Assembly (NCBI RefSeq): GCF_029643425.1
Contig: NZ_CP119106.1
Span: 248,001-312,000, forward strand
Origin: Isoptericola sp. AK164
GTDB taxonomy: Bacteria; Actinomycetota; Actinomycetes; Actinomycetales; Cellulomonadaceae
Direction of reading: 5' to 3'
DNA: 64,000 nucleotides
The translations under genes and the position numbers were made by a program. How positions within the stretch are numbered: position 1 is the first letter of the stretch; every line of letters starts with the position of its first letter. A model generated the notes under the pieces. It saw nothing but the letters and a program-made list of their open reading frames with translations, did no database searches and was not told the DNA's origin. Of the stretch, positions 1 to 64,000 are shown in pieces.

Positions 1-885
1 CACCGCCGGCAGGTGGTCGCGCGCCCCGGGGACCGCCGCCGAGGCGTCCGCGCTCTGCTCCGTGCCCTGTTCCGCGGGGCGCAGCAGCAGGGCGGTGGCG
101 CGCAGCTCGTGCACGGTGGCCGACGTCGCCTCCCGGACGTGCCGCAGGGCCGTGCGGGCCGCGTCGTCGTCGCGCCCCACGGCGCCCGCGGCCACGTCGG
201 TGTGCAGGGCCACGAGCGAGAGGTGGTGCCCGACGACGTCCTGGAGGTCCAGAGCGACCCGGAGACGCTCGGCCCCCGGGCCGGGCTCGACCGGGCCGGG
301 CTCGACCGGGCCGGGACGGTCCGGTGGGGCCGGGTCGGACGCCGGCGGCCGTGGGCCGGGCGCGCCCCGGTCGGGGCGGTCCTGCCGACGCGACCGCACC
401 AGGACGCCCACGCAGACGGCCGCGACCACGACGGCCAGGTCGCCGAGCAGCAGGGTGACGACGTCCGCACCGGTGCCCGGACGGGCGGGACGCAGCGCCG
501 AGACCACCAGGACCAGGGCGCCCCCGGTCGCCGACGCCCAACCCGGGCGGCCCTGTGCCGCGGCGGCGCACAGCGCCGGCGCGGCCGCCAGCGGGGTGCC
601 GAGGACACCGAGGTCCGCCACCGCGCAGACGGTGGCGCCGACAAGGGTGAGCACGAGCATCGGCAGCGGTGCCCGACGGCGCAGCAGCACCAGCGCCCCG
701 AACCCGGTGGCCGCCGCGTACCCGACCGGCGGCGTCGCGGGGTCCAGGACGAGCAGCCCCGACAGCCCGAGCGCCGTCCCGGCCGCGGCCGCGACGTCGA
801 CCCACCGGGCGCTGCGTCCCGGGACACGGGTGCGGACGGCGTCGTCGACGTCGGCGACACCGTCGGGGGCCGGCGGGGCGGGCAC
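1..885 (-). CDS. Sensor histidine kinase, C-terminus cut off by the window edge
   Basis: Reading the reverse strand from a GTG at 885 gives about 295 open codons that run off the left edge. The first half has several hydrophobic membrane segments. A proline-rich linker with a repeated PGPVE unit follows (15-base tandem near 280-320). Next comes a dimerisation/phosphoacceptor helix of the HisKA_3 type, DLQDVVGHHLSL, in which the first His of HH is the likely phosphorylated residue. This is the layout of NarL-partner kinases of actinobacteria. The ATPase domain would lie outside the window. A -10 box TACGCT (892-897) ends six bases before the GTG, so the mRNA is probably leaderless. The gene is divergent from the P-type ATPase; whether they are functionally linked is unknown. 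Confidence 0.8.
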   Translation of the reverse strand, partial: MPAPPAPDGVADVDDAVRTRVPGRSARWVDVAAAAGTALGLSGLLVLDPATPPVGYAAATGFGALVLLRRRAPLPMLVLTLVGATVCAVADLGVLGTPLAAAPALCAAAAQGRPGWASATGGALVLVVSALRPARPGTGADVVTLLLGDLAVVVAAVCVGVLVRSRRQDRPDRGAPGPRPPASDPAPPDRPGPVEPGPVEPGPGAERLRVALDLQDVVGHHLSLVALHTDVAAGAVGRDDDAARTALRHVREATSATVHELRATALLLRPAEQGTEQSADASAAVPGARDHLPAV

Positions 886-960
886 GTCGACAGCGTAGGT
901 CCGCGTCCCCGACCGTGCAGTCGGGAGGCCGGGAACCGCACGACGCGGGAGGATGGACGC

Positions 961-2871
961 ATGGCGGGGCAGCTCGTGCGCCGCTACCCGTGGGTGGCGT
1001 CCTCCCTGGTGGTGCTGGCGGTCGTGCTCGGCCTCCTGGCCGGCGGCGAGCCGGACGTCGCGCGCTGGGTCGGTTCCGGGTGGGCGCTCCTGGTGGGTGC
1101 GCGCGTCGCCGTGGGCATGGTGCGCGACCTGATCGCGGGCCACTGGGGCGTGGACCTGCTCGCGCTGACCGCGATCGTGGCGACCGTCGTCGTCGGCGAG
1201 TACGTCGCGTCGCTGGTCGTGGTGCTCATGCTGACCGGCGGGCAGGCGCTGGAGGACTTCGCGGCACACCGCGCCCGGCAGGAGCTGCGCGCCCTGCTGG
1301 AGCGGGCGCCGACGCGTGCCCACCGCCTGGACGCCGCCGGCGGCGTCGTCGACGTCGACGTGGCGGACGTCCGGCCCGGCGACCTGCTGCTCGTCCGACC
1401 CGCCGAGGTGGTGCCCGTCGACGCCGAGCTCGTGGACCCCGAGACCGACTTCGACGAGTCGTCGCTGACCGGCGAGAGCCTGCCGGTCACGCGCGGCGTC
1501 GGCGACCCGGTGCTGTCCGGGGTGCTGAACACCGAGCAGGCGGTCACCCTGCGTGCCACCGCCGCCGCGGCGGACAGCCAGTACGCGCGGATCGTGGCGA
1601 TGGTCCGCGAGGCCGCCGAGTCCCGGGCCCCCGTGGTCCGGCTGGCCGACCGCTACGCCGTGCCGTTCACGATCTTCGCCTTCCTCGTGGCCGGCGCCGC
1701 CTTCGCCTACCACCGCGACCCCACCGTCGTGGCCGAGGTGCTCGTCGTGGCCACCCCCTGCCCGCTCCTCCTCGCCGCCCCCGTGGCGTTCCTCGGCGGC
1801 ATGAGCCGGGCCGCGCGCCACGGGCTCATCGTCAAGGACGCCGGCACGCTCGAGCGCCTGGCCGCGGTGCGCACGGCGGCCTTCGACAAGACCGGCACGA
1901 TCACCGTCGGCCGGCCCGCCCTGCTGGCGGTCCGGGCGCGCCCCCCGTGGCGGAGCGACGAGCTGCTGCGGCTCGCGGCGTCCGCCGAGCAGTACTCCTC
2001 GCACGTGCTCGCCACGACCGTCCGCGAGGCCGCCGTCGAGCGCGGGCTGGCGCTCGACAGCGCACAGACCGCCCGGGAGGAGGCGACCCACGGCGTCGCG
2101 GCGCGCGTCGGCGGGCACGACGTCGTCGTCGGCAAGCTCCGGCGGGTCGCCCGGTCCGCGCCGGACGCCGTCGAGGAGCCCCTGGAGCAGGGGGAGCTGG
2201 CCGTGTACGTCGCGGTCGACGGCCGGTTCGCCGGCACGCTGGTCATGAGCGACCCCGCGCGGCCGGACGCCCGCGAGACGATGGAGGAGCTCGCCCGGCT
2301 GGGGATCACCGAGACGCTCATGCTCAGCGGCGACTCCACGGCCACCGCCGAGCACGTCGCCGACGCCGTCGGCATCGCCCGCGTGCACGCCGAGTGCCTG
2401 CCCGCCGACAAGGTCCGCCTCGTGCAGGAGCTCCCGGACCGGCCCGTCCTCATGGTCGGGGACGGCGTCAACGACGCGCCCGTCCTGGCCGCCGCCGACG
2501 TCGGGGTGGCTATGGGCGCCCGCGGGTCGACGGCGGCGAGCGAGTCCGCCGACGTCGTCATCCTCACCGAGGACCTCCGTCGGACGGTCACGGCGGTGCG
2601 CGTCGGACGGCGGACCATGACCGTGGCGCTGCAGAGCATCTGGCTCGGCATCGCACTGTCGGTGGTGCTCATGGGCGTGGCGGCCACCGGCGTGATCCCC
2701 GCCGTCGTCGGCGCGCTGAGCCAGGAGGTCGTGGACCTGCTGGCCATCCTCAACGCGCTGCGGGCGCTGCAGGACGACCGGTCCGACCGGGTCGACGTGC
2801 CCGGCTCGGCCGCCGAGCGGGCGGAGGGCGCCGCCCGGGCAGGTGGGGCCCTGCGGCCACGGCTACGGTGA
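961..2871 (+). CDS. Heavy-metal P1B-type ATPase, short, with TPCP membrane motif
   Basis: 636-residue cation-pumping ATPase of the inner membrane. Visible motifs in order: actuator TGES (about 170), membrane metal-site motif ATPCPLLL with Cys at 267, phosphorylation site DKTGT (Asp309), and hinge GDGVNDAP (from 500). It starts directly with membrane helices and has no N-terminal CxxC metal-binding domain. The transmembrane motif is TPC rather than CPC or CPx, as in the less studied P1B subgroups, so the transported metal cannot be named. GGGAGGA precedes the ATG by about eight bases. Long open frame upstream of 961 is only the shadow of the opposite-strand kinase. The stop overlaps the promoter of the next gene. 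Confidence 0.9.
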   Translation: MAGQLVRRYPWVASSLVVLAVVLGLLAGGEPDVARWVGSGWALLVGARVAVGMVRDLIAGHWGVDLLALTAIVATVVVGEYVASLVVVLMLTGGQALEDFAAHRARQELRALLERAPTRAHRLDAAGGVVDVDVADVRPGDLLLVRPAEVVPVDAELVDPETDFDESSLTGESLPVTRGVGDPVLSGVLNTEQAVTLRATAAAADSQYARIVAMVREAAESRAPVVRLADRYAVPFTIFAFLVAGAAFAYHRDPTVVAEVLVVATPCPLLLAAPVAFLGGMSRAARHGLIVKDAGTLERLAAVRTAAFDKTGTITVGRPALLAVRARPPWRSDELLRLAASAEQYSSHVLATTVREAAVERGLALDSAQTAREEATHGVAARVGGHDVVVGKLRRVARSAPDAVEEPLEQGELAVYVAVDGRFAGTLVMSDPARPDARETMEELARLGITETLMLSGDSTATAEHVADAVGIARVHAECLPADKVRLVQELPDRPVLMVGDGVNDAPVLAAADVGVAMGARGSTAASESADVVILTEDLRRTVTAVRVGRRTMTVALQSIWLGIALSVVLMGVAATGVIPAVVGALSQEVVDLLAILNALRALQDDRSDRVDVPGSAAERAEGAARAGGALRPRLR

Positions 2872-2875
2872 CGGC

Positions 2876-3352
2876 ATGGACCTCGCCACCCGGCTGCTGC
2901 ACTCCCGCCGGTTCGTCCGCTCGCCGATCTGGTTGTTCCGGATCGGCGGTGGCGTCCTGTTCGGCGGACGCCTGCTCCTGCTCCAGCACCGGGGCCGCAC
3001 CACCGGCGCGCGGCGCTTCGCGGTCCTCGAGGTCTCGGGCCGGCCGGAACCGGACCGCCTGGTCGTCGTCGCCGGGCTGAACGCCCGCCCGCAGTGGTAC
3101 CGCAACGTCCTCGTCGAGCCGCGGGTGCTGGTCTCCGTGGGTCGGCGCCGGGACGCCCGTGCCCTCGCCGAGCCGCTGGACCCCGACGCCGCCGCGGCAC
3201 GGCTGCGTGAGTACGCCGACCAGCACCCGGCGGCCTGGGCGCGGCTGGAGCAGGTCGTGACCGCGTGGGCCGTCCCGCTGGCCGCCGCGCAGGGCGAGCG
3301 GGACTGGCGGCGCGTCGTGCCCGTGGTCGAGCTGCGGCTCCTGGACGGCTGA
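2876..3352 (+). CDS. Nitroreductase/quinone reductase family protein, F420-type split barrel (Ddn-like)
   Basis: 158 residues. The core pattern LLLLQHRGRTTGARRFAVLEV, then VVVAGLNARPQWYRNVL and a terminal VVELR strand, matches the actinobacterial nitroreductase-family deazaflavin-dependent oxidoreductases (FDR-A, Ddn relatives). In that family a flavin/deazaflavin-binding split beta-barrel reduces quinones or nitro compounds. The start is taken at ATG 2876 because TACGGT (2864-2869) ends exactly six bases upstream, the leaderless pattern seen across this window. That -10 box overlaps the ATPase stop codon. The physiological substrate is unknown. Confidence 0.75.
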   Translation: MDLATRLLHSRRFVRSPIWLFRIGGGVLFGGRLLLLQHRGRTTGARRFAVLEVSGRPEPDRLVVVAGLNARPQWYRNVLVEPRVLVSVGRRRDARALAEPLDPDAAAARLREYADQHPAAWARLEQVVTAWAVPLAAAQGERDWRRVVPVVELRLLDG

Positions 3353-3369
3353 ACACCGCGCGCCCGGCA

Positions 3370-5499
3370 CTACTCGCCCAGCTGACGGCCTACCCCCGCG
3401 GCGAGGGCGTAGCCGGTGCCGAACGCGGCGGACATGTCGGCCGACTCCGGACGCAGCCGCGCGACGGCGTCCTCGACCTCGGCGGGGGACCGGCCCGCCG
3501 CGGTCAGGTGCTGTCGTCGTTCCCGGACGAACGGCGTCGTGAAGCGCTCGCACAGCACGTCCTCGTCCGCCAGGACCCGCTCGCGCGCCGCGGGCAGGGC
3601 GCCGGGCGGCGGCGGCAGCAGACCCCGCATTCCGGTGGTGACCATCGTCGGCGCGAGGCGGGCGGTCGCCGTCAGGGCGTCGAGCCCGAGGGCGACGAAC
3701 AGGCCGTCCGAGGCGTCCTGCTGCCGCGCGACGGCGATCTCCCGGGAGCGGATCGCACCGACGACCACGCCGGCGTCCCGCACCGCGGCCCGCGCGAGCG
3801 CCTCCGCGTCGGCGTCGTCGACGGCGGGGTCGGCCAGGGTGGTGGCGGCCCCGGCCACGTAGTCGTCCACCGCGGACAGCCAGTACCCCGCGGAGGTCTC
3901 CGTGGTGGAGGTGGCGGCGACGACGTCCCGCAGGGCGAGGACGTCCAGGTCGGGCTGCACGACGGCGGCGAACCGGCCGGTGCCCTCCGCCAGCTCGGGG
4001 CGGTCCCGCACCCCCGGCTCCCGCGGCGGCGGGACACCGGCCTGCCGCTCCGCGGCGTCGCTCGCCGAGACCAGGAAGGGCGCGTAGGCCGCGGCGATGC
4101 GCGCCCCGGTCGTGTCGTCCACGGGGTAGCGCCCGGCCAGCAGCCCGCCGGGAGCGACGAGCTGCCCCGTCGCGGCGGAGGACAGGAACGCGGCCCGGTG
4201 CCGGCCCTCGCGACCCTCGGTGCGGACCCCGGCGGCGACGGCAGCGGCGAGCAGCCCCGCGACGGCGGTTCCGCCGTCCGGCCAGCCGTCGGGCGGGGCG
4301 ACGCCGAACCAGGCGCGAGCGCGGTGCACGGCCGTGTCGCCGGTGGCGTCCGGCGGCACCAGGTGGTCCAGGGCCGCCGGCGGGTCGGCGGCCAGGCCCT
4401 GGGCGACCGCGACGGTGAGAGCGCCCGTGGCCGTCGTGTCGGCGTGGGAGTCGCGGCTCGTGGTGCGGCGCTCTACCAGGGCCTCCGCGGCCCCGGCGTG
4501 CACGGCGGCCGGCAGGGTGGCCGGCAGGGCCGGCGCCAGCAGTCCGGCCGCGAGGTCGGCCCGGCCGCCCAGCTCGACGGCGGCCCGGGGCAGGTCGGCC
4601 ACGAGGGCGTGGCCGAGGGCGTGCTGCTCGGCCGGGCCGGCGTGCTCGGCCCAGGCAGCCAGCCCGGCGGCCAGGAGCTCGACGACGTCCGGGTCGGTCA
4701 CGCCCACCCCGAGCGCGGCGTAGAGGTCGGCCGGGGTCGTGCCCTCCCAGAACGCCGTCCACCGCACCGGGTCGTCGCCCGTCGCGCGCAGCGCCGCGAC
4801 GAGCTCGTCGAGGGCTCCGTCGCGCGCGGTGCCCGACCGGGCCGCGCGGGCTGCGGCGTCCACCCGGGCGGCCAGCTGGGCGCCGTCGGCCCAGCGGTCC
4901 CGGAAGCCGGTCAGGCCGACCCCCGCGGACACCGCCCAGCGCACGGCCTCGACGTGCCCGAGCCCGTCCAGCCGTCGGGCGGCCCGGCGCGAACCCGCCT
5001 CCTTGGCGTCCCGGGCGCGGTGCCAGCGCGCCTCGGCCTCGGCGACGTCACCCAGTGCGGCGTCCCGGCGGGCGCGGGCCGCGGCGGCGAGCCGCCCCGC
5101 CTCGACGTGCTGCGGGTCGACGGGATCGAGGGCCAGCAGCCAGGCGGCGTCCTCGTCGGCCTCGGCCCGACGCACCCGCTCCGTCGCCGCGGTCCGGCGC
5201 TCGATCGCGTCCAGGGCGTCGCGCTGCTCGCCCTCCAGCGCGGCCGCCCGCCCGGTCAGCACCTGCGCGGACTCGCGCAGCACCTGGTAGCACAGGCTCC
5301 CGCGGCCGATCAGTGCGGTGACGGCCTCCCGCGCGGCGTCGACCGCTCCGGACCGGTGCCGCATCATCGACCGGTCCAGCACGATCAGGTCGGCGCGCAG
5401 CGCCGACAGGGCCGAGGCGGCACGTGCCGCGGCGCCCGCGAGCTCCTCCAGCGACGCCGGCGACCCGGACAGGGGCTCGAACGGCCGGTCGGTCGTCAC
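3370..5499 (-). CDS. Large unknown protein coupled to an EspC-like gene
   Basis: 709 residues; not assigned to a named family. The N-terminal 190 residues are Ala/Arg/Glu-rich and predicted helical, with heptad-like stretches (coiled coil). The middle and C-terminal parts are Ala/Gly/Asp-rich helical segments without a recognised catalytic motif. There is no signal peptide or clear membrane helix. Its ATG overlaps the stop of the upstream 126-residue EspC-like gene by four bases, so the two are translationally coupled. A small EspC/WXG-like partner followed by a long helical protein resembles type VII secretion substrate pairs, but no ESX machinery lies in the window. Secretion is inference only. 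Confidence 0.6.
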   Translation of the reverse strand: MTTDRPFEPLSGSPASLEELAGAAARAASALSALRADLIVLDRSMMRHRSGAVDAAREAVTALIGRGSLCYQVLRESAQVLTGRAAALEGEQRDALDAIERRTAATERVRRAEADEDAAWLLALDPVDPQHVEAGRLAAAARARRDAALGDVAEAEARWHRARDAKEAGSRRAARRLDGLGHVEAVRWAVSAGVGLTGFRDRWADGAQLAARVDAAARAARSGTARDGALDELVAALRATGDDPVRWTAFWEGTTPADLYAALGVGVTDPDVVELLAAGLAAWAEHAGPAEQHALGHALVADLPRAAVELGGRADLAAGLLAPALPATLPAAVHAGAAEALVERRTTSRDSHADTTATGALTVAVAQGLAADPPAALDHLVPPDATGDTAVHRARAWFGVAPPDGWPDGGTAVAGLLAAAVAAGVRTEGREGRHRAAFLSSAATGQLVAPGGLLAGRYPVDDTTGARIAAAYAPFLVSASDAAERQAGVPPPREPGVRDRPELAEGTGRFAAVVQPDLDVLALRDVVAATSTTETSAGYWLSAVDDYVAGAATTLADPAVDDADAEALARAAVRDAGVVVGAIRSREIAVARQQDASDGLFVALGLDALTATARLAPTMVTTGMRGLLPPPPGALPAARERVLADEDVLCERFTTPFVRERRQHLTAAGRSPAEVEDAVARLRPESADMSAAFGTGYALAAGVGRQLGE

Positions 5500-5876
5500 C
5501 CGCCCTCGCCCACCCGTCGCGCGGGGCCGTCCGGCACGAGGCCACCCGGCACGAGGCCACCCGGCACGAGGTCGCCCAGCACCGCCGCGGCCACCCGCCG
5601 CGCGACGGCGCCCTCGGCGGTGTCGAACGTCGCCGCGGTGGTCGCGAGCCGGTCGCCCAGCCCGGTCAGCGTCGTGGCGAGCGACCGGGACGTCGGAGCC
5701 CAGGCCGCGGCGAGGTCGTCGATCGCGGCCGCCAGCGTTCTCTCGCCGGCCGCCGGGGTGGCGTCGACGGTCCCGGTGAGGCCGGTGCCGGCGGTCGCGT
5801 CGAGCAGCTCGGCGGCGGCGTGCGCGTGGCGTGCGGCCGTCGCCAGGTCGTCGGTGTCGAGGTCGAGGTGCGCCAT
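5496..5876 (-). CDS. EspC-like (type VII secretion target family) small helical protein
   Basis: 126 residues, read from ATG 5876. Two long Ala-rich helices (about 8-30 and 45-100) are separated by a short loop. The second ends with FDTAE, which resembles the YxxxD/E export signal of ESX substrates with Phe in place of Tyr. The length and helical hairpin fit the EspC/DUF2580 group rather than classical WXG100, and no WxG turn is present. The C-terminus carries three repeats of GGLVP encoded by a 15-base tandem (5531-5575). TAGCGT (5884-5889) lies seven bases before the ATG, suggesting a leaderless transcript. The longer frame upstream has no support. Confidence 0.55.
   Translation of the reverse strand: MAHLDLDTDDLATAARHAHAAAELLDATAGTGLTGTVDATPAAGERTLAAAIDDLAAAWAPTSRSLATTLTGLGDRLATTAATFDTAEGAVARRVAAAVLGDLVPGGLVPGGLVPDGPARRVGEGG
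5531..5575. repeat. Three-copy 15-base tandem repeat inside the EspC-like gene
   Basis: Three adjacent copies of CCGGCACGAGGCCAC, the last with two changes. They encode the repeated GGLVP near the C-terminus. This is a slippage-prone minisatellite whose copy number may differ between strains. Confidence 0.9.
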
Positions 5877-5938
5877 GCGCCGGACGCTAGCGACGGGACG
5901 GAGCCGACCACCGCCGTCGTCCACAGCCTGTGGACGGC

Positions 5939-6559
5939 TCAGTCCCACCACAGCCGGTACCAGTGCTCGCCGGACTCCTGCGGGGACAGGTCGCCGGGTC
6001 GTCCCCACCACCGCGTCACCTCGTGCGGCGGCACGTGCGCGTCGTCCACGCCCAGCGCGGCGACGACTCGCTCGAGCTCGTCGCACTGGCAGCCGGGACC
6101 GTGGTGGTCGCCGAGGACGAACGCGTCGTCCGTGCGCACCAGCACCCCCTCGACCGTGACGCGTTCGTCGCACCGGCCCGGGCCCACCACGTAGCCGTGC
6201 GCGCGCAGCCGGTCCGGGTGCGCCACCACGGCGCGCAGCACCGTGCCCAGGCTCGGACCGTCGTTCTGGCGCTCGGCGGCGAGGTACCTCGGGTCGAGCC
6301 GGTCGAGCAGGGCGGTGGCGACCGAGGCGTCGAGGTCGACGAACCGGTAGAACGACGCCGCGCCCCAGGCGTCCGGCATCAGCACCGGGCCCAGCACCTC
6401 GTCGAGCCCGCGACGCAGCAGCCAGCCGTGCCGGTCGGCGCACCAGTGGTGCCTCGCGTCCGGGTCGGCGGCGAGCCGCTCCTCGGCCCGCCAGGCGGTC
6501 GTGACGTCGACCAGCTCGGGGTGGGTGAACCGGCGGGCGGGCAGGGTCGGTGTCGGCAT
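5939..6559 (-). CDS. Unknown cytosolic protein
   Basis: 206 residues; family not recognised. No signal peptide or membrane helix. It is rich in Trp, His and acidic residues (for example a DARHHWCADRHGWLLRR segment, GPGCQCDE, and a Trp-rich C-terminus ending HWYRLWWD). A GAGGAG ribosome binding site lies five bases before the ATG, in contrast to the leaderless gene just downstream. It reads toward the EspC-like gene with a 62-base gap that carries a separate promoter, so it is probably not strictly co-transcribed. CxC and His-rich stretches could bind metal, but this is speculation. Confidence 0.6.
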   Translation of the reverse strand: MPTPTLPARRFTHPELVDVTTAWRAEERLAADPDARHHWCADRHGWLLRRGLDEVLGPVLMPDAWGAASFYRFVDLDASVATALLDRLDPRYLAAERQNDGPSLGTVLRAVVAHPDRLRAHGYVVGPGRCDERVTVEGVLVRTDDAFVLGDHHGPGCQCDELERVVAALGVDDAHVPPHEVTRWWGRPGDLSPQESGEHWYRLWWD

Positions 6560-6744
6560 CGGTGCTCCTCGCGACGGGTGCGGTACGTCCGGTCACCGTG
6601 CCGCCCGCGCGGGGGCCGCCGTCGGCCCCGGCCCGTCCGTGGCGTCGAACCTGTGGACGACGCGGCCGGTGCGTGGCCGCCCCGCGTTGCGCCCGGGGAG
6701 AACGGGCGTGACAAGTGGCCGTGGACGGCGCATGCTCTTACCTG

Positions 6745-7224
6745 ATGTCTGACTCCACGACGCGACCCACGCCGCGCACCTACCCGCCGACGCCCACCAG
6801 CGAACCGGTCAGCGACGAGCTCCTCGTGGTCCACCTCAAGGGTCGAGACACCGAGTACTTCCGGCGTCCCGAGCTGGTCGAGCACGAGGTCGCGGACGGC
6901 GTGCTGACGGTCACCCTCGCCGGCGACGACGAGAGGCCGCGCCGCACGCGCCACTTCCCCCTGGGGGAGGTCGCCGAGTACGTCGTCGAGGCCCCCAGCC
7001 CCGCCTACGAGACGGCCTTCGACGCCTGGACGCGGAACGAGTTCGGCGTCGACGCCGAGACGTACCGCTCCATGCGGGACACCTCCCAGGGCGTGGCCAT
7101 GGCCGAGAAGATGCGGCTGCAGATCGCCCAGGGTCTCGGCGTCGACCCCGACCAGGTGCACTTCGGCGGCTCCTTCACGATCGACGAGGACGACGACTGG
7201 GACTCCTCGGCCGACGACGAGTAG
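6745..7224 (+). CDS. Unknown acidic-tailed protein
   Basis: 159 residues from ATG 6745. No family recognised. The C-terminal tail is strongly acidic (IDEDDDWDSSADDE). The middle contains a two-strand hydrophobic pattern (VTLAGDDE, HFPLGEVAEYVVE) and an amphipathic helix. A GTGACA (6708-6713), 17-base spacer and CATGCT (6731-6736) form a reasonable promoter, placing the transcript start at or just before ATG 6745. An in-frame start at 6715 would lie upstream of that -10 box and is less likely. Confidence 0.6.
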   Translation: MSDSTTRPTPRTYPPTPTSEPVSDELLVVHLKGRDTEYFRRPELVEHEVADGVLTVTLAGDDERPRRTRHFPLGEVAEYVVEAPSPAYETAFDAWTRNEFGVDAETYRSMRDTSQGVAMAEKMRLQIAQGLGVDPDQVHFGGSFTIDEDDDWDSSADDE

Positions 7225-7303
7225 AGACCGGGCTCCCGACAGGGTCCCCGACGAGCTCCCCCGGAGGCGATGAGTCCGCGGCCCGGGCGTCGTCGGTACG
7301 GGT

Positions 7304-8185
7304 ATGACGACCACCACCCGCACTCTCGACGTGCCCGGGGCCGTGCTGACCTTCGACGTCCACGCACCGCGCCGTGAGGCCGGCTGCCCGCCGCTCCTCG
7401 TGATCGGCAACCCGATGGCGGCCGACGGGTTCGCCGAGCTCGTCGCCGAGCTCGGCGACCGCACGGTGATCACGTACGACCCGCGCGGCACGGCCCGTTC
7501 CCCGCGCGAGCGGCCGACCGACGAGGTCACGGTCGACGACCACGCCGCCGACCTGCACGTCGTCGCCCGAGCCGTCGACCGGGGCCCGCTGGACGTCCTC
7601 GGCTCCTCCGGCGGCGGCGTGACGGCGGTGTCCTGGGCGGCCGCGCACCCCGGCGAGGTCCGGCGGCTCGTCGCCCACGAGCCGCCGCTGACGGCGCTGC
7701 TGTCCGACCGGGACGTGGCGGTGCGCGCCCAGCAGGACGTCGTCGACACCTACCACCGCTCCGGGACCGGTCCCGCGACCGCCAAGTTCCTGCGCCTGGT
7801 GTCCGCCACCGAGCCCCTGACGCCGGACTACCTCGACCAGCCCGACCCGGATCCCGCCGCGTTCGGGCTGCCGACCGAGGACGACGGCCGGCGCGACGAC
7901 CTGATGCTCGGCACGTCGCTGGCCACGATGCCCCGGTGGGAGCCACCGCTGGACGACCTGCGCGCGGGCGTCCGCAGCACCGACCTGCGGGTGCTGCCCG
8001 CTGTCGGGGCCGCCTCGCCGCCGGGCGGGCTCGCGTACCGCGGCGCGGTGGCCCTGGCCGAGGCGCTCGCGGTGCGTCCCGTCGTCTTCCCCGGGGACCA
8101 CGGCGGGTTCGCCCGGCACGCGGGGGCCCCGGACAACGATCCGGCTGCGTTCGCGGCCCGGCTGCGTGACCTGTTGGCCTGCTGA
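7304..8185 (+). CDS. Alpha/beta-fold hydrolase
   Basis: 293 residues. Early beta strands PPLLVIGNPM (oxyanion region) and TVITYDPRGTARS (the DxRG signature) precede the nucleophile elbow LGSSGGG, with Ser about residue 103. The catalytic His is probably in FPGDHGGFARH near the end. These features fit serine hydrolases of the alpha/beta fold such as esterases and haloperoxidase-like enzymes. The substrate cannot be inferred. The gene stands alone, with ribokinase downstream behind its own leader. Confidence 0.85.
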   Translation: MTTTTRTLDVPGAVLTFDVHAPRREAGCPPLLVIGNPMAADGFAELVAELGDRTVITYDPRGTARSPRERPTDEVTVDDHAADLHVVARAVDRGPLDVLGSSGGGVTAVSWAAAHPGEVRRLVAHEPPLTALLSDRDVAVRAQQDVVDTYHRSGTGPATAKFLRLVSATEPLTPDYLDQPDPDPAAFGLPTEDDGRRDDLMLGTSLATMPRWEPPLDDLRAGVRSTDLRVLPAVGAASPPGGLAYRGAVALAEALAVRPVVFPGDHGGFARHAGAPDNDPAAFAARLRDLLAC

Positions 8186-8287
8186 CGAGCGTCGCGGCAA
8201 CGCCGGCGTCACAATCGTGCGAGATCATGGACGGCGGACCGCTCGCCGGTCCGTCCGTCCTGCCCACGCACCCTGGAGGCCCGAGTC

Positions 8288-9205
8288 ATGACCTCGATCG
8301 TGGTCGTCGGCTCCGTCAACGCCGATCTCGTCGCCCGTGTCCCGAACCTGCCCGTCCCCGGGGAGACGGTGCTCGCCGACTCGATGACGGTGATCCCGGG
8401 GGGCAAGGGCGCCAACCAGGCGGTCGTGGCCGCTCGGCTCGGCGGCGAGGTCGCGTTGATCGGGGCCATCGGCTCGGACGCCTTCGCCGACAGCGCGCTC
8501 GTCGGCCTGCGTGACGCGGGGGTCCGGCTGGACGGCGTCGAGACCGTCGACGGCCCCACGGGCGTGGCCCAGATCTGGGTCGACGACCAGGGCGAGAACT
8601 CGATCGTCGTGGTCCCCGGGGCCAACCGCGCGGTCGACGCCGACGTCGTGGCCCGTCACGTGGACCTGGTCGCCGGGGCCGACCTCGTCGTCCTGCAGGG
8701 CGAGATCCCGCTGCGCGGCACCGAGGCCGCCGCGCGCGCCTGCGGGGGACGGATCCTGCTCAACCTCGCCCCGGTCGTGCCGGTCGCCGCCGACGTGCTC
8801 GCCCTGGCCGACCCTCTCGTGGTGAACCACGGGGAGGCCGAGCGGCTGCTGGAGGAGTCGGAGCGCCCGGTGCCCGAGTCCCCGTTCGCGGTCATCACCG
8901 AGCTGCTCGCGCTCGGACCGCGGTCCGTCGTGCTCACCCTCGGCCCCGCCGGTGCCGTCGTGCTCGAGCCCGCCGCGGGGGACGAGGGGCCGGTCGTGGT
9001 CCCCACCCCGCACGTCGAGGCGGTCGACACCACCGGTGCCGGGGACGCCTTCGTCGGGGCGCTCGCGTATCGCATCAGCCAGGGCGACACCCTCGTCGAC
9101 GCCGCCCGCACCGCGGTGCGCGTCGGGGCGTTCTCCGTCGCGACACCCGGCGCCCAGCCGTCGTTCCCCACGGTCGACGACGTGCTGCCCTCCCTGCGGG
9201 GCTGA
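8288..9205 (+). CDS. rbsK: Ribokinase (PfkB family)
   Basis: 305 residues, the usual ribokinase length. It phosphorylates ribose to ribose-5-phosphate using ATP. The N-terminal signature GSVNADLVARVPNLPVPGET, the GGKGANQAVVAARLG substrate/lid motif and the C-terminal DTTGAGDAFVGAL with the catalytic Asp and anion hole are all present. GGAGG lies about ten bases before ATG 8288. No ribose transporter or RbsD is adjacent, so the kinase may serve nucleoside salvage as much as ribose uptake. Assignment as ribokinase rather than another PfkB sugar kinase is strong but not absolute. Confidence 0.88.
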   Translation: MTSIVVVGSVNADLVARVPNLPVPGETVLADSMTVIPGGKGANQAVVAARLGGEVALIGAIGSDAFADSALVGLRDAGVRLDGVETVDGPTGVAQIWVDDQGENSIVVVPGANRAVDADVVARHVDLVAGADLVVLQGEIPLRGTEAAARACGGRILLNLAPVVPVAADVLALADPLVVNHGEAERLLEESERPVPESPFAVITELLALGPRSVVLTLGPAGAVVLEPAAGDEGPVVVPTPHVEAVDTTGAGDAFVGALAYRISQGDTLVDAARTAVRVGAFSVATPGAQPSFPTVDDVLPSLRG

Positions 9206-9213
9206 CGAACGGA

Positions 9214-10590
9214 TCAGGCGGCGAGCCGCAGCAGTCCGCGCACACCGGGCTCGGTCGCCGCGCGCAGCCGGTCCTGGACCGCCCGCACCTCGGGGCGCTC
9301 GCGGTCCTCGGGCGAGATCCGGCTCGGGTTGAGGGTCGTCCCGTGCGACCAGCGGGCGAGGTCGTGGTCGGCCATGAACGCCGCGGTCGACAGCGCCCCG
9401 GCGGCCTGTCCGGCGACCCACTCGCGCGGTGTGGAGAAGTATCCCGTCGACGGGCACAGCGCGTTGAGCCCGGCGTCCGACCGGTCGCCCCGGGTGGCCT
9501 CCACGTGGCCGATCAGCGCGGCGCCGAAGCAGGGGAACCCGGCGCGCACCGGCTGCACGACGATCCGCCCGGGCGACCAGATCGGCACGACGGGCCGGAC
9601 CCGGAGCCCCTCGGCGGCGCAGTGCACGACGACGGCGTCCCGCGGCACCGCCGCGTCCCCCGCGTCCAGGTGGAGCACGCCCGGCGACACCCGGCGCAGG
9701 TGACCACGGCGCACGACCTGTTCCACCGAGCGCAGCAGCTCCAGCTCCCAGCGGGCGAGCGTGGGGACCCGGGCCATGGTCGGCCGGACCCCGGGGTCCA
9801 GGCGCAGCATCACGCCGACGTCCTCGAGGCGCGTGAAGAACGCGTCCACGGTCGGTGCCTCGGCCGCCGCCTCCAGGAGCTCGGCGACCATGGTCCGGAA
9901 CACGGCGGCGTCGGGCTGGACGACGGCACGGTCCAGCATCCACGGGTCGCGCGGCCGTACCCAGGTGATCTGGTCCGGGTGGGTGCCGCGCTCGAGCAGC
10001 CACACGACGGCGTCCGTGGCCGTCTTGCCGGACCCGACGACGACGAACGACCCGGCGTCGTCGGCCACCGTCGGGAGCTCGCCCACGGGCACGCACCGCA
10101 CCTGCTCGTCCACGACGAACGGCGGCGGCGTCAGCGCGGGGATCGTCGGTGCGAGGTAGCGCGCGTCGACGACCCGGCGACGGACCCGCACCGGCCGCAC
10201 GGCGCCCGTGGCGCGCTCGACGAGGGTGCCGTCGTCGGCCGCGTCGTGCCCGCCGAGGAACGTCACCCGTCCGCTCGCCACGAACCGCTCGGTCAGCACC
10301 CGGTCGTAGTAGGCGCACACCTCGGCGCCCGTGGCGCGGACGTGCAGCCCGGCCTCGGGGCCGGAGGTCTGCACGCCGCCGTCGAGCGACGTGGACGCCA
10401 CCCCGTAGAAGGAGGAGGCCTGGTGCAGCCGCACGAACGGGTAGGCGTCTCGCCAGTGGCCGCCCGGTGCGTCCCGGCGGTCGACGAGCGTGACGTGCAC
10501 GTCCTCGTGGTCCAGCAGCGCGTCCGCGAACGCCATCCCCGTGGCGCCCGCGCCGACGACGAGATAGTCCGTCTCGAGGGGCTGGCCCAT
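9214..10590 (-). CDS. FAD/NAD(P)-binding oxidoreductase, monooxygenase-like
   Basis: 458 residues. An N-terminal dinucleotide-binding motif GAGATGMAFADAL and a second Rossmann motif VVVGSGKTATDAV (about 190) show FAD and NAD(P)H binding, as in flavin monooxygenases and lysine/ornithine hydroxylase relatives. GGHWRDAYPFVRLHQASSFYG resembles the FAD/substrate region of the FMO-like clan. The stop nearly abuts the converging ribokinase gene. CATGAT ends six bases before ATG 10590, so the message may be leaderless; the GAGGAG directly abutting the ATG is too close to act as a normal ribosome binding site. Substrate unknown. Confidence 0.8.
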   Translation of the reverse strand: MGQPLETDYLVVGAGATGMAFADALLDHEDVHVTLVDRRDAPGGHWRDAYPFVRLHQASSFYGVASTSLDGGVQTSGPEAGLHVRATGAEVCAYYDRVLTERFVASGRVTFLGGHDAADDGTLVERATGAVRPVRVRRRVVDARYLAPTIPALTPPPFVVDEQVRCVPVGELPTVADDAGSFVVVGSGKTATDAVVWLLERGTHPDQITWVRPRDPWMLDRAVVQPDAAVFRTMVAELLEAAAEAPTVDAFFTRLEDVGVMLRLDPGVRPTMARVPTLARWELELLRSVEQVVRRGHLRRVSPGVLHLDAGDAAVPRDAVVVHCAAEGLRVRPVVPIWSPGRIVVQPVRAGFPCFGAALIGHVEATRGDRSDAGLNALCPSTGYFSTPREWVAGQAAGALSTAAFMADHDLARWSHGTTLNPSRISPEDRERPEVRAVQDRLRAATEPGVRGLLRLAA

Positions 10591-10694
10591 CTCCTCATCA
10601 TGGCACGGTCGAGCACCTGGTCACGTGCCGGGCGTGGCCCCCGGCACGGCGCTAGCGTGAAGAGAACGGGCTCGCACGAAGGAGTGAGTGGCAC

Positions 10695-11450
10695 ATGACG
10701 TTCGACGGCAAGGTCGCCCTGGTGACCGGGGGCGGCTCGGGACTCGGGGCGGCGATCAGCAAGCAGCTCGCCGCCCGCGGTGCGCGGATCGTGAACACCG
10801 ACATCAACCTCGAGGCGGCGCAGCGTGTCGTCGACGAGATCACGGCCGACGGGGGCGAGGCGACGGCCGTCCAGCAGGACACGGCGAACGCCGACGACGC
10901 GGCCAAGGTCGTCCAGGCCGCCCAGGAGGCCTACGGCGGGCTGCACTACGCCGTGAACAACGCGGGGATCGGCGGCAACCAGGCGCCCGCGGGCGAGCTC
11001 GACGTCGAGGACTGGAACCGGGTCATCGACATCAACCTCAACGGCGTGCTCTACGGCATGCGCGCGCAGATCCCGGCGATGCTCGAGCAGGACCCGACCG
11101 CCTGCGCCATCGTCAACATGGCGTCCATCCACGGCACGGTGGCGGCGATCGGCAACGGGGCGTACACGGCGGCCAAGCACGGCGTGGTCGGCATCACGAA
11201 GAACGCCGCCGCCGAGTACGGGCCCGCGGGGCTCCGCATCAACTGCGTCGGGCCGGGCTACATCCGCACGCCCCTGCTGGAGGGCCTGCTGACCCCGGAG
11301 ATCGAGGAGGTGCTCGTCTCCAAGCACGTGCTCGGCCGGCTGGGCCGTCCCGACGAGGTCGCCTCCGTGGTCCGCTTCCTGCTGTCCGACGAGGCGTCGT
11401 TCGTCACCGGTGCCTACTGGCTCATCGACGGCGGGTACACGACCGTCTGA
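10695..11450 (+). CDS. Short-chain dehydrogenase/reductase (classical SDR)
   Basis: 251 residues. NAD(P)-binding TGGGSGLGAAISK sits near the N-terminus, the NNAG motif near residue 91, and the catalytic Ser plus YTAAKHG (YxxxK) near 155-160. Asp after the second strand (NTDINLE) favours NAD over NADP. The FabG-like C-terminus with FLLSDEASFVTGAYWLIDGGYT is complete. TAGCGT at 10653-10658 and AAGGAG about ten bases before the ATG indicate a leadered transcript. Substrate is not inferable; an IR terminator follows. Confidence 0.88.
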   Translation: MTFDGKVALVTGGGSGLGAAISKQLAARGARIVNTDINLEAAQRVVDEITADGGEATAVQQDTANADDAAKVVQAAQEAYGGLHYAVNNAGIGGNQAPAGELDVEDWNRVIDINLNGVLYGMRAQIPAMLEQDPTACAIVNMASIHGTVAAIGNGAYTAAKHGVVGITKNAAAEYGPAGLRINCVGPGYIRTPLLEGLLTPEIEEVLVSKHVLGRLGRPDEVASVVRFLLSDEASFVTGAYWLIDGGYTTV

Positions 11451-11495
11451 GCGGTGCCCGGCCACCTGGAGTTCACCTGATCGATCGGTGCTGGT

Positions 11496-11524
11496 CACCG
11501 TGGCGCCGCACGCCTGCCACGGTG
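11496..11524 (+). terminator. Stem-loop downstream of the SDR gene
   Basis: A perfect 9-base inverted repeat, CACCGTGGC (11496-11504) and GCCACGGTG (11516-11524), with an 11-base loop lies 45 bases after the SDR stop. No T tract follows, which is common in high-GC genomes, so this is a probable rather than certain terminator. Confidence 0.5.
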
Positions 11525-11610
11525 CGGGGCCACCATGAGGCGCACCCGGAGCCCCTCGGGTCGCACGATCCCGGGCCCGGGCGACGGAAGACCGCCTCGG
11601 GGGAGGGCAC

Positions 11611-12075
11611 ATGGCCGCGATCCGGATCGAGAAGCGCAAGCCCTGCGGGACGGTGCGCCGCGTCTGGCGCGCCGAGGTCCTGGGCTTCGACGAGTGGGGC
11701 GACTGGTTCTCCGTGCCCGACGGCGCCGGTGTGCTCCTGCTGCCCGTGGCGGACCCGTGGGCCGCGTGGTTCCGCCACGACGGCTCGGTGCGGGTCGACA
11801 TCGCCACCGAGGTGATCGCCGCCGCGCCGGTCAGCTCGTTCGTCGACCTCGACCTCGACGTCGTGCGGGACGCCGACGGCGCCGTGCGTGCCCTGGACCG
11901 CGACGACTTCGTCCACCGCTCGCCGTCGTACCCCTCGGCCTGGGTCGACCTGGCCTGGGAGGCCTGGGAGGACGTCCAGCACGACATCGCCCGCTTCACC
12001 GAGCCGTTCGGCACCGCGGCGGACCGCTGGCTCGAGCGTGCGCCGCGCGCCGCGGTCCGCCGCCTGTCCGCCTGA
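11611..12075 (+). CDS. DUF402-like small protein
   Basis: 154 residues. The central VDLDLDVVRDADGAVRALDRDDF block, followed by an Ala/Trp-rich helix, matches the acidic core of the DUF402 (FomD-like) family, whose few studied members hydrolyse nucleoside or antibiotic phosphate esters. The acidic metal-binding positions are visible. The assignment is from pattern memory; activity is unknown. The sequence ahead of the ATG is purine-rich (GGGGGAGG). The next gene starts nine bases after the stop. Confidence 0.6.
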   Translation: MAAIRIEKRKPCGTVRRVWRAEVLGFDEWGDWFSVPDGAGVLLLPVADPWAAWFRHDGSVRVDIATEVIAAAPVSSFVDLDLDVVRDADGAVRALDRDDFVHRSPSYPSAWVDLAWEAWEDVQHDIARFTEPFGTAADRWLERAPRAAVRRLSA

Positions 12076-12083
12076 GCCGAACC

Positions 12084-12683
12084 GTGGACACCCCGGACGC
12101 CCTCGATATCGTGCTGCGGCTCGCCGTCCTCGTCCTGATGCTCGGCGGACTGGTGGCTCACGCCCTGCGGCCGCGCCGACGGCGCCTGCGTGCCGGCGCC
12201 CGGTACGCCACGACGCTCGCGCGGCCGCTCGCCCCGGCCCCGACCGTGGTCCGTGCGCTGCTGGCCTTCGTGGCGCTGGGACTGCTCGGGTACGGGCTGC
12301 AGTCCTTCACCGGGTCGGGGGACGGGCTGTGGACCCCGGTGCTGGTGGGAGTCCTCGCGCTCGGGCTGCTGTGGGTCACGGTCGTGCCGCTGCTGCGGGA
12401 CGTCGCCGACGCCGTCCGGCCCGCCGTCGTGGTCGGGACCGTGACCGACCGGCGCCGGCACGTGTACCGCGCGTTCGGGCACGACGGTCCGTACGAGCTG
12501 GCGTCGTTCTTCGTCACGGTCGTGGACGACGTCGGGACGATCCGCGAGTTCCAGCTCCACCAGCACGCCTACCGGCGGTTCGCGCCGGGCGACCAGGTGC
12601 GCCTCGCCGTGGCGGCGGCCAGCGGCTACGTGCACTCGATCGGGCCCGCGCCGGTGGGGACGGTCACGACCGGCGGCGGATGA
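12084..12683 (+). CDS. Small membrane protein of unknown function
   Basis: 199 residues from GTG 12084, chosen because it directly follows the DUF402-like gene and because the first membrane helix begins at once (VLRLAVLVLMLGGLVAHAL). Further hydrophobic stretches (LLAFVALGLLGYGL and PVLVGVLALGLLWVTVVPLL) give about three membrane helices. A cytosolic-looking beta-rich domain follows, resembling DUF3592-type domains (VVVGTVTDRRR, FFVTVVDDVG, FAPGDQVRL). Its last 20 bases overlap the converging cellulase-like gene. Confidence 0.6.
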   Translation: MDTPDALDIVLRLAVLVLMLGGLVAHALRPRRRRLRAGARYATTLARPLAPAPTVVRALLAFVALGLLGYGLQSFTGSGDGLWTPVLVGVLALGLLWVTVVPLLRDVADAVRPAVVVGTVTDRRRHVYRAFGHDGPYELASFFVTVVDDVGTIREFQLHQHAYRRFAPGDQVRLAVAAASGYVHSIGPAPVGTVTTGGG

Positions 12684-13992
12684 CGTCCGTGCACTCGCGC
12701 TGCAGCGCGACGTCCTGCCACATCGCGTGGTGCGGCGCGGCGTTGGAGCACACGACCGATCCCCAGGCATCGACGGCGTCGGCCAGCCGGACCGCGTCGC
12801 GGCAGATCTGGGCACCGACCGGGCCCTCCTCGAACCGACCGTCGCGCGGGGTGTAGCCGACCCATCCCTCGCCGAGGACGAGCGGGACACCCATCCGCGC
12901 CGCGGTGTCCGCCGCGACGCCGATCCACTCGCGCAGCCGGTTCGCCATCGCGATGCGGTGCGCGCCGTAGCGGTCGTACAGCCAGCGGTCCACCGCCTCG
13001 GGGTCGCACCAGTCGTGCACATAGATCTCGGCGTGCCCGACGATCGAGGCCCGCCGCTTCCACTCCTCGTCCGCGGGCGGGGCCCACGAGGCCAGCCGAG
13101 GCGCGTCGGGGCGCAGCAGCTCGGCGTCGGCCCGCTCCTGGGGGAAGTCGGCGGGGTCGCCGCGCAGGGCGAACTCGTCGACGAGCTGGTCGAGGACGCC
13201 GTAGACGTACGGGTGGACGCCCAGTACCTGGGCGTTGCGGGGCACGCCGCGCATGGCGGTGACCGGCACCGCGGCGTAGTTCGGCCCGCACAGCACCGCC
13301 GGGTGCCGCGCGGCGAACGCGTCGATCGCGGCCTCGAGGCGGTCGCGCAGCTCGACCACCGGGTCCTCCACGCCGGGCAGGCCGGCGGTGAGGTGACCGG
13401 CCTGGACCTCGTTGTGCGGCTCGACCAGCGCCACGGTGTGGTCCAGCCCCTCGGCCACCAGCAGGTCGACCAGGTCGGCGAGCGCCTCGGCGAGCACCAC
13501 CGCCCGGTCGGCGGGGGGCACAGCGGTCAGCGCGTCGTACCAGTCCCGCTCGGCGGCGAACGCCGGGCTCTGCTGGTACTCCCAGGAGGAGACGACGACG
13601 GCGAACCCGTGCCGGTCGGCGGCACGGAAGAACGCGAGCAGGTGGGCGCGGGCGTCGATCGTCGTCGGCCGGGCGACGTCGTACCACCGCACCCGGGAGG
13701 CGTACCCGCCGCCGATCGGACCGAGCCGCAGCGCCGAGGTGTCCAGCCCGCTGCGGAACAGCAGGAACGGCATGGCGCAGATCCGTACGGCGTTGTAGCC
13801 GCGCTCGGCCGCGGCGGTGAAGGCGGCGTCGAGGTCCTCGAACGGCTCGCCGGGGCCGGTGCGCACGTACCAGGAGAAGTCCCACAGGGTGATCGCCAGC
13901 CGGTCGGGCAGGTGGTCGGGCACCCGGCCCGCGGACCGGGTGCGGGGGACGTCGTTGCCGGTGACCATCGTGGTCCTCGTCGTGGATGTCAT
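12664..13992 (-). CDS. Cellulase-like glycoside hydrolase-fold protein
   Basis: 442 residues with a GH5/clan-A-like TIM barrel of the sugar-binding cellulase-like family. Seen: an N-terminal ITLWDFSWYVRTGPGEPFEDLDAAFTAAAERGYNAVRICAMPF segment (split strand-helix), VALVEPHNEV (the position of the acid/base Glu in clan A) and VPLVLGEGW near the C-terminus (candidate nucleophile Glu). No signal peptide, so it acts in the cytosol or on imported oligosaccharides. It is the last gene of the operon and overlaps the GH35-like gene by four bases. Substrate is unknown. Confidence 0.75.
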   Translation of the reverse strand: MTSTTRTTMVTGNDVPRTRSAGRVPDHLPDRLAITLWDFSWYVRTGPGEPFEDLDAAFTAAAERGYNAVRICAMPFLLFRSGLDTSALRLGPIGGGYASRVRWYDVARPTTIDARAHLLAFFRAADRHGFAVVVSSWEYQQSPAFAAERDWYDALTAVPPADRAVVLAEALADLVDLLVAEGLDHTVALVEPHNEVQAGHLTAGLPGVEDPVVELRDRLEAAIDAFAARHPAVLCGPNYAAVPVTAMRGVPRNAQVLGVHPYVYGVLDQLVDEFALRGDPADFPQERADAELLRPDAPRLASWAPPADEEWKRRASIVGHAEIYVHDWCDPEAVDRWLYDRYGAHRIAMANRLREWIGVAADTAARMGVPLVLGEGWVGYTPRDGRFEEGPVGAQICRDAVRLADAVDAWGSVVCSNAAPHHAMWQDVALQRECTDVIRRRS

Positions 13993-16310
13993 CGGGTCTC
14001 CTGCTCGTCGTCGGAGGGTGGGGGCACGGCGAGCCCGACCCGGGCCACGTGCACCACGTCGACCGAGCGGATCCGCGCGCCGTCGGGGACGTCGCGCACC
14101 GCGGGGTCGACCCGCACGCCGGTCGCGCGGCGCCAGGGCAGCAGCTCGAGGGTGAGCCCGTCGCGGGCGACCTCGTCGCGCCAGGGGGTCAGGTCGACGT
14201 CCCAGTCGCGTCCGTGCCAGAAGTGGTCGCCGATCACGGTGCCGTCGGCGAGCGGGTCGCCGACCACGGCCCGGCCCACGTCGCCGGACCAGGCGACCCG
14301 CAGCAGGACCCGGTCACCCGGCGGGGCGTCGAGGAGGTCGGCGGGGACGTCCAGGCGGACCCGGGCCGCCCCGGAGAAGTCGGTCGGTGCCGCGAGCCGG
14401 TGCGCGGGGCCTCCGCGCCGCGGGGCCGGCGGTGCCGGGGCGTGCGGCGCCGGGTCGACGGCCAGGCGGTGCCGACCGGCGCGCGGGGCGGCCCCGGTGC
14501 GCGACACCCACCCCTGCGCGGGGCGCCAGCACGCGATCCGGACGTCGGGACGTTCGGTCTGCGCCACCAGGTGCCGGGCGTCGGGGGACACCGACAGCGG
14601 GACGTCCGACAGCAGCAGCCGCGGGCGGCCGCCGAGCTCGAACCGGTAGAGCTGGTCGGCGCTCGCCTCGTCGAGCACGAGCAGGCGGACGCCCGGCAGG
14701 TCGACCGTGGTGCCGGGACCGGGCGCCGTGGTGAGCGTGACGACGGTGCCGCCGTCGAGCGTCCCGGCCGCGACCGGTCCGGCGACCGGCACCTCGCCCT
14801 CGAGCACGAGCTCGACCGGCACGCCGTCGGTCGCGGTCAGGACGACCAGCGGCGTCCCGTCAGGGCCGCCCTCCTCGAGACGGGTCAGCAGCGCGGCCGT
14901 CGCGCTGCGCAGCACGAGGGCCTCCGTCAGGGGGTAGCGCACGGGCCAGACGACGGACACCCCGGCGGGCAGGTCGACCGGCCGCGAGGGCACCGTGACG
15001 GGGCCGTCGTCGAGCTCCACCGTGAGCTGCACGTCGCGCTGCGCGGGCAGCGGGGAGTGCGCGGGCTGGTAGGTCGTGGCGAACACGTACCCGCGCCGCC
15101 CGTCGGAGCGCACCGCCCAGCGCAGCTCGTCCGGGTCCGCCGAGCCGCCGCCCACGGTGGCCGGCATCGTCGCGAGCGCCGCGCCGTCGGCGGCCAGCCA
15201 CAGGTGCTGGCGGCGCAGCAGGTGGTGGTGCGCGCGGACCTGGCCGTGCTCGCCGACCGGGGCGCCGAAGTCGTAGCTGAGCGTCGGGACGTCGTTCGGG
15301 TAGCCGGTGGCCTGGGACTCCTGCTCGGACCCGGTCGGCCCGACGCGCTGCGTGCCGCCCGCATAGACGTAGTAGCCCTGCCAGACCGACCCGCTGCCGA
15401 TCGTGGCCAGCGCCAGGGCGGCCACGTCCCGCGGGGTCACCAGCGGACGGCGGTGGTAGGCGACGTGCATGCCGCCGCCGAGCTCGCAGGTCGCGAACGG
15501 GGTGGCGGGCCGGGTCGGCACGGTCCCCCCGTCCCCGTCCCCGGCACCGTCCCCGGCGCCGTCCACGGTGCCGCCGTCGGCCAGCGCCGCCCGCACGTCC
15601 GCCCCGACCCCGAGGTCGTCGCGCACGGTCGAGTACCGGAAGTGCGACGCGGCCCAGTCGGGCCAGTCGTCCTCCGCCTCGGCCCAGAAGCCGTCCGCGT
15701 ACCCGCTGTAGACGTCCAGCAGGGAGTCGGGGACCTGTGCGCCGCCCCAGCCGGTCGCCGTCCACAGCGGGACGTGCAGACCCTCCTCCTCGGCGATCCG
15801 GCGCAGCGTGGCCAGGTGCTCGGGGCGGTCGGCGAGCTCGTTCTCGACCTGCAGGCCGACCACCGGTCCGCCGTCGGCGTGCAGCAGCCCGTCGAGCCGG
15901 GCGGCGATCTCGCCGTACAGCCGCCGCACCAGCGCCAGGTAGCCGGGGTCGTCGGTGCGCAGGGCGAGGTCGGTGGCGACCAGCCAGTCCGGGAAGCCGC
16001 CGTGCCGCGCCTCGCCGTGCGACCACGGGCCGAGGCGCACCACGACCTCCAGCCCGTGCGCGCCGGCCAGCTCGACGAAGGCCCGCAGGTCGAGGTTCCC
16101 GTCCCAGCGGAAGTGACCGGGGGCCGGTTCGTGGGCCTGCCAGAACACGTAGCTCGCCACGGAGTCCAGGCCGCCGGCGCGGGCGTGCCCCAGCACCTCG
16201 GACCACCGCTCGCGCGGGACCCGCCCGTAGTGGATCTCCCCGGTGACCGGGAACCAGGGCCGGCCGTCCCGCTCGATCCAGCGGTCGGTGACGCGGATCG
16301 TCGCGCTCAT
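13989..16310 (-). CDS. Glycoside hydrolase family 35-like beta-galactosidase
   Basis: 773 residues. The N-terminal TIM barrel has the GH35 hallmarks FPVTGEIHYGRVPRERW, SYVFWQAHEP and VVGLQVENEL (Glu156 and Glu158, acid/base region). CELGGG carries Glu276 at the position expected for the nucleophile. C-terminal beta-rich domains resemble the jelly-roll modules of GH35 enzymes. No signal peptide. Family members remove terminal beta-galactose, but related enzymes have other specificities. Start ATG 16310 overlaps the DUF5107 stop by four bases, giving tight coupling in a three-gene operon. A Gly/Asp repeat (DGAGDGAGDGDG) near 248-258 is an insertion typical of GC-rich slippage. Confidence 0.82.
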   Translation of the reverse strand: MSATIRVTDRWIERDGRPWFPVTGEIHYGRVPRERWSEVLGHARAGGLDSVASYVFWQAHEPAPGHFRWDGNLDLRAFVELAGAHGLEVVVRLGPWSHGEARHGGFPDWLVATDLALRTDDPGYLALVRRLYGEIAARLDGLLHADGGPVVGLQVENELADRPEHLATLRRIAEEEGLHVPLWTATGWGGAQVPDSLLDVYSGYADGFWAEAEDDWPDWAASHFRYSTVRDDLGVGADVRAALADGGTVDGAGDGAGDGDGGTVPTRPATPFATCELGGGMHVAYHRRPLVTPRDVAALALATIGSGSVWQGYYVYAGGTQRVGPTGSEQESQATGYPNDVPTLSYDFGAPVGEHGQVRAHHHLLRRQHLWLAADGAALATMPATVGGGSADPDELRWAVRSDGRRGYVFATTYQPAHSPLPAQRDVQLTVELDDGPVTVPSRPVDLPAGVSVVWPVRYPLTEALVLRSATAALLTRLEEGGPDGTPLVVLTATDGVPVELVLEGEVPVAGPVAAGTLDGGTVVTLTTAPGPGTTVDLPGVRLLVLDEASADQLYRFELGGRPRLLLSDVPLSVSPDARHLVAQTERPDVRIACWRPAQGWVSRTGAAPRAGRHRLAVDPAPHAPAPPAPRRGGPAHRLAAPTDFSGAARVRLDVPADLLDAPPGDRVLLRVAWSGDVGRAVVGDPLADGTVIGDHFWHGRDWDVDLTPWRDEVARDGLTLELLPWRRATGVRVDPAVRDVPDGARIRSVDVVHVARVGLAVPPPSDDEQETR

Positions 16311-19300
16311 CGCACGGCCTCGGCGTCGTGCTCCGCGTCGTGCTCCGCGTCGAGGGCCGCGAGCCGGTCGCGCAGCACCGTCACGCGGGCGTCGTGGTCG
16401 GCCTGGACGTCCTGGGTGAACAGCAGCATCGTCGGCAGCGACGTGGCGAAGTAGTCGACGGTCGCGGTGCGTCCGGCCTCGGCCTCGACGTACCGGGCCA
16501 GCCCGTCGCGCAGCGCGGCGGCCTGCGCGTGCCGCCCGAGCCGGCGCAGCGCCCGCACCGACGCGGCCGTGGCCTCGGAGTGCTCCTGGACCTGCATCAC
16601 CTGGAAGTCTCCCTGCTGGTCGGCCGCCGTGGTCCACGCCGCGCGGGCGTCCGCGTCCCGGCCGGCCGCCGCGCGGGCGTCCCCGAGCAGCAGGTGCAGG
16701 TCGGCGGTGTTGGCCAGCGGGTGGCGCGCCTCGCCGAGGGACTCCGGCGGGTCCAGCGCGGCCTCGGCGTGACCGACGGCGGCGGTCGCGTCGCCGTCGG
16801 CCAGCGCCGCGCGGCCCAGGGTCCGGTGGGCCTCCTCCCAGGCGGCGAGCACGCGGCCCTCGCCGCCTTCCCACGGCTGGAAGGACCGGCCGGCCAGCAC
16901 CGCGACGGCCTCGGCGGGGCGCCCGACGGCGGTGAGCAGCTCGGCGAGCTGGACCGACAGGTCGTCCCGCGCGTCGACCAGGTCGCGCCGGGCGAGGAGC
17001 GTCGCGAGCCGCTCGTCGGCACCGCGGCCGCGACGGCCGGCGAGCTGGTCCGCCTCGTACAGCAGCCGGGCGTCGTCCGGGGCGAGCGTCCGGGCCGCCG
17101 CGTAGTGCTCGGCCGCGCGGTCGAGGTCGCCGAGCACGTTGACCGCCGCGACGCCGAGGTTGCGCAGCACGACGGGGTCGGTGCCGTCCTGGCTCGCCGC
17201 CACCTCCCACGCCGCGACCGCCTCGTGCCGGCGTCCGACGGCGTACAGGGCGTGCCCGGCCAGCGCGGCCAGGAAGGGGTCGCGCGGCCACGCCGACCGC
17301 AGCCGGGCGAGCACGTCCAGGTCCCCGGCGTCGGGGAAGCACCACCGCCTCTCGCGGTGCGCGGCCGCGTCGAGGCTCGCGCGGGCCGACGCCGCGGCAC
17401 CGGCGGCGAGGTCGAGGTCCGCCCGGTGCAGCAGGGCCAGCGGGGCGACGTTGCGCCGGCCGGGCAGCGTCCCGGCGGCCGCGACCTCGTCGAGCAGGTC
17501 GCGGGCGGCGTCGGTCTCGCCCGCCGAGGCGTGCTCCCGGGCGACATCGAGGGCGATCGTCGGGTCGTCGGTGCGCACGACGTCCTGGCCCAGACGCGCC
17601 GCGAGGTCCCGTGCCCAGGCGTCCAGCGGGTTCGTCGCCAGGCTGCCTCGGACCAGGTCGTGGGCCCGGGCGTCGTCGCCGAGCCGCCGCGCGGCGATCG
17701 TGGCCAGGTTGCGCGCCGCGGTGTCCTGCGGGCTGCGGGCCAGCAGCTCGCCGAGCGCGGCGTCGGCCTCGGTGTCCCGCCCCGCGGCCAGGTCGATCCG
17801 GGCCGTGGCCACGGTCGCGGCGTCGCGCCAGGCCTGGTCCCACAGGGCGGTGCCGAACGCCTCGCGGGCCTCGGCGGGGCGTCCCTGCCGCCTCAGCACG
17901 ACGCCGAGCCGGTAGTGGGTCTCGCCGTCGCGCGGATTGGGGTTGCGGCTTGTCAGCCGGGCCACGGCACGGCGCAGCAGGTCCTCGGCGTCGTCGAGGC
18001 GACCGGCGTGCAGCCGGCGGGCCGCCAGCGCCGTGGCGCAGCGGGCGTCACCCGGGTCGCGCTGCAGCGCCTCGAGCCAGTACGGCTCCGGGGAACGGGT
18101 GGCGTGCCGGTACTGCTCCAGGTGCAGGCCTGTCAGGTACAGCTCGTCGGTCGAGCCGATCTCCTCGGGCGGCGGGGGCTCCGTCGCCACGAGCCCGTCG
18201 ACGGCGGCCTCGACGTCCGCCGGGGGCTCGACGGCCCGCGGCCGCCAGCGCACCATGACCTCCTCGCCGTGCGTGACGGTGAGCTCGTGGGCGGTCGCCG
18301 GCACCCCGGGCACGGCCGGCAGCTCGCGCACCAGCGGCGCGCCCGGCGCGACGTCGGCCGTCTCGTCCAGGAGCACCCGGTCCTCGGCGCGCAGCACGAT
18401 CCGGGCGCCGGGTCGCGGCGCGGTCACCGCGACCCCGAGCCGCACCCGGTCCGGACCGTCCGGACCGTCCGCGGGCACGGTCAGGCTGACGGCGAGCTCC
18501 CGGGTGGCCTGGTGGGCCGGGCCGATGTCCTGGATCGGGTACCAGTACTGGGAGAAGGTCTTGGTCTCCCCGGGCGACAGGAAGGCGAAGTCCGGCTGGT
18601 TGTCGGTGAACACGCCGGCCATGAGCTCGACGTACGGACCGTTGGTGTCCGTCAGGTGACGGTCCCACGCCCACCCGAACGGGGCGTCGCCCCACGTCCA
18701 CATCTTCTTGCCCGGTGCCACGCGGTGGTCGGCCCAGTGCACGAACCCGGCGCGCGCACCGTGGTCGTAGCCGCCGAAGAAGTCGTCCTGCGTCCCCAGG
18801 CACATGTACGACGTCGGCACCGGGATGTTGCGGTACCGGTCCAGCCGGTCGCCGTCCGGACGCTCCGGCGTGCGCCGTGCCGGGTAGTCGACCCCGTAGT
18901 AGCGGCCGGAGGCGGCGGGGAACGTGGTGACCGCGCGCTTGGCGTGGTCGGCCACCACGGTGACGTCGGTGGGGAAGAACGCCTGGTAGTCGTCGCCCGC
19001 CGCGGCGGCGACGTTCGCCCACCACAGGAACGTCTGCACGTCGTCGGTGCGGTTCACCAGCCGGCCGCGCAGCTCGATCAGCGCGCTGTCCGGGGCGAGC
19101 CGGATGCCGTGCATGCCCTGCATGCGGCGCAGCGGGTCGTGGTCGGAGCACCAGACCGTCACCGCGCCGTCGTCGTCGGTCTCGAGGTGCGTCTCCACCG
19201 GCAGGGCCGTGGCCGGACGATGGTGCTGCGGCCAGTTCAGCTCCACCCCGCCGGAGACCCACGGGCCGGTCAGCCCCACCAGGGCGGGCTTGATCACGTC

Positions 19301-19654
19301 GTTGCGGTAGAAGAAGTCGTAGCCGCGGGTGCGGTCGAGGCCCACGTGGATCCGCCCGCCCAGCTCGGGCAGGATCATCAGCCGCACGAAGGCGTTCTCC
19401 AGGTGCACTGCCTGCCAGCGGCGCGTGGCCTTGGTCTCGGCGACCCGGTCCACGAACGGCATCGGGTACACCGCCCCCGAGGAGCCCTGGTACACGCGCT
19501 GGTCCAGGTAGGCGGGGAACCGGTCCGGCTCGGCGACGGCGTAGGTGTCGATCGGCACGGCCTCGCGCCAGACGCGGACCGGTCGGTCCGCGAGCCGCTC
19601 CGGGGCGGGCGGCAGGACGAGGCGGGACGGCGGGGTGGAGGCTTCGGACGGCAC
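16307..19654 (-). CDS. DUF5107 domain protein with C-terminal TPR repeats
   Basis: 1115 residues. The first 400 residues match the DUF5107 type (ENAFVRLMILPELGGRIHVGLDRTRGYDFFYRNDVIKPALVG segments, VSGGVELNWPQHHRP), a fold related to galactose mutarotase/beta-sandwich sugar enzymes. Residues about 500-1100 are Ala-rich helical repeats with the TPR spacing (for example DPFLAALAGHALYAVGRRHEAVAAWEVA). The pairing of DUF5107 with TPRs is known in carbohydrate-use loci; the precise reaction is not established to my knowledge. Start is GTG 19654, because TAGCGT (19661-19666) sits six bases upstream. It heads the operon with the GH35-like and cellulase-like genes. Confidence 0.8.
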   Translation of the reverse strand: MPSEASTPPSRLVLPPAPERLADRPVRVWREAVPIDTYAVAEPDRFPAYLDQRVYQGSSGAVYPMPFVDRVAETKATRRWQAVHLENAFVRLMILPELGGRIHVGLDRTRGYDFFYRNDVIKPALVGLTGPWVSGGVELNWPQHHRPATALPVETHLETDDDGAVTVWCSDHDPLRRMQGMHGIRLAPDSALIELRGRLVNRTDDVQTFLWWANVAAAAGDDYQAFFPTDVTVVADHAKRAVTTFPAASGRYYGVDYPARRTPERPDGDRLDRYRNIPVPTSYMCLGTQDDFFGGYDHGARAGFVHWADHRVAPGKKMWTWGDAPFGWAWDRHLTDTNGPYVELMAGVFTDNQPDFAFLSPGETKTFSQYWYPIQDIGPAHQATRELAVSLTVPADGPDGPDRVRLGVAVTAPRPGARIVLRAEDRVLLDETADVAPGAPLVRELPAVPGVPATAHELTVTHGEEVMVRWRPRAVEPPADVEAAVDGLVATEPPPPEEIGSTDELYLTGLHLEQYRHATRSPEPYWLEALQRDPGDARCATALAARRLHAGRLDDAEDLLRRAVARLTSRNPNPRDGETHYRLGVVLRRQGRPAEAREAFGTALWDQAWRDAATVATARIDLAAGRDTEADAALGELLARSPQDTAARNLATIAARRLGDDARAHDLVRGSLATNPLDAWARDLAARLGQDVVRTDDPTIALDVAREHASAGETDAARDLLDEVAAAGTLPGRRNVAPLALLHRADLDLAAGAAASARASLDAAAHRERRWCFPDAGDLDVLARLRSAWPRDPFLAALAGHALYAVGRRHEAVAAWEVAASQDGTDPVVLRNLGVAAVNVLGDLDRAAEHYAAARTLAPDDARLLYEADQLAGRRGRGADERLATLLARRDLVDARDDLSVQLAELLTAVGRPAEAVAVLAGRSFQPWEGGEGRVLAAWEEAHRTLGRAALADGDATAAVGHAEAALDPPESLGEARHPLANTADLHLLLGDARAAAGRDADARAAWTTAADQQGDFQVMQVQEHSEATAASVRALRRLGRHAQAAALRDGLARYVEAEAGRTATVDYFATSLPTMLLFTQDVQADHDARVTVLRDRLAALDAEHDAEHDAEAVR

Positions 19655-19660
19655 GGTGCG

Positions 19661-19666
19661 ACGCTA
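19661..19666 (-). promoter_or_regulatory. -10 box of the glycan operon
   Basis: TAGCGT on the reverse strand, six bases before GTG 19654. Only 35 bases separate this start from the first ATG of the divergent AraC gene, so the regulator and the operon must share a very compact control region. Confidence 0.6.
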
Positions 19667-19689
19667 CGGCGACGTTGCGGCCGGGCACG

Positions 19690-20601
19690 ATGGGCGATTC
19701 CATGGCACGCATGGACGAAACGACGGCGTCGGGGGCCGAGGCGCTGCGCGAGGGGTTCGCGGGGCAGCGGATGGTCGTCGTCCCCCGGCCCGCGGTGCGC
19801 GCGGCCCGCGCACGACCGGTCACCGACCGTCTGCTCGTGACCGACGCCGGCGTGTTCCCGCACGCCGCACGGCACGCCCGCACCCGGCCCGGCGGCGCCG
19901 CCGAGCACGTCCTGCTCGTGTGTACCGGCGGGGCCGGCTGGTGCCGCACCCCGGATGGACGTTCCGCCGTCGGGCGCGGCGACGTCGTGCTGCTGCCCGC
20001 GCGGGTGGCGCACGAGTACGGTGCCGCGGCCGACGACCCCTGGTCCCTGTGGTGGCTGCACGCCGTCGGACCGGACGCCGACGAGCTCGTCGCCGCCGCC
20101 CGCGACCTCGTCGGCGGCCCCGTCGTCCACCTGCGCGACCCCGCCCCCGTGGCCAGCCTCGTCGGGCAGGCCGTCGACGCCCTGGACACCGCCACCGCCG
20201 GCGGCCTGGTGCAGGCGGCCGGCTGCGCCTGGCACGCCCTGGCCCAGGTGGTCGCCGCCGGCCGGCGCCCGCCTGGACCCGCCCCCGACCCCGTCGAGCG
20301 CGCCCTGGCGCACCTGCGGGCCACGACGCCGCGACGCACGTCGGTGGCGGCGCTCGCGGCGCTCGTCGGCCTCAGCACGTCCCAGCTCGGGGCCGCGTTC
20401 CGGGCCCGCGTCGGCACCTCGCCGCTGCGCTACCAGACCGACCTGCGCATGGCCCGCGCCCGCGAGCTGTTGGACGCGACCGCGCTGCCCGTCTCCGCCG
20501 TCGGGCAGGCCGTGGGGTACGCGGACCCGCTGTACTTCTCGCGGCAGTTCTCCCGGGTGCACGGACAGTCCCCGACGGCGTACCGCGACCGGGTGCGGTG
20601 A
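19690..20601 (+). CDS. AraC family transcriptional regulator
   Basis: 303 residues from ATG 19690; ATG 19702 or 19711 are equally possible starts. An N-terminal cupin-type sensing half (HVLLVCTGGAGWCR, GRGDVVLLPARVAHEYGA) precedes the two helix-turn-helix motifs (SVAALAALVGLSTSQLGAAFRARVGTSPLRYQTDLRMARARELL and VGYADPLYFSRQFSRVHGQSP). Such regulators usually bind a sugar and activate neighbouring sugar genes. Its divergence from the DUF5107/GH35/cellulase-like operon makes that operon the likely target. Confidence 0.88.
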   Translation: MGDSMARMDETTASGAEALREGFAGQRMVVVPRPAVRAARARPVTDRLLVTDAGVFPHAARHARTRPGGAAEHVLLVCTGGAGWCRTPDGRSAVGRGDVVLLPARVAHEYGAAADDPWSLWWLHAVGPDADELVAAARDLVGGPVVHLRDPAPVASLVGQAVDALDTATAGGLVQAAGCAWHALAQVVAAGRRPPGPAPDPVERALAHLRATTPRRTSVAALAALVGLSTSQLGAAFRARVGTSPLRYQTDLRMARARELLDATALPVSAVGQAVGYADPLYFSRQFSRVHGQSPTAYRDRVR

Positions 20602-20652
20602 CGGGAAGACGTCGGCACGGCGGGTCGGCGGGTCCGGTGCGACCGTGGATCG

Positions 20653-21804
20653 ATGGACAACTCCTCGCCGCCGCGCACGGCCGCGGCCCTGTGGAACGAC
20701 CGGCTCGGGCGCCCGGCGGTCCGCGCCGCGCAGGTGCTCCTGCTGCTCGCGCTGGCCACGTGCGTGGTCTTCGCCCTGACCCGGCTGTCGCTGCTGGTGA
20801 TCCCCGTGCTCATCGCGATGGTCGTGGCCGCGGCCCTGGCCCCGCTGGTCGGCATCCTGCGCCGGCTGGGGTGGCCGGCCCTCCTCGCGACGTGGACCAC
20901 GCTCCTGACCGGGCTGATCCTGCTGGCGCTGGTGGTGTGGCTGGTGACCCTGGCCTTCCAGGACGAGTGGCCGCGCCTCGTCGACGAGGCCGGTCGCGGG
21001 ATCGAGGAGCTCGAGCGGTTCGTCACCGACGGCCCGCTGGGGATCAGCCCGGACCAGATCGAGTCCGTGCGGCAGTCGGCCATGGACGCGCTGTCCAGCG
21101 ACCAGGTGCAGTCCGGGGCGATCCGTGGCGCGACCGCCGCCGTGGAGGCGGTCGCCGGACTGCTGCTCGGCGTCGTCGTGCTGTTCTTCCTGCTCAAGGA
21201 CGGGCGGCGGATGTTCACCTTCCTCATCACGCCGCTGCGCGCGGCGACCCGGCGGCGGGCGCTCCAGGTCGGGGAGCGCTCGGTCGAGGTGCTCGGCGGG
21301 TACCTGCGCGGCACGGCGATCGTCGCGGCCGTCGACGCCGTCTTCATCGGGGCCGGCCTGATGATCGTCGGCGTCCCGCTCGCGCTGCCGCTGGCCGCGG
21401 TGGTGTTCCTCGGCGCGTTCATCCCCCTGATCGGCGCCGTGCTCGCAGGCGTCCTGGCCGCACTGGTGGCCCTGGTGACCAACGGCCCGATCGCGGCCCT
21501 GATCGTCGTCGCGATCGTCATCGCGGTGAACCAGCTCGAGGGTGACCTGCTGGCCCCCGTGGTCATGGGCAAGGTGCTGTCGCTGCACCCGCTGGTCGTG
21601 CTGTCGGCCCTGACGGCGGGCACGGTCCTCGCCGGGATCGTCGGCGCGCTGCTGGCCGTCCCCCTCACCGCCGTCGCCTGGGCGGCGGCCAAGGAGTGGA
21701 ACGCCACGGCGCCGCCCGGCGAGCGTCTCGTCCCGGAACCGTCGGACGCCGAGTCCGGGTCGTGGTCCGAGCACGGGTCCGGGTCCGCTCCCGAGAGCGA
21801 CTGA
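20653..21804 (+). CDS. AI-2E family transporter (PerM/TqsA type)
   Basis: 383 residues with about eight membrane helices: two near the N-terminus, a soluble loop with LERFVTDGPLGISPDQIES, then LLLGVVVLFFLLKDG and the conserved C-terminal helices (FLGAFIPLIGAVLAG, AVNQLEGDLLAPVVMGK). The QLEG and P-rich motifs are hallmarks of the family, which includes exporters of AI-2 and sodium/proton antiporters. The transported molecule in this organism is unknown. The tail is acidic and Ser-rich. Not obviously linked to the MerR gene 43 bases downstream, which has its own promoter. Confidence 0.88.
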   Translation: MDNSSPPRTAAALWNDRLGRPAVRAAQVLLLLALATCVVFALTRLSLLVIPVLIAMVVAAALAPLVGILRRLGWPALLATWTTLLTGLILLALVVWLVTLAFQDEWPRLVDEAGRGIEELERFVTDGPLGISPDQIESVRQSAMDALSSDQVQSGAIRGATAAVEAVAGLLLGVVVLFFLLKDGRRMFTFLITPLRAATRRRALQVGERSVEVLGGYLRGTAIVAAVDAVFIGAGLMIVGVPLALPLAAVVFLGAFIPLIGAVLAGVLAALVALVTNGPIAALIVVAIVIAVNQLEGDLLAPVVMGKVLSLHPLVVLSALTAGTVLAGIVGALLAVPLTAVAWAAAKEWNATAPPGERLVPEPSDAESGSWSEHGSGSAPESD

Positions 21805-21815
21805 ACCCCTTGCGC

Positions 21816-21840
21816 TTGACGTAGCGTCAACCTCTACCGT
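21816..21840 (+). promoter_or_regulatory. Promoter and probable MerR operator
   Basis: TTGACG TAG CGTCAA (21816-21830) is a perfect six-base inverted repeat whose left arm also looks like a -35 box. TACCGT (21835-21840) ends seven bases before ATG 21848. MerR-family regulators typically bind such repeats next to their own gene, so autoregulation is likely. Confidence 0.6.
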
Positions 21841-21847
21841 CGAGCCC

Positions 21848-22606
21848 ATGAGCCGTTCCATCCAGGACGTCGCCCGCCTCGCGGGCGTCTCGAGCCGCAC
21901 CCTGCGGCACTACGACCGCATCGGCCTGCTGCCGCCGTCGGGCACGGGGCACGGCGGGCTGCGCCACTACGACGACGGAGCGATCCGCCGGCTGCAGCGC
22001 ATCCTGCTGCTGCGCGAGCTCGGGCTGCCGTTGGCCGAGATCGCCGACGTCCTGGACGCCCAGACCGACGAGACCGCCGCGCTGCGGCGGCATCTCGACG
22101 TGCTGCACGACGAGCGCCGCCGGATCGACCGGCAGATCGCCTCGGTGGAACGCACGCTCACCGCACTGACCGAGAGGAGGCCCATCGTGGCCGAGGAGAT
22201 GCTGGACGGGTTCGACCACACGCGGTACCGCGACGAGGTGACCGAGCGCTGGGGCGCCGACACCTACGCCGAGTCCGACGCCTGGTGGCGCGGGCTGGGC
22301 GTGGACGGGCAGGCCGACTTCCGCGAGAAGACGGAGGCCCTGGGCCGGGCGTGGACCGACGCGGCCGGGCGCGGCGTCGACCCGACGTCCGACGAGGCGC
22401 AGGTGCTCGCCGCGCGGCACGCCGAGTGGCTGGGGTCGATCCCGGGGACGCCCGGGTCCGACGTCGGGCGCCCGCCGAAGGAGTACGTCGTCGGGCTGGC
22501 CGAGATGTACGTCGCCGACGAGCGGTTCGCCGCGAACTACGGCGGCGTGGACGGGGCGACGTTCGTGCGCGACGCGCTGCTGGCCTACGCCGAGCGCGAG
22601 CTCTGA
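21848..22606 (+). CDS. MerR family regulator with TipAS effector domain
   Basis: 252 residues. The N-terminal MerR helix-turn-helix and wing (IQDVARLAGVSSRTLRHYDRIGLL, GLRHYDDGAIRRLQRILLLRELGLPLAEIADVL) is followed by a coiled-coil linker. A TipAS-type C-terminal domain follows (ERWGADTYAESDAWWRGL, YVVGLAEMYVADERFAANYGG). TipAL proteins bind thiopeptides or other drugs through this globin-like fold. No drug pump lies directly downstream, so the regulator may act mainly on its own promoter and on distant genes, or on the preceding exporter-like gene. Confidence 0.9.
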   Translation: MSRSIQDVARLAGVSSRTLRHYDRIGLLPPSGTGHGGLRHYDDGAIRRLQRILLLRELGLPLAEIADVLDAQTDETAALRRHLDVLHDERRRIDRQIASVERTLTALTERRPIVAEEMLDGFDHTRYRDEVTERWGADTYAESDAWWRGLGVDGQADFREKTEALGRAWTDAAGRGVDPTSDEAQVLAARHAEWLGSIPGTPGSDVGRPPKEYVVGLAEMYVADERFAANYGGVDGATFVRDALLAYAEREL

Positions 22607-22662
22607 CGGAGCCGGCCGCGGCTGTGACGCCGGTCAGGTCTGGCCGGTGGGACACTGGCCGG

Positions 22663-23088
22663 GTGAGCGACGACTGGGCCCGACAACGCACCGAGGCCGC
22701 CCACGAGCACGCGGCGCGGCTCGCCGCGCGGCAGGACGCCGAGCACCGGCAGGCCGAGGAGCTCCTCGCGCGGTTCGTCGAGGCGGCCCGCGCCGCGGAC
22801 CTGCCGGCCGAGGCACTCCAGGTCAAGGGCTACGGCGGGCGCGGGACCGCCCGGACGCCGCTGCACGGCTGGTACCTGCGCGCCGACAGGACGGCCGCCG
22901 TCGCGACCGACGGCGCCTTCTACGTGCTCACCGCCCCGCTGACCCTGCTCGACCGGGTCCGCGGCCTGCGTCCGGAGCCGAAGCGTCCGCCGCTGGTGCT
23001 CGGCGCCGGCGGCAAGGACGGCGACTCCATCGACCTCGTCGACGCCCTCGAGCGGCTGCTGCCGGGCTGGCAGGACCGCACGACGTAG
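22663..23088 (+). CDS. Conserved small protein of unknown function
   Basis: 141 residues from GTG 22663. The first 50 residues form a highly charged amphipathic helix (RQRTEAAHEHAARLAARQDAEHRQAEELLARFVE). The rest is a small alpha/beta domain (GWYLRADRTAAVATDGAFYVLTAP) ending LVDALERLLPGW. I recall similar short hypothetical proteins in other actinobacteria but no function. Longer in-frame starts exist upstream but overlap the MerR gene and lack support. Confidence 0.6.
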   Translation: MSDDWARQRTEAAHEHAARLAARQDAEHRQAEELLARFVEAARAADLPAEALQVKGYGGRGTARTPLHGWYLRADRTAAVATDGAFYVLTAPLTLLDRVRGLRPEPKRPPLVLGAGGKDGDSIDLVDALERLLPGWQDRTT

Positions 23089-23132
23089 CGGCGGGTCAGG
23101 TGTCAGCCGCCGATGCCTGACTCGCCGCGACG

Positions 23133-24038
23133 TCAGCAGGGGCCCAGCGCCTCGTCGAGCAGCCTGCCGACCTCGACGACCGCCGCGTAGCCCGCCGGTA
23201 CTCCTTCCAGCACCGTCGCTGCGGCGTGGTGACCCGGCACCGGGTTGTCCACGTGCGCGTTCTCGATGGTCAGCGGGCCGGGCAGCGGGAACCCGTCGGC
23301 GTCCAGGTCGCGCAGCGTGAGCAGGTCGCGGGGATCCCGCAGCGCCACCCAGCGCTGCACGGGTGGCGGCCAGGTCAGGGGAGCGACCGCCTCGACCGCG
23401 TCGCGGACCGCCGTGATCGCCAGCGGCGAGCCGAGCGTGACCAGCAGGGGCACGTCGTCCAGCCCCGGGGTGGTGGACCGCAGCACGTCGTAGGCGATGA
23501 CCGACCCCAACGAGTGGGCGACGACGACGGCCGGCCCGTCACCGGCGATCGCCGCGGCCACACCGGCGTCGATCGTGGCGCGTGCCTCGGCGTCGGTCAG
23601 GTAGACGTACACGTCCCGGACGAACAGGAGCAGCACGGCGCTGCTGAGTCCGGGAACCCAGCGGTCGATCGCGGCGAGCGCCGCGGACAGCGCAGCCCAG
23701 AGCGAGCCACCCGCCAGCGCGGCGGGGGTGACGGCGGGTGCCGCCGTCATAGTCCCGGTGGTCGCGAGCACCTCCCGCGCCACGCCGAGCGCGAACCGTG
23801 CGGCGTCCTCGCTCATCCCCGGCAGGCCGTGGGTGGTGATCGGCGGTGGTTCGTCGCCGCCGACGACGGCGTCGAGCGCGTCGCCGTAGAACACGAACGT
23901 GGCGTCGGCGTCGGCGAGGCGCAGCGGCGAGCCCGCGCGGGCGAGGCCGGTGTTCAGCGCGGCGAGCCACTCGGCTTCGAGCCGTTCCGGATCCAGGCCA
24001 CCGGTGTCCCGGCCGGGCAGGAGGACGAGGCGCGTCAT
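23133..24038 (-). CDS. Alpha/beta-hydrolase-like protein with GHSLG-type motif
   Basis: 301 residues. AVVVAHSLGSVIAYDVL contains a lipase-like nucleophile elbow (AHSLGS), followed by VPLLVTLGSPLAI, as in serine hydrolases that act on lipids or large substrates. The C-terminal GHHAAATVL could supply the catalytic His. A hydrophobic segment near 120-150 (AALSAALAAIDRWVPGLSSAVLLLFV) may be membrane associated. Its start overlaps the stop of the D-amino-acid oxidase gene by four bases, so both are made from one message. The functional link is unclear. Confidence 0.7.
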   Translation of the reverse strand: MTRLVLLPGRDTGGLDPERLEAEWLAALNTGLARAGSPLRLADADATFVFYGDALDAVVGGDEPPPITTHGLPGMSEDAARFALGVAREVLATTGTMTAAPAVTPAALAGGSLWAALSAALAAIDRWVPGLSSAVLLLFVRDVYVYLTDAEARATIDAGVAAAIAGDGPAVVVAHSLGSVIAYDVLRSTTPGLDDVPLLVTLGSPLAITAVRDAVEAVAPLTWPPPVQRWVALRDPRDLLTLRDLDADGFPLPGPLTIENAHVDNPVPGHHAAATVLEGVPAGYAAVVEVGRLLDEALGPC

Positions 24039-24952
24039 GCGGTGACCGCCGTGTCCACCAGCGTTCGTACCTCGTCGGCGCAGCCCCAGCTCAGGGTGAG
24101 ACCCGCGCCGCCGTGCCCGTAGCAGTGCACCACCCGGCCTTCGCGCTCGACCCGCACCTGCGGACGCGCAGGACGCAGCCCGACGACGTGCCGCAGCACC
24201 CGGGCCTCCCGCACGGCGGGCACGAGCCGGGCGGCGCGCTCGAGGATGTCCGCCGCCGTCGTCGGCGAGGGCTCGCGGTCCCAGGCGCCGTCGTCGTCGG
24301 TGCCGCCGACGACCACCTCGCGCAGGCGCGGCACCACGTAGGTCGGCCCGGCGGCGTCGAGCCACCAGCGGTCCAGCCCCCACTGCTCGAGCACCACGAC
24401 CTGCCCGCGCACGGGGTGGACGGTGTCGTCGCCGACCAGGTCGCGCGCCCCCAGCCCGGACGTGTGGACCACGACGTCGCCGTCGGGCAGCGCGGTCAGG
24501 TCGCGCCGAGCGATCGTGCCGCCCCGCGCCGCCACGCGTGCTGCGAGCCAGCCCAGGTAGACGGGCATGTCGATCACGGGGGCGGTGAAGGTCCAGCCGT
24601 CGGTGTACGACGGCGGCACGTCGGCCGTGCGCGCGAGCTCCGGCACGGCGTCGCGCCACCACGGTTCGGCCGGTCGCTCGGTGAAGACCTCGGTGCCGGC
24701 ACGCATCCGGACGCCGGACCCGGGATCCGTCGCGGCGAGGTCCGCGAAGGCGGTGAACGAGCGGGCCGACCAGGCGGTGACCCGGTCCTGCGGGAAAGCG
24801 AGGTACGGGTACCAGAGGGCGGCCGAGACCGCGGAGGTGGTGTCCTGCGGCAGGTCGCGGGCGAGCACCTCGACCCGGTGCCCGGCCTCGAGGAGCCGGA
24901 CCGCGCAGGTCAGCCCCATGACCCCTGCCCCGACCACCGTCACGTCCGCCAT
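24035..24952 (-). CDS. D-amino-acid oxidase family flavoprotein
   Basis: 305 residues. N-terminal FAD site VVGAGVMGLTCAVRLLEAGHRVEVLARD is followed by the DAO motifs TTSAVSAALWYPY and the C-terminal VVHCYGHGGAGLTLSWG. The enzyme oxidises D-amino acids to keto acids with release of ammonia and hydrogen peroxide. Tyr and Arg residues typical of the substrate pocket (WTFTAPVIDMPVYLGWL, GLRPARPQVRVE) are present. CAGACT stands seven bases before the ATG as a possible leaderless promoter. Coupled to the downstream hydrolase-like gene. Confidence 0.88.
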   Translation of the reverse strand: MADVTVVGAGVMGLTCAVRLLEAGHRVEVLARDLPQDTTSAVSAALWYPYLAFPQDRVTAWSARSFTAFADLAATDPGSGVRMRAGTEVFTERPAEPWWRDAVPELARTADVPPSYTDGWTFTAPVIDMPVYLGWLAARVAARGGTIARRDLTALPDGDVVVHTSGLGARDLVGDDTVHPVRGQVVVLEQWGLDRWWLDAAGPTYVVPRLREVVVGGTDDDGAWDREPSPTTAADILERAARLVPAVREARVLRHVVGLRPARPQVRVEREGRVVHCYGHGGAGLTLSWGCADEVRTLVDTAVTA

Positions 24953-25042
24953 GGGCGCGAGTCTGCCAGAGGAGTCCCCGTCGCCCCGATCGCCGATCTC
25001 GGCAATCCGGGCGGCGGGAGGGGGGTCGAGTGGGGGAGCGGC

Positions 25043-26293
25043 TTAGGTTCGCCAGAGGACGTCGAGCGGAACGGCGGCGAGGCGGTCACCCAGCGGGGCG
25101 CTCGTCGGGCCGGTGTGGAGCACGATGCCGGCGACGAATCGCTTCCCCAGGTGATCCCGCAGCCGCGTGAGCCATCGTGAGTCACCACCTGTGACGCGTG
25201 CGGTGGCCTTGATCTCGAGCCCGGCGACACGGCCGTCGCCCGTCTCGAGGATGAGGTCGACCTCACCGCCGGCCCGGTCGCGATAGTGGCTGATGCGGAA
25301 CGACTCGTCCGCCCACCCCTGGTGCCGACGGATCTCGGCCGACACGAACGCTTCGAGGAGATGCCCCGCCACGTTCCCGTGGGCACCCGGCGCGAGGCCG
25401 TCCGTCGTGACGTTGATGAGGCGGGCTGCCAGTCCGGAGTCCAGGAGCATCGACTTGGGGCGTGCGACGACGCGTTTGGACAGATTGGTCGACCAGGCAG
25501 GTACGCGGTGCACGAGGTACAGGGTCTCGAGCAGGTCGAGCTGGCGGGTCAGGGTCGTGGCCGGGATGTTCAGGGCGTTCGCCAGGCCGCTCACGTTGAG
25601 CTCTTCGGCGTTGCGTGCCGCCAGGATCCTCAGGACGTCCGGGAGCCGGTCCAGCGTCTGCATCGCGGAGACGTCCCGAGCGTCCCGTTCGACGATGCGA
25701 GCCAGGTAGTTGTCCAGCCACTGGTTCCGGCGTCGAGCCGTGGTCCGGGCGAGGGCCTCGGGGTAGGCGCCGGCGACGGCACGGTCCAGGTAGTCGCGAC
25801 GTTCCAGTGCGCCGCCGTGGTCGAGGAAGAGCTCACCGGACAGGAGTCGGTCGACGAAGCGCTCCCGATGGCCTGTGAGCTCACCCTGGCTGAAGCCGAG
25901 GAGCTCGATGCTCTCGGCCCGGCCGGCCAGGCTGTCCTCGGCGGCGGGCAGCCGCAGGAGGTCTGCAGAGCCGGTCAGGAGGAACCTTCCCGGTCGAGGG
26001 TCCTCGTCGACGGCGGCCTTGAGGGCGAGAACGAGTTCCGGGGCTCGCTGGACCTCGTCGATCGCGAGGAGGCGGTCCGGGCTCTGCCGCAGGAACGTCG
26101 TCGGGTCGGATCGTGCCGCGAGACGCGTGAGCTCATCGTCCAGGGTGACCAGTCGGCCCTCTCTGGCCCGGACGAGGTCCCGGACGAGGGTGGTCTTGCC
26201 CACCTGGCGCGCACCCTGGACGACGACGACGCGGGTGTCGTCCAACCCTTCGAGGGCGCGTCCCCGCACATGGCGTTCGATGGTGCTGGTCAC
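25043..26293 (-). CDS. DUF4143 AAA ATPase (AAA_14 type) with PD-(D/E)XK-like C-terminus
   Basis: 416 residues from GTG 26293. Walker A GARQVGKTT (27-35) and Walker B LLAIDEVQ (75-82) form an ATPase domain with sensor LTGSADLLRL. A winged-helix stretch follows (LNVSGLANALNIPATTLTRQLDLLETLYLVHRVP). The DUF4143 C-terminus has GGEVDLILE then GLEIKA, the spaced acidic/Lys pattern of PD-(D/E)XK nuclease folds. The cellular role of this widespread family is unproven. TACCGT (26300-26305) lies six bases before GTG, and a four-copy 22-base-period repeat array sits directly upstream. A second member of the family lies at 31362-32639. Confidence 0.85.
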   Translation of the reverse strand: MTSTIERHVRGRALEGLDDTRVVVVQGARQVGKTTLVRDLVRAREGRLVTLDDELTRLAARSDPTTFLRQSPDRLLAIDEVQRAPELVLALKAAVDEDPRPGRFLLTGSADLLRLPAAEDSLAGRAESIELLGFSQGELTGHRERFVDRLLSGELFLDHGGALERRDYLDRAVAGAYPEALARTTARRRNQWLDNYLARIVERDARDVSAMQTLDRLPDVLRILAARNAEELNVSGLANALNIPATTLTRQLDLLETLYLVHRVPAWSTNLSKRVVARPKSMLLDSGLAARLINVTTDGLAPGAHGNVAGHLLEAFVSAEIRRHQGWADESFRISHYRDRAGGEVDLILETGDGRVAGLEIKATARVTGGDSRWLTRLRDHLGKRFVAGIVLHTGPTSAPLGDRLAAVPLDVLWRT

Positions 26294-26315
26294 AGCGCCA
26301 CGGTACGCGCAATCT

Positions 26316-26393
26316 GGTGGATCCGCACCATCTGCGCGGTGAATTCGCAGTCCGATGGTGGTGGATTCGCAGCATACTGGTGGCGGATCCGCA
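26316..26393. repeat. Four direct repeats, exact 22-base period, in the DUF4143 promoter
   Basis: Four 12-base cores start at 26316, 26338, 26360 and 26382: GGTGGATCCGCA, GGTGAATTCGCA, GGTGGATTCGCA and GGCGGATCCGCA. All lie in the same orientation, 22 bases apart, about two helical turns. The first unit lies 10 bases upstream of the -10 box of the DUF4143 gene. The layout is that of iterons or a cooperative operator array. No other gene start is closer. Confidence 0.85.
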
Positions 26394-26497
26394 CCGCCTC
26401 GACGCCTCAGTCGTGCCGGCCTCGCCTGAGGCTGCGGTTCCGCTGCGGGCGGGTGCCGTGCTGCGCTGCGGCCCCCACCCTGCGCTGCACCTCCGCC

Positions 26498-27304
26498 TCA
26501 GTCGAGCGGGTGCAGGATCCGGTGCAGGAACTCCCGGGTCCGGCCCCGGCGCGGTGCCGAGAACATCTGCGCCGGCGCACCGCGCTCGACCACGACGCCG
26601 TCGTCGAGGAACAGCACCTCGTCGGCGACGGCTCGGGCGAACTCCAGCTCGTGGGTGACCATGACCATCGTCCAGCCCTCCTCGGCGAGCTCCTTCATCA
26701 CGGTCAGCACCTCGCCGACGAGCTCCGGGTCCAGCGACGAGGTCGGCTCGTCGAAGAGCAGCAGGTCGGGCTGCAGGGCGAGCGCCCGCACGATGCCGAC
26801 GCGTTGCTGCTGCCCGCCGGACAGCTCGCGGGGGTAGGCGTCGCGCTTATCCGCGAGCCCCACCCGGTCCAGCAGGGCCAGCGCCCGGTCCTCGGCCTCG
26901 GTGCGGGGTACGCCACGTGTCTGCACCGGTCCCTCGACGACGTTCTGCAGCACCGTCAGGTGCGGGAACAGGTGGTGGTGCTGGAACACCATCGCCGACC
27001 GGTCGCGCAGGGACTCCCGCTGGGCGCGGGCACGGCGTCCCGCTCGTCCCCAGGCGCGCCGGGGACCGCCGTCGAAGGTCAGGTCGACCTGCTCGCCGGG
27101 TCCGCCGTCGACCACGATGCGCCCGGCGTCGGGCGTGGCCAGGCCGTTGAGCGAGCGCAGCAGCGTGGTCTTGCCGGACCCGGAGGGGCCGATGAGGGCG
27201 ACGACCTCGCCACGGTGCACCGTGAGGTCGATGCCGCGCAGCACGTGGTTCTCGCCGAAGGACAGGTGGAGCCCGGTGGCGGTCAGCAGCGGGGCCTCAG
27301 ACAT
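26498..27304 (-). CDS. Polar amino acid ABC transporter ATP-binding protein (GlnQ type)
   Basis: 268 residues. Walker A GPSGSGKTTL, signature LSGGQQQRVGI, Walker B LLLFDEPTSSLDPE and the H-loop VTHELEFA are intact. Family members energise uptake of Glu, Gln, Arg, His or cystine. Unusual is an Arg-rich insertion of about 25 residues (PRRAWGRAGRRARAQRESLRDR) just before the Q-loop AMVFQHHHLFPH. It overlaps the permease gene by eight bases and is the last gene of a three-gene import operon. Confidence 0.92.
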   Translation of the reverse strand: MSEAPLLTATGLHLSFGENHVLRGIDLTVHRGEVVALIGPSGSGKTTLLRSLNGLATPDAGRIVVDGGPGEQVDLTFDGGPRRAWGRAGRRARAQRESLRDRSAMVFQHHHLFPHLTVLQNVVEGPVQTRGVPRTEAEDRALALLDRVGLADKRDAYPRELSGGQQQRVGIVRALALQPDLLLFDEPTSSLDPELVGEVLTVMKELAEEGWTMVMVTHELEFARAVADEVLFLDDGVVVERGAPAQMFSAPRRGRTREFLHRILHPLD

Positions 27305-27950
27305 ACTGCTCCAGCTTCCTCTCGAGGCGGGACTGCCCGAACGACAGCACCGTGCAGAAGATCCAGTACACGATCGCCGCCTCGGTGTAGATCAGCAGGA
27401 AGTCGTTGGTGAACGCGGCGATCTCCTGGGCCTCGCGGAACAGCTCGGTCACGAGGATCAGCGACGCGAGCGAGGTGTCCTTGACCAGGGAGATGAACGT
27501 GTTCGACAGCGGCGGCACGGACACGCGGGCGGCCTGCGGCAGGATGATGCGCCGCAGCGTCCGATGGCGGGACATCCCGACGACGTAGCCGGCCTCCCAC
27601 TGGCCGGTCGGCACCGACAGGATCGCGGCGCGGATCACCTCGGCGGCGTACCCGCCGACGTTGAGGGAGAACGCGACGACGGCGCTCGGCCACGGGTCGA
27701 TGGTCAGCCCGAGCGACGGCAGCCCGTAGAAGATGACGAAGAGCTGCACGAGCAGCGGGGTGCCGCGGATCGCCGAGACGTACGCCCGGCCCACCCAGGC
27801 GAGCACCGGGTGGGCCGAGAGGCGCAGCATCGCGACGCCGAGGGCGAGGACGAGCCCGATCGCGAACGAGGAGAGCGCGAGCGGGATCGTCCCGGTCAGG
27901 CCACCCAGGACGAGCGGCCAGAACGAGTCGGTGAAGAGCTGGACGTCCAT
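27297..27950 (-). CDS. Polar amino acid ABC transporter permease
   Basis: 217 residues with about five membrane helices. The family signature AEVIRAAILSVPTGQWEAGYVVGMSRHRTLRRIILPQA contains the EAA loop that docks on the ATPase, and SAIRGTPLLVQLFVIFYGLP is typical of the His/Glu/Gln/Arg permease group. It usually functions as a homodimer. Its start shares one base with the stop of the binding-protein gene. Confidence 0.93.
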   Translation of the reverse strand: MDVQLFTDSFWPLVLGGLTGTIPLALSSFAIGLVLALGVAMLRLSAHPVLAWVGRAYVSAIRGTPLLVQLFVIFYGLPSLGLTIDPWPSAVVAFSLNVGGYAAEVIRAAILSVPTGQWEAGYVVGMSRHRTLRRIILPQAARVSVPPLSNTFISLVKDTSLASLILVTELFREAQEIAAFTNDFLLIYTEAAIVYWIFCTVLSFGQSRLERKLEQYV

Positions 27951-28768
27951 CAGCTGGTGACGTCGGCCCCGAAGTACTTCTCCGACAGCTCCGTGAGCGT
28001 CCCGTCCTCACGCAGGGTGTCCAGCGCCCCGTCGATCGCCTCGGCCAGCGCCGCCCGCTCCGGGGTGACGACGAACCCCATCTCGGAGCTCTCCTTGGTC
28101 TCGGCGGCGATCTGGATCGGCGCGTCCGGGTTCTCGGCCCGGTAGTCGAGCACGGTCAGCGAGTCGTTGATCGTGGCGTCGACGCGGCCGGTGCCGAGCA
28201 GCTCGACGGACTGGGCCCAGCCCTCGACGGCCTCGATCTCGGCGCCGGACTCCTCGGCGAGCGCTCGCCAGTTGCTGGTCAGCGACTGCGCGGCGGTCAG
28301 GCCGTCCAGGTCGTCGAAGCTCGTGATCGAGGTGTCGCCCTCGGGTACGACGACGGCCCCGCGGGAGACGGTGTACGGCTGGGAGAACGCGTAGTCCTCG
28401 AGGCGCTCCGGGGTCATGGACACCTGGTTGGCGATGGTGTCGAACCGGCCGGCGTCCAGCCCGGCGAAGATCGCGTCCCACTGGGTCTCGGCGAACTCGA
28501 TCTCCAGACCGAGCTCCTCGGCGACGGCCTCGGCCACCTCGACGTCGTACCCGACGAGCTCGCCGGAGGCGTCGTGGAACGTGAACGGCCGGTAGGTGCC
28601 CTCGGTGGCGACGGTGAGCGTGCCGTCCGCCACGAGGTTCAGGTCGCCGGAGCCCTCGGCGTCGGTGCTGCCGCCCGACGCGCCGTCGTCGGCCGCGCCG
28701 CACGCCGCGAGCGCCAGCGCGGTCAGGGTGGCCGTGGCGGTGGCGATGAGGGCGGACGAGCGTCGCAT
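27950..28768 (-). CDS. Amino acid ABC transporter substrate-binding lipoprotein
   Basis: 272 residues from ATG 28768. The N-terminus is a lipoprotein signal peptide with lipobox LAAC (mature Cys about residue 22) and a Gly/Ser/Asp-rich tether. The periplasmic-binding-type domain contains the family landmarks LTVATEGTYRPFTFHDASGELVGYDVEVAEAVAEELG and DAIFAGLDAGRFDTIANQVSMTPER. This is the capture protein of the import operon. Ligand class is polar amino acid or cystine; the exact ligand is not readable. The 188 bases upstream hold no gene. Confidence 0.93.
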   Translation of the reverse strand: MRRSSALIATATATLTALALAACGAADDGASGGSTDAEGSGDLNLVADGTLTVATEGTYRPFTFHDASGELVGYDVEVAEAVAEELGLEIEFAETQWDAIFAGLDAGRFDTIANQVSMTPERLEDYAFSQPYTVSRGAVVVPEGDTSITSFDDLDGLTAAQSLTSNWRALAEESGAEIEAVEGWAQSVELLGTGRVDATINDSLTVLDYRAENPDAPIQIAAETKESSEMGFVVTPERAALAEAIDGALDTLREDGTLTELSEKYFGADVTS

Positions 28769-28956
28769 GGGGGTCTCCCGAAATGATCGAAGATGTTGAT
28801 GGATGGCATCGATGGTGGCGATACGCACCGGACGGAACAGCGCGCCGGGACCGCGACATTCCCACTGTGAGCGACGACACGGGCTCGTCGGGGCACACCT
28901 GTCCCGCAGGACGTCGCCCGGTGCCCGACCGGAGGACGTCCTGGGCGAGAGGGGGC

Positions 28957-29364
28957 TCAGTCCTCGTCGCCCTCGAACCCGATCAGCCAGTGCAGGCCGA
29001 ACCGGTCGACGACCTGTCCGTCCGACGCTCCACACGGGCGGGTCTGCAGGTCCTCGACGACCCGACCTCCCGCGGACAGCCGGGCGAACCAGTCCCGCAG
29101 CGTGGAGGGGGCGGCCGCTCCCAGGAGCGACAGCATCATGCCCTCGCAGTGCAGGGGCGTCTCCCCCTCGGCCGCGTCGGCGGCGAAGAGATCCACCGGC
29201 CCGTCCGTGAGGTAGCCGTGGGCGATGGCGTCCGCGGGCCCGTCGGTCCGGCCGAACTCGGCGAAGGTGTGCAGCTGGGCGCTGCCTCCGAAGACCTGTG
29301 CGTAGAAGGTCAGCGCCTCCCGGGCGGTGCCGGCGAGAGCGAGGTACGGCGTCGGTGCGCTCAT
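28957..29364 (-). CDS. VOC superfamily (PhnB/glyoxalase-like) protein
   Basis: 135 residues. PYLALAGTAREALTFYAQVFGG at the start and the paired beta-alpha-beta-beta-beta repeat, ending VVDRFGLHWLIGFE, identify the vicinal oxygen chelate fold of the PhnB/3-demethylubiquinone methyltransferase-like group. Members include epimerases, dioxygenases and drug-binding proteins; this one lacks informative neighbours. TAGCGT (29371-29376) six bases before ATG 29364 suggests a leaderless mRNA, divergent from the amidohydrolase promoter. Confidence 0.8.
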   Translation of the reverse strand: MSAPTPYLALAGTAREALTFYAQVFGGSAQLHTFAEFGRTDGPADAIAHGYLTDGPVDLFAADAAEGETPLHCEGMMLSLLGAAAPSTLRDWFARLSAGGRVVEDLQTRPCGASDGQVVDRFGLHWLIGFEGDED

Positions 29365-29439
29365 GCCACGACGCTAGCGCCCCGCTCGCCCCGCGTCCGG
29401 GCGGGGCGAGCCGGGGACCGCACCGATTACGGTGTCCGC

Positions 29440-30993
29440 GTGACCGTCCTGCACCTCGCGAACGCCCGTCTGGCCGGGCATCCCGACCGCCCCGTGGACG
29501 TGCTGATCACCGACGGGCGGGTCGCCGCCGTCGTGCCCACGGGCGCTCCGCTGCCCGGCGCGCTCGGCCTCCGGCGTGGTGCCGCGGAACGCGTCGACAC
29601 CGGCGGTCGCACGGTGGTCCCCGGGCTGTGGGACGCCCACACCCACCTGACGCAGTGGGCGATGGTGCGCCGCCGGCTCGACGTCTCGACCGCCACGGGC
29701 CCGGCGCACGCCGCCGCCCTGGTCGGCGCCGCGCTCACCGACGCCCGCCGGCACCCGGCGCCCGGCCGCCCCTTCGTCGGCTTCGGGTTCCGCTGGGCCA
29801 CCTGGGACGACGAACCCACCTCCGACGTCCTGGACGCCGTCGCCGGCGAGATCCCCGTCATCCTGCTCTCCGGCGACCTGCACTCCGCCTGGGCCTCGAC
29901 CGCCGGGCTGCGCTACCTCGGCATCGCGCACCACCCCACCGGGCTGCTGCGCGAGGAGGAGTGGATGCCGGCGTCGCCGGCGATCGTCACGGTGTCCGAC
30001 GCCGACGCCGACGAGCTCGTCTCCGACGCGGCCCGCGCCGCCGCCGAGCGCGGGGTCGTGGGGGTGGTCGACTTCGAGGTCGACGACAACCTCACCGCCT
30101 GGCGGCGCCGGGCCGCGGCCGGCTGGGACCGGCTGCGGGTGCGTGCCGCCGTGTGGGAGCAGCACCTCGACGCCGTCCTCGAGGCCGGGCTGCGCCACGG
30201 CGACGCCCTCGTCCCGGACGGCGGGCCGACGGCGGAGCTCGTCACCCAGGGCCCGCTCAAGGTGATCTCCGACGGGTCGCTCAACACGCTGACCGCCTTC
30301 TGCTTCGACGACTACGTCGGGTTCGCCGGGCCCGACGCGCACGGCATCCTCAACGTCGCGACCGACCATCTCGTCCCGCTCATGTCCCGCGCGCACGAGG
30401 CCGGGCTGCGCTGCGCGATCCACGCCATCGGCGACCACGCCAACGCCCTGGCGCTGGATGCGTTCGCGGCCTCCGGGGCCCGCGGTTCCGTGGAGCACGC
30501 GCAGCTGCTGCACCCCGACGACGTCGCCAGGTTCGCCGCGCTCGGCGTCGTCGCCAGCGTGCAGCCCGAGCACGCCATGGACGATCGTGACGCCTCGGAC
30601 GAGCTGTGGGCGGGCCGCACCGACCGCGCCTTCCGGCTGGCCGACCTGCACGCGGCCGGGGTGCCGCTCACCCTCGGCTCCGACGCGCCGGTCGCCCCGC
30701 TGGACCCGTGGTTCGCCGTCGCCTCGGCCGTCACCCGGTCCCGCGACGGCCGCGACCCGTGGCACCCCGAGCAGCGCATCGACCTGGCCACGGCGCTCGC
30801 GGCCTCGACCGACGGCCGCGGGGTGCGGGTCCGGCCGGGAGACCCCGCCGACCTGGCCGTGCTGGAGCTGGACCCGCTCACGCTGTCCGACGACGGCACC
30901 CGGACCGGTGTGGTGACGCTCGCCGAGTCGCTGCGCGACCTCCCGGTGGCCGGCACGCTCGTGGCCGGCCGGTGGACCTACCGGGGCTTCTGA
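29440..30993 (+). CDS. Amidohydrolase family protein, YtcJ type
   Basis: 517 residues from GTG 29440. The HxH metal motif (GLWDAHTHLTQW), LKVISDGSLNT with the bridging Lys, CAIHAIGDHAN and SVEHAQLLHPDD with His ligands, and LGSDAPVAPLDPW with the catalytic Asp are all present in order. This is a zinc-type amidohydrolase_3 enzyme, probably hydrolysing an N-acyl or cyclic amide substrate that cannot be named. The start is set by TACGGT (29428-29433) six bases upstream. The next gene follows after one base. Confidence 0.87.
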   Translation: MTVLHLANARLAGHPDRPVDVLITDGRVAAVVPTGAPLPGALGLRRGAAERVDTGGRTVVPGLWDAHTHLTQWAMVRRRLDVSTATGPAHAAALVGAALTDARRHPAPGRPFVGFGFRWATWDDEPTSDVLDAVAGEIPVILLSGDLHSAWASTAGLRYLGIAHHPTGLLREEEWMPASPAIVTVSDADADELVSDAARAAAERGVVGVVDFEVDDNLTAWRRRAAAGWDRLRVRAAVWEQHLDAVLEAGLRHGDALVPDGGPTAELVTQGPLKVISDGSLNTLTAFCFDDYVGFAGPDAHGILNVATDHLVPLMSRAHEAGLRCAIHAIGDHANALALDAFAASGARGSVEHAQLLHPDDVARFAALGVVASVQPEHAMDDRDASDELWAGRTDRAFRLADLHAAGVPLTLGSDAPVAPLDPWFAVASAVTRSRDGRDPWHPEQRIDLATALAASTDGRGVRVRPGDPADLAVLELDPLTLSDDGTRTGVVTLAESLRDLPVAGTLVAGRWTYRGF

Positions 30994-30994
30994 G

Positions 30995-31345
30995 ATGTCC
31001 GACGGCGGTGGTCCGGACCCGGTCGGGACGTTGCGCGCCCGCCTGGCCGCGGCCGAGGAGCGCATCGGCCGGCAGCGGGCCGTCGTGGACGGCATCGTCG
31101 CCTCGGTGCGGGGCGAGAACGTCGACGACGAGCACGACCCGGAGGGCGCCACGCTCGCCTGGGAGCGCCAGCAGGCCGCCGCGCTGCTCGCCGAGGCGGA
31201 GCGTGAGCGCGACGCGCTGCGGGACGCCCTCGGTCGGGTGGAGGCCGGGACGTACGGCGTGTGCGAGGTGTGCGGGCGGGGCATCCCGGCGGGCCGGCTC
31301 GAGGCGCGGCCGGCGGCGACGCGGTGCGTGGAGCACGCCCGGTGA
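30995..31345 (+). CDS. DksA/TraR-type zinc-finger protein
   Basis: 116 residues. A long N-terminal coiled coil (RARLAAAEERIGRQRAVVDGIVAS, ERQQAAALLAEAERERDALRDALGRV) leads into the zinc finger motif GTYGVCEVCGRGIPAGRLEARPAATRCVEH, i.e. CxxC and a late CxxH. DksA-like proteins enter the RNA polymerase secondary channel; the short actinobacterial members are less studied. It starts two bases after the amidohydrolase stop, so co-transcription is likely. Confidence 0.85.
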   Translation: MSDGGGPDPVGTLRARLAAAEERIGRQRAVVDGIVASVRGENVDDEHDPEGATLAWERQQAAALLAEAERERDALRDALGRVEAGTYGVCEVCGRGIPAGRLEARPAATRCVEHAR

Positions 31346-31361
31346 GCGCCTGCCGGGAGTG

Positions 31362-32639
31362 CTACGGGGCGAGCAGCGCCAGCGGGACGACGGCGACGCC
31401 GTCCTTGCGGCGGTAGGCAGAGGGTCCCGTGGTCACCACGACACGTTCGAGGACGCGGTCGCCGAGCTGGTCGTGCAACCAGTTCAGGTGGCGGACGTCC
31501 TTGTCGCTCACGCTGCCTGCCAGCTTGACCTCGATCGCGACGAGCTTGCGGTCCGGCCGTTCGACGATGATGTCGATCTCGCGGTTCGTGTCCTTGGTGC
31601 GCAGGTGTCCGACGGTCGCTCGAGCGCCGTCAGCGTAGACCTTGATGCTCTGGACCACGAGCGACTCGAACAAGGCTCCGAGCCAGGTGCCGGTGTCGGC
31701 TCGTGACGCAACGCGGTCCCCTTCTCCACGCAACAGACCGTCCTGGGTGACGCCCACGAGTCGTGCCGCGAGTGCCGGGTCCACCAGGTGGTGCTTGGGC
31801 GTCCTGGTCAGGCGCTTGAGGGGGGCGAACAGAGGGAGCCATGCGGGTACCGGGTCGAGGATGAACAGGCGCGAGAGGTGCTCGCGGTAGATGTCGACCG
31901 TCTGGCGAGCGGGTTTGTCGCCGTCGCCGGTGGTGGCCGCGTCGAGAATCGTGCTGTACGAGGCGTCCGTCGCTGTGGCGGCACCGTAGGCGGCGAGCCA
32001 GCCGGTCAGCGCCTCGGGGCGGCGGACGTGGATGCCGTTCTCCGGGAGCTCGCGCTCGACGATCCGTGCCAGGTAGCTGTCGAGCTGGACGTGCCGGGCG
32101 GGCTCCGGGAGGTGTCGGATCCCGGGGAATCCGGACCGGAGGATCTCGTCGACGTAGTGCGGCAGCCCGACCTCCGACGTCCCGGTGATCTCGGGGCGGT
32201 GGCCGTCCAGGAGGGTGCGTAGTGAGACGGTCGGCGTGCTGACGGCTCGTTCGGCGAACGACAGGGGGCGCATCGTGAGGGACACGATGCGCCCGGCGCC
32301 GGAGTGGATCCGGGTTCCGGGCGCGACGCCCGCCGAACCCGCCAGGAGGTATCGCCCGCCGGTGAGGTCGTCGTCGACGGCGCGCTTGATCCGGTCCCAG
32401 ACCGGCGGCTCGAGCTGCCACTCGTCGACGAGGACCGGGGGCGGCACCCGCGTGACCTGGCCGACGTCGGCCGCGACCGTCTGCCGCTGGAGATCGTCCG
32501 CGAGGTTGATCACGGTGCTGGCCAGTTGTGTCGCCGTCGCGGTCTTGCCCACGCCTTTGGCGCCCTCGAGCGCGATGGCGGCCAGGTGCGGGAACAGCTC
32601 GTCCAGGGCGTCGTCGATGATGCGTCGGCGGTACCGCAT
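31362..32639 (-). CDS. Second DUF4143 AAA ATPase
   Basis: 425 residues. Walker A GAKGVGKTATA (about 26-36) and Walker B PVLVDEWQ (67-74), sensor LLAGSAGVAPGT, and the DUF4143 C-terminus with NREIDIIVE followed by VAIEVKLAG give the same ATPase plus PD-(D/E)XK-like layout as the gene at 25043-26293. The two proteins share architecture but only scattered identity, so they are not a recent duplication. TAGATT (32646-32651) lies six bases before the ATG. A four-copy 23-base-period repeat array starts at the same place. Base composition of this upstream region is much lower in GC than its surroundings, hinting at acquisition. Confidence 0.85.
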   Translation of the reverse strand: MRYRRRIIDDALDELFPHLAAIALEGAKGVGKTATATQLASTVINLADDLQRQTVAADVGQVTRVPPPVLVDEWQLEPPVWDRIKRAVDDDLTGGRYLLAGSAGVAPGTRIHSGAGRIVSLTMRPLSFAERAVSTPTVSLRTLLDGHRPEITGTSEVGLPHYVDEILRSGFPGIRHLPEPARHVQLDSYLARIVERELPENGIHVRRPEALTGWLAAYGAATATDASYSTILDAATTGDGDKPARQTVDIYREHLSRLFILDPVPAWLPLFAPLKRLTRTPKHHLVDPALAARLVGVTQDGLLRGEGDRVASRADTGTWLGALFESLVVQSIKVYADGARATVGHLRTKDTNREIDIIVERPDRKLVAIEVKLAGSVSDKDVRHLNWLHDQLGDRVLERVVVTTGPSAYRRKDGVAVVPLALLAP

Positions 32640-32646
32640 GGCGGGA

Positions 32647-32730
32647 ATCTAACAGATGGCCGCCAATCTATCTAACAAATTGCGATGCCCCTATCTGGCA
32701 ATCAGCCGGGTCTCTGTCCGACAGATGGTC
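32647..32730. repeat. Four direct repeats, exact 23-base period, in the second DUF4143 promoter
   Basis: Cores begin at 32647, 32670, 32693 and 32716: ATCTAACAGATGGCC, ATCTAACAAATTGCG, ATCTGGCAATCAGCC and GTCCGACAGATGGTC. Spacing is 23 bases each time and orientation is constant. The first unit overlaps the -10 box of the DUF4143 gene. The sequence is unrelated to the array upstream of 26293, although the design is the same. Confidence 0.8.
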
Positions 32731-32819
32731 GGGTGGAGGAGCCGGAGCGGGCGGCGAGCAGCGGGGCGCCACCGGGACTGCCGGACCTGGAACGGAAGGC
32801 TGGGTGAGCATCTGGTGGC

Positions 32820-33458
32820 GTGTGTGAGCATGAGCGGGTGCGGGTGGAGCCGGTGACCGTCGACGGCGTGGTGAGCCACGTCGTCGACCGGGTGCTGTCC
32901 CAGGACGCGGACCGGCCGGTACGGCTCGTCGTCGACGGCCACCCGTCCACCCACCCGGAGAGCCTCGCCGACGCGCTGGTCCCGCCGCTGCAGGTCGCCG
33001 GGCGCCCCGTGGCGCGGGTCCGGGTCCGGGACTTCTGGCGCCCCGCCTCCCTGCGGCTCGAGCAGGGCCGGCGGGACCCGGACGCGCTGCTCGACGACTG
33101 GATCGACGTCGACGGCCTCAACCGGGAGGTGCTGACCTCCGTCGTGCGGCGCGGCCGCTGGCTGCCGTCCCTGCGCGACCCGGACGTCGACCGCCCGACG
33201 CGCGCGGCGTACGTCGAGGCGGCGCCGGGCACGGTGGTCGTGCTCGACGGGTCGCTCGCCCTCGGCCGGGGGCTCGACGTCGACCTCGCCGTCCACCTCG
33301 CGCTGCGCCCGGCCACCGAGATGCGTCGCACCCCGCTGGACGAGGCGTGGACGCTCGCCGCGTACACCCGGTACCGGCGCGAGGCGGCGCCCGAGCGGCG
33401 GGCCGACGTCGTCGTCCGGTTCGACCACCCGGACCGGCCCGCGCTCCTGGGCCGTTGA
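32820..33458 (+). CDS. Uridine-kinase-like protein with a degenerate P-loop
   Basis: 212 residues if GTG 32820 is used; GTG 32838 or 32844 are alternatives. The fold pattern RPVRLVVDG...LADAL, VARVRVRDFWRPASLRLEQGRRDPDALLDDWIDVDGLNREVL, VVVLDGSLALG and the late RY..EAAPERRADVVVRFDHPD matches actinobacterial uridine kinase/nucleoside kinase family proteins. The Walker A, which should read DGxxxSGKTTLA, is DGHPSTHPESLA (39-50), so both Gly-Lys and the Thr/Ser that bind ATP are missing. It may be a non-catalytic member or bind ligand differently. Confidence 0.65.
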   Translation: MCEHERVRVEPVTVDGVVSHVVDRVLSQDADRPVRLVVDGHPSTHPESLADALVPPLQVAGRPVARVRVRDFWRPASLRLEQGRRDPDALLDDWIDVDGLNREVLTSVVRRGRWLPSLRDPDVDRPTRAAYVEAAPGTVVVLDGSLALGRGLDVDLAVHLALRPATEMRRTPLDEAWTLAAYTRYRREAAPERRADVVVRFDHPDRPALLGR

Positions 33459-33555
33459 GAGCCTGCTGACCTGCCGCGACGCACGACGTTGCCCTGCCCG
33501 AAACATGACCGGGGCAGAATGCCTCCATCGACTCGCACGTCGAGGGGAGCTGGAC

Positions 33556-34953
33556 ATGATCGTCGCGCCGTTCGGGCGTTTCACCGAGGGTCGGGTCCCC
33601 GACCCCGGCATCGCCGCGCTGTTCACCCGGGAGAACCGGTGGCAGGCCCGGCTCGACGTCGAGGCCGCGCTGGCGCTCGCCGAGGCCGACGCCGGGGTCA
33701 TCCCCAAGGAGTCCGCGCGCGCGATCGCGCTCACCGCCCGCATCGAGAAGCTGGACATCAAGCGCGTCCTCGCCGCGACGGCCGAGGCCAGCCACCCGCT
33801 GGTGCCGCTCATCGAGGAGTTCGCCCGCGCCGTCGGCTCCAAGCACGGCGGCTGGGTGCACTGGGGCGCCACCACGCAGAACATCACCCAGACGGCCGAC
33901 GTGCTGGTGCTGCGCGACGCGCACCGCGTGCTGCTGCGTCAGCTCGGCGGCGTGCTGCGCGCGGCCGCGGCGCTGGCCGAGGGAGCCGCCGACCTGCCCA
34001 TGGCGGGGCGCACGCACTCCCAGCACGCGGTGCCGGTCACCTTCGGCTTCAAGGTGGCCGTATGGATCGACCAGCTCGTGTCGCACACCGAACGGCTCGA
34101 ACGCCTGGACGACCGGCTGTTCTGCGTGCTCATGGGCGGAGCGGCCGGCACCTTCGCCTCCTTCGGGGACGCCGGGCGCGTCATCGAGGCGGGCGTCGCC
34201 CAGCGGCTGACGCTGCACCCGATGCGCGTGCCGTCCCGGTCGGTCAACGACGGCATCGTCGAGCTCGTCCTGGTCCTCGCCCAGCTCGCGGGCACGATCG
34301 GCAAGATCGGCAAGGACGTCTACGCGCTGATGCAGCCGGAGTTCGCCGAGGCGTTCGAGCCGGTCCCGGACGGGACCGTCGGGTCCTCGACGATGCCGCA
34401 CAAGCGCAACCCGCAGCTCGCCCTGGACCTGCTGACGATGTCCGCCGAGCTGCGCGCCCTGGCGACACCGGCGCTGGAGTCGATGCTGCACGACCAGGAG
34501 GCCAACGGGGCGATGACGGCGCTGCTCGAGGACGTCTCGGCGTCCGCGGCGGTGCTCGCGGGCGACATGCTGGCCCGGCTGCAGGTCATCATGGCCGGTC
34601 TCGAGCTCGACCCGGCCCGGATGCGGGCCAACATCAAGCTGTCCGAGGGCATGATCGGATCCGAGGCGCTGATGCTCGCGCTGGGCGAGAAGATCGGTCG
34701 GCAGAAGGCTCACGACGTCGTCTTCGAGGTCGCCCAGGCGGCGGCCACGCAGGACCGCCCGTTCCTGGAGCTGCTGCAGGCGGACCCGCTCGTGGGTGGT
34801 GCCTTCGACCCCGACGAGCTGCGCGAGCTCATCGATCCCGCGAGCTACCTGGGGCTGTCCTCGCAGATCGCGGCGGACCTGGCCGAGTGCGCGATCCTCA
34901 CGGCCGACCGGCTCGACCGGCTGCCCGAGCGCGCCCCGGTGATCACGCGCTGA
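33556..34953 (+). CDS. Fumarase/aspartase-superfamily lyase (adenylosuccinate lyase or carboxymuconate cycloisomerase type)
   Basis: 465 residues. The superfamily signature GSSTMPHKRNP is intact (about residue 276), with HWGATTQNITQTAD and AGRTHSQHAVPVTFGFK forming the other two active-site regions. Members catalyse beta-elimination of fumarate or related cycloisomerisation. Sequence flavour is closest to 3-carboxy-cis,cis-muconate cycloisomerase/adenylosuccinate lyase of the PcaB-PurB group, but no pca or pur genes are nearby. GAGGGGAG six bases before ATG 33556 favours this start over the one at 33505. Confidence 0.8.
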   Translation: MIVAPFGRFTEGRVPDPGIAALFTRENRWQARLDVEAALALAEADAGVIPKESARAIALTARIEKLDIKRVLAATAEASHPLVPLIEEFARAVGSKHGGWVHWGATTQNITQTADVLVLRDAHRVLLRQLGGVLRAAAALAEGAADLPMAGRTHSQHAVPVTFGFKVAVWIDQLVSHTERLERLDDRLFCVLMGGAAGTFASFGDAGRVIEAGVAQRLTLHPMRVPSRSVNDGIVELVLVLAQLAGTIGKIGKDVYALMQPEFAEAFEPVPDGTVGSSTMPHKRNPQLALDLLTMSAELRALATPALESMLHDQEANGAMTALLEDVSASAAVLAGDMLARLQVIMAGLELDPARMRANIKLSEGMIGSEALMLALGEKIGRQKAHDVVFEVAQAAATQDRPFLELLQADPLVGGAFDPDELRELIDPASYLGLSSQIAADLAECAILTADRLDRLPERAPVITR

Positions 34954-35060
34954 TCTCCCGACACGCCCACCGCCCGGGTTGCACAGGTCGGTTGCTCCCG
35001 GCACAGTGAGTGACGTCACAGCCCTGAGCAGGGCCGATGTGCGACACGCAGGGGGAATGC

Positions 35061-36647
35061 ATGACGCGCGCGGACAGCGTCCCGCAGGCACGGTGCCTGC
35101 GCCGCTGGACGCTGCGCGCCCTCGGGGTCGCCGTCGGCGCCGTGACCACCACCCTCTGCCTCACCTCGACGGCCGCTGCCGCCGACGACACCGGGTCCGA
35201 CGACGGCTCCGGCGGTCTGCTCGGTGGGGTCGTCTCCACCGTCACGGACACGACCGGGACGATCGTCGACGACGTCGTGGAGCCGGTGACGACCACGCTC
35301 GAGAAGACCGTGGAGCAGGCGACCCAGCCGGTCGAGGCCCCCGAACCCGCACCCGAGCCGGAGCCTGCACCTGAGCCCGAGCCCGAGCCCGCACCTGAGC
35401 CGGAACCTGCACCCGAGCCCGAGCCGGAGCCCCAGCCGGCCGAGACCTCGGCGCCCGCCGAGCAGGAGCCGGCCGGGACGAGCAGCTCCGGGACCTCCGA
35501 CGAGCAGCAGAGCGGCTCGTCGACGCAGCCCGCCGCCGCGGAGCAGGACGAGAGCACCCCGGAGGCGGAGTCCTCCACGGCTGGCTCTTCCGAGACCGAG
35601 TCCTCCGAGACCGGGTCCTCCGCCGCGCTGCCGTCCGAGGACACCGGCGGGAGCGTCCTCGGTGACGTCGTCGGGAGCGTGACCGACCCCGTCGAGGACG
35701 TCACCTCCCCGGTGGGCGATCTGGCGGGTGAGGTCGTGACCGGTGTGACCGAGCCGCTCACGGATCCGGTGCTCGACCCCGTCACCGAGACGGTCACCCC
35801 GGTGACCGACACGGTGGGGGAGGCCCTCGCGCCGGACACCGACGCCGCCGCTCCGGTGCTCGACCCCGTCGGGTCGGTCGTCGGCACCGTCGCGGACACG
35901 GCGTCCCCGGTCCTGGAGCCCCTCGGTCCCGTCCTCGACCCGCTCGGCCCCGTGCTGACCGACGTCACCGAGCCCGTCGCCGGTGTCGTGGACCCGGTGC
36001 TGGAGCCCGTCCTGGAGCCGCTCGATCCCGTGCTGTCCTCGCTGGACCCCGTGGTCGGCGTGCTGGATCCGGTGGTCGGCACGCTGGACCCTGTGCTCGA
36101 CCCCCTTGACCCCGTGGTCGACACCGTGCTGCCCGGCCGGGACGAGGACCCCTCCACGGGCGACGGCTCGGTGCCCGGACCGGTCACCGACGGGCCCGCC
36201 GTCGTCGCGCCGACGGACCCCGCGCCGGCCGGTCCGCCACCCGCCGTCGAGGACGCCCCGGCGGCTCTCGAGTCGGCGGAGCCCGCGCCGGTGGCGGCGG
36301 CCGCCGACCGCGCCGCGCAGCAGGTCGCGCCCCGCCCGGAGACCACGCCGGCCTTCGCCGCCGTCGTCCCGGCGCCGGCTGTCGCCGTCGAGCACCCCGG
36401 TGCGACCGTCCGTTCGACGACCGCCGCCCCGGCGGCCGGCGGACCGGCCGCGTCGGCTCCGCAGCTCAGCACGAGCGCGGCGGGCGGCTCCTCGAGCAGC
36501 CTCCGCGGTGCGTCGGGCGCCGGCGACGCCGGGGCCCAGCTGGCCGGCCGGCCGCTCGCGGGCGCCACCACCTACCTGGTGCCCGCCGTCGACGCCTTCG
36601 TCCACCTCCCCACCCCTCACTCCGAGATCCCTGTCTCTCCTGCCTGA
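35061..36647 (+). CDS. Exported repetitive acidic Pro/Glu/Asp/Val protein
   Basis: 528 residues from ATG 35061. An N-terminal signal peptide (twin-Arg-free RRWTLRALGVAVGAVTTTLCL, cleavage near TAAAADD) is followed by a PEP/EPA repeat tract, a Ser/Glu-rich tract, and then irregular repeats of VLDPV, LEPLDPVL and VTEPV. There is no cysteine-rich, catalytic or membrane domain, and no LPXTG. Similar low-complexity proteins coat actinobacterial cells or form extended linkers. Purine-rich GGGGGAA precedes the ATG. The end of the gene pairs with the ribosome binding site of the next gene. The function is unknown. Confidence 0.7.
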   Translation: MTRADSVPQARCLRRWTLRALGVAVGAVTTTLCLTSTAAAADDTGSDDGSGGLLGGVVSTVTDTTGTIVDDVVEPVTTTLEKTVEQATQPVEAPEPAPEPEPAPEPEPEPAPEPEPAPEPEPEPQPAETSAPAEQEPAGTSSSGTSDEQQSGSSTQPAAAEQDESTPEAESSTAGSSETESSETGSSAALPSEDTGGSVLGDVVGSVTDPVEDVTSPVGDLAGEVVTGVTEPLTDPVLDPVTETVTPVTDTVGEALAPDTDAAAPVLDPVGSVVGTVADTASPVLEPLGPVLDPLGPVLTDVTEPVAGVVDPVLEPVLEPLDPVLSSLDPVVGVLDPVVGTLDPVLDPLDPVVDTVLPGRDEDPSTGDGSVPGPVTDGPAVVAPTDPAPAGPPPAVEDAPAALESAEPAPVAAAADRAAQQVAPRPETTPAFAAVVPAPAVAVEHPGATVRSTTAAPAAGGPAASAPQLSTSAAGGSSSSLRGASGAGDAGAQLAGRPLAGATTYLVPAVDAFVHLPTPHSEIPVSPA

Positions 36648-36730
36648 CGTGGCCTCGCCGCGCCCGTGAGCGCGGCACGCCGCGGGTGGCTCCCGCCGCC
36701 CGCCCACCACGTCAGGAACAGGAGAGACAG
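36631..36730 (+). promoter_or_regulatory. Inverted repeat that masks the ribosome binding site of the next gene
   Basis: The left arm (36631-36652) spans the stop codon of the first surface-protein gene. The right arm (36707-36730) carries the AGGAGA ribosome binding site, seven bases before ATG 36733. The arms are complementary as 12 bases (CTGTCTCTCCTG with CAGGAGAGACAG) plus 10 bases (CCTGACGTGG with CCACGTCAGG), interrupted only by a two-base bulge. The 54-base loop includes a smaller GC stem near 36672-36683. A ribosome reaching the first stop would open the left arm, which suggests translational coupling. Confidence 0.7.
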
Positions 36731-36732
36731 TC

Positions 36733-38598
36733 ATGCGTACGAACGCGCGCCGAGTGCTGCAGTCAGCACTCGTCACAGGCGGCCTGCTGGTCGCCGGGGC
36801 CTGGACGGCCCACGCTGCCGAGGACGACGTCGTCGACGTCGAGATCGGCGAGGACACCTCGGTCGAGCTCAACCTGGCCGAGGTCACCGAGGAGTCGAAC
36901 GACGCCTCGCTCGACACCCCGATCGACCTGCCCGAGGTCGACACCGAGCCGGTCGAGGAGCTCGTCGACGACATCGTCGGCGAGGACGGGCCGGTCGACG
37001 ACGTCCTGGGTGCCGACGAGCCCACCGAGACCACGACGGACGACGTCGTGGACGCCGTCGCCGAGGACGTCAGCCAGACCGTCGAGGACGCCACCGCCGG
37101 TGACGTCGAGGCGGTCGTGGAGGACGTCGCCGGTGAGGACGGGATCGTCGACGACGTGATCGAGGACGGCGGGTCCGACTCCGCCGCCGACGGCACGGCC
37201 GGGATGGTCACCGAGACGGTGGAGGACGTGGCCGGGACGGTCACCGAGACCGCCGAGGACACCGACGGGTCCACGGGGTCCGACGGGGCCGTCTCGGAGA
37301 CGGTCGATGGGCTGCTCGGCGAGGACGGGGTCGTCGACGACGTCCTCGGTGCCGACGAGCCCTCCGAGGGCGTGACCGACCGAGTCGTCGAGGAGACCCT
37401 CGACAACGTCGAGAACACCGTGGACGACGCCCTGGAGGGCGACGTGGACGCCGTGGTGGACGACGTCGTGGCCGACGAGGGCGTGGTCGACGACGCGCTG
37501 GAGGACGGCGGCGTGGACGCCGCTCTCGACGAGGTCGACGCCGTGGTCACGGACGTCGACGGTGCGCTGGGCGCCGACGGGGCCGTCTCGGAGACGGTCG
37601 ATGGGCTGCTCGGCGAGGACGGGGTCGTCGACGACGTCCTCGGTGCCGACGAGCCCTCCGAGGGCGTGACCGACCGAGTCGTCGAGGAGACCCTCGACAA
37701 CGTCGACGGCACGCTCGACGAGCTGCTCGACGGCGACCTCGACGGTGTGGCCCGCGAGGTCCTCGACGAGGACGGTGTCGTGGACGACGCCCTGGAGGAC
37801 GGTGGCCTCGACACGGTCGTCGCCGACGTCGTGGACTCCACCGGCACGGTCGACGACCTGCTCGGGACGGATGACCTCGTCGAGGGCACCGTGGACGGGA
37901 TCGCCGGTGAGGACGGCCTGGTCGACGACATCGTCGGGCCGGACGAGCCCGAGGAGGGCGTCACCGACGGACTGCTCGACGAGATCCGGAACGACCTCGA
38001 CGAGACCGTGACGGAGCTGCTCGAGGGTGACCTCGTCGGCGTCGTGGACTCGGTGCTCGACGAGGACGGCCTGGTCGACGACATCGTCGAGAACGGTGCC
38101 GGCGACGGTTCCGACGGTGGGGACGACGGTTCCGACGGTGGGGACGACGGGTCGGACGGGACCGACGGGTCGGACGGGACTGATGGTTCCGACGGCTCCG
38201 ACGGGACTGATGGTTCCGACGGGACTGACGGCACCGACGGGACCGACGGCTCGGACGGCACCGACGGCTCCGACGGGACTGATGGTTCCGACGGCTCGGA
38301 CGGCACCGACGCGAGCAACGGGTCGGGCAACGGTCCCGACGGGTCGGGCGACGGCTCCGGTGGCACCACGGATGGCATGACGACCGGCGGGTCCGGCGGG
38401 TCCTCGGGCGTGCTGACCTCGTCGTCCACGTCGTCCGGCGGTTCGGCCACGACGGTGACGTCTTCCGGCACCGGGACGCTCCCGCAGACGGGGGCCGAGA
38501 CCGGTCTGCTCGGTCTGGCCGGCCTGCTGGCCGCGCTGGGGGCCGCCCTGGTGGCCCTGCGTCGTCGGACGCTCCGCCCGGGCGTCGTGACCGGCTGA
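36733..38598 (+). CDS. LPQTG-anchored acidic repeat surface protein
   Basis: 621 residues. A signal peptide (residues about 1-28, AHAAEDD cleavage) leads into roughly 430 residues of Asp/Glu/Val/Gly repeats built on (E)DG(V/L)VDD(V/I) units, then an SDGTDG tract (38100-38310). The C-terminus is a sorting signal: LPQTG (583-587), hydrophobic helix [19 protein letters not shown] and RRR tail. A sortase would link it to peptidoglycan; no sortase gene lies in the window. Highly acidic repeats resemble calcium- or cation-binding stalks. Two internal segments are identical at DNA level. It is paired with the previous exported gene through the inverted repeat. Confidence 0.8.
37280..37412 (+). repeat. 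133-base perfect direct repeat, copy 1
   Basis: Identical base for base to 37574-37706, 294 bases (98 codons) downstream and in frame. Perfect identity at synonymous positions points to a recent duplication or gene conversion within the surface-protein gene. Confidence 0.95.
37574..37706 (+). repeat. 133-base perfect direct repeat, copy 2
   Basis: Second copy of the repeat at 37280-37412. Recombination between the copies would delete or add 98 residues without a frameshift, so length polymorphism between strains is expected. Confidence 0.95.
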
Positions 38599-38612
38599 CC
38601 CGAAGCCACGTG

Positions 38613-38674
38613 GCCGAGCCGGTGCGGTGCCTGGAGCGTCGCAGGGGGGCGCACCACGCCCGCGCCGGCTCGGC
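38613..38674 (+). terminator. Stem-loop after the LPQTG protein gene
   Basis: GCCGAGCCGG (38613-38622) and CCGGCTCGGC (38665-38674) are perfectly complementary. The loop holds a second pairing of GTGCGGTGC-like and GCACCAC-like bases. The stem lies 15 bases after the stop codon and probably ends the surface-protein transcript. Confidence 0.6.
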
Positions 38675-38721
38675 GTGGCCCACAGCTCGTGACCGGCCGC
38701 CCGGTCGGTCACGGAGGAACG

Positions 38722-38764
38722 GCGTGGGTCCGGTCCGTCGCTGGGGAGCGCGCCGGGCCCACGC
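38722..38764 (-). terminator. Stem-loop after the ArsR gene
   Basis: GCGTGGGTCCGG (38722-38733) pairs with CCGGGCCCACGC (38753-38764) with one mismatch. It lies 15 bases beyond the end of the reverse-strand ArsR gene and faces the terminator of the converging gene. Confidence 0.55.
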
Positions 38765-38779
38765 TGCCGGTCTGCCCGC

Positions 38780-39133
38780 TCAGAGCGTGCGCAGGTCCTC
38801 GGCCACCTGGTCGAGGGCACCGGGGGTAAGCGCGTAGTAGGCCCACCGACCGCGCTGGCGGCGGGTGAGCAGCCCCGCCTCGACGAGCACCTTGAGGTGG
38901 TGGCTGACGGTCGGCTGGCTCAGCCCGACCGGTGCGGTGAGGTCGCAGACGCACGCCTCGTGCCCCTCCTGGGCGGCCACGAGGGAGAGCAGCCGGACCC
39001 GCGCGGGCTCGCCGAGGGCCTTGAAGACCCGGGCGAGCGTCGCGGCGCGGTCGTCGTCGAGCCCGTCCGCGGCCGGTGCGGTGCAGCACGCGGGCGGCGC
39101 GGCCTCGGGGGCGGGCGCTCCGGTCGTCGTCAT
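38780..39133 (-). CDS. ArsR/SmtB family metal-sensing repressor
   Basis: 117 residues from ATG 39133. Winged helix-turn-helix with recognition segment SQPTVSHHLKVLVEAGLL. CVCDL (Cys61, Cys63) at the alpha-3 position matches the arsenite/antimonite site of ArsR proteins, and an N-terminal PPACC could add a third ligand. Binding of As(III) would release it from DNA. It is divergent from the flavoprotein gene at 39218, with a TCGACAA inverted repeat in between, so that gene is the likely target. Confidence 0.87.
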   Translation of the reverse strand: MTTTGAPAPEAAPPACCTAPAADGLDDDRAATLARVFKALGEPARVRLLSLVAAQEGHEACVCDLTAPVGLSQPTVSHHLKVLVEAGLLTRRQRGRWAYYALTPGALDQVAEDLRTL

Positions 39134-39152
39134 GGCCTCATCTTGCCACGTA

Positions 39153-39204
39153 TCGACAAGTATGGATATGTTGTCGACCCGGCAACACATAGACGATCAT
39201 CGAT
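39153..39204. promoter_or_regulatory. ArsR operator region between the repressor and flavoprotein genes
   Basis: A perfect seven-base inverted repeat TCGACAA (39153-39159) and TTGTCGA (39171-39177) is centred in the divergent spacer. A second element, ATAGACGATCATCGAT (39189-39204), shares its first ten bases with a site in front of the arsenic operon at 49191. Both are candidate ArsR sites. Confidence 0.6.
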
Positions 39205-39217
39205 CTGGAGGCGTGGC

Positions 39218-40588
39218 ATGGGGACGACGACGGAGCATCCGGTGGTGGTGATCGGCGCCGGCCCGACCGGTCTCGCCGCCGCGGCGCACCTGCTCGAGCG
39301 GGGCCTGGACCCGCTCGTCCTCGAGGCCGGCGACGGCCCCGGGGCCACGATCGCGCAGTGGGGGCACGTCCGGCTGTTCTCGCCGTGGCGGTACTGCCTG
39401 GACGCGGCCTCCCGGCGCCTGCTCGACGGCGCCGGCGGGTGGGAGGTGCCGGACCTGGACGCGCTGCCGACCGGCGCCGACCTGGTCCACGACTACCTCG
39501 AGCCGCTCGCGGCCACACCCGCCCTGCGCGACCGGATCCGCTACGGCGTCCGCGTCACCGCCGTCGTCCGCGACGGTGCCGACCGCACGCGCTCGCTCGG
39601 GCGCGAGCGGCGCGCCTACCGCGTGCGCACCCGGACGTCCGACGGCGGCACCCACGACGTGCTCGCCCGTGCCGTGGTCGACGCCTCGGGGACCTGGACG
39701 CGTCCCAACCCGGTCGGCGCGCACGGGATCCCCGCCGTGGGGGAGTCCGACGCCGGGGCCCACCTCACCGGGCCGCTGCCCGACGTCCTGGGTGCCGAGC
39801 GCGACCGGTTCGCCGGCCGCCACACCCTGGTCGTGGGGATGGGCCACTCCGCCGCCAACACCCTGCTCGCGCTCGTCGACCTCGCCGGCCAGGCGTCCGG
39901 CACCCGCATCACGTGGGCCGTCCGCGGCGGGTCGGCCCGCCGCCTGTTCGGCGGCGGCTCCGACGACGCGCTGCCCGCCCGCGGGCTCCTGGGCAGCCGG
40001 CTGCGCGAGGCGGTCGACGCGGGGCGCCTCGGGCTGGTCACCCGGGCCGCGGTCGACGAGCTCGTACCGGACGGCGACGTCGTGCACGTGCGGGGGAGCG
40101 GTCGTCGCGACGGCGTCGACGGGCCGCTCGACCTCGCGGTGCACCAGGTCGTCGGCGCCACCGGGTTCCGTCCGGACCTGGACATGCTGCGCGAGGTCCG
40201 GCTCGACCTCGACCCCGTCGTCGAGGCGCCCGTCCGGCTGGCCCCCCTGATCGACCCGAACCTGCACTCCTGCGGGACCGTCGAACCGCACGGGGAGTCC
40301 GTGCTCCGCCACCCCGATGCCGGCTTCTACCTCGCCGGCATGAAGTCCTACGGCCGCGCGCCCACGTTCCTGCTCGCGACCGGCTACGAGCAGGTCCGTT
40401 CGATCGCCGCCGCGCTCGCCGGGGACCGGGCGGCCGCCGACGCCGTGCGGCTCGAGCTGCCCGCCACCGGCGTCTGCTCGACCGACCTCGGTGGCGACGG
40501 TGTCGACGGCGGCGACGGAGCAGCGTGCTGCGGGACGACGGCGGAACCGGGCCCCCAGCCCGTGGAGCTGACGCTCGCGCCCCGCTAG
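39218..40588 (+). CDS. FAD/NAD(P)-dependent flavoprotein in an ArsR unit
   Basis: 456 residues. FAD site VIGAGPTGLAAAAHLLERGL and a second nucleotide site VVGMGHSAANTLLALV show a two-dinucleotide flavoprotein related to flavin monooxygenases, as in ArsO-like proteins found in arsenic loci. The C-terminus is Gly/Asp-rich and has extra cysteines (GVCSTDLGG, AACCGTT). GGAGG precedes ATG 39218. Since ArsR is divergent, arsenic or another thiophilic metal is the likely inducer. The chemistry is unproven; the ArsO parallel is by context. Confidence 0.75.
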   Translation: MGTTTEHPVVVIGAGPTGLAAAAHLLERGLDPLVLEAGDGPGATIAQWGHVRLFSPWRYCLDAASRRLLDGAGGWEVPDLDALPTGADLVHDYLEPLAATPALRDRIRYGVRVTAVVRDGADRTRSLGRERRAYRVRTRTSDGGTHDVLARAVVDASGTWTRPNPVGAHGIPAVGESDAGAHLTGPLPDVLGAERDRFAGRHTLVVGMGHSAANTLLALVDLAGQASGTRITWAVRGGSARRLFGGGSDDALPARGLLGSRLREAVDAGRLGLVTRAAVDELVPDGDVVHVRGSGRRDGVDGPLDLAVHQVVGATGFRPDLDMLREVRLDLDPVVEAPVRLAPLIDPNLHSCGTVEPHGESVLRHPDAGFYLAGMKSYGRAPTFLLATGYEQVRSIAAALAGDRAAADAVRLELPATGVCSTDLGGDGVDGGDGAACCGTTAEPGPQPVELTLAPR

Positions 40589-40591
40589 CCC

Positions 40592-40636
40592 GTGGCCCGC
40601 GCGGTGGTGGCCCGCGTGGTGGTGGCCCGCGCGGTG
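40592..40636. repeat. Three-copy 15-base tandem after the flavoprotein gene
   Basis: GTGGCCCGCGCGGTG repeated three times (one base differs in the middle copy) directly after the stop codon, followed by a partial fourth copy. Slippage-type repeat; no evidence that it is functional. Confidence 0.9.
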
Positions 40637-40685
40637 GTGGCCGAACACCGCGCGGGTGCCGACGCCCGGTGCCATGAGTGGTGCC

Positions 40686-41003
40686 ATGACCTCGCGCCCC
40701 GCGGTCCGCCGCGCCGCTGCCGCCGTCCTCGCCGTTGTCGTCCTCGCCGTGGTCGCCGCCTGCGCCGCGGGCCCGAACCCCGGCCTCGACACCGCGCCGC
40801 CGGGCGCCGAGGACCCGGCGGGGTTCTGGTACGGGCTCTGGCAGGGGATGATCCTGCCGGTCACCTTCGTCGTGTCGCTGTTCACGGACACCGTGTCGAT
40901 CTACGAGGTCCACAACAGCGGCAACTGGTACGACTTCGGGTACGTGCTGGGCATCTCGTTCGTCTTCGGCGGACCGTTCGGCGCGAGCCGCGCGCGTCGC
41001 TGA
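40686..41003 (+). CDS. Small membrane or lipoprotein of unknown function
   Basis: 105 residues from ATG 40686 (ATG 40674 is also possible). Signal-like N-terminus RRAAAAVLAVVVLAVVAACAAGPN with a lipobox-like VAAC. A second hydrophobic segment, FWYGLWQGMILPVTFVVSLF, is followed by YDFGYVLGISFVFGGPFG. Aromatic-rich short proteins like this occur in actinobacteria without a known role. No informative neighbours; it ends about 150 bases before the GntR gene. Confidence 0.6.
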   Translation: MTSRPAVRRAAAAVLAVVVLAVVAACAAGPNPGLDTAPPGAEDPAGFWYGLWQGMILPVTFVVSLFTDTVSIYEVHNSGNWYDFGYVLGISFVFGGPFGASRARR

Positions 41004-41118
41004 GGTCCTCGTCCGGCACCGGGGCGCGCCGGACGGCGGCCGTCGAACCGGCCCGTCGAACCAGCCCGTCGACCAGTCCGTCGACCAGTCCGTCGTGACC
41101 ACGTCGCGCGGCAGAGGC

Positions 41119-41159
41119 TTGACGCGGACGCGTTCGTGGCATGCAATATATTGCATGCC
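41119..41159 (+). promoter_or_regulatory. GntR promoter with a 22-base perfect palindrome over the start codon
   Basis: TTGACG (41119-41124), a 17-base spacer and TGCAAT (41142-41147) make the promoter. GGCATGCAATA (41138-41148) is followed directly by its exact reverse complement (41149-41159), covering the -10 box and the ATG at 41155. A GntR dimer bound here would block RNA polymerase; the mRNA would begin at or next to the ATG. Confidence 0.8.
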
Positions 41160-41838
41160 GGTTCCCGCCGAGACGCTCCCGCACCGTCCGCTCCTGCGCG
41201 ACGAGGTCTACGCGCGGCTGCGTGACGCCATCGTCGACGGCACGCTCGCGCCGGACGAGCAGCTGCGGGACGCCGAGCTCGCGGCCTGGCTCGGCGTGAG
41301 CCGCACACCGGTGCGCGAGGCGCTCCTCGAGCTCGCCCGGGCGGGGCTGGTGCGGGCCGTACCCGGCCGGTCGACCGTCGTCGCACCCCTGGACGAGACG
41401 AGCGTGCGGGACGCCCAGGCCGTCGTCGCGGCGATGCACCGGGTGGCCGTCGAGCAGGCCGTGCCCCGGATGACCGCCGACGACCTGGACCGCATGCGCG
41501 CCGCGAACGCGGCGTTCGCCGCGGCGCAGCGGAGCGGCGACCCGGACGCCGCGATGGTCGCCGACGAGGAGTTCCACGCCGTCGCGCTCGACGTCTGCGG
41601 CAACGCCGCCGTCCGGGACGTGATCGCCCGCTACGAACCCGTGCTGCACCGCGCCGAGCGGCTGCGGTTCGCCTCCCACGAGGGCCGCGACTCCGCGGCC
41701 CGCCACGACCGGCTCGTCGCCCTGTGCGCCGCGGGCGACACCGCCGGCGCCGCGGCCGTGGCGGAGCAGACCTGGCTCAGCCTCACCGTCCCCGGACGGC
41801 CGGAGACCGTACGACCCGACACCGAGGAGACACCGTGA
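41155..41838 (+). CDS. GntR family (FadR/FCD subgroup) regulator of ACC deaminase
   Basis: 227 residues from ATG 41155. N-terminal winged helix ([54 protein letters not shown]) is followed by an all-helical FCD ligand-binding domain ([26 protein letters not shown] with metal-binding His/Asp). It overlaps the acdS start by four bases (GTGA), so one mRNA encodes both. The palindrome across its own start codon implies autorepression. The natural inducer is likely ACC or a breakdown product; that is inference. Confidence 0.88.
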
Positions 41839-42854
41839 CGCTCGACGACTTCCCCCGCTACCCGCTCACCTTCGGCCCGAGCCCCCTGCAGCACCTGAAG
41901 CGGCTGTCCCAGCACCTCGGCGGCGCCCAGGTCTGGGCCAAGCGCGAGGACGTCAACAGCGGTCTCGCGTTCGGCGGCAACAAGGTCCGCAAGCTCGAGT
42001 ACATCGTGCCGGACGTGCTCGCCTCGGGCGCCGACACCCTCGTGTCCATCGGCGGGTACCAGTCCAACCACACCCGCCAGGTCGCCGCCGTCGCCGCCCA
42101 CCTGGGCCTGAAGGCCCGGCTGGTGCAGGAGAAGTGGGTCCCGTGGGACGACCCGACCAACGACAAGGTCGGCAACATCCTGCTGTCGCGCATGATGGGC
42201 GCCGACTCCCGGCTCGACGACGCCGGGTTCGACATCGGCATCCGCGACTCCTGGAAGTCCGCGCTGCGCGAGGTCGAGGAGGCCGGCGGCACCCCGTACC
42301 CGATCCCCGCCGGCGCCTCCGAGCACCGTCTCGGCGGTCTCGGCTTCGCGAACTGGGCGTTCGAGGTCGCTCAGCAGGAGAAGGAGCAGGGCGTCTTCTT
42401 CGACACGATCGTGGTGTGCACCGTGACCGGGTCCACCCACGCGGGCATGATCGCCGGGTTCGCCGCCCTCGAGGAGCTCACCGGCGTGCGCCGCCGCGTG
42501 CTCGGGATCGACGCCTCGGCCACCCTCGACAAGACCCGCGACCAGGTCGGCCGGATCGCCCGGCACACCGCCGAGCTCATCGAGCTGGGCCGGGACCTGC
42601 GGGACGACGAGATCCAGGTCCTCGACGGCTGGGCCGGCGACCTCTACGGCATCCCCGTGGAGTCCACCGAGAACGCCATGCGGCTCGGGGCCGAGCTGGA
42701 GGCGATGATCACCGACCCCGTCTACGAGGGGAAGTCCCTCGCCGGGCTGATCGACCTCGTCGGCAGCGGCGACGTCCCGCGGGACTCCACGGTCCTCTAC
42801 GCCCACCTCGGCGGGCAGCCGGCGCTCAACGCCTACCACTCGCTCTGGTCGTAG
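41835..42854 (+). CDS. acdS: 1-aminocyclopropane-1-carboxylate deaminase
   Basis: 339 residues, the family's normal length. The PLP enzyme splits the plant ethylene precursor ACC into 2-oxobutyrate and ammonia. PLP Lys lies in [12 protein letters not shown] (about 51); [15 protein letters not shown] is the cyclopropane-ring pocket. Residues that separate true ACC deaminase from D-cysteine desulfhydrase are present: Tyr-Glu in DPVYEGKS and Leu in YAHLGG (desulfhydrases carry Ser and Thr at the last two). GTG start within the regulator's stop. Known to lower plant stress ethylene in rhizobacteria; here that role is inferred. Confidence 0.93.
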
Positions 42855-42857
42855 CGG

Positions 42858-43580
42858 TCAGCGGTCCGCCGAGCAGCAGTCGTCGCCGCAGCCGCAGGTG
42901 CCGCCGTCGGGCCCCTCGGACATCTCGGCCCCGATCATCGCCGCGACGGGGGTGCAGCAGGCGTCCCCGCGCCACGCCTCGAGTCCTTCGCGCACCGCGA
43001 CGGCGGCGATGACGAGCGCCGCGAGGGGGTCGGCCCAGGTCCAGCCGAGCGTCGAGTTGAGCACCAGCCCGACGAGCAGCACGGCGGACAGGTAGGTGCA
43101 GATCAGGGTCTGCTTGGAGTCGGAGACCGCCGAGGCGGAGCCGAGCTCCCGTCCGGTGCGGCGCTCGAACCAGGACAGCAGCGGCATGACGGCGAGGCTC
43201 ACGGCGGCGAGCACGATGCCGACGGTGGAGTGGTCGGGCTCGGCGGCCCCGAGCAGGGTGCGCACGGCGTCGACGGTGACGAACGCGGCCAGGCCGAAGA
43301 ACGAGAAGGCGATGACGCGCAGCGCCACCCGTTCGCGTCGGTGCGGGTCGGGAGCGGCGAACTGCCAGGCCACGGCGGCGGCGGAGAGCACCTCGACGAC
43401 GGAGTCGAGCCCGAACCCGACCAGGGCCGCGGACGAGGCGAGACGGCCGGCCGTGAGGGCGACCACCGCCTCGACGACGTTGTAGGCGATCGTCGCCGTG
43501 ACGATCCAGCGCACGCGGCGCTCGAGCACCGCCCGGCGCGCCGTCGTGAGCGAGCGAGGGCCGGAGCCGACGGAGGTCAT
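42858..43580 (-). CDS. Cation diffusion facilitator family transporter, Cys-rich tail
   Basis: 240 residues with about five or six helices: VVEAVVALTAGRLASSAALVGFGLDSVVEVLSA carries the FxxDS CDF motif, and ADPLAALVIAAVAV is the second metal-site helix. The tail is rich in Cys (GDACCTPVA, GTCGCGDDCC), which could bind soft metals. It lacks the full C-terminal CDF domain. TAGCGT (43588-43593) sits seven bases before ATG 43580, within the end of the APC permease gene, so it may be transcribed with the arsenic operon and from its own promoter. Cargo could be zinc or another divalent metal. Confidence 0.82.
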   Translation of the reverse strand: MTSVGSGPRSLTTARRAVLERRVRWIVTATIAYNVVEAVVALTAGRLASSAALVGFGLDSVVEVLSAAAVAWQFAAPDPHRRERVALRVIAFSFFGLAAFVTVDAVRTLLGAAEPDHSTVGIVLAAVSLAVMPLLSWFERRTGRELGSASAVSDSKQTLICTYLSAVLLVGLVLNSTLGWTWADPLAALVIAAVAVREGLEAWRGDACCTPVAAMIGAEMSEGPDGGTCGCGDDCCSADR

Positions 43581-43585
43581 GACCT

Positions 43586-44914
43586 CTACGCTAGCGGCCC
43601 GTGTCCGCGGCGCCCCCGGCGCCGGACCAGGCGCACCAGGATCCCGACGGCGAACACGCCGGCTCCGGTGAGCACCGCCGCCACGGGCAGCGTCACGACG
43701 AGCACGAGGCACGCCACCAGGCCGAACCCCTGCAGCAGGCGGGGGTACAGCCGGTGCTCGCCGGTCTGGGTCCACGCCGCGGCGTTCGCGACCGCGTAGT
43801 AGAGCAGCACGCCGACGCTCGAGAACCCGATGGCACCGCGCAGGTCGACCGTCAGCACGAGCACCACGACGACGGCGGCCAACGTGACCTCCGCACGGTG
43901 CGGGACCGCGAACCGCGGGTGCACGGCCGACAGCCATCCCGGCAGGTCGCCCCCGCGCGCCATCGCCAGCGAGGTGCGCCCGATCCCCGCCACCAGGGCG
44001 AGCAGCGCCCCGAGCGAGGCCGCGGCCGCGCCGACGCGCACGACGACCCCGCCCCAGGCCGAGTCCTCGACGGCCGCCGCGAGCGGCGCCGTCGTCCCCG
44101 CGATCCCCTCGAGGCCCAGCGAACCCAGCAGGGTCACGGCCACGACCGCGTACACGACGACGGCGCCGGCGAGCGCCAGCAGCACCGCCCGGGGGATCGT
44201 GCGACGCGGGTCGCGCACCTCCTCGCCCATCGTGGCGATGCGCGCGTACCCGGCGAAGGCGAAGAACAGCAGCCCGGCCGCCTGCAGCACGCCGTACGCC
44301 ACGGCCCAGCCGCCGTCGGACGCCGCGCCGCCGTCGGACAGCGGCGTACCCGCCGGGCCGGACACCCCGGCCCACACCACCGCCGTCCACGTGGCCAGCA
44401 CCAGCAGCACCACGGCGACGATCCACCGGGTCAGCCGGGCCGTACGGGTCACGCCCCGGTAGTTCACCGCCGCCAGCGCGACGACGGCGGCCGCCGCCAC
44501 CGGGCGCTCCCACCCGGGCGGGGCCGCGTACGCGGCGAAGGTCAGCGCCATCGCCGCGCAGCTCGCCGTCTTGCCGACGACGAACCCCCAGCCGGCGAGG
44601 TAGCCCCACCACTCGCCGAGGCGCTCGCGGCCGTAGACGTAGGTGCCGCCGGCCACGGGGTACTGCGCGGCCAGCTGGGCGGAGCTGGTGGCGTTCGCGT
44701 AGGCCACCAGGGCCGCCAGCGCCAGCGCCCCGAGCAGGGCCCAGCCCGTCCCCGCCGGCAGCACGGCGCGGGCGGCCGGGGCGAAGGCGGCGAAGACGCC
44801 GGCGCCGATCATCGAGCCGAGGCCGATCGCGACGGCGTCCTTCGTGCCGAGGCGGCGGGCGAGCTGGGTCACCGGGTCGGGTCCTTCCGGGGTCGTGGGG
44901 GCGTGCGCGCTCAT
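43586..44914 (-). CDS. APC superfamily permease in the arsenic operon
   Basis: 442 residues, about 12 helices. N-terminal LGTKDAVAIGLGSMIGAGVFAAF is the APC Gly-rich helix; the consensus YVYGRERLGEWWGYLAGW and the ALAMARGGDLPGWLS-like region fit the amino acid-polyamine-organocation group. Its ATG overlaps the stop of the rhodanese flavoprotein gene by four bases. Translational coupling to arsenic genes is unexpected and could mean transport of a thiol, amino acid or organoarsenical. Substrate unknown. Confidence 0.82.
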   Translation of the reverse strand: MSAHAPTTPEGPDPVTQLARRLGTKDAVAIGLGSMIGAGVFAAFAPAARAVLPAGTGWALLGALALAALVAYANATSSAQLAAQYPVAGGTYVYGRERLGEWWGYLAGWGFVVGKTASCAAMALTFAAYAAPPGWERPVAAAAVVALAAVNYRGVTRTARLTRWIVAVVLLVLATWTAVVWAGVSGPAGTPLSDGGAASDGGWAVAYGVLQAAGLLFFAFAGYARIATMGEEVRDPRRTIPRAVLLALAGAVVVYAVVAVTLLGSLGLEGIAGTTAPLAAAVEDSAWGGVVVRVGAAAASLGALLALVAGIGRTSLAMARGGDLPGWLSAVHPRFAVPHRAEVTLAAVVVVLVLTVDLRGAIGFSSVGVLLYYAVANAAAWTQTGEHRLYPRLLQGFGLVACLVLVVTLPVAAVLTGAGVFAVGILVRLVRRRGRRGHGPLA

Positions 44915-46608
44915 CCTGGCAGGCCGCGGCCCCGGACGTGGCGCTGGTAGGTGGTGTTGCCGCCGGACAGGTTCGCGACGTCGGCGAACCCGAGCCCGCG
45001 CAGCACGTTCTGGCCGGCGTTGCCGGTGACGCCCTTGTTGCAGTAGGTCACCGTCGGCAGGGCCGGGTCCAGCTCGCCGGCCCGGCCCCGCAGCTCGGCC
45101 AGCGGGAGGTGCACGGAGTCGTCCACCGCGGACCTTGCCCGGTCCTTGGCCGAGCGGACGTCGACGACCTGGATCGTCTCGCCCTGGTCGCGACGGCGGT
45201 CCAGGTCGGACGACGACACGAGCGCGGCCCGCCCCGTCACCGCGCCGTCGAGCGCCATGCCCGTGTAGTGCACCGGGTCCTTGGTGGTGGCGAACGTCGG
45301 GGCGTAGGCGAGGTCGAGGTGGAACAGGTCCTCGGCCCGCGCGCCGAAGGTGATGGCGGTGGCGAGCACGTCGACCCGCTTGTCCACACCCGACGGGCCG
45401 ACGATCTGCGCACCGAGCAGGCGCCCGGTGCCGCGGTCGGCGACGGCCTTGATCAGCATCTCCTGCCCGCCGAGGTAGGCGGGCCGGTCCGGCTTGATGT
45501 TGTGCACGACGACGGGGTCGAACCCGGCCGCGCGGGCCCGGTCCTCGGTGAGCCCGGTCTGGGCCACGGCCAGGTCGAACACCCGCACGATCGAGGTGCC
45601 GAGGATGCCGCGGTGCTCCAGGTCCCCGCCGGTCAGCGCGTCCCCGGCGATGCGCCCCATCTTGTTGGCGGTCGACCCGAGCGGCACCCAGGTCGGCTCA
45701 CCGGTGATCAGGTCGAAGCTCTCGGCGACGTCCCCGACGGCCCACACATGGTCCACCGACGTGCGGCCCACCCGGTCGACGGCGATCGCCCCGGTGTCCC
45801 CGACGCGCACGCCGGCGGCGCGGGCCAGGTCCAGGTTCGGCCGGACGCCCACCGCGACCACGACGAGGCCGGCCTCCACGAGGCGCTCGGCGCCGTCGCG
45901 CCCGACGACCCGCACGGCGCGTGCCGCGCCGTCGTCGGCCGGCTCGATCGCGGTGACCTCGGCGCCGGTCAGCAGCTCGACGCCGTGCTCGGCCAGCTCG
46001 TCGTCGACCCGGTCGGCGACGTCGGCGTCCAGCCGCGGCATGGAGTGCGCCGCCATCTCGACCACGGTCACGCCGAGGCCCCGCCCGACGAGCTGCTCGG
46101 CGGTCTCGAGCCCGATGTACCCGGCGCCGACGACGACGGCGCGCCGGACGCCGCGTGCCTCGATCCACGCACGGATCGAGCGGGCGTCCGACGGGGTGCG
46201 CAGCGTGAAGACGCCGTCGGCGTCCGTCCCGGGCAGCGGCGGCACGACGGGGGAGACGCCGGTGGCGAGCACGAGCTCGTCGTAGTCGTCGGTGGACGTG
46301 GTCCCGGTGGCCAGGTCGCGGACGGTGACGGTCCGCGCCGCGGCGTCGACGTCGGTGACCTCGTGACCGGTGCGCACGTCGATGCCGTAGCGCTTCGCGA
46401 ACCACGCGGCGTCGCGCGGGGTGAGGTCGTCCATCGACTCGACCTCGCCGCCGAGGTAGTACGGCAGCCCGCAGCCGGAGTAGGAGATGTCGTCGTCGCG
46501 GTCGTAGACCACGATCTCGGCGTCCTCGGACCCCCGGCGGGCCTTGGCCGCCGCGGAGGTGCCGGCCGCGACCGAGCCGACGACGACGATCTTCGGTGCG
46601 GCGCTCAT
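44911..46608 (-). CDS. Pyridine nucleotide-disulfide oxidoreductase fused to rhodanese
   Basis: 565 residues. N-terminal FAD domain with redox Cys in DISYSGCGLPYYLGG (the CoA-disulfide reductase family pattern), NAD site AVVVGAGYIGLETAEQLV, and a C-terminal rhodanese domain from about 470 (VVDVRSAKDRA, active-loop TYCNKGVTGN). Such fusions reduce CoA disulfides or handle persulfides. Lying between arsC and an APC permease, it may recycle thiols used in arsenate reduction. Start overlaps arsC by four bases. Confidence 0.87.
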   Translation of the reverse strand: MSAAPKIVVVGSVAAGTSAAAKARRGSEDAEIVVYDRDDDISYSGCGLPYYLGGEVESMDDLTPRDAAWFAKRYGIDVRTGHEVTDVDAAARTVTVRDLATGTTSTDDYDELVLATGVSPVVPPLPGTDADGVFTLRTPSDARSIRAWIEARGVRRAVVVGAGYIGLETAEQLVGRGLGVTVVEMAAHSMPRLDADVADRVDDELAEHGVELLTGAEVTAIEPADDGAARAVRVVGRDGAERLVEAGLVVVAVGVRPNLDLARAAGVRVGDTGAIAVDRVGRTSVDHVWAVGDVAESFDLITGEPTWVPLGSTANKMGRIAGDALTGGDLEHRGILGTSIVRVFDLAVAQTGLTEDRARAAGFDPVVVHNIKPDRPAYLGGQEMLIKAVADRGTGRLLGAQIVGPSGVDKRVDVLATAITFGARAEDLFHLDLAYAPTFATTKDPVHYTGMALDGAVTGRAALVSSSDLDRRRDQGETIQVVDVRSAKDRARSAVDDSVHLPLAELRGRAGELDPALPTVTYCNKGVTGNAGQNVLRGLGFADVANLSGGNTTYQRHVRGRGLPG

Positions 46609-47015
46609 CCGGCGACCCGCACGTCGAGCGAGGCGAGCAGGGCGCGCACGCGCCGCTCGATCTCGTCCCGGATCGGTCGGACGGCCTCGATGCCCTGGCC
46701 GGCCGGGTCGTCGAGCTCCCAGTCCTCGTAGCGCTTGCCGGGGTAGATCGGGCAGGCGTCGCCGCAGCCCATGGTGATGACGACGTCGGAGGCCTGCACG
46801 GCGTCGTCGGTGAGCACCTTGGGCTGCTCGGCGCGGATGTCGACGCCCTGCTCGGCCATCGCCTCGACGGCGACGGGGTTGATCGAGTCCTTCGGGGCGG
46901 ACCCGGCGGACCGGACCTCGACGCCGTCGCCGCCGAGGGCGCGCAGGAACCCGGCGGCCATCTGGGAGCGGCCGGCGTTGTGGACGCAGACGAACAGCAC
47001 GGAGGGGGTGGGCAT
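46605..47015 (-). CDS. arsC: Arsenate reductase, low-molecular-weight phosphatase type
   Basis: 136 residues. The P-loop CVHNAGRSQ (Cys about 10) and the SAGSAP and VITMGCGDACP segments with the further cysteines of thioredoxin-coupled ArsC enzymes are present. It reduces arsenate to arsenite for export by ACR3. It starts 12 bases after the ArsR-ArsC fusion and overlaps the flavoprotein. Two ArsC domains in one operon may use different electron donors. Confidence 0.9.
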   Translation of the reverse strand: MPTPSVLFVCVHNAGRSQMAAGFLRALGGDGVEVRSAGSAPKDSINPVAVEAMAEQGVDIRAEQPKVLTDDAVQASDVVITMGCGDACPIYPGKRYEDWELDDPAGQGIEAVRPIRDEIERRVRALLASLDVRVAG

Positions 47016-47027
47016 GTCGGGTTCCTC

Positions 47028-48071
47028 TCAGAGAATCTCGTCGAGCAGGCGGTGGACGCGGGCGTCGAGCTCGGCGCGGATGGCCCGGACGCCGGCCGGT
47101 GAGGCCAGCGCCGGGTCGCCCACGACCCAGTCCTCGTACCGCGTGCCGGGCAGCACGGGCACGGAGTCCCCGCAGCCCATGGTGACGACGACGTCGGCGG
47201 CGCGCACGGCGTCGTCCGTCAGCGGCTTGGGGTAGAACACGTCGTCGGGCGCGCCGAGCTCCTCGAGGACGGGGCGGACCACGTCGTGCACGTCGCCCGC
47301 GGGTGTGGAGCCCGCCGAGCGCACCACGACACGGTCGCCGCCGGTGCGCGCCAGGAGCGCGGCGGCGAGCTGGGAGCGGCCGGCGTTGCCGACGCAGACG
47401 AACAGCACCTGCGGTACGTGGCCGGCGCCGGGCTCCGGGGCCGCGCCGTCCACGACGTCACCGCCGCGGTTCTTGGCGGCGTCGGCCAGCCGCTGGCGGG
47501 CGAAGTGCTCCGTGAGGGCGACGAGGTGGACGGGGATGCCGCCGCGGCGGGCCAGCGCCGTGTAGGACTCCCGCACGACGCGCAGGGCCTCGCTCCGGGT
47601 GGTGTCCGGGACGCGCTCGGCCAGGGACTCGGCGAGCCGGGTGAGCTCGCGGTCGACGTCGGCCAGGCCGTGCAGCTCGGTCCACCGCCCGGCGCCCGGG
47701 TCGTCCGGGGTGGGGGTGGCCGGCCTGCCGGCGTCGGCGACGGCCGGCGCGAAGCGGTCCAGCAGCGTCGTGACCGCCGTGCGGTACACGGGGGAGACCC
47801 GGTAGAAGACCGAGGTGCCCCGCCGGTCGGCGTGCAGCACGCCGACGTCGCGCAGCACCTTGAGGTGGTGCGAGACGGTGGGCTGGGAGACCTCGGCCAG
47901 CACGGCGAGGTCGCCGACGTGCGCCTCCCCGCCCGGGGCGGTGGCGACGGCGGACAGCATCCGCAGGCGCAGGGGGTCGGCGAGCGCCTTGAGCACCCCG
48001 GCCAGGTCCTCGGCCACGTCCGCGCCGAGCGCTCGGCCGTCGGCGGGGACGGGTGACGGTGCGACGGTCAT
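47028..48071 (-). CDS. ArsR-ArsC three-domain fusion
   Basis: 347 residues from ATG 48071. Domains in order: ArsR winged helix (about 20-110, SQPTVSHHLKVLRDVGVL); a three-helix bundle segment (about 150-210, ESYTALARRGGIPVHLVALTEHFARQRLADAA) known as a dimerisation module in actinobacterial arsenate reductases; and an LMW-phosphatase ArsC domain (about 225-347) with CVGNAGRSQ and MGCGDSVP. The fusion joins sensing and arsenate reduction in one chain. The usual ArsR CxC arsenite site is not present in the first domain (EAHVGDL instead). It overlaps ACR3 by four bases. Confidence 0.85.
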   Translation of the reverse strand: MTVAPSPVPADGRALGADVAEDLAGVLKALADPLRLRMLSAVATAPGGEAHVGDLAVLAEVSQPTVSHHLKVLRDVGVLHADRRGTSVFYRVSPVYRTAVTTLLDRFAPAVADAGRPATPTPDDPGAGRWTELHGLADVDRELTRLAESLAERVPDTTRSEALRVVRESYTALARRGGIPVHLVALTEHFARQRLADAAKNRGGDVVDGAAPEPGAGHVPQVLFVCVGNAGRSQLAAALLARTGGDRVVVRSAGSTPAGDVHDVVRPVLEELGAPDDVFYPKPLTDDAVRAADVVVTMGCGDSVPVLPGTRYEDWVVGDPALASPAGVRAIRAELDARVHRLLDEIL

Positions 48072-49153
48072 GAGCGGACCTCCTCGTCCGAGGGCAGGCC
48101 GCCGAACCACCGGCGTCCGACCCACAGGGTGACGTACACGAGGCCCACGAGCACGGGGACCTCGATGAGCGGCCCGACGACGCCGGCGAGCGCCTCGCCG
48201 GAGGTGACGCCGAAGGTCGCGACGGCGACGGCGATGGCGAGCTCGAAGTTGTTGCCCGCCGCGGTGAACGCGAGCGTGGCCGTGCGGGCGTAGCCCAGGC
48301 CGAGGGCCTTGCCCACGACGATGCCGAGCCCCCACATGACCGCGAAGTAGACGAGCAGCGGCAGGGCGATCCGGGCGACGTCGCCCGGGTTCTCGGAGAC
48401 CTGCTCACCCTGCAGGGCGAACAGCAGCACGATGGTGAACAGCAGGCCGTACAGCGCCCAGGGGCCGATGCGCGGGACGAAGCGCTCCTCGTACCAGTCG
48501 CGGCCCCGGGTGCGTTCGCCGATCGCCCGGGAGGCGAAGCCGGCGGCGAGCGGGATGCCGAGGAAGACGAGCACGTTGAGGGCGATCTGCCCGACGGAGA
48601 CGTCCAGCCCCGCGGTGTCGAGGCCGAGCCAGCCGGGCAGGACGGTCAGGTAGAAGTACCCGAGGACCGAGAACATCACGACCTGGAAGAGCGAGTTGAT
48701 CGCCACCAGCACGGCGGCGGCCTCCCGGTCGCCGCAGGCGAGGTCGTTCCAGATGACGACCATGGCGATGCAGCGGGCCAGGCCGACGATGATCAGACCG
48801 GTGCGGTACTCGGGCAGGTCGGGCAGGAACGCCCAGGCGAGGGCGAACATCAGGGCCGGCCCGACGAGCCAGTTGAGCACGAGCGAGCTGACGAGGAGCC
48901 GCTTGTCGCCGGTGACGGCCGCGACCCGGTCGTAGCGGACCTTGGCGAGCACCGGGTACATCATCACCAGCAGCCCGAGCGCGATCGGCACCGAGATGCC
49001 GCCGACCTCCATCGCCTCGAGGGCGTCGCCGAGTACGGGGACGAACCGTCCGAGCAGCAGGCCGGCGACCATCGCCAGGCCGATCCACAGCGGCAGCCAG
49101 CGGTCGAGGGTGGACAGGCGGGCGCGGACGGGCGCCTCGGCGGTGGTGGTCAA
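48068..49153 (-). CDS. acr3: ACR3-family arsenite efflux permease (TTG start)
   Basis: 361 residues. About ten membrane helices; NDLACGDREAAAVLVAINSLFQ contains the essential Cys of ACR3 transporters and AFTAAGNNFELAIAVAVATFG the second conserved region. Exports As(OH)3. The start is judged to be TTG 49153: a GAGGGAGAG ribosome binding site lies just upstream, and no ATG or GTG fits before the first helix. It heads the operon acr3, arsR-arsC, arsC, flavoprotein, APC permease, CDF. The promoter overlaps ArsR-like inverted repeats. Confidence 0.88.
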   Translation of the reverse strand: MTTTAEAPVRARLSTLDRWLPLWIGLAMVAGLLLGRFVPVLGDALEAMEVGGISVPIALGLLVMMYPVLAKVRYDRVAAVTGDKRLLVSSLVLNWLVGPALMFALAWAFLPDLPEYRTGLIIVGLARCIAMVVIWNDLACGDREAAAVLVAINSLFQVVMFSVLGYFYLTVLPGWLGLDTAGLDVSVGQIALNVLVFLGIPLAAGFASRAIGERTRGRDWYEERFVPRIGPWALYGLLFTIVLLFALQGEQVSENPGDVARIALPLLVYFAVMWGLGIVVGKALGLGYARTATLAFTAAGNNFELAIAVAVATFGVTSGEALAGVVGPLIEVPVLVGLVYVTLWVGRRWFGGLPSDEEVRS

Positions 49154-49179
49154 CGGGCTCTCCCTCGTCGCTGATTCGA

Positions 49180-49206
49180 TTGATGTCAATATAGACGATC
49201 TTCTAT
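49180..49206. promoter_or_regulatory. ArsR-like operator ahead of the arsenic operon
   Basis: TTGATGTCAA (49180-49189) is a short inverted repeat, and ATAGA CGATCT TCTAT (49191-49206) another with five-base arms. The first ten bases of the second element are identical to 39189-39198 in front of the other ArsR-linked gene, suggesting that one repressor may bind both loci. Confidence 0.55.
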
Positions 49207-49242
49207 CCAGCGGTCCACCGGATGCCTCTTGCCGGGAGGCTG

Positions 49243-49258
49243 AACACGTGTTTAGTCT
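49243..49258. promoter_or_regulatory. TetR operator and leaderless -10 box
   Basis: AACACGTGTT (49243-49252) is a perfect palindrome. TAGTCT (49253-49258) directly follows and ends seven bases before ATG 49266. A regulator bound here would cover the promoter of its own operon. Confidence 0.6.
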
Positions 49259-49265
49259 GGTGAGC

Positions 49266-49961
49266 ATGAGTTCGACGGACGGTGCGTCCACCCCGACCCG
49301 CGACCGCATCCGCGACGCCGCGGTGCTGCGGTTCGCGCGGTCCGGCTTCGGGACCTCCGTCCGGACCATCGCCGCCGACGCGGGCGTCAGCCCGGCCCTG
49401 GTGATCCACCACTTCGGGTCCAAGGACGCCCTGCACCGCGAGTGCGACGAGCACGTGCTCGCCGGGATCGTGGAGTCGAAGCGGCAGAACATGGGCCGCG
49501 CCACCGACGGTCAGCTGCTGCAGGTGCTCGCCGAGTCCGACGAGCACGCCCCGCTGCTCGGCTACGTGATGCGGTCCCTGCAGGCCGGCGGCGACGTCGC
49601 CCGGGCGTTCGTGCAGCACATGGTCGACGACGCCCGCGTCTACACGCGCGAGGCCGTCGCGGACGGGATCGCCAGGCCGAGCGTCGACGAGGACGCCCGC
49701 GCCCGCTACCTGGTGCTGTCCTCGCTCGGCACGCTGTCCCTGGCCCTGACGCTCCACCCGCCCGAGGACGCCGAGGACCTCGGTGCCACGTTGCGGACGT
49801 TCATGGCCGAGCACTACCTGCCGATGATCGAGATGTTCGCCCAGGGGTTCCTCACCAGCCGCCGCATGCTCGACGACTACCTGCTCTACCTCTCCGACCC
49901 GCCGGCGGACGGCGAGCCCGACGACGCACCCGCTACCGAGACCCCGAGCGAGGAACCATGA
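49266..49961 (+). CDS. TetR family regulator of the ABC exporter
   Basis: 231 residues from ATG 49266. N-terminal helix-turn-helix ([49 protein letters not shown]) is complete; the all-helical ligand domain follows, ending in an acidic tail. It overlaps the ABC ATPase start by four bases, so it controls its own operon. AACACGTGTT sits against its -10 box. A drug-like ligand is likely but not known. Confidence 0.9.
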
Positions 49962-51016
49962 CCAGCACCGCACCGACCGGTACCCGGAGCGCCGACGCGC
50001 CCCCGATCGAGATCCACGACCTGCACAAGCACTTCGGCCCCACGCGCGCCCTGGACGGCCTCGACCTGACCGTCGCCGAGGGCGAGGTCGCCGGCTTCCT
50101 CGGCCCCAACGGCTCCGGGAAGTCCACCACCATCCGGGTGCTGCTCGGGCTGCTGCGCGCCACCTCCGGCGAGGCCCGGCTGTTCGGCGCCGACCCGTGG
50201 CGCGACGCGGTCGACCTGCACCGCCGGCTCGCCTACGTCCCCGGGGACGTGACGCTGTGGCCCCACCTCACCGGGGGCGAGGCCATCGACTTCCTCTCCC
50301 GCCTGCGCGGTAAGCCCGACCCGCGCCGGAAGAAGGACCTGCTGGAGGCGTTCGAGCTCGACCCGACGAAGAAGGCCCGCACCTACTCCAAGGGCAACCG
50401 GCAGAAGGTCGCGCTCGTGGCCGCCTTCGCCACCGAGGTGCCGCTGCTCATCCTCGACGAGCCCACCGCCGGACTGGACCCCCTGATGGAGGCCGTCTTC
50501 ACCGAGCACGTGCGCCACGCCGCCGCGCAGGGCACCTCCGTGCTGCTGAGCAGCCACATCCTGTCCGAGGTCGAGAAGGTCTGCGACACCGTGACGATCA
50601 TCCGGGCCGGCCGCGCCGTCGAGTCCGGCACCCTCGACGAGCTCCGGCACCTGACGCGGTCGAGCGTCACCGCCGTCGTCGAGGGCGACCCGGCGGCGGT
50701 GGCCCGGATCGACGGCGTCCACGACGCCGTCACCGCCGGCGACCCCGAGGGCACCCGGCTCACCTTCGACGTCGACAACACCGCGATGGGAGCGGTGCTC
50801 ACGACGCTGTCGGGCCTCGGGGTGCGCTCGTTCACCGCCGCCCCGCCCTCGCTGGAGGAGCTGTTCCTGCGCCACTACGGTGACGACGTGTCCGACGTCG
50901 GCGCGTCCGGCGACGGCGACGCCGCGGACGGGGCAGGCTCCCGGTCCGGTACGGGCTCGGGCCGCGGCGCGGGTCGGCACGCCGCGGCCACGACGAGCGA
51001 GGCGGGTGCGCGATGA
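49958..51016 (+). CDS. ABC exporter ATP-binding protein (DrrA/CcmA-like)
   Basis: 352 residues. Walker [11 protein letters not shown], Walker [17 protein letters not shown], and the H-loop [11 protein letters not shown] are clear. The signature, usually LSGGQ, reads [12 protein letters not shown], the KGxxQK variant seen in drug and antibiotic exporters. A C-terminal accessory domain contains [11 protein letters not shown], followed by a Gly/Ser/Arg-rich tail unlikely to be folded. Coupled on both sides by ATGA overlaps. Confidence 0.88.
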
Positions 51017-52677
51017 GCACCGCCGTCGCCCCGCCCGCCGTCCGGTCCGCCGAGCAGGCCCGGGGGGCCACCCTGACCGGCACCGGGTCCCTCGTCCGCT
51101 TCATGCTGCGTCAGGACCGGGTGCGCCTGACCGTGTGGGCCGTCTCGGTCGTGTTCTTCTACACCTACTTCACGTTCGCGCTGAACCTGTTCTTCGACGA
51201 CACCGCCGCGATGCAGGGACGCGCGGCCCTCATGGAGACACCCGTCGGGATCGTCATGGGCGGGCCGGGCTACGGTCTCGACGACTACTCGACCGGCGTG
51301 GCGATGTCGAACGAGGGCATCACCTGGATGGTCCTGGCGCTCGCGATCCTGTCGATCCTGCACGTCGTGCGCCACACCCGCGCCGAGGAGGAGTCGAACC
51401 GCTCGGAGCTCGTCCGGGCCGCCGTCGTCGGACGCCACGCGCCGGCCGTGGCGGCCGTCGTCACGCTCGTGCTCGCGCAGGCCGTCATCGCCGTGCTGTC
51501 CGCCGGGGCTCTCGTCGCGGTCGGCGACCTGGCCGTGGCCGACTCGTTCGCGCTCACGGTCGGGTCCGGGCTCAGCGCGATGGTGTTCGGAGCGGTCGCT
51601 CTCGTCGTGTGCCAGGTGGTCGGCCACGCCCGCACCGCGACCGGCGCGAGCCTGGCGGTGTTCGCCGTCGCCTTCGTCGTCCGGGCCGTGGGGGACATCC
51701 GCGAGCTCGGCGGGTCGACGCTGTCCTGGTTCTCGCCGATCGCGTGGGCCCAGCAGATGCGCGCCTTCGTCGACCTGCGCTGGTGGCCGATCGCCCTGAG
51801 CGTCCTCGCGATCGCCGTCCTGCTGGTCGTCGCCGCCCTCCTCGCCTCGCGGCGCGACTTCGGCGGGAGCCTCGTCGAGACCCGTGCCGGTCGGGCGGAC
51901 GCCGGGCCCGCGCTGCGCGGCCCGCTCGCCATGGCGTGGCTGCAGCAACGCTGGGCGCTGCTGTGGAGCTGCCTGGGCCTCGGGCTGATGTGGTTCGCCT
52001 CGGGCACGATGCTCCCGGGCATCGGCGACATGATCGGCGACATGGTCGTCGACAACCCGATGCTCGCCCAGCTCTTCGGGGCCGACCCGTCCCAGCTCGC
52101 CGTCGGGTTCCTCAGCGTGCTGGTGCTGTACGGCGCGGTCTGCTGCGCGGCCTACGCCGTCGTCATGGCGCAGCGGCCCAAGGCCGAGGAGTCCTCGGGG
52201 CGCGCGGAGGTCGTCTTCTCCCACCCGGTCTCCCGGCACCGCTGGCTCGGTGCCCAGGCCGCGGTCGCAGGGGTGGGCACGGCGGTGCTGCTCGCCGTCA
52301 GCGTCTACGCGCTGTGGGGCGGCGCCGTGATCGCCGGCTGGGGCGATCAGACCTTCACCGACTACTCCGTCGTGGTGTGGACCTACCTGCCGGCGCTCGC
52401 CGTCTTCCTCGGGCTGGTCCTGGCGCTGTACGGCTGGGCACCGCGCCTGACCGGCATCGGGTGGGCCCTGGTGGCCTACACCTTCGTCGTCGGGATGTTC
52501 GGCCAGGTCTTCGATCTGCCGGACTGGGTCTACCGCGTCTCGCCGTTCGACTGGGTGCCCGAGGTGTTCTCCGGCGAGCCGTACGCCGGTGACGTCGCGG
52601 TCCTGTGGGCGGTCGCCGTCGGGCTCGGGGTCCTCGGGTTCGTCGGGTTCCGCCGCCGCGACCTCGCCACGGGGTAG
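51013..52677 (+). CDS. ABC exporter membrane protein, duplicated permease
   Basis: 554 residues with about 12 hydrophobic segments in two similar halves (for example [20 protein letters not shown] and [16 protein letters not shown], each followed by helices ending in FRRRDLATG-like or [10 protein letters not shown] motifs). This is the large permease type of TetR/ATPase/permease triplets in actinobacteria, believed to export polyketide or tetronasin-like compounds. It overlaps the ATPase gene and ends before a repeat-rich terminator region. Confidence 0.82.
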
Positions 52678-52678
52678 C

Positions 52679-52732
52679 GGCTCGGCCGGACCGGCCGGCT
52701 CGGCCGGCTCGGCCGGACCGCACCGGCCGGCC
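52679..52732. repeat. GGCTCGGCCGG tandem repeat between converging genes
   Basis: Three overlapping copies of the 11-base unit CGGCTCGGCCG plus CCGGCCGG palindromes fill the gap between the exporter and SDR genes. Any RNA from either strand would fold into GC stems, so a two-way terminator is plausible. Confidence 0.5.
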
Positions 52733-53521
52733 TCAGCCGGCCGTGAGGCGCGCTGCCGCCGCCAGCACCAGCCGGCGCGGCAGCGCGCCCACCACGGCGC
52801 CGGCCAGGGCGTTGGCGCGGCCGGACACGACCGTGGCCGGCGGCCGACGGCGGTCCAGCGCGCGGAAGAGCGTGTCGGCGACCTGCTCGGGGGTCTGGAA
52901 GCGCCCGACGGCGGCGTCCTCGGTCCCGACGACGTCGAAGAACTCCGTGCGCGTCGCGCCCGGGCAGAGCGTGATCGCGTGCACGCCGGTCCCGCGCAGC
53001 TCGACCGACAGCGCCTCGGTGAAGCTGAGGACGTAGGCCTTGGTCGCGCCGTAGACGGCCATGCGCGGGACGGGCTGGAACGCTGCCGTGCTGGCCACGT
53101 TGACCACGGCCCCGGAGCCGTGGGCGACCAGGTCGGGCAGCAGCGCGCGGGTCAGGTCGGTCAGGGCCGCCACGTTGAGGGCGACCTCGTCCTCGATGCG
53201 CTCGGGGTCCTCCTCCAGGAGGGCTCCGTGTGTGCCGAACCCCGCGTTGTTCACGAGGGTGCCGACCGGCTTCGTGGCCGCCCGGGCGGCCTTGACGACC
53301 GCGGTGACGCCGTCGGACGTGCGCAGGTCGGCCGGGACGACGTCGGCCTCGACGCCGTGCTCGGCGCGCAGCCGGGCCGCGAGCTCCTCGAGGCGGTCGG
53401 TCCGGCGGGCCACGAGCACGAGGTCGGCGCCCCGGGCGGCGAGGCGGGCCGCGACGACGGCGCCGATGCCGGAGCTGGCGCCGGTCACCACGGCGGACGA
53501 GCCGTGCAGGTCGAGGGTCAT
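52733..53521 (-). CDS. Short-chain dehydrogenase/reductase
   Basis: 262 residues from ATG 53521, supported by AGGAG with eight-base spacing; an upstream in-frame start at 53557 falls inside the promoter. NADP-type TGASSGIGAVVAARLAARGADLVLVARR, NNAGFG and YGATKAYVLSFTEAL (catalytic Tyr-Lys) are present. Resembles the YdfG/DltE group acting on hydroxyacids or lipids. The stop TCA lies in the repeat region. A TetR gene is divergent, with its operator in the SDR promoter. Confidence 0.87.
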   Translation of the reverse strand: MTLDLHGSSAVVTGASSGIGAVVAARLAARGADLVLVARRTDRLEELAARLRAEHGVEADVVPADLRTSDGVTAVVKAARAATKPVGTLVNNAGFGTHGALLEEDPERIEDEVALNVAALTDLTRALLPDLVAHGSGAVVNVASTAAFQPVPRMAVYGATKAYVLSFTEALSVELRGTGVHAITLCPGATRTEFFDVVGTEDAAVGRFQTPEQVADTLFRALDRRRPPATVVSGRANALAGAVVGALPRRLVLAAAARLTAG

Positions 53522-53555
53522 GGCGTTCTCCTGGGTCGAGGTGCCGGGGATCCTC

Positions 53556-53594
53556 AATGTAGGCAGTGCCTACCGATGTTGTCAACGCCTACAT
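53556..53594. promoter_or_regulatory. Shared control region of the SDR and TetR genes
   Basis: On the reverse strand TTGACA (53580-53585), an 18-base spacer and TACATT (53556-53561) form a near-consensus promoter for the SDR gene. ATGTAGGC (53557-53564), GCCTAC (53568-53573) and GCCTACAT (53587-53594) are inverted half-sites within it, so a TetR dimer would sit between -35 and -10. Confidence 0.7.
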
Positions 53595-53612
53595 CGGCGC
53601 TATCCTGAGGGC

Positions 53613-54272
53613 GTGACCGGCACCTACCACCACGGCAACCTGCGCGCCGCCCTGCTCGACCGCGCGGAGGAGGTGCTGGCCGAGGACGGCGTCGACGGGC
53701 TCTCGCTGCGCGGCCTGGCCCGCGACCTCGGCGTCAGCCACGGCGCCCCGGCCCGGCACTTCCGCGACCGGCAGGCGCTCCTGGACGCCCTGGCGCTGCG
53801 CGGGTTCGAGCGGCTCGACGCGGCGCTGGCCGCCACCGGCGGCACGTGGCAGGAGCGGCTGCGCGGGCTGGCGCGCACCTACGTCGACTTCGCCGCCGCG
53901 CACCCCGCCCTGCTCGCCGTGATGTACGACGTCAAGCACGACCCCGACGCCACCGCGGCGCTCCGGGCCGAGGCCGGCCGCGGCCAGGAGCTGCTGCGCG
54001 ACACGCTGCGCGCCGGTCAGCGGGTCGGCGAGGTGGTCGAGGGCGACGCCGACGAGCTCGGGGTCGTGCTCTTCGCCGCCGTGCACGGGGTCGTCCAGCT
54101 CGCCGCCGGCGACCTCCTCGGCGGAGCCGACGTCGACGACGTGCTCGTGGCCACGGTCGCGGTGTGCCTGCGCGGGATCGCGCCGTCTGCGGGGTCCGTC
54201 CTGCTCGCCGGGTCCGCGCCGGCGGCCGGGGCAGTCCCGCCCGTCGGGGCGCCGTCGTCGGACGCGGGCTAG
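53613..54272 (+). CDS. TetR family regulator (TetR_C/WHG-like)
   Basis: 219 residues from GTG 53613, six bases after TATCCT (53601-53606). Starts with YHHGNLRAALLDRAEEVLAEDGVDGLSLRGLARDLGVSHGAPARHFRDRQALLDAL, the NLR-type helix-turn-helix; C-terminal ligand domain WHG-like (FAAAHPALLAVMYD). The final residues are low complexity. It likely represses the divergent SDR gene through the ATGTAGGC sites. Its stop codon TAG is part of the next gene's -10 box. Confidence 0.88.
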   Translation: MTGTYHHGNLRAALLDRAEEVLAEDGVDGLSLRGLARDLGVSHGAPARHFRDRQALLDALALRGFERLDAALAATGGTWQERLRGLARTYVDFAAAHPALLAVMYDVKHDPDATAALRAEAGRGQELLRDTLRAGQRVGEVVEGDADELGVVLFAAVHGVVQLAAGDLLGGADVDDVLVATVAVCLRGIAPSAGSVLLAGSAPAAGAVPPVGAPSSDAG

Positions 54273-54281
54273 CGTGACCCG

Positions 54282-55733
54282 GTGACCACGACACCCGGCG
54301 ACGGCCCCGACGAGGCCGTCGCGCCGCTGCACGAGCCGCTGGCGCACGGGCTGCGTCCCCGGCACCTGACGATGATGGGTCTCGGCTCCGCGATCGGCGC
54401 CGGCCTGTTCCTGGGGTCCGGCGAGGCGATCGCGACCGCGGGCCCGGCGGTGCTGATCAGCTACGCCGTCGCCGGCGCGATCGTCGTGGCCGTCATGCGC
54501 ATGCTCGCCGAGATGGCCTCGGCCCTGCCCGCCTCCGGGTCGTTCTCCGTGTACGCCGAGGTGGCGCTCGGCCGGTGGGCCGGGTTCCTGCTCGGGTGGC
54601 TCTACTGGTTCATGCTCATCATGGTCCTCGGCGTGGAGGTCACCGGCGTCGCCGAGATCGTCACCGCCTGGTGGCCGGCCGTCCCGCAGTGGGTGGTCGC
54701 GGGCGTCGTCGTCGCCGTCTTCGGCGGCATCAACCTGGTCGGGGTGCGGCAGTTCGGCGAGGCCGAGTTCTGGTTCGCCCTGGTCAAGGTCGCCGCCATC
54801 GTGGCCTTCCTCGCCGTCGGCCTGCTCGTCGTCCTCGGGGTGGTCCCCGTGGCGGGCAGCGTGCTCGGCGACTGGGCGGCGCACGGCGGATTCGCACCCG
54901 CCGGGGTCCCGGGGATCGCCGCCGGGCTGCTCGCCGTCGCCTTCGCGTTCGGCGGGATCGAGATCGTGGCGATCGCCGCGGCCGAGGCCCGCGACCCGCG
55001 TGACGCCGTCGCCCGCGCCACCCGCACGATCCTGTGGCGCATCCTGGTCTTCTACCTCGGGTCCGTCGCGATCATCGTGGCGCTGGTGCCCTGGGACGAC
55101 GCCGACGCCCTGACCTCGCCCTTCGTGGCGGTCCTGGAGCTCGCCGGGTTCGACGGCGCCGCGCGGCTCATGGAGGTCGTCGTGGTCCTGGCGCTGCTCA
55201 GCGCCTTCAACGCCCAGATCTACGGGACCTCGCGGATGCTGTTCTCCCTCGCCGAGCGCCGCGACGCGCCGGCCGCCGCGACGAAGGTGTCGGCGCGCGA
55301 GGTGCCGTGGGTGGCGGTGCTGGTGTCGGTGTTCTTCGGCGTCGTGGCGGTCCTGCTCAACTGGCTGCTGCCGGAGGTGCTGCTGTCCGTCCTGCTCAAC
55401 GCCGTCGGCTCCGCCCTGTTCGTGGTCTGGCTGCTCATCACCGTCTCCCAGCTGCGGCTGCGGCCGCGCCTGGAGGCCGAGGCGCGGCGCACCGGGGTGC
55501 CGCTGCGCCTGCGGATGTGGGGGTTCCCGTGGCTGACCTGGCTCACCCTGGCGTCGCTCGTCGGCCTGGCCGCCCTCATGCTGTCCGACGACGCGGCGCG
55601 CGCCCAGCTCGTCGCCACCGCCGGGCTCGTGGCCGTCGTCCTGGCGGCGTACGGACTGCTCGCCCGGCGCCGACGGGGTCGTCCGGGTACCCCGACGCCG
55701 CCGGAAGAGTGGGAGCATGACGTCCATGGCTGA
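54282..55733 (+). CDS. Amino acid permease (APC superfamily, AnsP/GabP type)
   Basis: 483 residues, 12 predicted helices. LKPRHLTMMGLGSAIGAGLFLGSG-like N-terminus (here LRPRHLTMMGL...), SFSVYAEVALGRWAGFLLGWLYWFM and AFAFGGIEIVAIAAAEARDPRDAV are hallmarks of the amino acid/proton symporters for Asn, GABA, Lys or aromatic amino acids. GTG 54282 is preceded by TAGCGT at six bases. It overlaps the MOSC gene by 17 bases. Confidence 0.9.
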   Translation: MTTTPGDGPDEAVAPLHEPLAHGLRPRHLTMMGLGSAIGAGLFLGSGEAIATAGPAVLISYAVAGAIVVAVMRMLAEMASALPASGSFSVYAEVALGRWAGFLLGWLYWFMLIMVLGVEVTGVAEIVTAWWPAVPQWVVAGVVVAVFGGINLVGVRQFGEAEFWFALVKVAAIVAFLAVGLLVVLGVVPVAGSVLGDWAAHGGFAPAGVPGIAAGLLAVAFAFGGIEIVAIAAAEARDPRDAVARATRTILWRILVFYLGSVAIIVALVPWDDADALTSPFVAVLELAGFDGAARLMEVVVVLALLSAFNAQIYGTSRMLFSLAERRDAPAAATKVSAREVPWVAVLVSVFFGVVAVLLNWLLPEVLLSVLLNAVGSALFVVWLLITVSQLRLRPRLEAEARRTGVPLRLRMWGFPWLTWLTLASLVGLAALMLSDDAARAQLVATAGLVAVVLAAYGLLARRRRGRPGTPTPPEEWEHDVHG

Positions 55734-56391
55734 CCTCCTCGCCGTGTGCCGCGTGCACGAGCTGCACCCCGACCCCGGCACCGTGGGCGTGACGGCGATC
55801 GACAAGCGACCGGTCGACGGGCGCGTGCGTGCCGGACGGTTCGGCCTGTACGCGGACGTGCAGGCGGACCGGGCGAACCACGGCGGCGCGGACCAGGCGG
55901 TGTACGCCTATGCCGAGGAGGACGCCCGCTACTGGGCCGAGGCGCTGGGCCGCGAGGTGACCCCGGGGCTGTTCGGGGAGAACCTGCGCACCCGCGGCCT
56001 CGACGTCTCCGGCGCCCTGATCGGCGAGCGGTGGCGGGTCGGCACGGCGGTGCTCGAGGTGACGCAGCCGCGCACCCCCTGCGCCACGTTCGCGCGGCGG
56101 CTCGGGTCGCCCGAGCGGTGGGTGCGGCGCTTCACCGAGGCCAACCGCACCGGCGCCTACCTGCGGGTGGTGGAGGCCGGCGAGCTCGGCGCGGGCGACG
56201 CGGTGGAAGTGGTGCGGCGGCCGTCGCACGGTGTCTCCGTCGCCGGCTGGTTCGGCGCCTGGAACGCCGGCCCCTCGGGATTCGCCGAGACGGCCCGCCT
56301 GGCGACCGCGCTGCGACGCTCCGCGGACGACGACGAGCTGCGACTGAGCGAGGACATGGACACCCGGACGACGAAGGCGATGAACCGATGA
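55717..56391 (+). CDS. MOSC domain protein (YiiM type)
   Basis: 224 residues (start 55717 or ATG 55726). The molybdenum cofactor sulfurase C-terminal domain is recognised by DKRPVDGRVRAGRFGLYADVQADRANHGGADQAVYAY, FGENLRT and the conserved Cys in QPRTPCATF. Family members bind molybdenum cofactor and reduce N-hydroxylated bases or transfer sulfur. Overlaps both the permease upstream and the IPP isomerase downstream (ATGA). Confidence 0.85.
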   Translation: MTSMADLLAVCRVHELHPDPGTVGVTAIDKRPVDGRVRAGRFGLYADVQADRANHGGADQAVYAYAEEDARYWAEALGREVTPGLFGENLRTRGLDVSGALIGERWRVGTAVLEVTQPRTPCATFARRLGSPERWVRRFTEANRTGAYLRVVEAGELGAGDAVEVVRRPSHGVSVAGWFGAWNAGPSGFAETARLATALRRSADDDELRLSEDMDTRTTKAMNR

Positions 56392-56984
56392 GCGCCACGC
56401 AGGCCCCCACCACGGCCGACCACGTCGTCCTCTGCGACGACGCCGGCCACCGGACCGGCACGTTCCCGCGGGCCGAGGTCCACACCACGGACACGCCGCT
56501 GCACCTGGCGTTCTCCTGCTACCTGCTCGACGCCGCGGACAACCTGCTGATCACCCGCCGGGCACTCGTCAAGCGCACGTGGCCCGGGGTGTGGACGAAC
56601 TCGTTCTGCGGCCACCTGCGGTGGACCGAGGAGATCGAGGACTCGATCGCGCGGCACGCGGAGCACGAGCTGGGCGGGGCCGTCGCCGACCCCGCCGTGG
56701 TGCTGCCCGACTTCCGCTACCGCGCCGTGGACGCCTCGGGCGTCGTGGAGAACGAGATCTGCCCGGTGTACGTCGCGCGCGTCGACGGCGGGCTGACGCC
56801 GAACCCGGACGAGGTCTCCGAGCACGTGTGGGCGCCGGCGGCGCAGGTGCGGTCCGCCGTGACCGCGGCGCCGTGGGCGTTCAGCCCGTGGATCGGGTGG
56901 CAGCTCCAGGCGCTCGCGGCGGTCCCGGTCGCGGAGCGGACCCCCGGTGCGCAGGTGCTGGCCGGGGCGCTCGGGCTCGACTGA
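56388..56984 (+). CDS. idi: Isopentenyl-diphosphate delta-isomerase, type I (Nudix)
   Basis: 198 residues. Interconverts IPP and DMAPP for isoprenoid synthesis. Active-site Cys in TNSFCGH and Glu in VVENEICPVY are in place, with LPDFRYRAVDASG between. The segment after CGH reads LRWTEEIEDSIARHAEHELGG, whereas family members normally have P-x-x-G-E and RR-A-x-EELG, so the Nudix box is unusual. Coupled to the MOSC gene by ATGA. Metal-binding His residues in the N-terminal part (PLHLAFSCYLLD) look normal. Confidence 0.85.
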   Translation: MSATQAPTTADHVVLCDDAGHRTGTFPRAEVHTTDTPLHLAFSCYLLDAADNLLITRRALVKRTWPGVWTNSFCGHLRWTEEIEDSIARHAEHELGGAVADPAVVLPDFRYRAVDASGVVENEICPVYVARVDGGLTPNPDEVSEHVWAPAAQVRSAVTAAPWAFSPWIGWQLQALAAVPVAERTPGAQVLAGALGLD

Positions 56985-57062
56985 GCGGGGCGCTCGGGCT
57001 CGGCTGAGCGGGAGCTCTCCACAGGCTCCGCCGCACCTCTTGCGGCCCGCGCGGCCCGCCAG

Positions 57063-57083
57063 TAGTGTCGAACACATGTTCGA
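57063..57083 (+). promoter_or_regulatory. LexA (SOS) box over the start of the HNH gene
   Basis: TCGAACA CA TGTTCGA (57068-57083) matches the actinobacterial SOS box, with perfect seven-base arms. It overlaps the -10 box TAGTGT (57063-57068) and the ATG at 57076, so bound LexA would block this leaderless gene until DNA damage. Confidence 0.8.
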
Positions 57084-58758
57084 GAACGACGCTTCCCACC
57101 CGGCGCGGCACGCCGTCGGGCCTCGTCGACCTCGGACCTCGGGGTCCGCTGCGGCCTGTGCCCCGGTCGCAGCGGACCCGGCGCCCGACGCCGGGACCCG
57201 GGTGGAGCGTGCCCTCGTGTCGCTCATGGCCCGGTCCGTCGGCGCCGTCGCGGGCGTGATCAGCCCCGTCCGCGGGTCGGCACGGCGCTCCGGACGCGCC
57301 CCCGAGCTGTGGTGGGAATCGGCAGCGGTGCCCGCGTCGGTCGGCTCCGTGGCGGTCGACACCGTCGGGGCCGGCACTGTGGCCGAACGATCCGCCGAAC
57401 CGATGCCTGCGTCGGCCGACGCCCCGCTGCACGCCCTGCTCGACGCACCGCCCGGCCCGGAGGCCGCCCGCGGCCTCGCCGCTCTCGATCCTGCCGACCT
57501 CGACGACCTGTCCCTGGTGGAAGCACTGGCCGCATGGGAGCGTCTCGCGGCCTGGGCCCAGGCAGGGTCGGCACGGATGCTCGCCGAGTCCCTGGAGCGG
57601 ACGAGGGGATCGTCCCGGCACGAGTTCGTCGTCGACGAGGTCGCGGCCCGGCTCGGTCTCAGCCGCGCGGCCGCCGAGCAGCACGTCACGGTCGCCCACG
57701 GGGCGCACGCCCTGCCCGAGGTGGCCGACGCCCTGGCCGAGGGCGCCGTGGACCGGCGCAAGGCCGAGGCGCTCGTGGCGACGGGTCGGCTCCCCGACGA
57801 CCGGCGTCGCGAGGTCGTGCGGGAGCTGCGACCCGAGCTCGAGCACCTCACCGTCCGGCAGATCCGCGACCGGCTCCGCCGTGCGGAGATCGCCGCGGAT
57901 CCCGAGGGTGCCGCCGAGCGCCACGAGTCCGCCCGGCGCGCCCGGCACGTGACGCTCGAACCGGTCGACGATGCCATGGCCTACCTCACCGCGTACCTGC
58001 CCGCGGACGACGCCGCTCGGGCGTTCGCGCGGATCGACGACCAGGCTCGACGTGCGCGGAGCGGGGCGGGGGAGGCTCGCGGCCTCGGCGAGTGCCGAGC
58101 CGACGCGATGGTGGGTCTGCTCACCGGAACGGCCGGCAGCACGGACAGCACCGACGTCCCGGACGACGCCCGCGGCCGGGCCGTGCCCTCGAGCCCGGTC
58201 GTGCCCGGCGGCGCGCCCGGCACTGCTCGTGTGCACGTGACCGTCGCGGCGTCCACGCTGCTCGGCACCGACGACCTGCCCGCGATCCTCGCCGGCCACG
58301 GTCCGATCCCGGCGGCGATGGCTCGCACCCTCGCCACCGACCCGGACGCCGTCTGGCAGCGGATCCTCACCGACCCGGTCACGGGGGTGCTCACCGACAC
58401 CTCGTCCCGGAGCTACCGACCGGGACGGGCGCTGCGCGCGGCCGTCGTCGCACGGGACGCCACGTGCCGGTTCCCCGGCTGCCAGGTGCCGGCCCGCTAC
58501 GCCGACCTCGACCACATCGAGCCGTTCGACCCGGCCGACGACCGTGCGCAGACGACCGGGGACAACCTGCACGTGCTGTGCCGCACCCACCACCGCGCCA
58601 AGACGGTCGGCGGGTGGGACGTCGTGCGCGACCCGCACTCCGGGGTCACGACCTGGACGTCCCCGAGCGGCCGGCGCTACCGGCGGTCCCCGCATCCGGC
58701 CGATCCTGCTGCCGGGTCGCGGGCGGATCCTGGACCCGACCCGCCGGCTCGGTGCTGA
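57076..58758 (+). CDS. DUF222/HNH endonuclease (13E12-like)
   Basis: 560 residues. The DUF222 helical domain (about 115-330, LARLGLSRAAAEQHVTVAHGAHALPEVADALAEGAVDRRKAEALVA-like) is followed by an HNH nuclease motif near 465-515: CRFPGCQVPARYADLDHIEPF, then NLHVLCRTHHRAKT. Similar proteins are scattered in actinobacterial genomes (13E12 repeat family) and may be selfish or repair-linked. The N-terminal 60 residues are low complexity and may be misread as coding; translation nevertheless starts at the SOS box. The gene has no transposase partner. Confidence 0.87.
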   Translation: MFENDASHPARHAVGPRRPRTSGSAAACAPVAADPAPDAGTRVERALVSLMARSVGAVAGVISPVRGSARRSGRAPELWWESAAVPASVGSVAVDTVGAGTVAERSAEPMPASADAPLHALLDAPPGPEAARGLAALDPADLDDLSLVEALAAWERLAAWAQAGSARMLAESLERTRGSSRHEFVVDEVAARLGLSRAAAEQHVTVAHGAHALPEVADALAEGAVDRRKAEALVATGRLPDDRRREVVRELRPELEHLTVRQIRDRLRRAEIAADPEGAAERHESARRARHVTLEPVDDAMAYLTAYLPADDAARAFARIDDQARRARSGAGEARGLGECRADAMVGLLTGTAGSTDSTDVPDDARGRAVPSSPVVPGGAPGTARVHVTVAASTLLGTDDLPAILAGHGPIPAAMARTLATDPDAVWQRILTDPVTGVLTDTSSRSYRPGRALRAAVVARDATCRFPGCQVPARYADLDHIEPFDPADDRAQTTGDNLHVLCRTHHRAKTVGGWDVVRDPHSGVTTWTSPSGRRYRRSPHPADPAAGSRADPGPDPPARC

Positions 58759-58765
58759 CCACCTC

Positions 58766-59422
58766 CTAGAGATCGTCTCCCACGAGGTTCCACGCCTCGA
58801 TCGTGGGGCGGCCGTGCGCGCTGCCGAGCGCGCAGATCGCCGCGCAGCCGAGCTCGAGGTGGACACCGAACGAGGCGTCGACGTCGAGCCAGCTCGTGGC
58901 CAGCACCCGGAGCAGGTGACCGTGGGCGACGACGAGCACGCTGCCGCCTCCGGCGAGGACCGGGCGGGCGCGCGCCAGGAACCGGTCGGTGCGCGCGCGG
59001 ACCTCGGCCAGCGTCTCCCCGCGAGGTCCGGTCGTGCCGGGGTCGCCCGTGACCGGGTCGACCGGCCCGGGGACGTCCACGCCGTCGTGGAAGATCTCGT
59101 ACGGGCGTCCCAGGGCCTCGCCCACCTCGGCCGAGGTGCGTCCCTCCACCGGTCCGTAGTCCCACTCGGCCAGGTCGGGGTCGACGACGCCGTCGGTGAA
59201 GCCGGCCAGCTCGGCCGTGCGGCGTGCACGGGTCAGGGGCGAGCAGAACACCGCCACCGGCGCCAGCCCGGCCAGCCGCCGTCCCGCGGCACGTGCCTGC
59301 TCCTCACCGTCCGGGGTCAGGGGGGCGTCCGTCCGTCCGGTATGACGCCCGGCGAGCGCCCACTCGGTGTCGCCGTGCCGGAGGAGGACGAGCCGGGGCG
59401 AGTCCGTCGCGGGGAGGGCCAT
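58766..59422 (-). CDS. Histidine phosphatase (phosphoglycerate mutase-like)
   Basis: 218 residues. LVLLRHGDTEWALAGRHTGRTDAPLTPDGEEQA gives the phosphorylated His of RHG, and VLVVAHGHLLRVLA the second catalytic His. CSPLTRARRTAELA is also conserved. Substrate ranges in this family include phosphosugars and cobalamin intermediates; none can be chosen here. Convergent with the HNH gene by seven bases. Confidence 0.87.
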   Translation of the reverse strand: MALPATDSPRLVLLRHGDTEWALAGRHTGRTDAPLTPDGEEQARAAGRRLAGLAPVAVFCSPLTRARRTAELAGFTDGVVDPDLAEWDYGPVEGRTSAEVGEALGRPYEIFHDGVDVPGPVDPVTGDPGTTGPRGETLAEVRARTDRFLARARPVLAGGGSVLVVAHGHLLRVLATSWLDVDASFGVHLELGCAAICALGSAHGRPTIEAWNLVGDDL

Positions 59423-59519
59423 GGCCCCGATCGTCCCGCATCGCGCCGAGGGTCGCGCCCGGAGGGCGAATTGTGGGAGTCTTCACACGTTTGCCACATC
59501 TGCGTCCTGGAGGGCGTCC

Positions 59520-59990
59520 GTGCTCGTCTTCGCTCTGATCGGTGCCGCCGGTCTCGTCCTGCTCCTGCTGTCGCTCGTCGTCGGGGAGATCCTCGACGTC
59601 GGGGACGGTGCCCTGTCCGGGACCTCCCTGGGCGTGGGTGCCGTCGTCTTCGGGGCCGTGGGCTCCGTCGTCACCGTCAACGGGTGGGCCCCGTGGATCG
59701 CCTACGTGGCCTCGGCCGTCGTGGGCCTGCTGGCCGTGCTCGTGGCCCAGCTGCTGATCCGACGTCTCAGCGCCACCGAGGACAACGCTCGCGTCGACCT
59801 GGTCGGGGTGCAGGGCACGGCCACGACGGACATCTCCCAGTCCTCGGGCGAGGTCGCCCTCGATGCGGTGAGCGAGCTCGAACGTCGTCTGGCGTGGTCG
59901 ATGGAGCCCATCGCTTCCGGGACCCGCGTCGTCGTCCTCGAGCACCAGCCCAACAGCGTGCGCGTCGGGCCGTACCGACCCGAGGACTGA
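59520..59990 (+). CDS. NfeD-like membrane protein
   Basis: 156 residues from GTG 59520 (GGAGGG ribosome binding site eight bases upstream). Three hydrophobic segments (VFALIGAAGLVLLLLSLVVGEIL, GTSLGVGAVVFGAVGSVVTV, IAYVASAVVGLLAVLVAQLLI) precede a C-terminal OB-like strand (GTRVVVLEHQPNSVRV). Together with the flotillin gene 85 bases downstream this matches the NfeD/YuaF-flotillin membrane-microdomain pair. The soluble OB region is less typical than usual, so the family call rests partly on context. Confidence 0.75.
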   Translation: MLVFALIGAAGLVLLLLSLVVGEILDVGDGALSGTSLGVGAVVFGAVGSVVTVNGWAPWIAYVASAVVGLLAVLVAQLLIRRLSATEDNARVDLVGVQGTATTDISQSSGEVALDAVSELERRLAWSMEPIASGTRVVVLEHQPNSVRVGPYRPED

Positions 59991-60075
59991 CGCCCCGGCG
60001 ACGCGCCGAGGACCAGGCCGGACCCCGCACGCCGACCGTCACCACCCGAGAGGAGTCGCGCTCCGGCGCGCCACC

Positions 60076-61533
60076 ATGGACAGCTCCACCAGCTTCGTGA
60101 CCACCCTCGCCGTGGCCGCCGTCGTTGTCGCCTTCCTGGCGATCGGCGTCTTCGTGGCCCAGCGGATCCGCCGCGTCCCGCCGAACCAGGCCCTCGTCAT
60201 CGTCGGCCGAGGCGCCGGACGCAAGGACATGGCCGGCCAGAAGGTCGTCATCGGCGGACGCACGTTCGTCTGGCCGATCCTCCAGCAGGGCTTCGCCATC
60301 TCGCTCGAGCAGCGCCAGATCGGGATCACCGTCGAGGGCGTCGACTCGAACCGCATCAAGATCGCCATCAAGGCGTCCATCAACTTCAAGGTCCGCGGTG
60401 ACGACGAGGGCGTGCGCCGTGCCGCGCAGCGCTTCCTGTCCCAGCAGGAGCTCCTCACCGAGATCATCGCCGAGTCCCTCGAGGGCTCGCTCCGCTCGAT
60501 CGTCGGCGACATGTCGATCGAGGAGATCATCTCCGACCGCAAGGGTCTGTCGGACCGCGTCGTGGAGTCCACCAAGCGGGACCTGGCCGAGCAGGGGCTG
60601 CAGGTCGACATCCTCAACATCTCCGACATATCGACGCCCGGTTCGGACTATCTGGAGAACCTCGGTCGTGCCGAGTCGGCCCGCGCGCTGCAGGTGGCCG
60701 AGGTGTCCGAGGCCGAGGCGCGCCGCGCCTCGGAGTTCGCGGCCATCGAGGCGGCCGAGCAGATCGCCGAGCGGCAGAAGGCCCTCGACCTGAAGAAGTC
60801 CGCGATCCAGGCCGACACGGACAAGGCCCAGGCGGAGGCCGAGGCGGCCGGACAGCTCGCCCGGGCCGAGCAGGACCGCATCGTCGCCCTCCAGGAGCGT
60901 GAGGCGCTGTCGGAGAAGGCCCGTGTCGAGCAGGAGCGCCTCGACATCGAGGTGCGCAAGCCGGCCGAGGCCCAGGCCTACGCCGAGGTCCAGGAGGCGA
61001 CCGCGCGACGCGACTCGCAGAACGCCGCCACGGAGGCCGAGGCGTTCAAGCGGACCACCATCGCCGAGGCGAACAAGTCCGCCGCGATCCAGGACGCCGA
61101 GGCGGCCGCGGAGGCCGTGCGCCGTGCCGGTGAGGCCGACCGCGACAAGCAGGTCGCGCTCGCCGCGGGTATCCGCGCCGAGGGCGAGGCCCGCGCCGCC
61201 GCGACCGAGGCCGAGGGCCGTGCGGAGGCGTCCGCCACCGACGCCAAGGCCGAGGCGCTCAAGAAGTACGGCGAGGCCGCGCTCGTCCAGGAGCTCATCG
61301 AGCGCCTGCCGGAGATCGTGCGGGCCGCGGCGGAGCCGATGGCCTCGATCCAGGGGATGACGGTCGTGTCCACCGACGGGGCGTCCGCGGTGACCAAGAA
61401 CGTCAGCAGCGTGCTCGGCGAGGGCCAGGCGGTCGTCAAGGAGCTGACCGGCATCGACCTCAATAAGTTCCTCAGCGGGCTGGCCGACCAGCAGGAGCGG
61501 GGCACGTCGGTGGCTGCGTCCAACGGCGGCTGA
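60076..61533 (+). CDS. floA: Flotillin-like SPFH protein
   Basis: 485 residues. N-terminal membrane anchor (about 8-30, VTTLAVAAVVVAFLAIGVFVA) leads to the SPFH domain (PPNQALVIVGRG, FVWPILQQGFAISLEQRQIGI, EEIISDRKGLSDRV). A long coiled coil (about 200-420) with repeated EA/AE heptads ends in a SLAS-like flotillin tail. It organises membrane microdomains with NfeD. AGAGGAG is about 20 bases before ATG 60076, too far unless the GCGC stem between them folds. The symbol is by architecture; FloT is an alternative. Confidence 0.9.
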   Translation: MDSSTSFVTTLAVAAVVVAFLAIGVFVAQRIRRVPPNQALVIVGRGAGRKDMAGQKVVIGGRTFVWPILQQGFAISLEQRQIGITVEGVDSNRIKIAIKASINFKVRGDDEGVRRAAQRFLSQQELLTEIIAESLEGSLRSIVGDMSIEEIISDRKGLSDRVVESTKRDLAEQGLQVDILNISDISTPGSDYLENLGRAESARALQVAEVSEAEARRASEFAAIEAAEQIAERQKALDLKKSAIQADTDKAQAEAEAAGQLARAEQDRIVALQEREALSEKARVEQERLDIEVRKPAEAQAYAEVQEATARRDSQNAATEAEAFKRTTIAEANKSAAIQDAEAAAEAVRRAGEADRDKQVALAAGIRAEGEARAAATEAEGRAEASATDAKAEALKKYGEAALVQELIERLPEIVRAAAEPMASIQGMTVVSTDGASAVTKNVSSVLGEGQAVVKELTGIDLNKFLSGLADQQERGTSVAASNGG

Positions 61534-61561
61534 GCTCACGAGCCGGGACGCTCGGCCCCCG

Positions 61562-62152
61562 TCAGTCGAACAGGGTGCCGAGCTCCCAGCCCGGGCCGCT
61601 CGTCGGCGTCGACGACGCACGTCGCGCGCCGACCGGCTCGGGCTCGGGGCCGTCCACGGGACCGTGCGACGTCTCGCGGGCCGCGGAGTCGTCCAGGAGC
61701 AGCCCGTCGAGCTCGCCGCGCCCGGCCGCCCAGTCCTGGGCCGCCAGCTCGGCGAGCTCGCGCGCACGGGTGGTGAAGGGGCTGTCGACGTGGCCCCGGA
61801 CCCAGCGGAACCGGACCGGCCCCGGGCGTGCGGAGATCGCCTCGTCGAGCGCCTGGACGGCGTCGCGGTGCGGGACCTCCTCGCCGGAGGCCGTCCGCCA
61901 CGCGTGCGCCTTCCAGCCCTCCAGCCACTCGGAGGCGCACCGGATCGCCCACTGCGACCCCGACTCGACGAACAGGGGCTCGTCGCCCGGGTGGGCCTCG
62001 ACGGCGTGGCGCAGCGCGGTCAGCTCGGCGACCTGCGCCGTCCCGTCGGCGGCGCCGCCGGAGTCGAAGCGGCCGGAGCCATGGGCGACCCATGCCCAGC
62101 CGATCGCGTCGCCGTCGGTCGGGCAGGAGCCGTCGGTGCTGACAATGATCAC
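61562..62152 (-). CDS. RNase H-like protein missing two active-site carboxylates
   Basis: 196 residues from GTG 62152. The RNase HI fold is evident: VIIVSTDGSC with the first Asp (7), VAELTALRHAVE with Glu (43), WVRGHVDSPF with the flexible-loop His (121). At the third catalytic position, where TDSQ is expected, the sequence is ESGSQW (Gly65), and the fourth (CDELA) is AREL (Arg131). Without these two carboxylates two-metal hydrolysis is doubtful. A disordered C-terminal tail of about 50 residues follows. It might be a regulatory or hybrid-binding pseudoenzyme. Confidence 0.75.
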   Translation of the reverse strand: MIIVSTDGSCPTDGDAIGWAWVAHGSGRFDSGGAADGTAQVAELTALRHAVEAHPGDEPLFVESGSQWAIRCASEWLEGWKAHAWRTASGEEVPHRDAVQALDEAISARPGPVRFRWVRGHVDSPFTTRARELAELAAQDWAAGRGELDGLLLDDSAARETSHGPVDGPEPEPVGARRASSTPTSGPGWELGTLFD

Positions 62153-62364
62153 GCCGGTGTCCCTCGGAGTCCGCGGATGCTGTCGCGTGTCGGGCGACGG
62201 GTTCCATTGTGCCTTCTCCCGGTGACATCCAGGTGAATCCTCCGGGTGCGGATCTGCGGGCGTCCGGCTCGCGGAGGTCCGCAACCCTCCCGGGCGGTCC
62301 CGGCAACCGTCGGCGGCGACCACCGGAACGCACGGACCGCCGTCGGACGCCATGATGGTGCCCC

Positions 62365-63453
62365 ATGGACGCGACCACGCCTGCCCGCACGCCGGCCGAG
62401 ATCCGCCGGTGGCGACGCTACCTCGCCGCCGAGCGCGCCGAGGCCGCCGTCTACCGCGACCTCGCCTCGCGGCGCACCGGCGAGGATCGCGAGATCCTGC
62501 TCGCCCTCGCGGCGGCCGAGAAGCGGCACGAGCAGCACTGGCTGGACCTGCTCGGCGACGACGTCGGCATGCCGCTCCAGGGCGACCTGCGCACCCGGAC
62601 GCTGGCCTTCCTGGCGCGCCGGCTGGGCGGGGTCTTCGTGCTGGCGCTCGTGCAGCGCGCCGAGTCGCGGTCCAGCTACGCCGACGACGACCACGCCACC
62701 GCGCAGATGGCCGCCGACGAGCAGATCCACGAGGAGGTCGTGCGCAGCCTGGCGACCCGCGGCCGCAACCGGCTCTCCGGCTCCTTCCGCGCCGCCGTCT
62801 TCGGGGCGAACGACGGCCTCGTGTCCAACCTCGCGCTCGTGCTCGGCATCGGCGCCGCCGGCGTGACGACCGGGACCGTGCTGCTGACCGGCCTGGCCGG
62901 ACTGCTCGCCGGCGCCCTGTCCATGGGCGCCGGAGAGTACGTGTCGGTGCGCTCCCAGCGCGAGCTGCTGCAGGCCTCGACGCCGGACCCCTCGGCGACC
63001 GACGCGCTGCCGGATCTGGACGTCGACGCCAACGAGCTGGCGCTCGTCTACCGGGCGCGCGGGATGGAGGCGTCCGAGGCGGAGGCCCGTGCCGACCGCG
63101 TGCTGGCACGGCTGGAGGCCACCGGCGTGGTCGAGGGCATCGTCGACGACGCCGAGCCCGACGACCACGAGACGCACGGCACCGCCTGGGGCGCGGCGGT
63201 GTCCAGCTTCTTCTTCTTCGCCTCCGGCGCGATCGTGCCGGTCCTGCCGTACCTGGTCGGGCTCACGGGCACCGTCGCCGTGCTGGTCGCCAGCGTGCTC
63301 GTCGGCGTGTGCCTGATCGTCACCGGTGCGGTGACGGGGCTGCTGTCGGGGACGTCGCCGATCACCCGGGCGGTGCGTCAGCTGCTCATCGGCTTCGGCG
63401 CCGCCGGTGCCACCTACCTGCTCGGCCTGGCGTTCGGCACGAGCGTCGCCTGA
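62365..63453 (+). CDS. Ferritin-like/VIT1 fusion iron transporter (MbfA type)
   Basis: 362 residues. The N-terminal half is a four-helix ferritin-like (rubrerythrin/erythrin) domain with the ExxH-type ligands (RYLAAERAEAAVYRDL, AAEKRHEQHW, MAADEQIHEEV). The C-terminal half is a VIT1/CCC1 membrane domain (FRAAVFGANDGLVSNLALVLG, MGAGEYVSVRSQ). Such fusions export or store iron and manganese under iron excess. CATGAT is eight bases before ATG 62365 and could be a leaderless -10. A GNAT gene follows. Confidence 0.9.
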   Translation: MDATTPARTPAEIRRWRRYLAAERAEAAVYRDLASRRTGEDREILLALAAAEKRHEQHWLDLLGDDVGMPLQGDLRTRTLAFLARRLGGVFVLALVQRAESRSSYADDDHATAQMAADEQIHEEVVRSLATRGRNRLSGSFRAAVFGANDGLVSNLALVLGIGAAGVTTGTVLLTGLAGLLAGALSMGAGEYVSVRSQRELLQASTPDPSATDALPDLDVDANELALVYRARGMEASEAEARADRVLARLEATGVVEGIVDDAEPDDHETHGTAWGAAVSSFFFFASGAIVPVLPYLVGLTGTVAVLVASVLVGVCLIVTGAVTGLLSGTSPITRAVRQLLIGFGAAGATYLLGLAFGTSVA

Positions 63454-63474
63454 CGAAGGAGTAGATTGCCTCGG

Positions 63475-63825
63475 GTGTCATCCCCAGTCGACGTGGACAT
63501 CCACCACGACCCCGAGCACGGACGGTACGAGGCACGGATCGCCGGTCCCCCGGGTTCGGCCGCGGAGGACGCGCACGCGATCGGCGTCCTGCGCTACCAC
63601 CGCGAGGGCGACGTCGTGGTGATCCCCGGGACCGTCGTCGTCCCCGAGCACCGCGGTCACGGGGTCGCCGACGCCCTGGTCCGGCGCGCGCTGGACGACG
63701 TCGCCGCCGCGGGAGCGACGGTGCGACCGGACTGCTGGTTCGTCGAGACGTGGCTGCGGCACCACCCCGACTACCAGCACCTGCGGTGGCCGCAGGACTC
63801 GTCCGGCGGCAGCATGGACGCATGA
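63475..63825 (+). CDS. GNAT-like N-acetyltransferase (YjdJ/PF14542 type)
   Basis: 116 residues from GTG 63475, set by TAGATT (63462-63467) seven bases upstream; TTG 63466 would overlap that box. The short GCN5-related fold has GDVVVIPGTVVVPEHRGHGVADALVRRALDDVAAAG (acetyl-CoA loop RGHGVA) and the C-terminal PDCWFVETWLRHHPDYQHL typical of the small YjdJ family. Substrate unknown. Overlaps a second, related gene by four bases. Confidence 0.82.
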   Translation: MSSPVDVDIHHDPEHGRYEARIAGPPGSAAEDAHAIGVLRYHREGDVVVIPGTVVVPEHRGHGVADALVRRALDDVAAAGATVRPDCWFVETWLRHHPDYQHLRWPQDSSGGSMDA

Positions 63826-64000
63826 CCGACACCCCTGCCGTGACCGTCCGCGACGACCCGGAGCGGGGCGTCTTCCTGGCCGTGCTCGACGACGGCACCG
63901 AGGCCGGCGGGGCGTACTACCGCCACGCCGACGGCGTCGTGACCTTCACGCACACCGAGGTGCCCTCCGACTACGAGGGCCAGGGCGTCGGGTCCACGCT
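63822..64000 (+). CDS. Second small GNAT-like acetyltransferase, 3' end beyond the window
   Basis: 59 codons seen from ATG 63822. TVRDDPERGVFLAVLDDG, AYYRHADGVVTFTHTEVPSDYEGQGVGST resembles the preceding protein, including the EGQGVGS acetyl-CoA loop. Two adjacent PF14542-type genes suggest tandem duplication or cooperation. The end and stop lie outside. Confidence 0.75.
   Translation, partial: MTDTPAVTVRDDPERGVFLAVLDDGTEAGGAYYRHADGVVTFTHTEVPSDYEGQGVGST

Follow-up and report, generated by a model that had tools for sequence, protein, structure and literature searches.

Each of the two DUF4143 genes in the window (the whole 64,000-nt stretch of the Isoptericola sp. AK164 chromosome analysed here) is preceded by an array of phased direct repeats located at the gene's own predicted promoter, and the array patterns tested match this genome solely at these two places. 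Such arrays occur in marked excess upstream of DUF4143 genes across the family, and their letters covary with residues of the helix predicted to read DNA. This concerted change points to proteins that each read and control the gene encoding them, and we consider it likely that a PDC-S01 protein binds and represses its own promoter through its private array, with one repeat for each winged helix.

Phased arrays at the predicted promoters of genes A and B

The array and promoter elements of gene B are as follows.

32646..32651, minus strand: TAGATT, probable -10 box of gene B, overlapped by copy 1 (sequence, by eye)
32647..32661, minus strand: array B copy 1, promoter-proximal core, ATCTAACAGATGGCC (direct reading and repeat search; shuffles)
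32670..32684, minus strand: array B copy 2, ATCTAACAAATTGCG (direct reading and repeat search; shuffles)
32693..32707, minus strand: array B copy 3, diverged, ATCTGGCAATCAGCC (direct reading, missed by the repeat search; shuffles)
32716..32730, minus strand: array B copy 4, GTCCGACAGATGGTC (direct reading and repeat search; shuffles)

Array B lies just upstream of the start of gene B, which is carried on the minus strand, and consists of four 15-nt cores. Direct reading confirmed the preliminary description in that these cores begin at exact 23-base steps (start-to-start distances of 23, 23 and 23), and a repeat search retrieved three of the four copies in register. The phased-repeat score, a log-odds score for phased copies, is 7.3 for three copies and 4.9 for four at period 23, and none of 1000 dinucleotide shuffles reached the three-copy or four-copy value. 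TAGATT ends 6 nt before the ATG of gene B and every base except its first falls inside the last copy of the array, such that the direct repeats overlap the gene's own predicted core promoter. As predicted from the sequence this promoter is apparently leaderless, and TAGATT is placed as expected for a leaderless transcript, such that bound protein would cover the -10 box.

The corresponding elements of gene A are listed below.

25043..26293, minus strand: gene A, AAA_14 and DUF4143, 416 aa, PDC-S01 (Pfam, PADLOC)
26300..26305, minus strand: TACCGT, probable -10 box of gene A, 6 nt before the GTG start (sequence, by eye)
26316..26393, minus strand: array A, four cores TGCGRATYCNCC in 22-nt steps beginning at 26316, 26338, 26360 and 26382 (repeat search, shuffles)

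Array A has four copies at period 22 with a score reached by none of 1000 dinucleotide shuffles, and it is positioned upstream of the -10 box, so that activation would also be possible at gene A. Comparison of the two loci bears out much of what had been proposed for them: proteins A and B, 30% identical and both containing AAA_14 and DUF4143 according to Pfam, are two divergent members of one family, the number of copies is the same at four each, and both genes look leaderless, with a TANNNT hexamer ending 6 nt before each start codon. The proposal of a common helical phasing is only approximately right, since the period is 22 for array A but 23 for array B. The two motifs, described as unrelated, do appear so by eye, but a frame beginning TGCxAA is common to many DUF4143-family arrays and, judged from their letters, arrays A and B could both be variants of it. 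The Isoptericola sp. AK164 genome contains three DUF4143 genes, the third of which is preceded by a weak 24-nt pattern only (score 4.2, reached by 6 of 40 shuffles).

Genomic uniqueness, gain and loss

Allowing up to three mismatches, two correctly spaced B cores are found at one place in the 3.58-Mb genome, at gene B; this pattern is strict, picking just one of the three adjacent core pairs within array B, so weaker B-like sites may exist elsewhere in the genome. At the same tolerance the A pattern matches three overlapping places, pairs of its four copies, all at the gene A promoter, while a reversed-pattern control found no place in the genome. A regulon extending beyond the gene's own promoter was considered and rejected, the tested A and B patterns (the latter strict) having genomic matches solely at their own promoters. 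When the locus is compared with the 85%-identical orthologue of I. halotolerans, 48 of 60 core positions are kept, as against 14 of 32 in the spacers and 28 of 92 beyond the array.

The comparison with congeners identifies the following module.

31346..32772 (approximate), no strand assigned: gene-plus-array module missing from the empty sites of congeners (congener comparison)

Among the 17 other genomes of the genus, 10 have a dksA-like gene directly adjoining the 212-aa frame that follows array B, with gene B and its array absent between them; the remaining seven contain neither that dksA-like gene nor gene B in the stretch compared. On the left of the ten empty sites homology mostly breaks off at 31345-31349, where the dksA stop codon lies, and on the right it is picked up again at 32799-32832. 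As these sites lack both gene B and the array, the two appear to have been gained or lost together. The orthologue adjoins the same dksA in I. halotolerans, as it also does in G006, a genome whose gene is more than 90% identical to the I. halotolerans orthologue and which may belong to the same species. The 212-aa frame itself (window positions 32820-33458) has no Pfam match at E 0.01; most of its length is present in 15 of 17 congeners, part of it in G015, and a short, probably unspecific match in G016. Further along, at 36733-38598, the window holds a repeat-rich frame with 294-nt and 18-27-nt tandem repeats that ends in LPQTG and a hydrophobic stretch, and is probably a sortase-anchored surface protein.

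Protein B, its domains and fold relatives

The coding features of gene B are as follows.

31362..32639, minus strand: gene B, AAA_14, winged helix and DUF4143 (PD-(D/E)XK-like), 425 aa, PADLOC PDC-S01 (Pfam, PADLOC, AlphaFold2)
31785..32018, minus strand: predicted winged-helix segment, residues 208-285 (AlphaFold2 helices 208-220, 228-235 and 245-257)
31869..31907, minus strand: predicted recognition helix, residues 245-257, covarying with the repeat (covariation and AlphaFold2)
31371..31778, minus strand: predicted PD-(D/E)XK-like domain, residues 288-423, with E354, D356, E370 and K372 (alignment, AlphaFold2)

Both window genes match the PADLOC PDC-S01 profile over almost their full length (E 1.4e-73 and 9.5e-162) and at E 0.01 both proteins contain the Pfam domains AAA_14 (PF13173) and DUF4143 (PF13635), which places them in PDC-S01. 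At the same cut-off Pfam reveals no replication-initiator, transposase or recombinase domain in either protein; other AAA, MarR and nSTAND3 models match gene A only, below the cut-off, and the winged-helix segment of gene A gives weak MarR/ArsR profile matches that are likewise below the cut-offs. The AlphaFold2 model of protein B (pLDDT 92.6) locates residues 245 and 246 at the start of the recognition helix and presents strands 354-360 and 366-371 within the PD-(D/E)XK-like domain, where E354, D356, E370 and K372 are invariant among 48 aligned relatives. Protein B thus displays the D ... E-x-K motif in an alpha/beta core by which PD-(D/E)XK nucleases are recognized, and is predicted from motif and model to be nuclease-like.

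No solved chain was matched by sequence at E 0.01. By fold, the nearest relatives after the archaeal ATPases are NLRs and CED-4, with the archaeal AAA+ ATPases PABY2304 (2qen) and SSO1545 (2fna), RPP1, CED-4 and Orc/Cdc6 showing 11-16% identity to protein B; the two best fold alignments stop at residue 296 and leave out most of the nuclease-like domain.

Excess of arrays upstream of DUF4143 genes

DUF4143 accounts for 34 matches in 13 of the 18 genomes of the genus, and among the matches listed occurs in at least 55 of 149 genomes of the order and at least 76 of 197 of the phylum. The survey covers part of these listed matches from genus, order and phylum and, after leaving out seven AAA_14 loci, 20 control stretches and 27 profile hits that fell short of full length or had no clear Walker A, comprises 157 full-length genes, two of which lie too near a contig end, giving 155 that were scored. 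Start codons were set by rule, with the annotated ones used on annotated plasmids, the 194-nt stretch upstream was scanned, and an array was called at a score of at least 6 at period 22 or 23. The preliminary description had proposed testing whether phased repeats are over-represented upstream of DUF4143 genes, and they are: 94 of 155 genes reach the threshold, 17 at period 22 and 77 at period 23, compared with none of 2060 non-overlapping windows of the same length, coding or not, from 20 random 20-kb stretches of this and related genomes. Two control families of the same order, MarR_2 and AAA_21 (30 loci each), likewise gave 0 of 1380 and 0 of 1497 overlapping windows, and elsewhere in the DUF4143 loci themselves 4 of 7856 overlapping windows scored at 22-23. 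Three of these four correspond to the array of a DUF4143 remnant (L138) and to a second array covered by two overlapping windows (L141), while the fourth (L114) is unexplained. Among the loci analysed early, 48 of 77 beat all 40 of their shuffles.

An origin of the phased repeats by chance or base composition might be suspected for single arrays, which are short and diverged, and indeed Tandem Repeats Finder at a minimum score of 40 lists array A but misses array B; given the survey, the shuffles, the two control families and the windows elsewhere in the same loci, this origin is refuted and we assign it practically no probability. Periodicity of coding sequence was also tried as a source of the arrays and rejected: 67 of the 2060 control windows score at least 6 at some period, but these periods never fall at 22-23 and are multiples of 3 in 65 cases.

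In gene-strand coordinates, L138 shows at about 2134-2330 a second array beside an intact DUF4143 gene, followed by the two ends of an apparently deleted DUF4143 gene, and L141 at about 2134-2425 a second array with a motif identical to that of the gene's own array.

The B-like set, which overlaps the survey in a few orthologues, comprises 82 full-length genes from the best 80 named loci listed by similarity to gene B and one viral locus. The closest named relatives among the matches listed are from Isoptericola, at 85% and, in part, 93% identity. The latter, L233 from Isoptericola chiayiensis, matches from residue 112 in two pieces and looks truncated or broken; not being full length, it was left out of the set. 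The best period is 23 in 81 of the 82 genes, and 68 score at least 6. The distance from the end of TANNNT to the start codon is 6 or 7 nt in 55 of them (exactly 6 nt in 38) and 4-12 nt in 62, while just four of the 82 have a Shine-Dalgarno-like sequence. Over 162 arrays the number of copies is three in 116, four in 38 and more in eight, and the median distance from the end of the last core to the start codon is 19 nt.

Spread and architecture of the sites

Plasmid records matching gene B number 195 and those matching gene A 372, in overlapping lists; the plasmid and phage loci studied were chosen by hand from the rows listed. In a first set nine of ten loci, from Chlorobiota, Bacillota, Actinomycetota, alpha- and gammaproteobacteria, Bacteroidota and a phage scaffold, have a 22-23-nt array reached by none of 100 shuffles, the exception without such an array being a Pseudomonas plasmid. 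A second set of ten rows spread down the ranking of gene A plasmid matches, which are more diverged, yielded a 22-nt array in three (0, 1 and 0 of 100 shuffles) and a 32-nt array on a Treponema plasmid (0 of 100), with neither in the remaining six; in two of these six the best periods, still unplaced, are 16 nt (0 of 100 shuffles) and 30 nt (1 of 100). Carriage by viruses is seen in one IMG/VR locus confirmed among 13 stretches with the peptide pattern and in four phage records.

Many plasmid copies, together with gain or loss of gene and array as a unit, might suggest that the arrays are remnants of mobility, such as ends, target sites or replication iterons, with no regulatory role. Scanned for upstream of the genes, the arrays are found there, with the last core so near the start codon; they lie on or next to the promoter and vary in step with the recognition helix, and proteins A and B have no replication-initiator, transposase or recombinase domain detectable by Pfam at E 0.01, all of which makes an origin as mobility remnants very improbable in comparison with a role in control of the gene.

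A tree of the 157 genes places the 22-nt arrays mainly in one subclade, which includes gene A, with a period of 23 nt prevailing elsewhere in a large clade. No 22-23-nt array at threshold was found for 61 of the 155 scored genes; two of these have a 24-nt and three a 32-33-nt array. In a separate small clade part of the genes carry 32-34-nt direct repeats, which together with the Treponema plasmid copy were found at L116/L318, L144/L327, L329, L166, L162 and L317. Shuffles reached the score in 0 of 50 for three of the seven scannable loci of this clade (L318, L327 and L329; L322 excluded) and in 3, 7, 9 and 11 of 50 for L328, L321, L320 and L319 respectively; as L318, L321, L327 and L328 were already in the earlier set, L329 represents one new clear case. 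An inverted repeat reached by at most 1 of 60 shuffles, in the region from 75 nt before to 12 nt after the start, is present in 27 of 59 genes without a 22-24-nt array at threshold (among them L072, L089, L081, L092, L093, L165, L166 and L159), compared with 3 of 48 array genes, every second one having been tested, and 8 of 120 control windows. That the array-less clades lack any site at all can therefore be rejected in part. These inverted repeats and 32-34-nt arrays in genes without the common array indicate that a site at the own promoter seems widespread in the DUF4143 family, and its geometry (two turns, three turns or a palindrome, at 10.5 bp per turn of DNA) tends to follow the clade.

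The inverted repeats of Pseudomonas and Azotobacter plasmid copies (L305 and L309) appear by eye very similar and extend over the ATG. Some genomes contain many DUF4143 paralogues, among the matches listed 23 in G136 and 17 each in G122, G294, G309 and G338, and the motifs of those G136 copies that were fetched and bear arrays differ by eye.

The location of these sites also bears on whether they serve repression. Instead, the array could be a platform for an activator or sensor, on whose repeats the protein oligomerizes to recruit polymerase or await an invader. Array A does lie upstream of its -10 box, NLRs and CED-4 have been solved as oligomers, and three or four copies are present in 154 of 162 arrays. 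Nevertheless, the last copy overlaps or adjoins the -10 box at gene B and, as judged by position, in most of the B-like set of 82 genes, an arrangement more in keeping with exclusion of polymerase, and the inverted-repeat relatives likewise carry their site near the start. We therefore regard the platform as unlikely, and repression rather than activation as probable.

Covariation of the repeat with the predicted recognition helix

The covariation analysis used 155 period-23 genes with a score of at least 5, reduced to 151 by removal of four near-duplicates (>90% identical). Their repeat units were aligned to one register from the DNA alone, and mutual information with the protein columns was corrected for column averages. 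The strongest pairs overall link residues 245 and 246 to repeat columns 13-14 and 16-17, with peaks for residue 245 and column 14 (z 8.2) and residue 246 and column 17 (z 7.5), and the observed maximum of 0.194 compares with at most 0.111 in ten permutations. On permutation within clades, at three cluster cuts, residue 246 with column 17 and residue 245 with column 13 were the top two every time; residue 276 with column 7 was in the top five at two of the three cuts, and the 9-residue windows best linked to columns 13-17 begin at 237-242. Pairs outside the winged helix (E197, V359 and D350) are also prominent within clades, and in the within-clade permutation the winged-helix segment taken together does not exceed the average residue.

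The pairings of residue and letter make chemical sense. With arginine or lysine at position 245, column 14 is G in a fraction of 0.92 (n=107), compared with 0.27 for other residues (n=44), an association present in four of the five clades with at least four genes. D245 goes with C at column 14 (0.93, n=5), N246 with C at column 17 (0.86, n=7) and Q246 with A at column 17 (0.64, n=12), while column 13 is mostly T with R245 (0.73) and G with K245 (0.74). Pairs of proteins below 36% identity that share residues 244-246 have a right-half similarity of 0.58 (n=30), against 0.33 for all such pairs. Among 367 residues Q246 comes out on top for the entire right half in 75 matched pairs (r = 0.40), with V417 and R175 close behind, whereas column by column R175 leads, Q246 is twelfth and residue 245 is outside the 30 top-listed. 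The matched-pairs test gives a weak and less specific signal that extends beyond the winged helix. Residues 91-150 of the AAA part show a correlation with the right half that exceeds the null (0.113, 0 of 100), and the link between the winged helix and the left half is not significant (9 of 100). Among held-out plasmid proteins, for which 9 of 11 loci were covered, those with arginine or lysine at 245 have G at column 14 in four of six cases and not in the other two, and a D245 protein aligns G rather than C at column 14, with a poor register fit. The covariation with winged-helix recognition residues that had been put forward as a check is thus found, residues 246 and 245 being strongest in all three within-clade tests and the matched pairs giving a weaker signal. 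Together with the excess of arrays it supports the earlier suggestion of a coherent protein-DNA system with a specificity that evolves with the protein, and makes physical binding of the array by the DUF4143 protein likely.

The reader might alternatively be a separate host DNA-binding protein, for which there is a precedent in small repressors that act on direct repeats of defence promoters, such as RptR (PMC12255303). We hold this to be highly improbable, because the repeat letters covary within clades with residues of the DUF4143 protein, and because the arrays travel with the gene, both turning up on plasmids from several phyla and both missing from the empty sites.

Discussion

In the self-repression that we favour, the gene B product would be an AAA+ protein of the STAND/archaeal-ATPase-like kind, carrying a winged helix and a PD-(D/E)XK-like domain. 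Its winged helix would read one repeat per subunit, a stoichiometry that we infer, with several subunits arranged in a row at intervals of about two helical turns on the array of their own leaderless promoter, where they would exclude RNA polymerase and keep the level of the protein low. Each family member would own an array, and array and recognition helix would change together, so that paralogues in one cell should not cross-regulate. The function of these proteins in defence is presumed from their listing as a candidate by PADLOC. More tentatively, as a possibility that we would not place above the speculative, PDC-S01 may be a two-part system of protein and private array in which assembly of an ordered row acts as the sensor; disturbance by an invader would then open the promoter and free an active nuclease, and private specificities would keep paralogues apart in the manner of an immune repertoire.

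DUF4143 proteins form a common and unexplained bacterial gene family and are candidates for virus defence. A self-specific site in much of the PDC-S01 family offers a handle on it, in the form of a predicted binding partner and a promoter for a reporter, while the predicted reading helix offers the start of a residue-to-base code. The array further provides a mark by which degraded gene copies may be recognized, and well over 100 natural protein-DNA pairs with diverged specificity constitute a resource for learning winged-helix recognition.

Comparison with known systems

Tandem direct repeats about two helical turns apart that are bound by winged-helix proteins are familiar from the iteron arrays of plasmid initiators. 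The arrays in the window differ from these in being chromosomal and in lying at the promoter of the gene itself, and proteins A and B are without an initiator domain (Pfam, E 0.01). The DUF4143 family presumably includes Rv2008c and Rv3179, and the accessible part of the mainly open-access literature on DUF4143, COG1373, AAA_14, PDC-S01 and Rv2008c/Rv3179 yielded no description of such arrays.

PDC-S01 itself has been reported as an ATPase fused to a PD-(D/E)XK domain that ranks fourth in frequency among prokaryotic defence systems; most candidates of its kind are said still to await validation (PMC12988326). The available description of PDC-S01 as a phage defence candidate (PMC13356809) mentions no cis element, in contrast to the gene plus private array presented here.

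The closest mode of action that we found described appears, by analogy, to be that of RptR, a repressor of a defence-island promoter in E. coli which binds three direct repeats, two of them overlapping the -10 box of its own defence promoter (PMC12255303). The likeness lies in direct repeats that overlap the own core promoter, which at gene B is a predicted one. RptR is however described as a separate small homodimer acting on 9-bp repeats with a conserved TAGCTA core (PMC12255303), whereas in the DUF4143 family the predicted reader would be the effector itself, the repeats are spaced at 22-23 nt and the motifs differ between paralogues.
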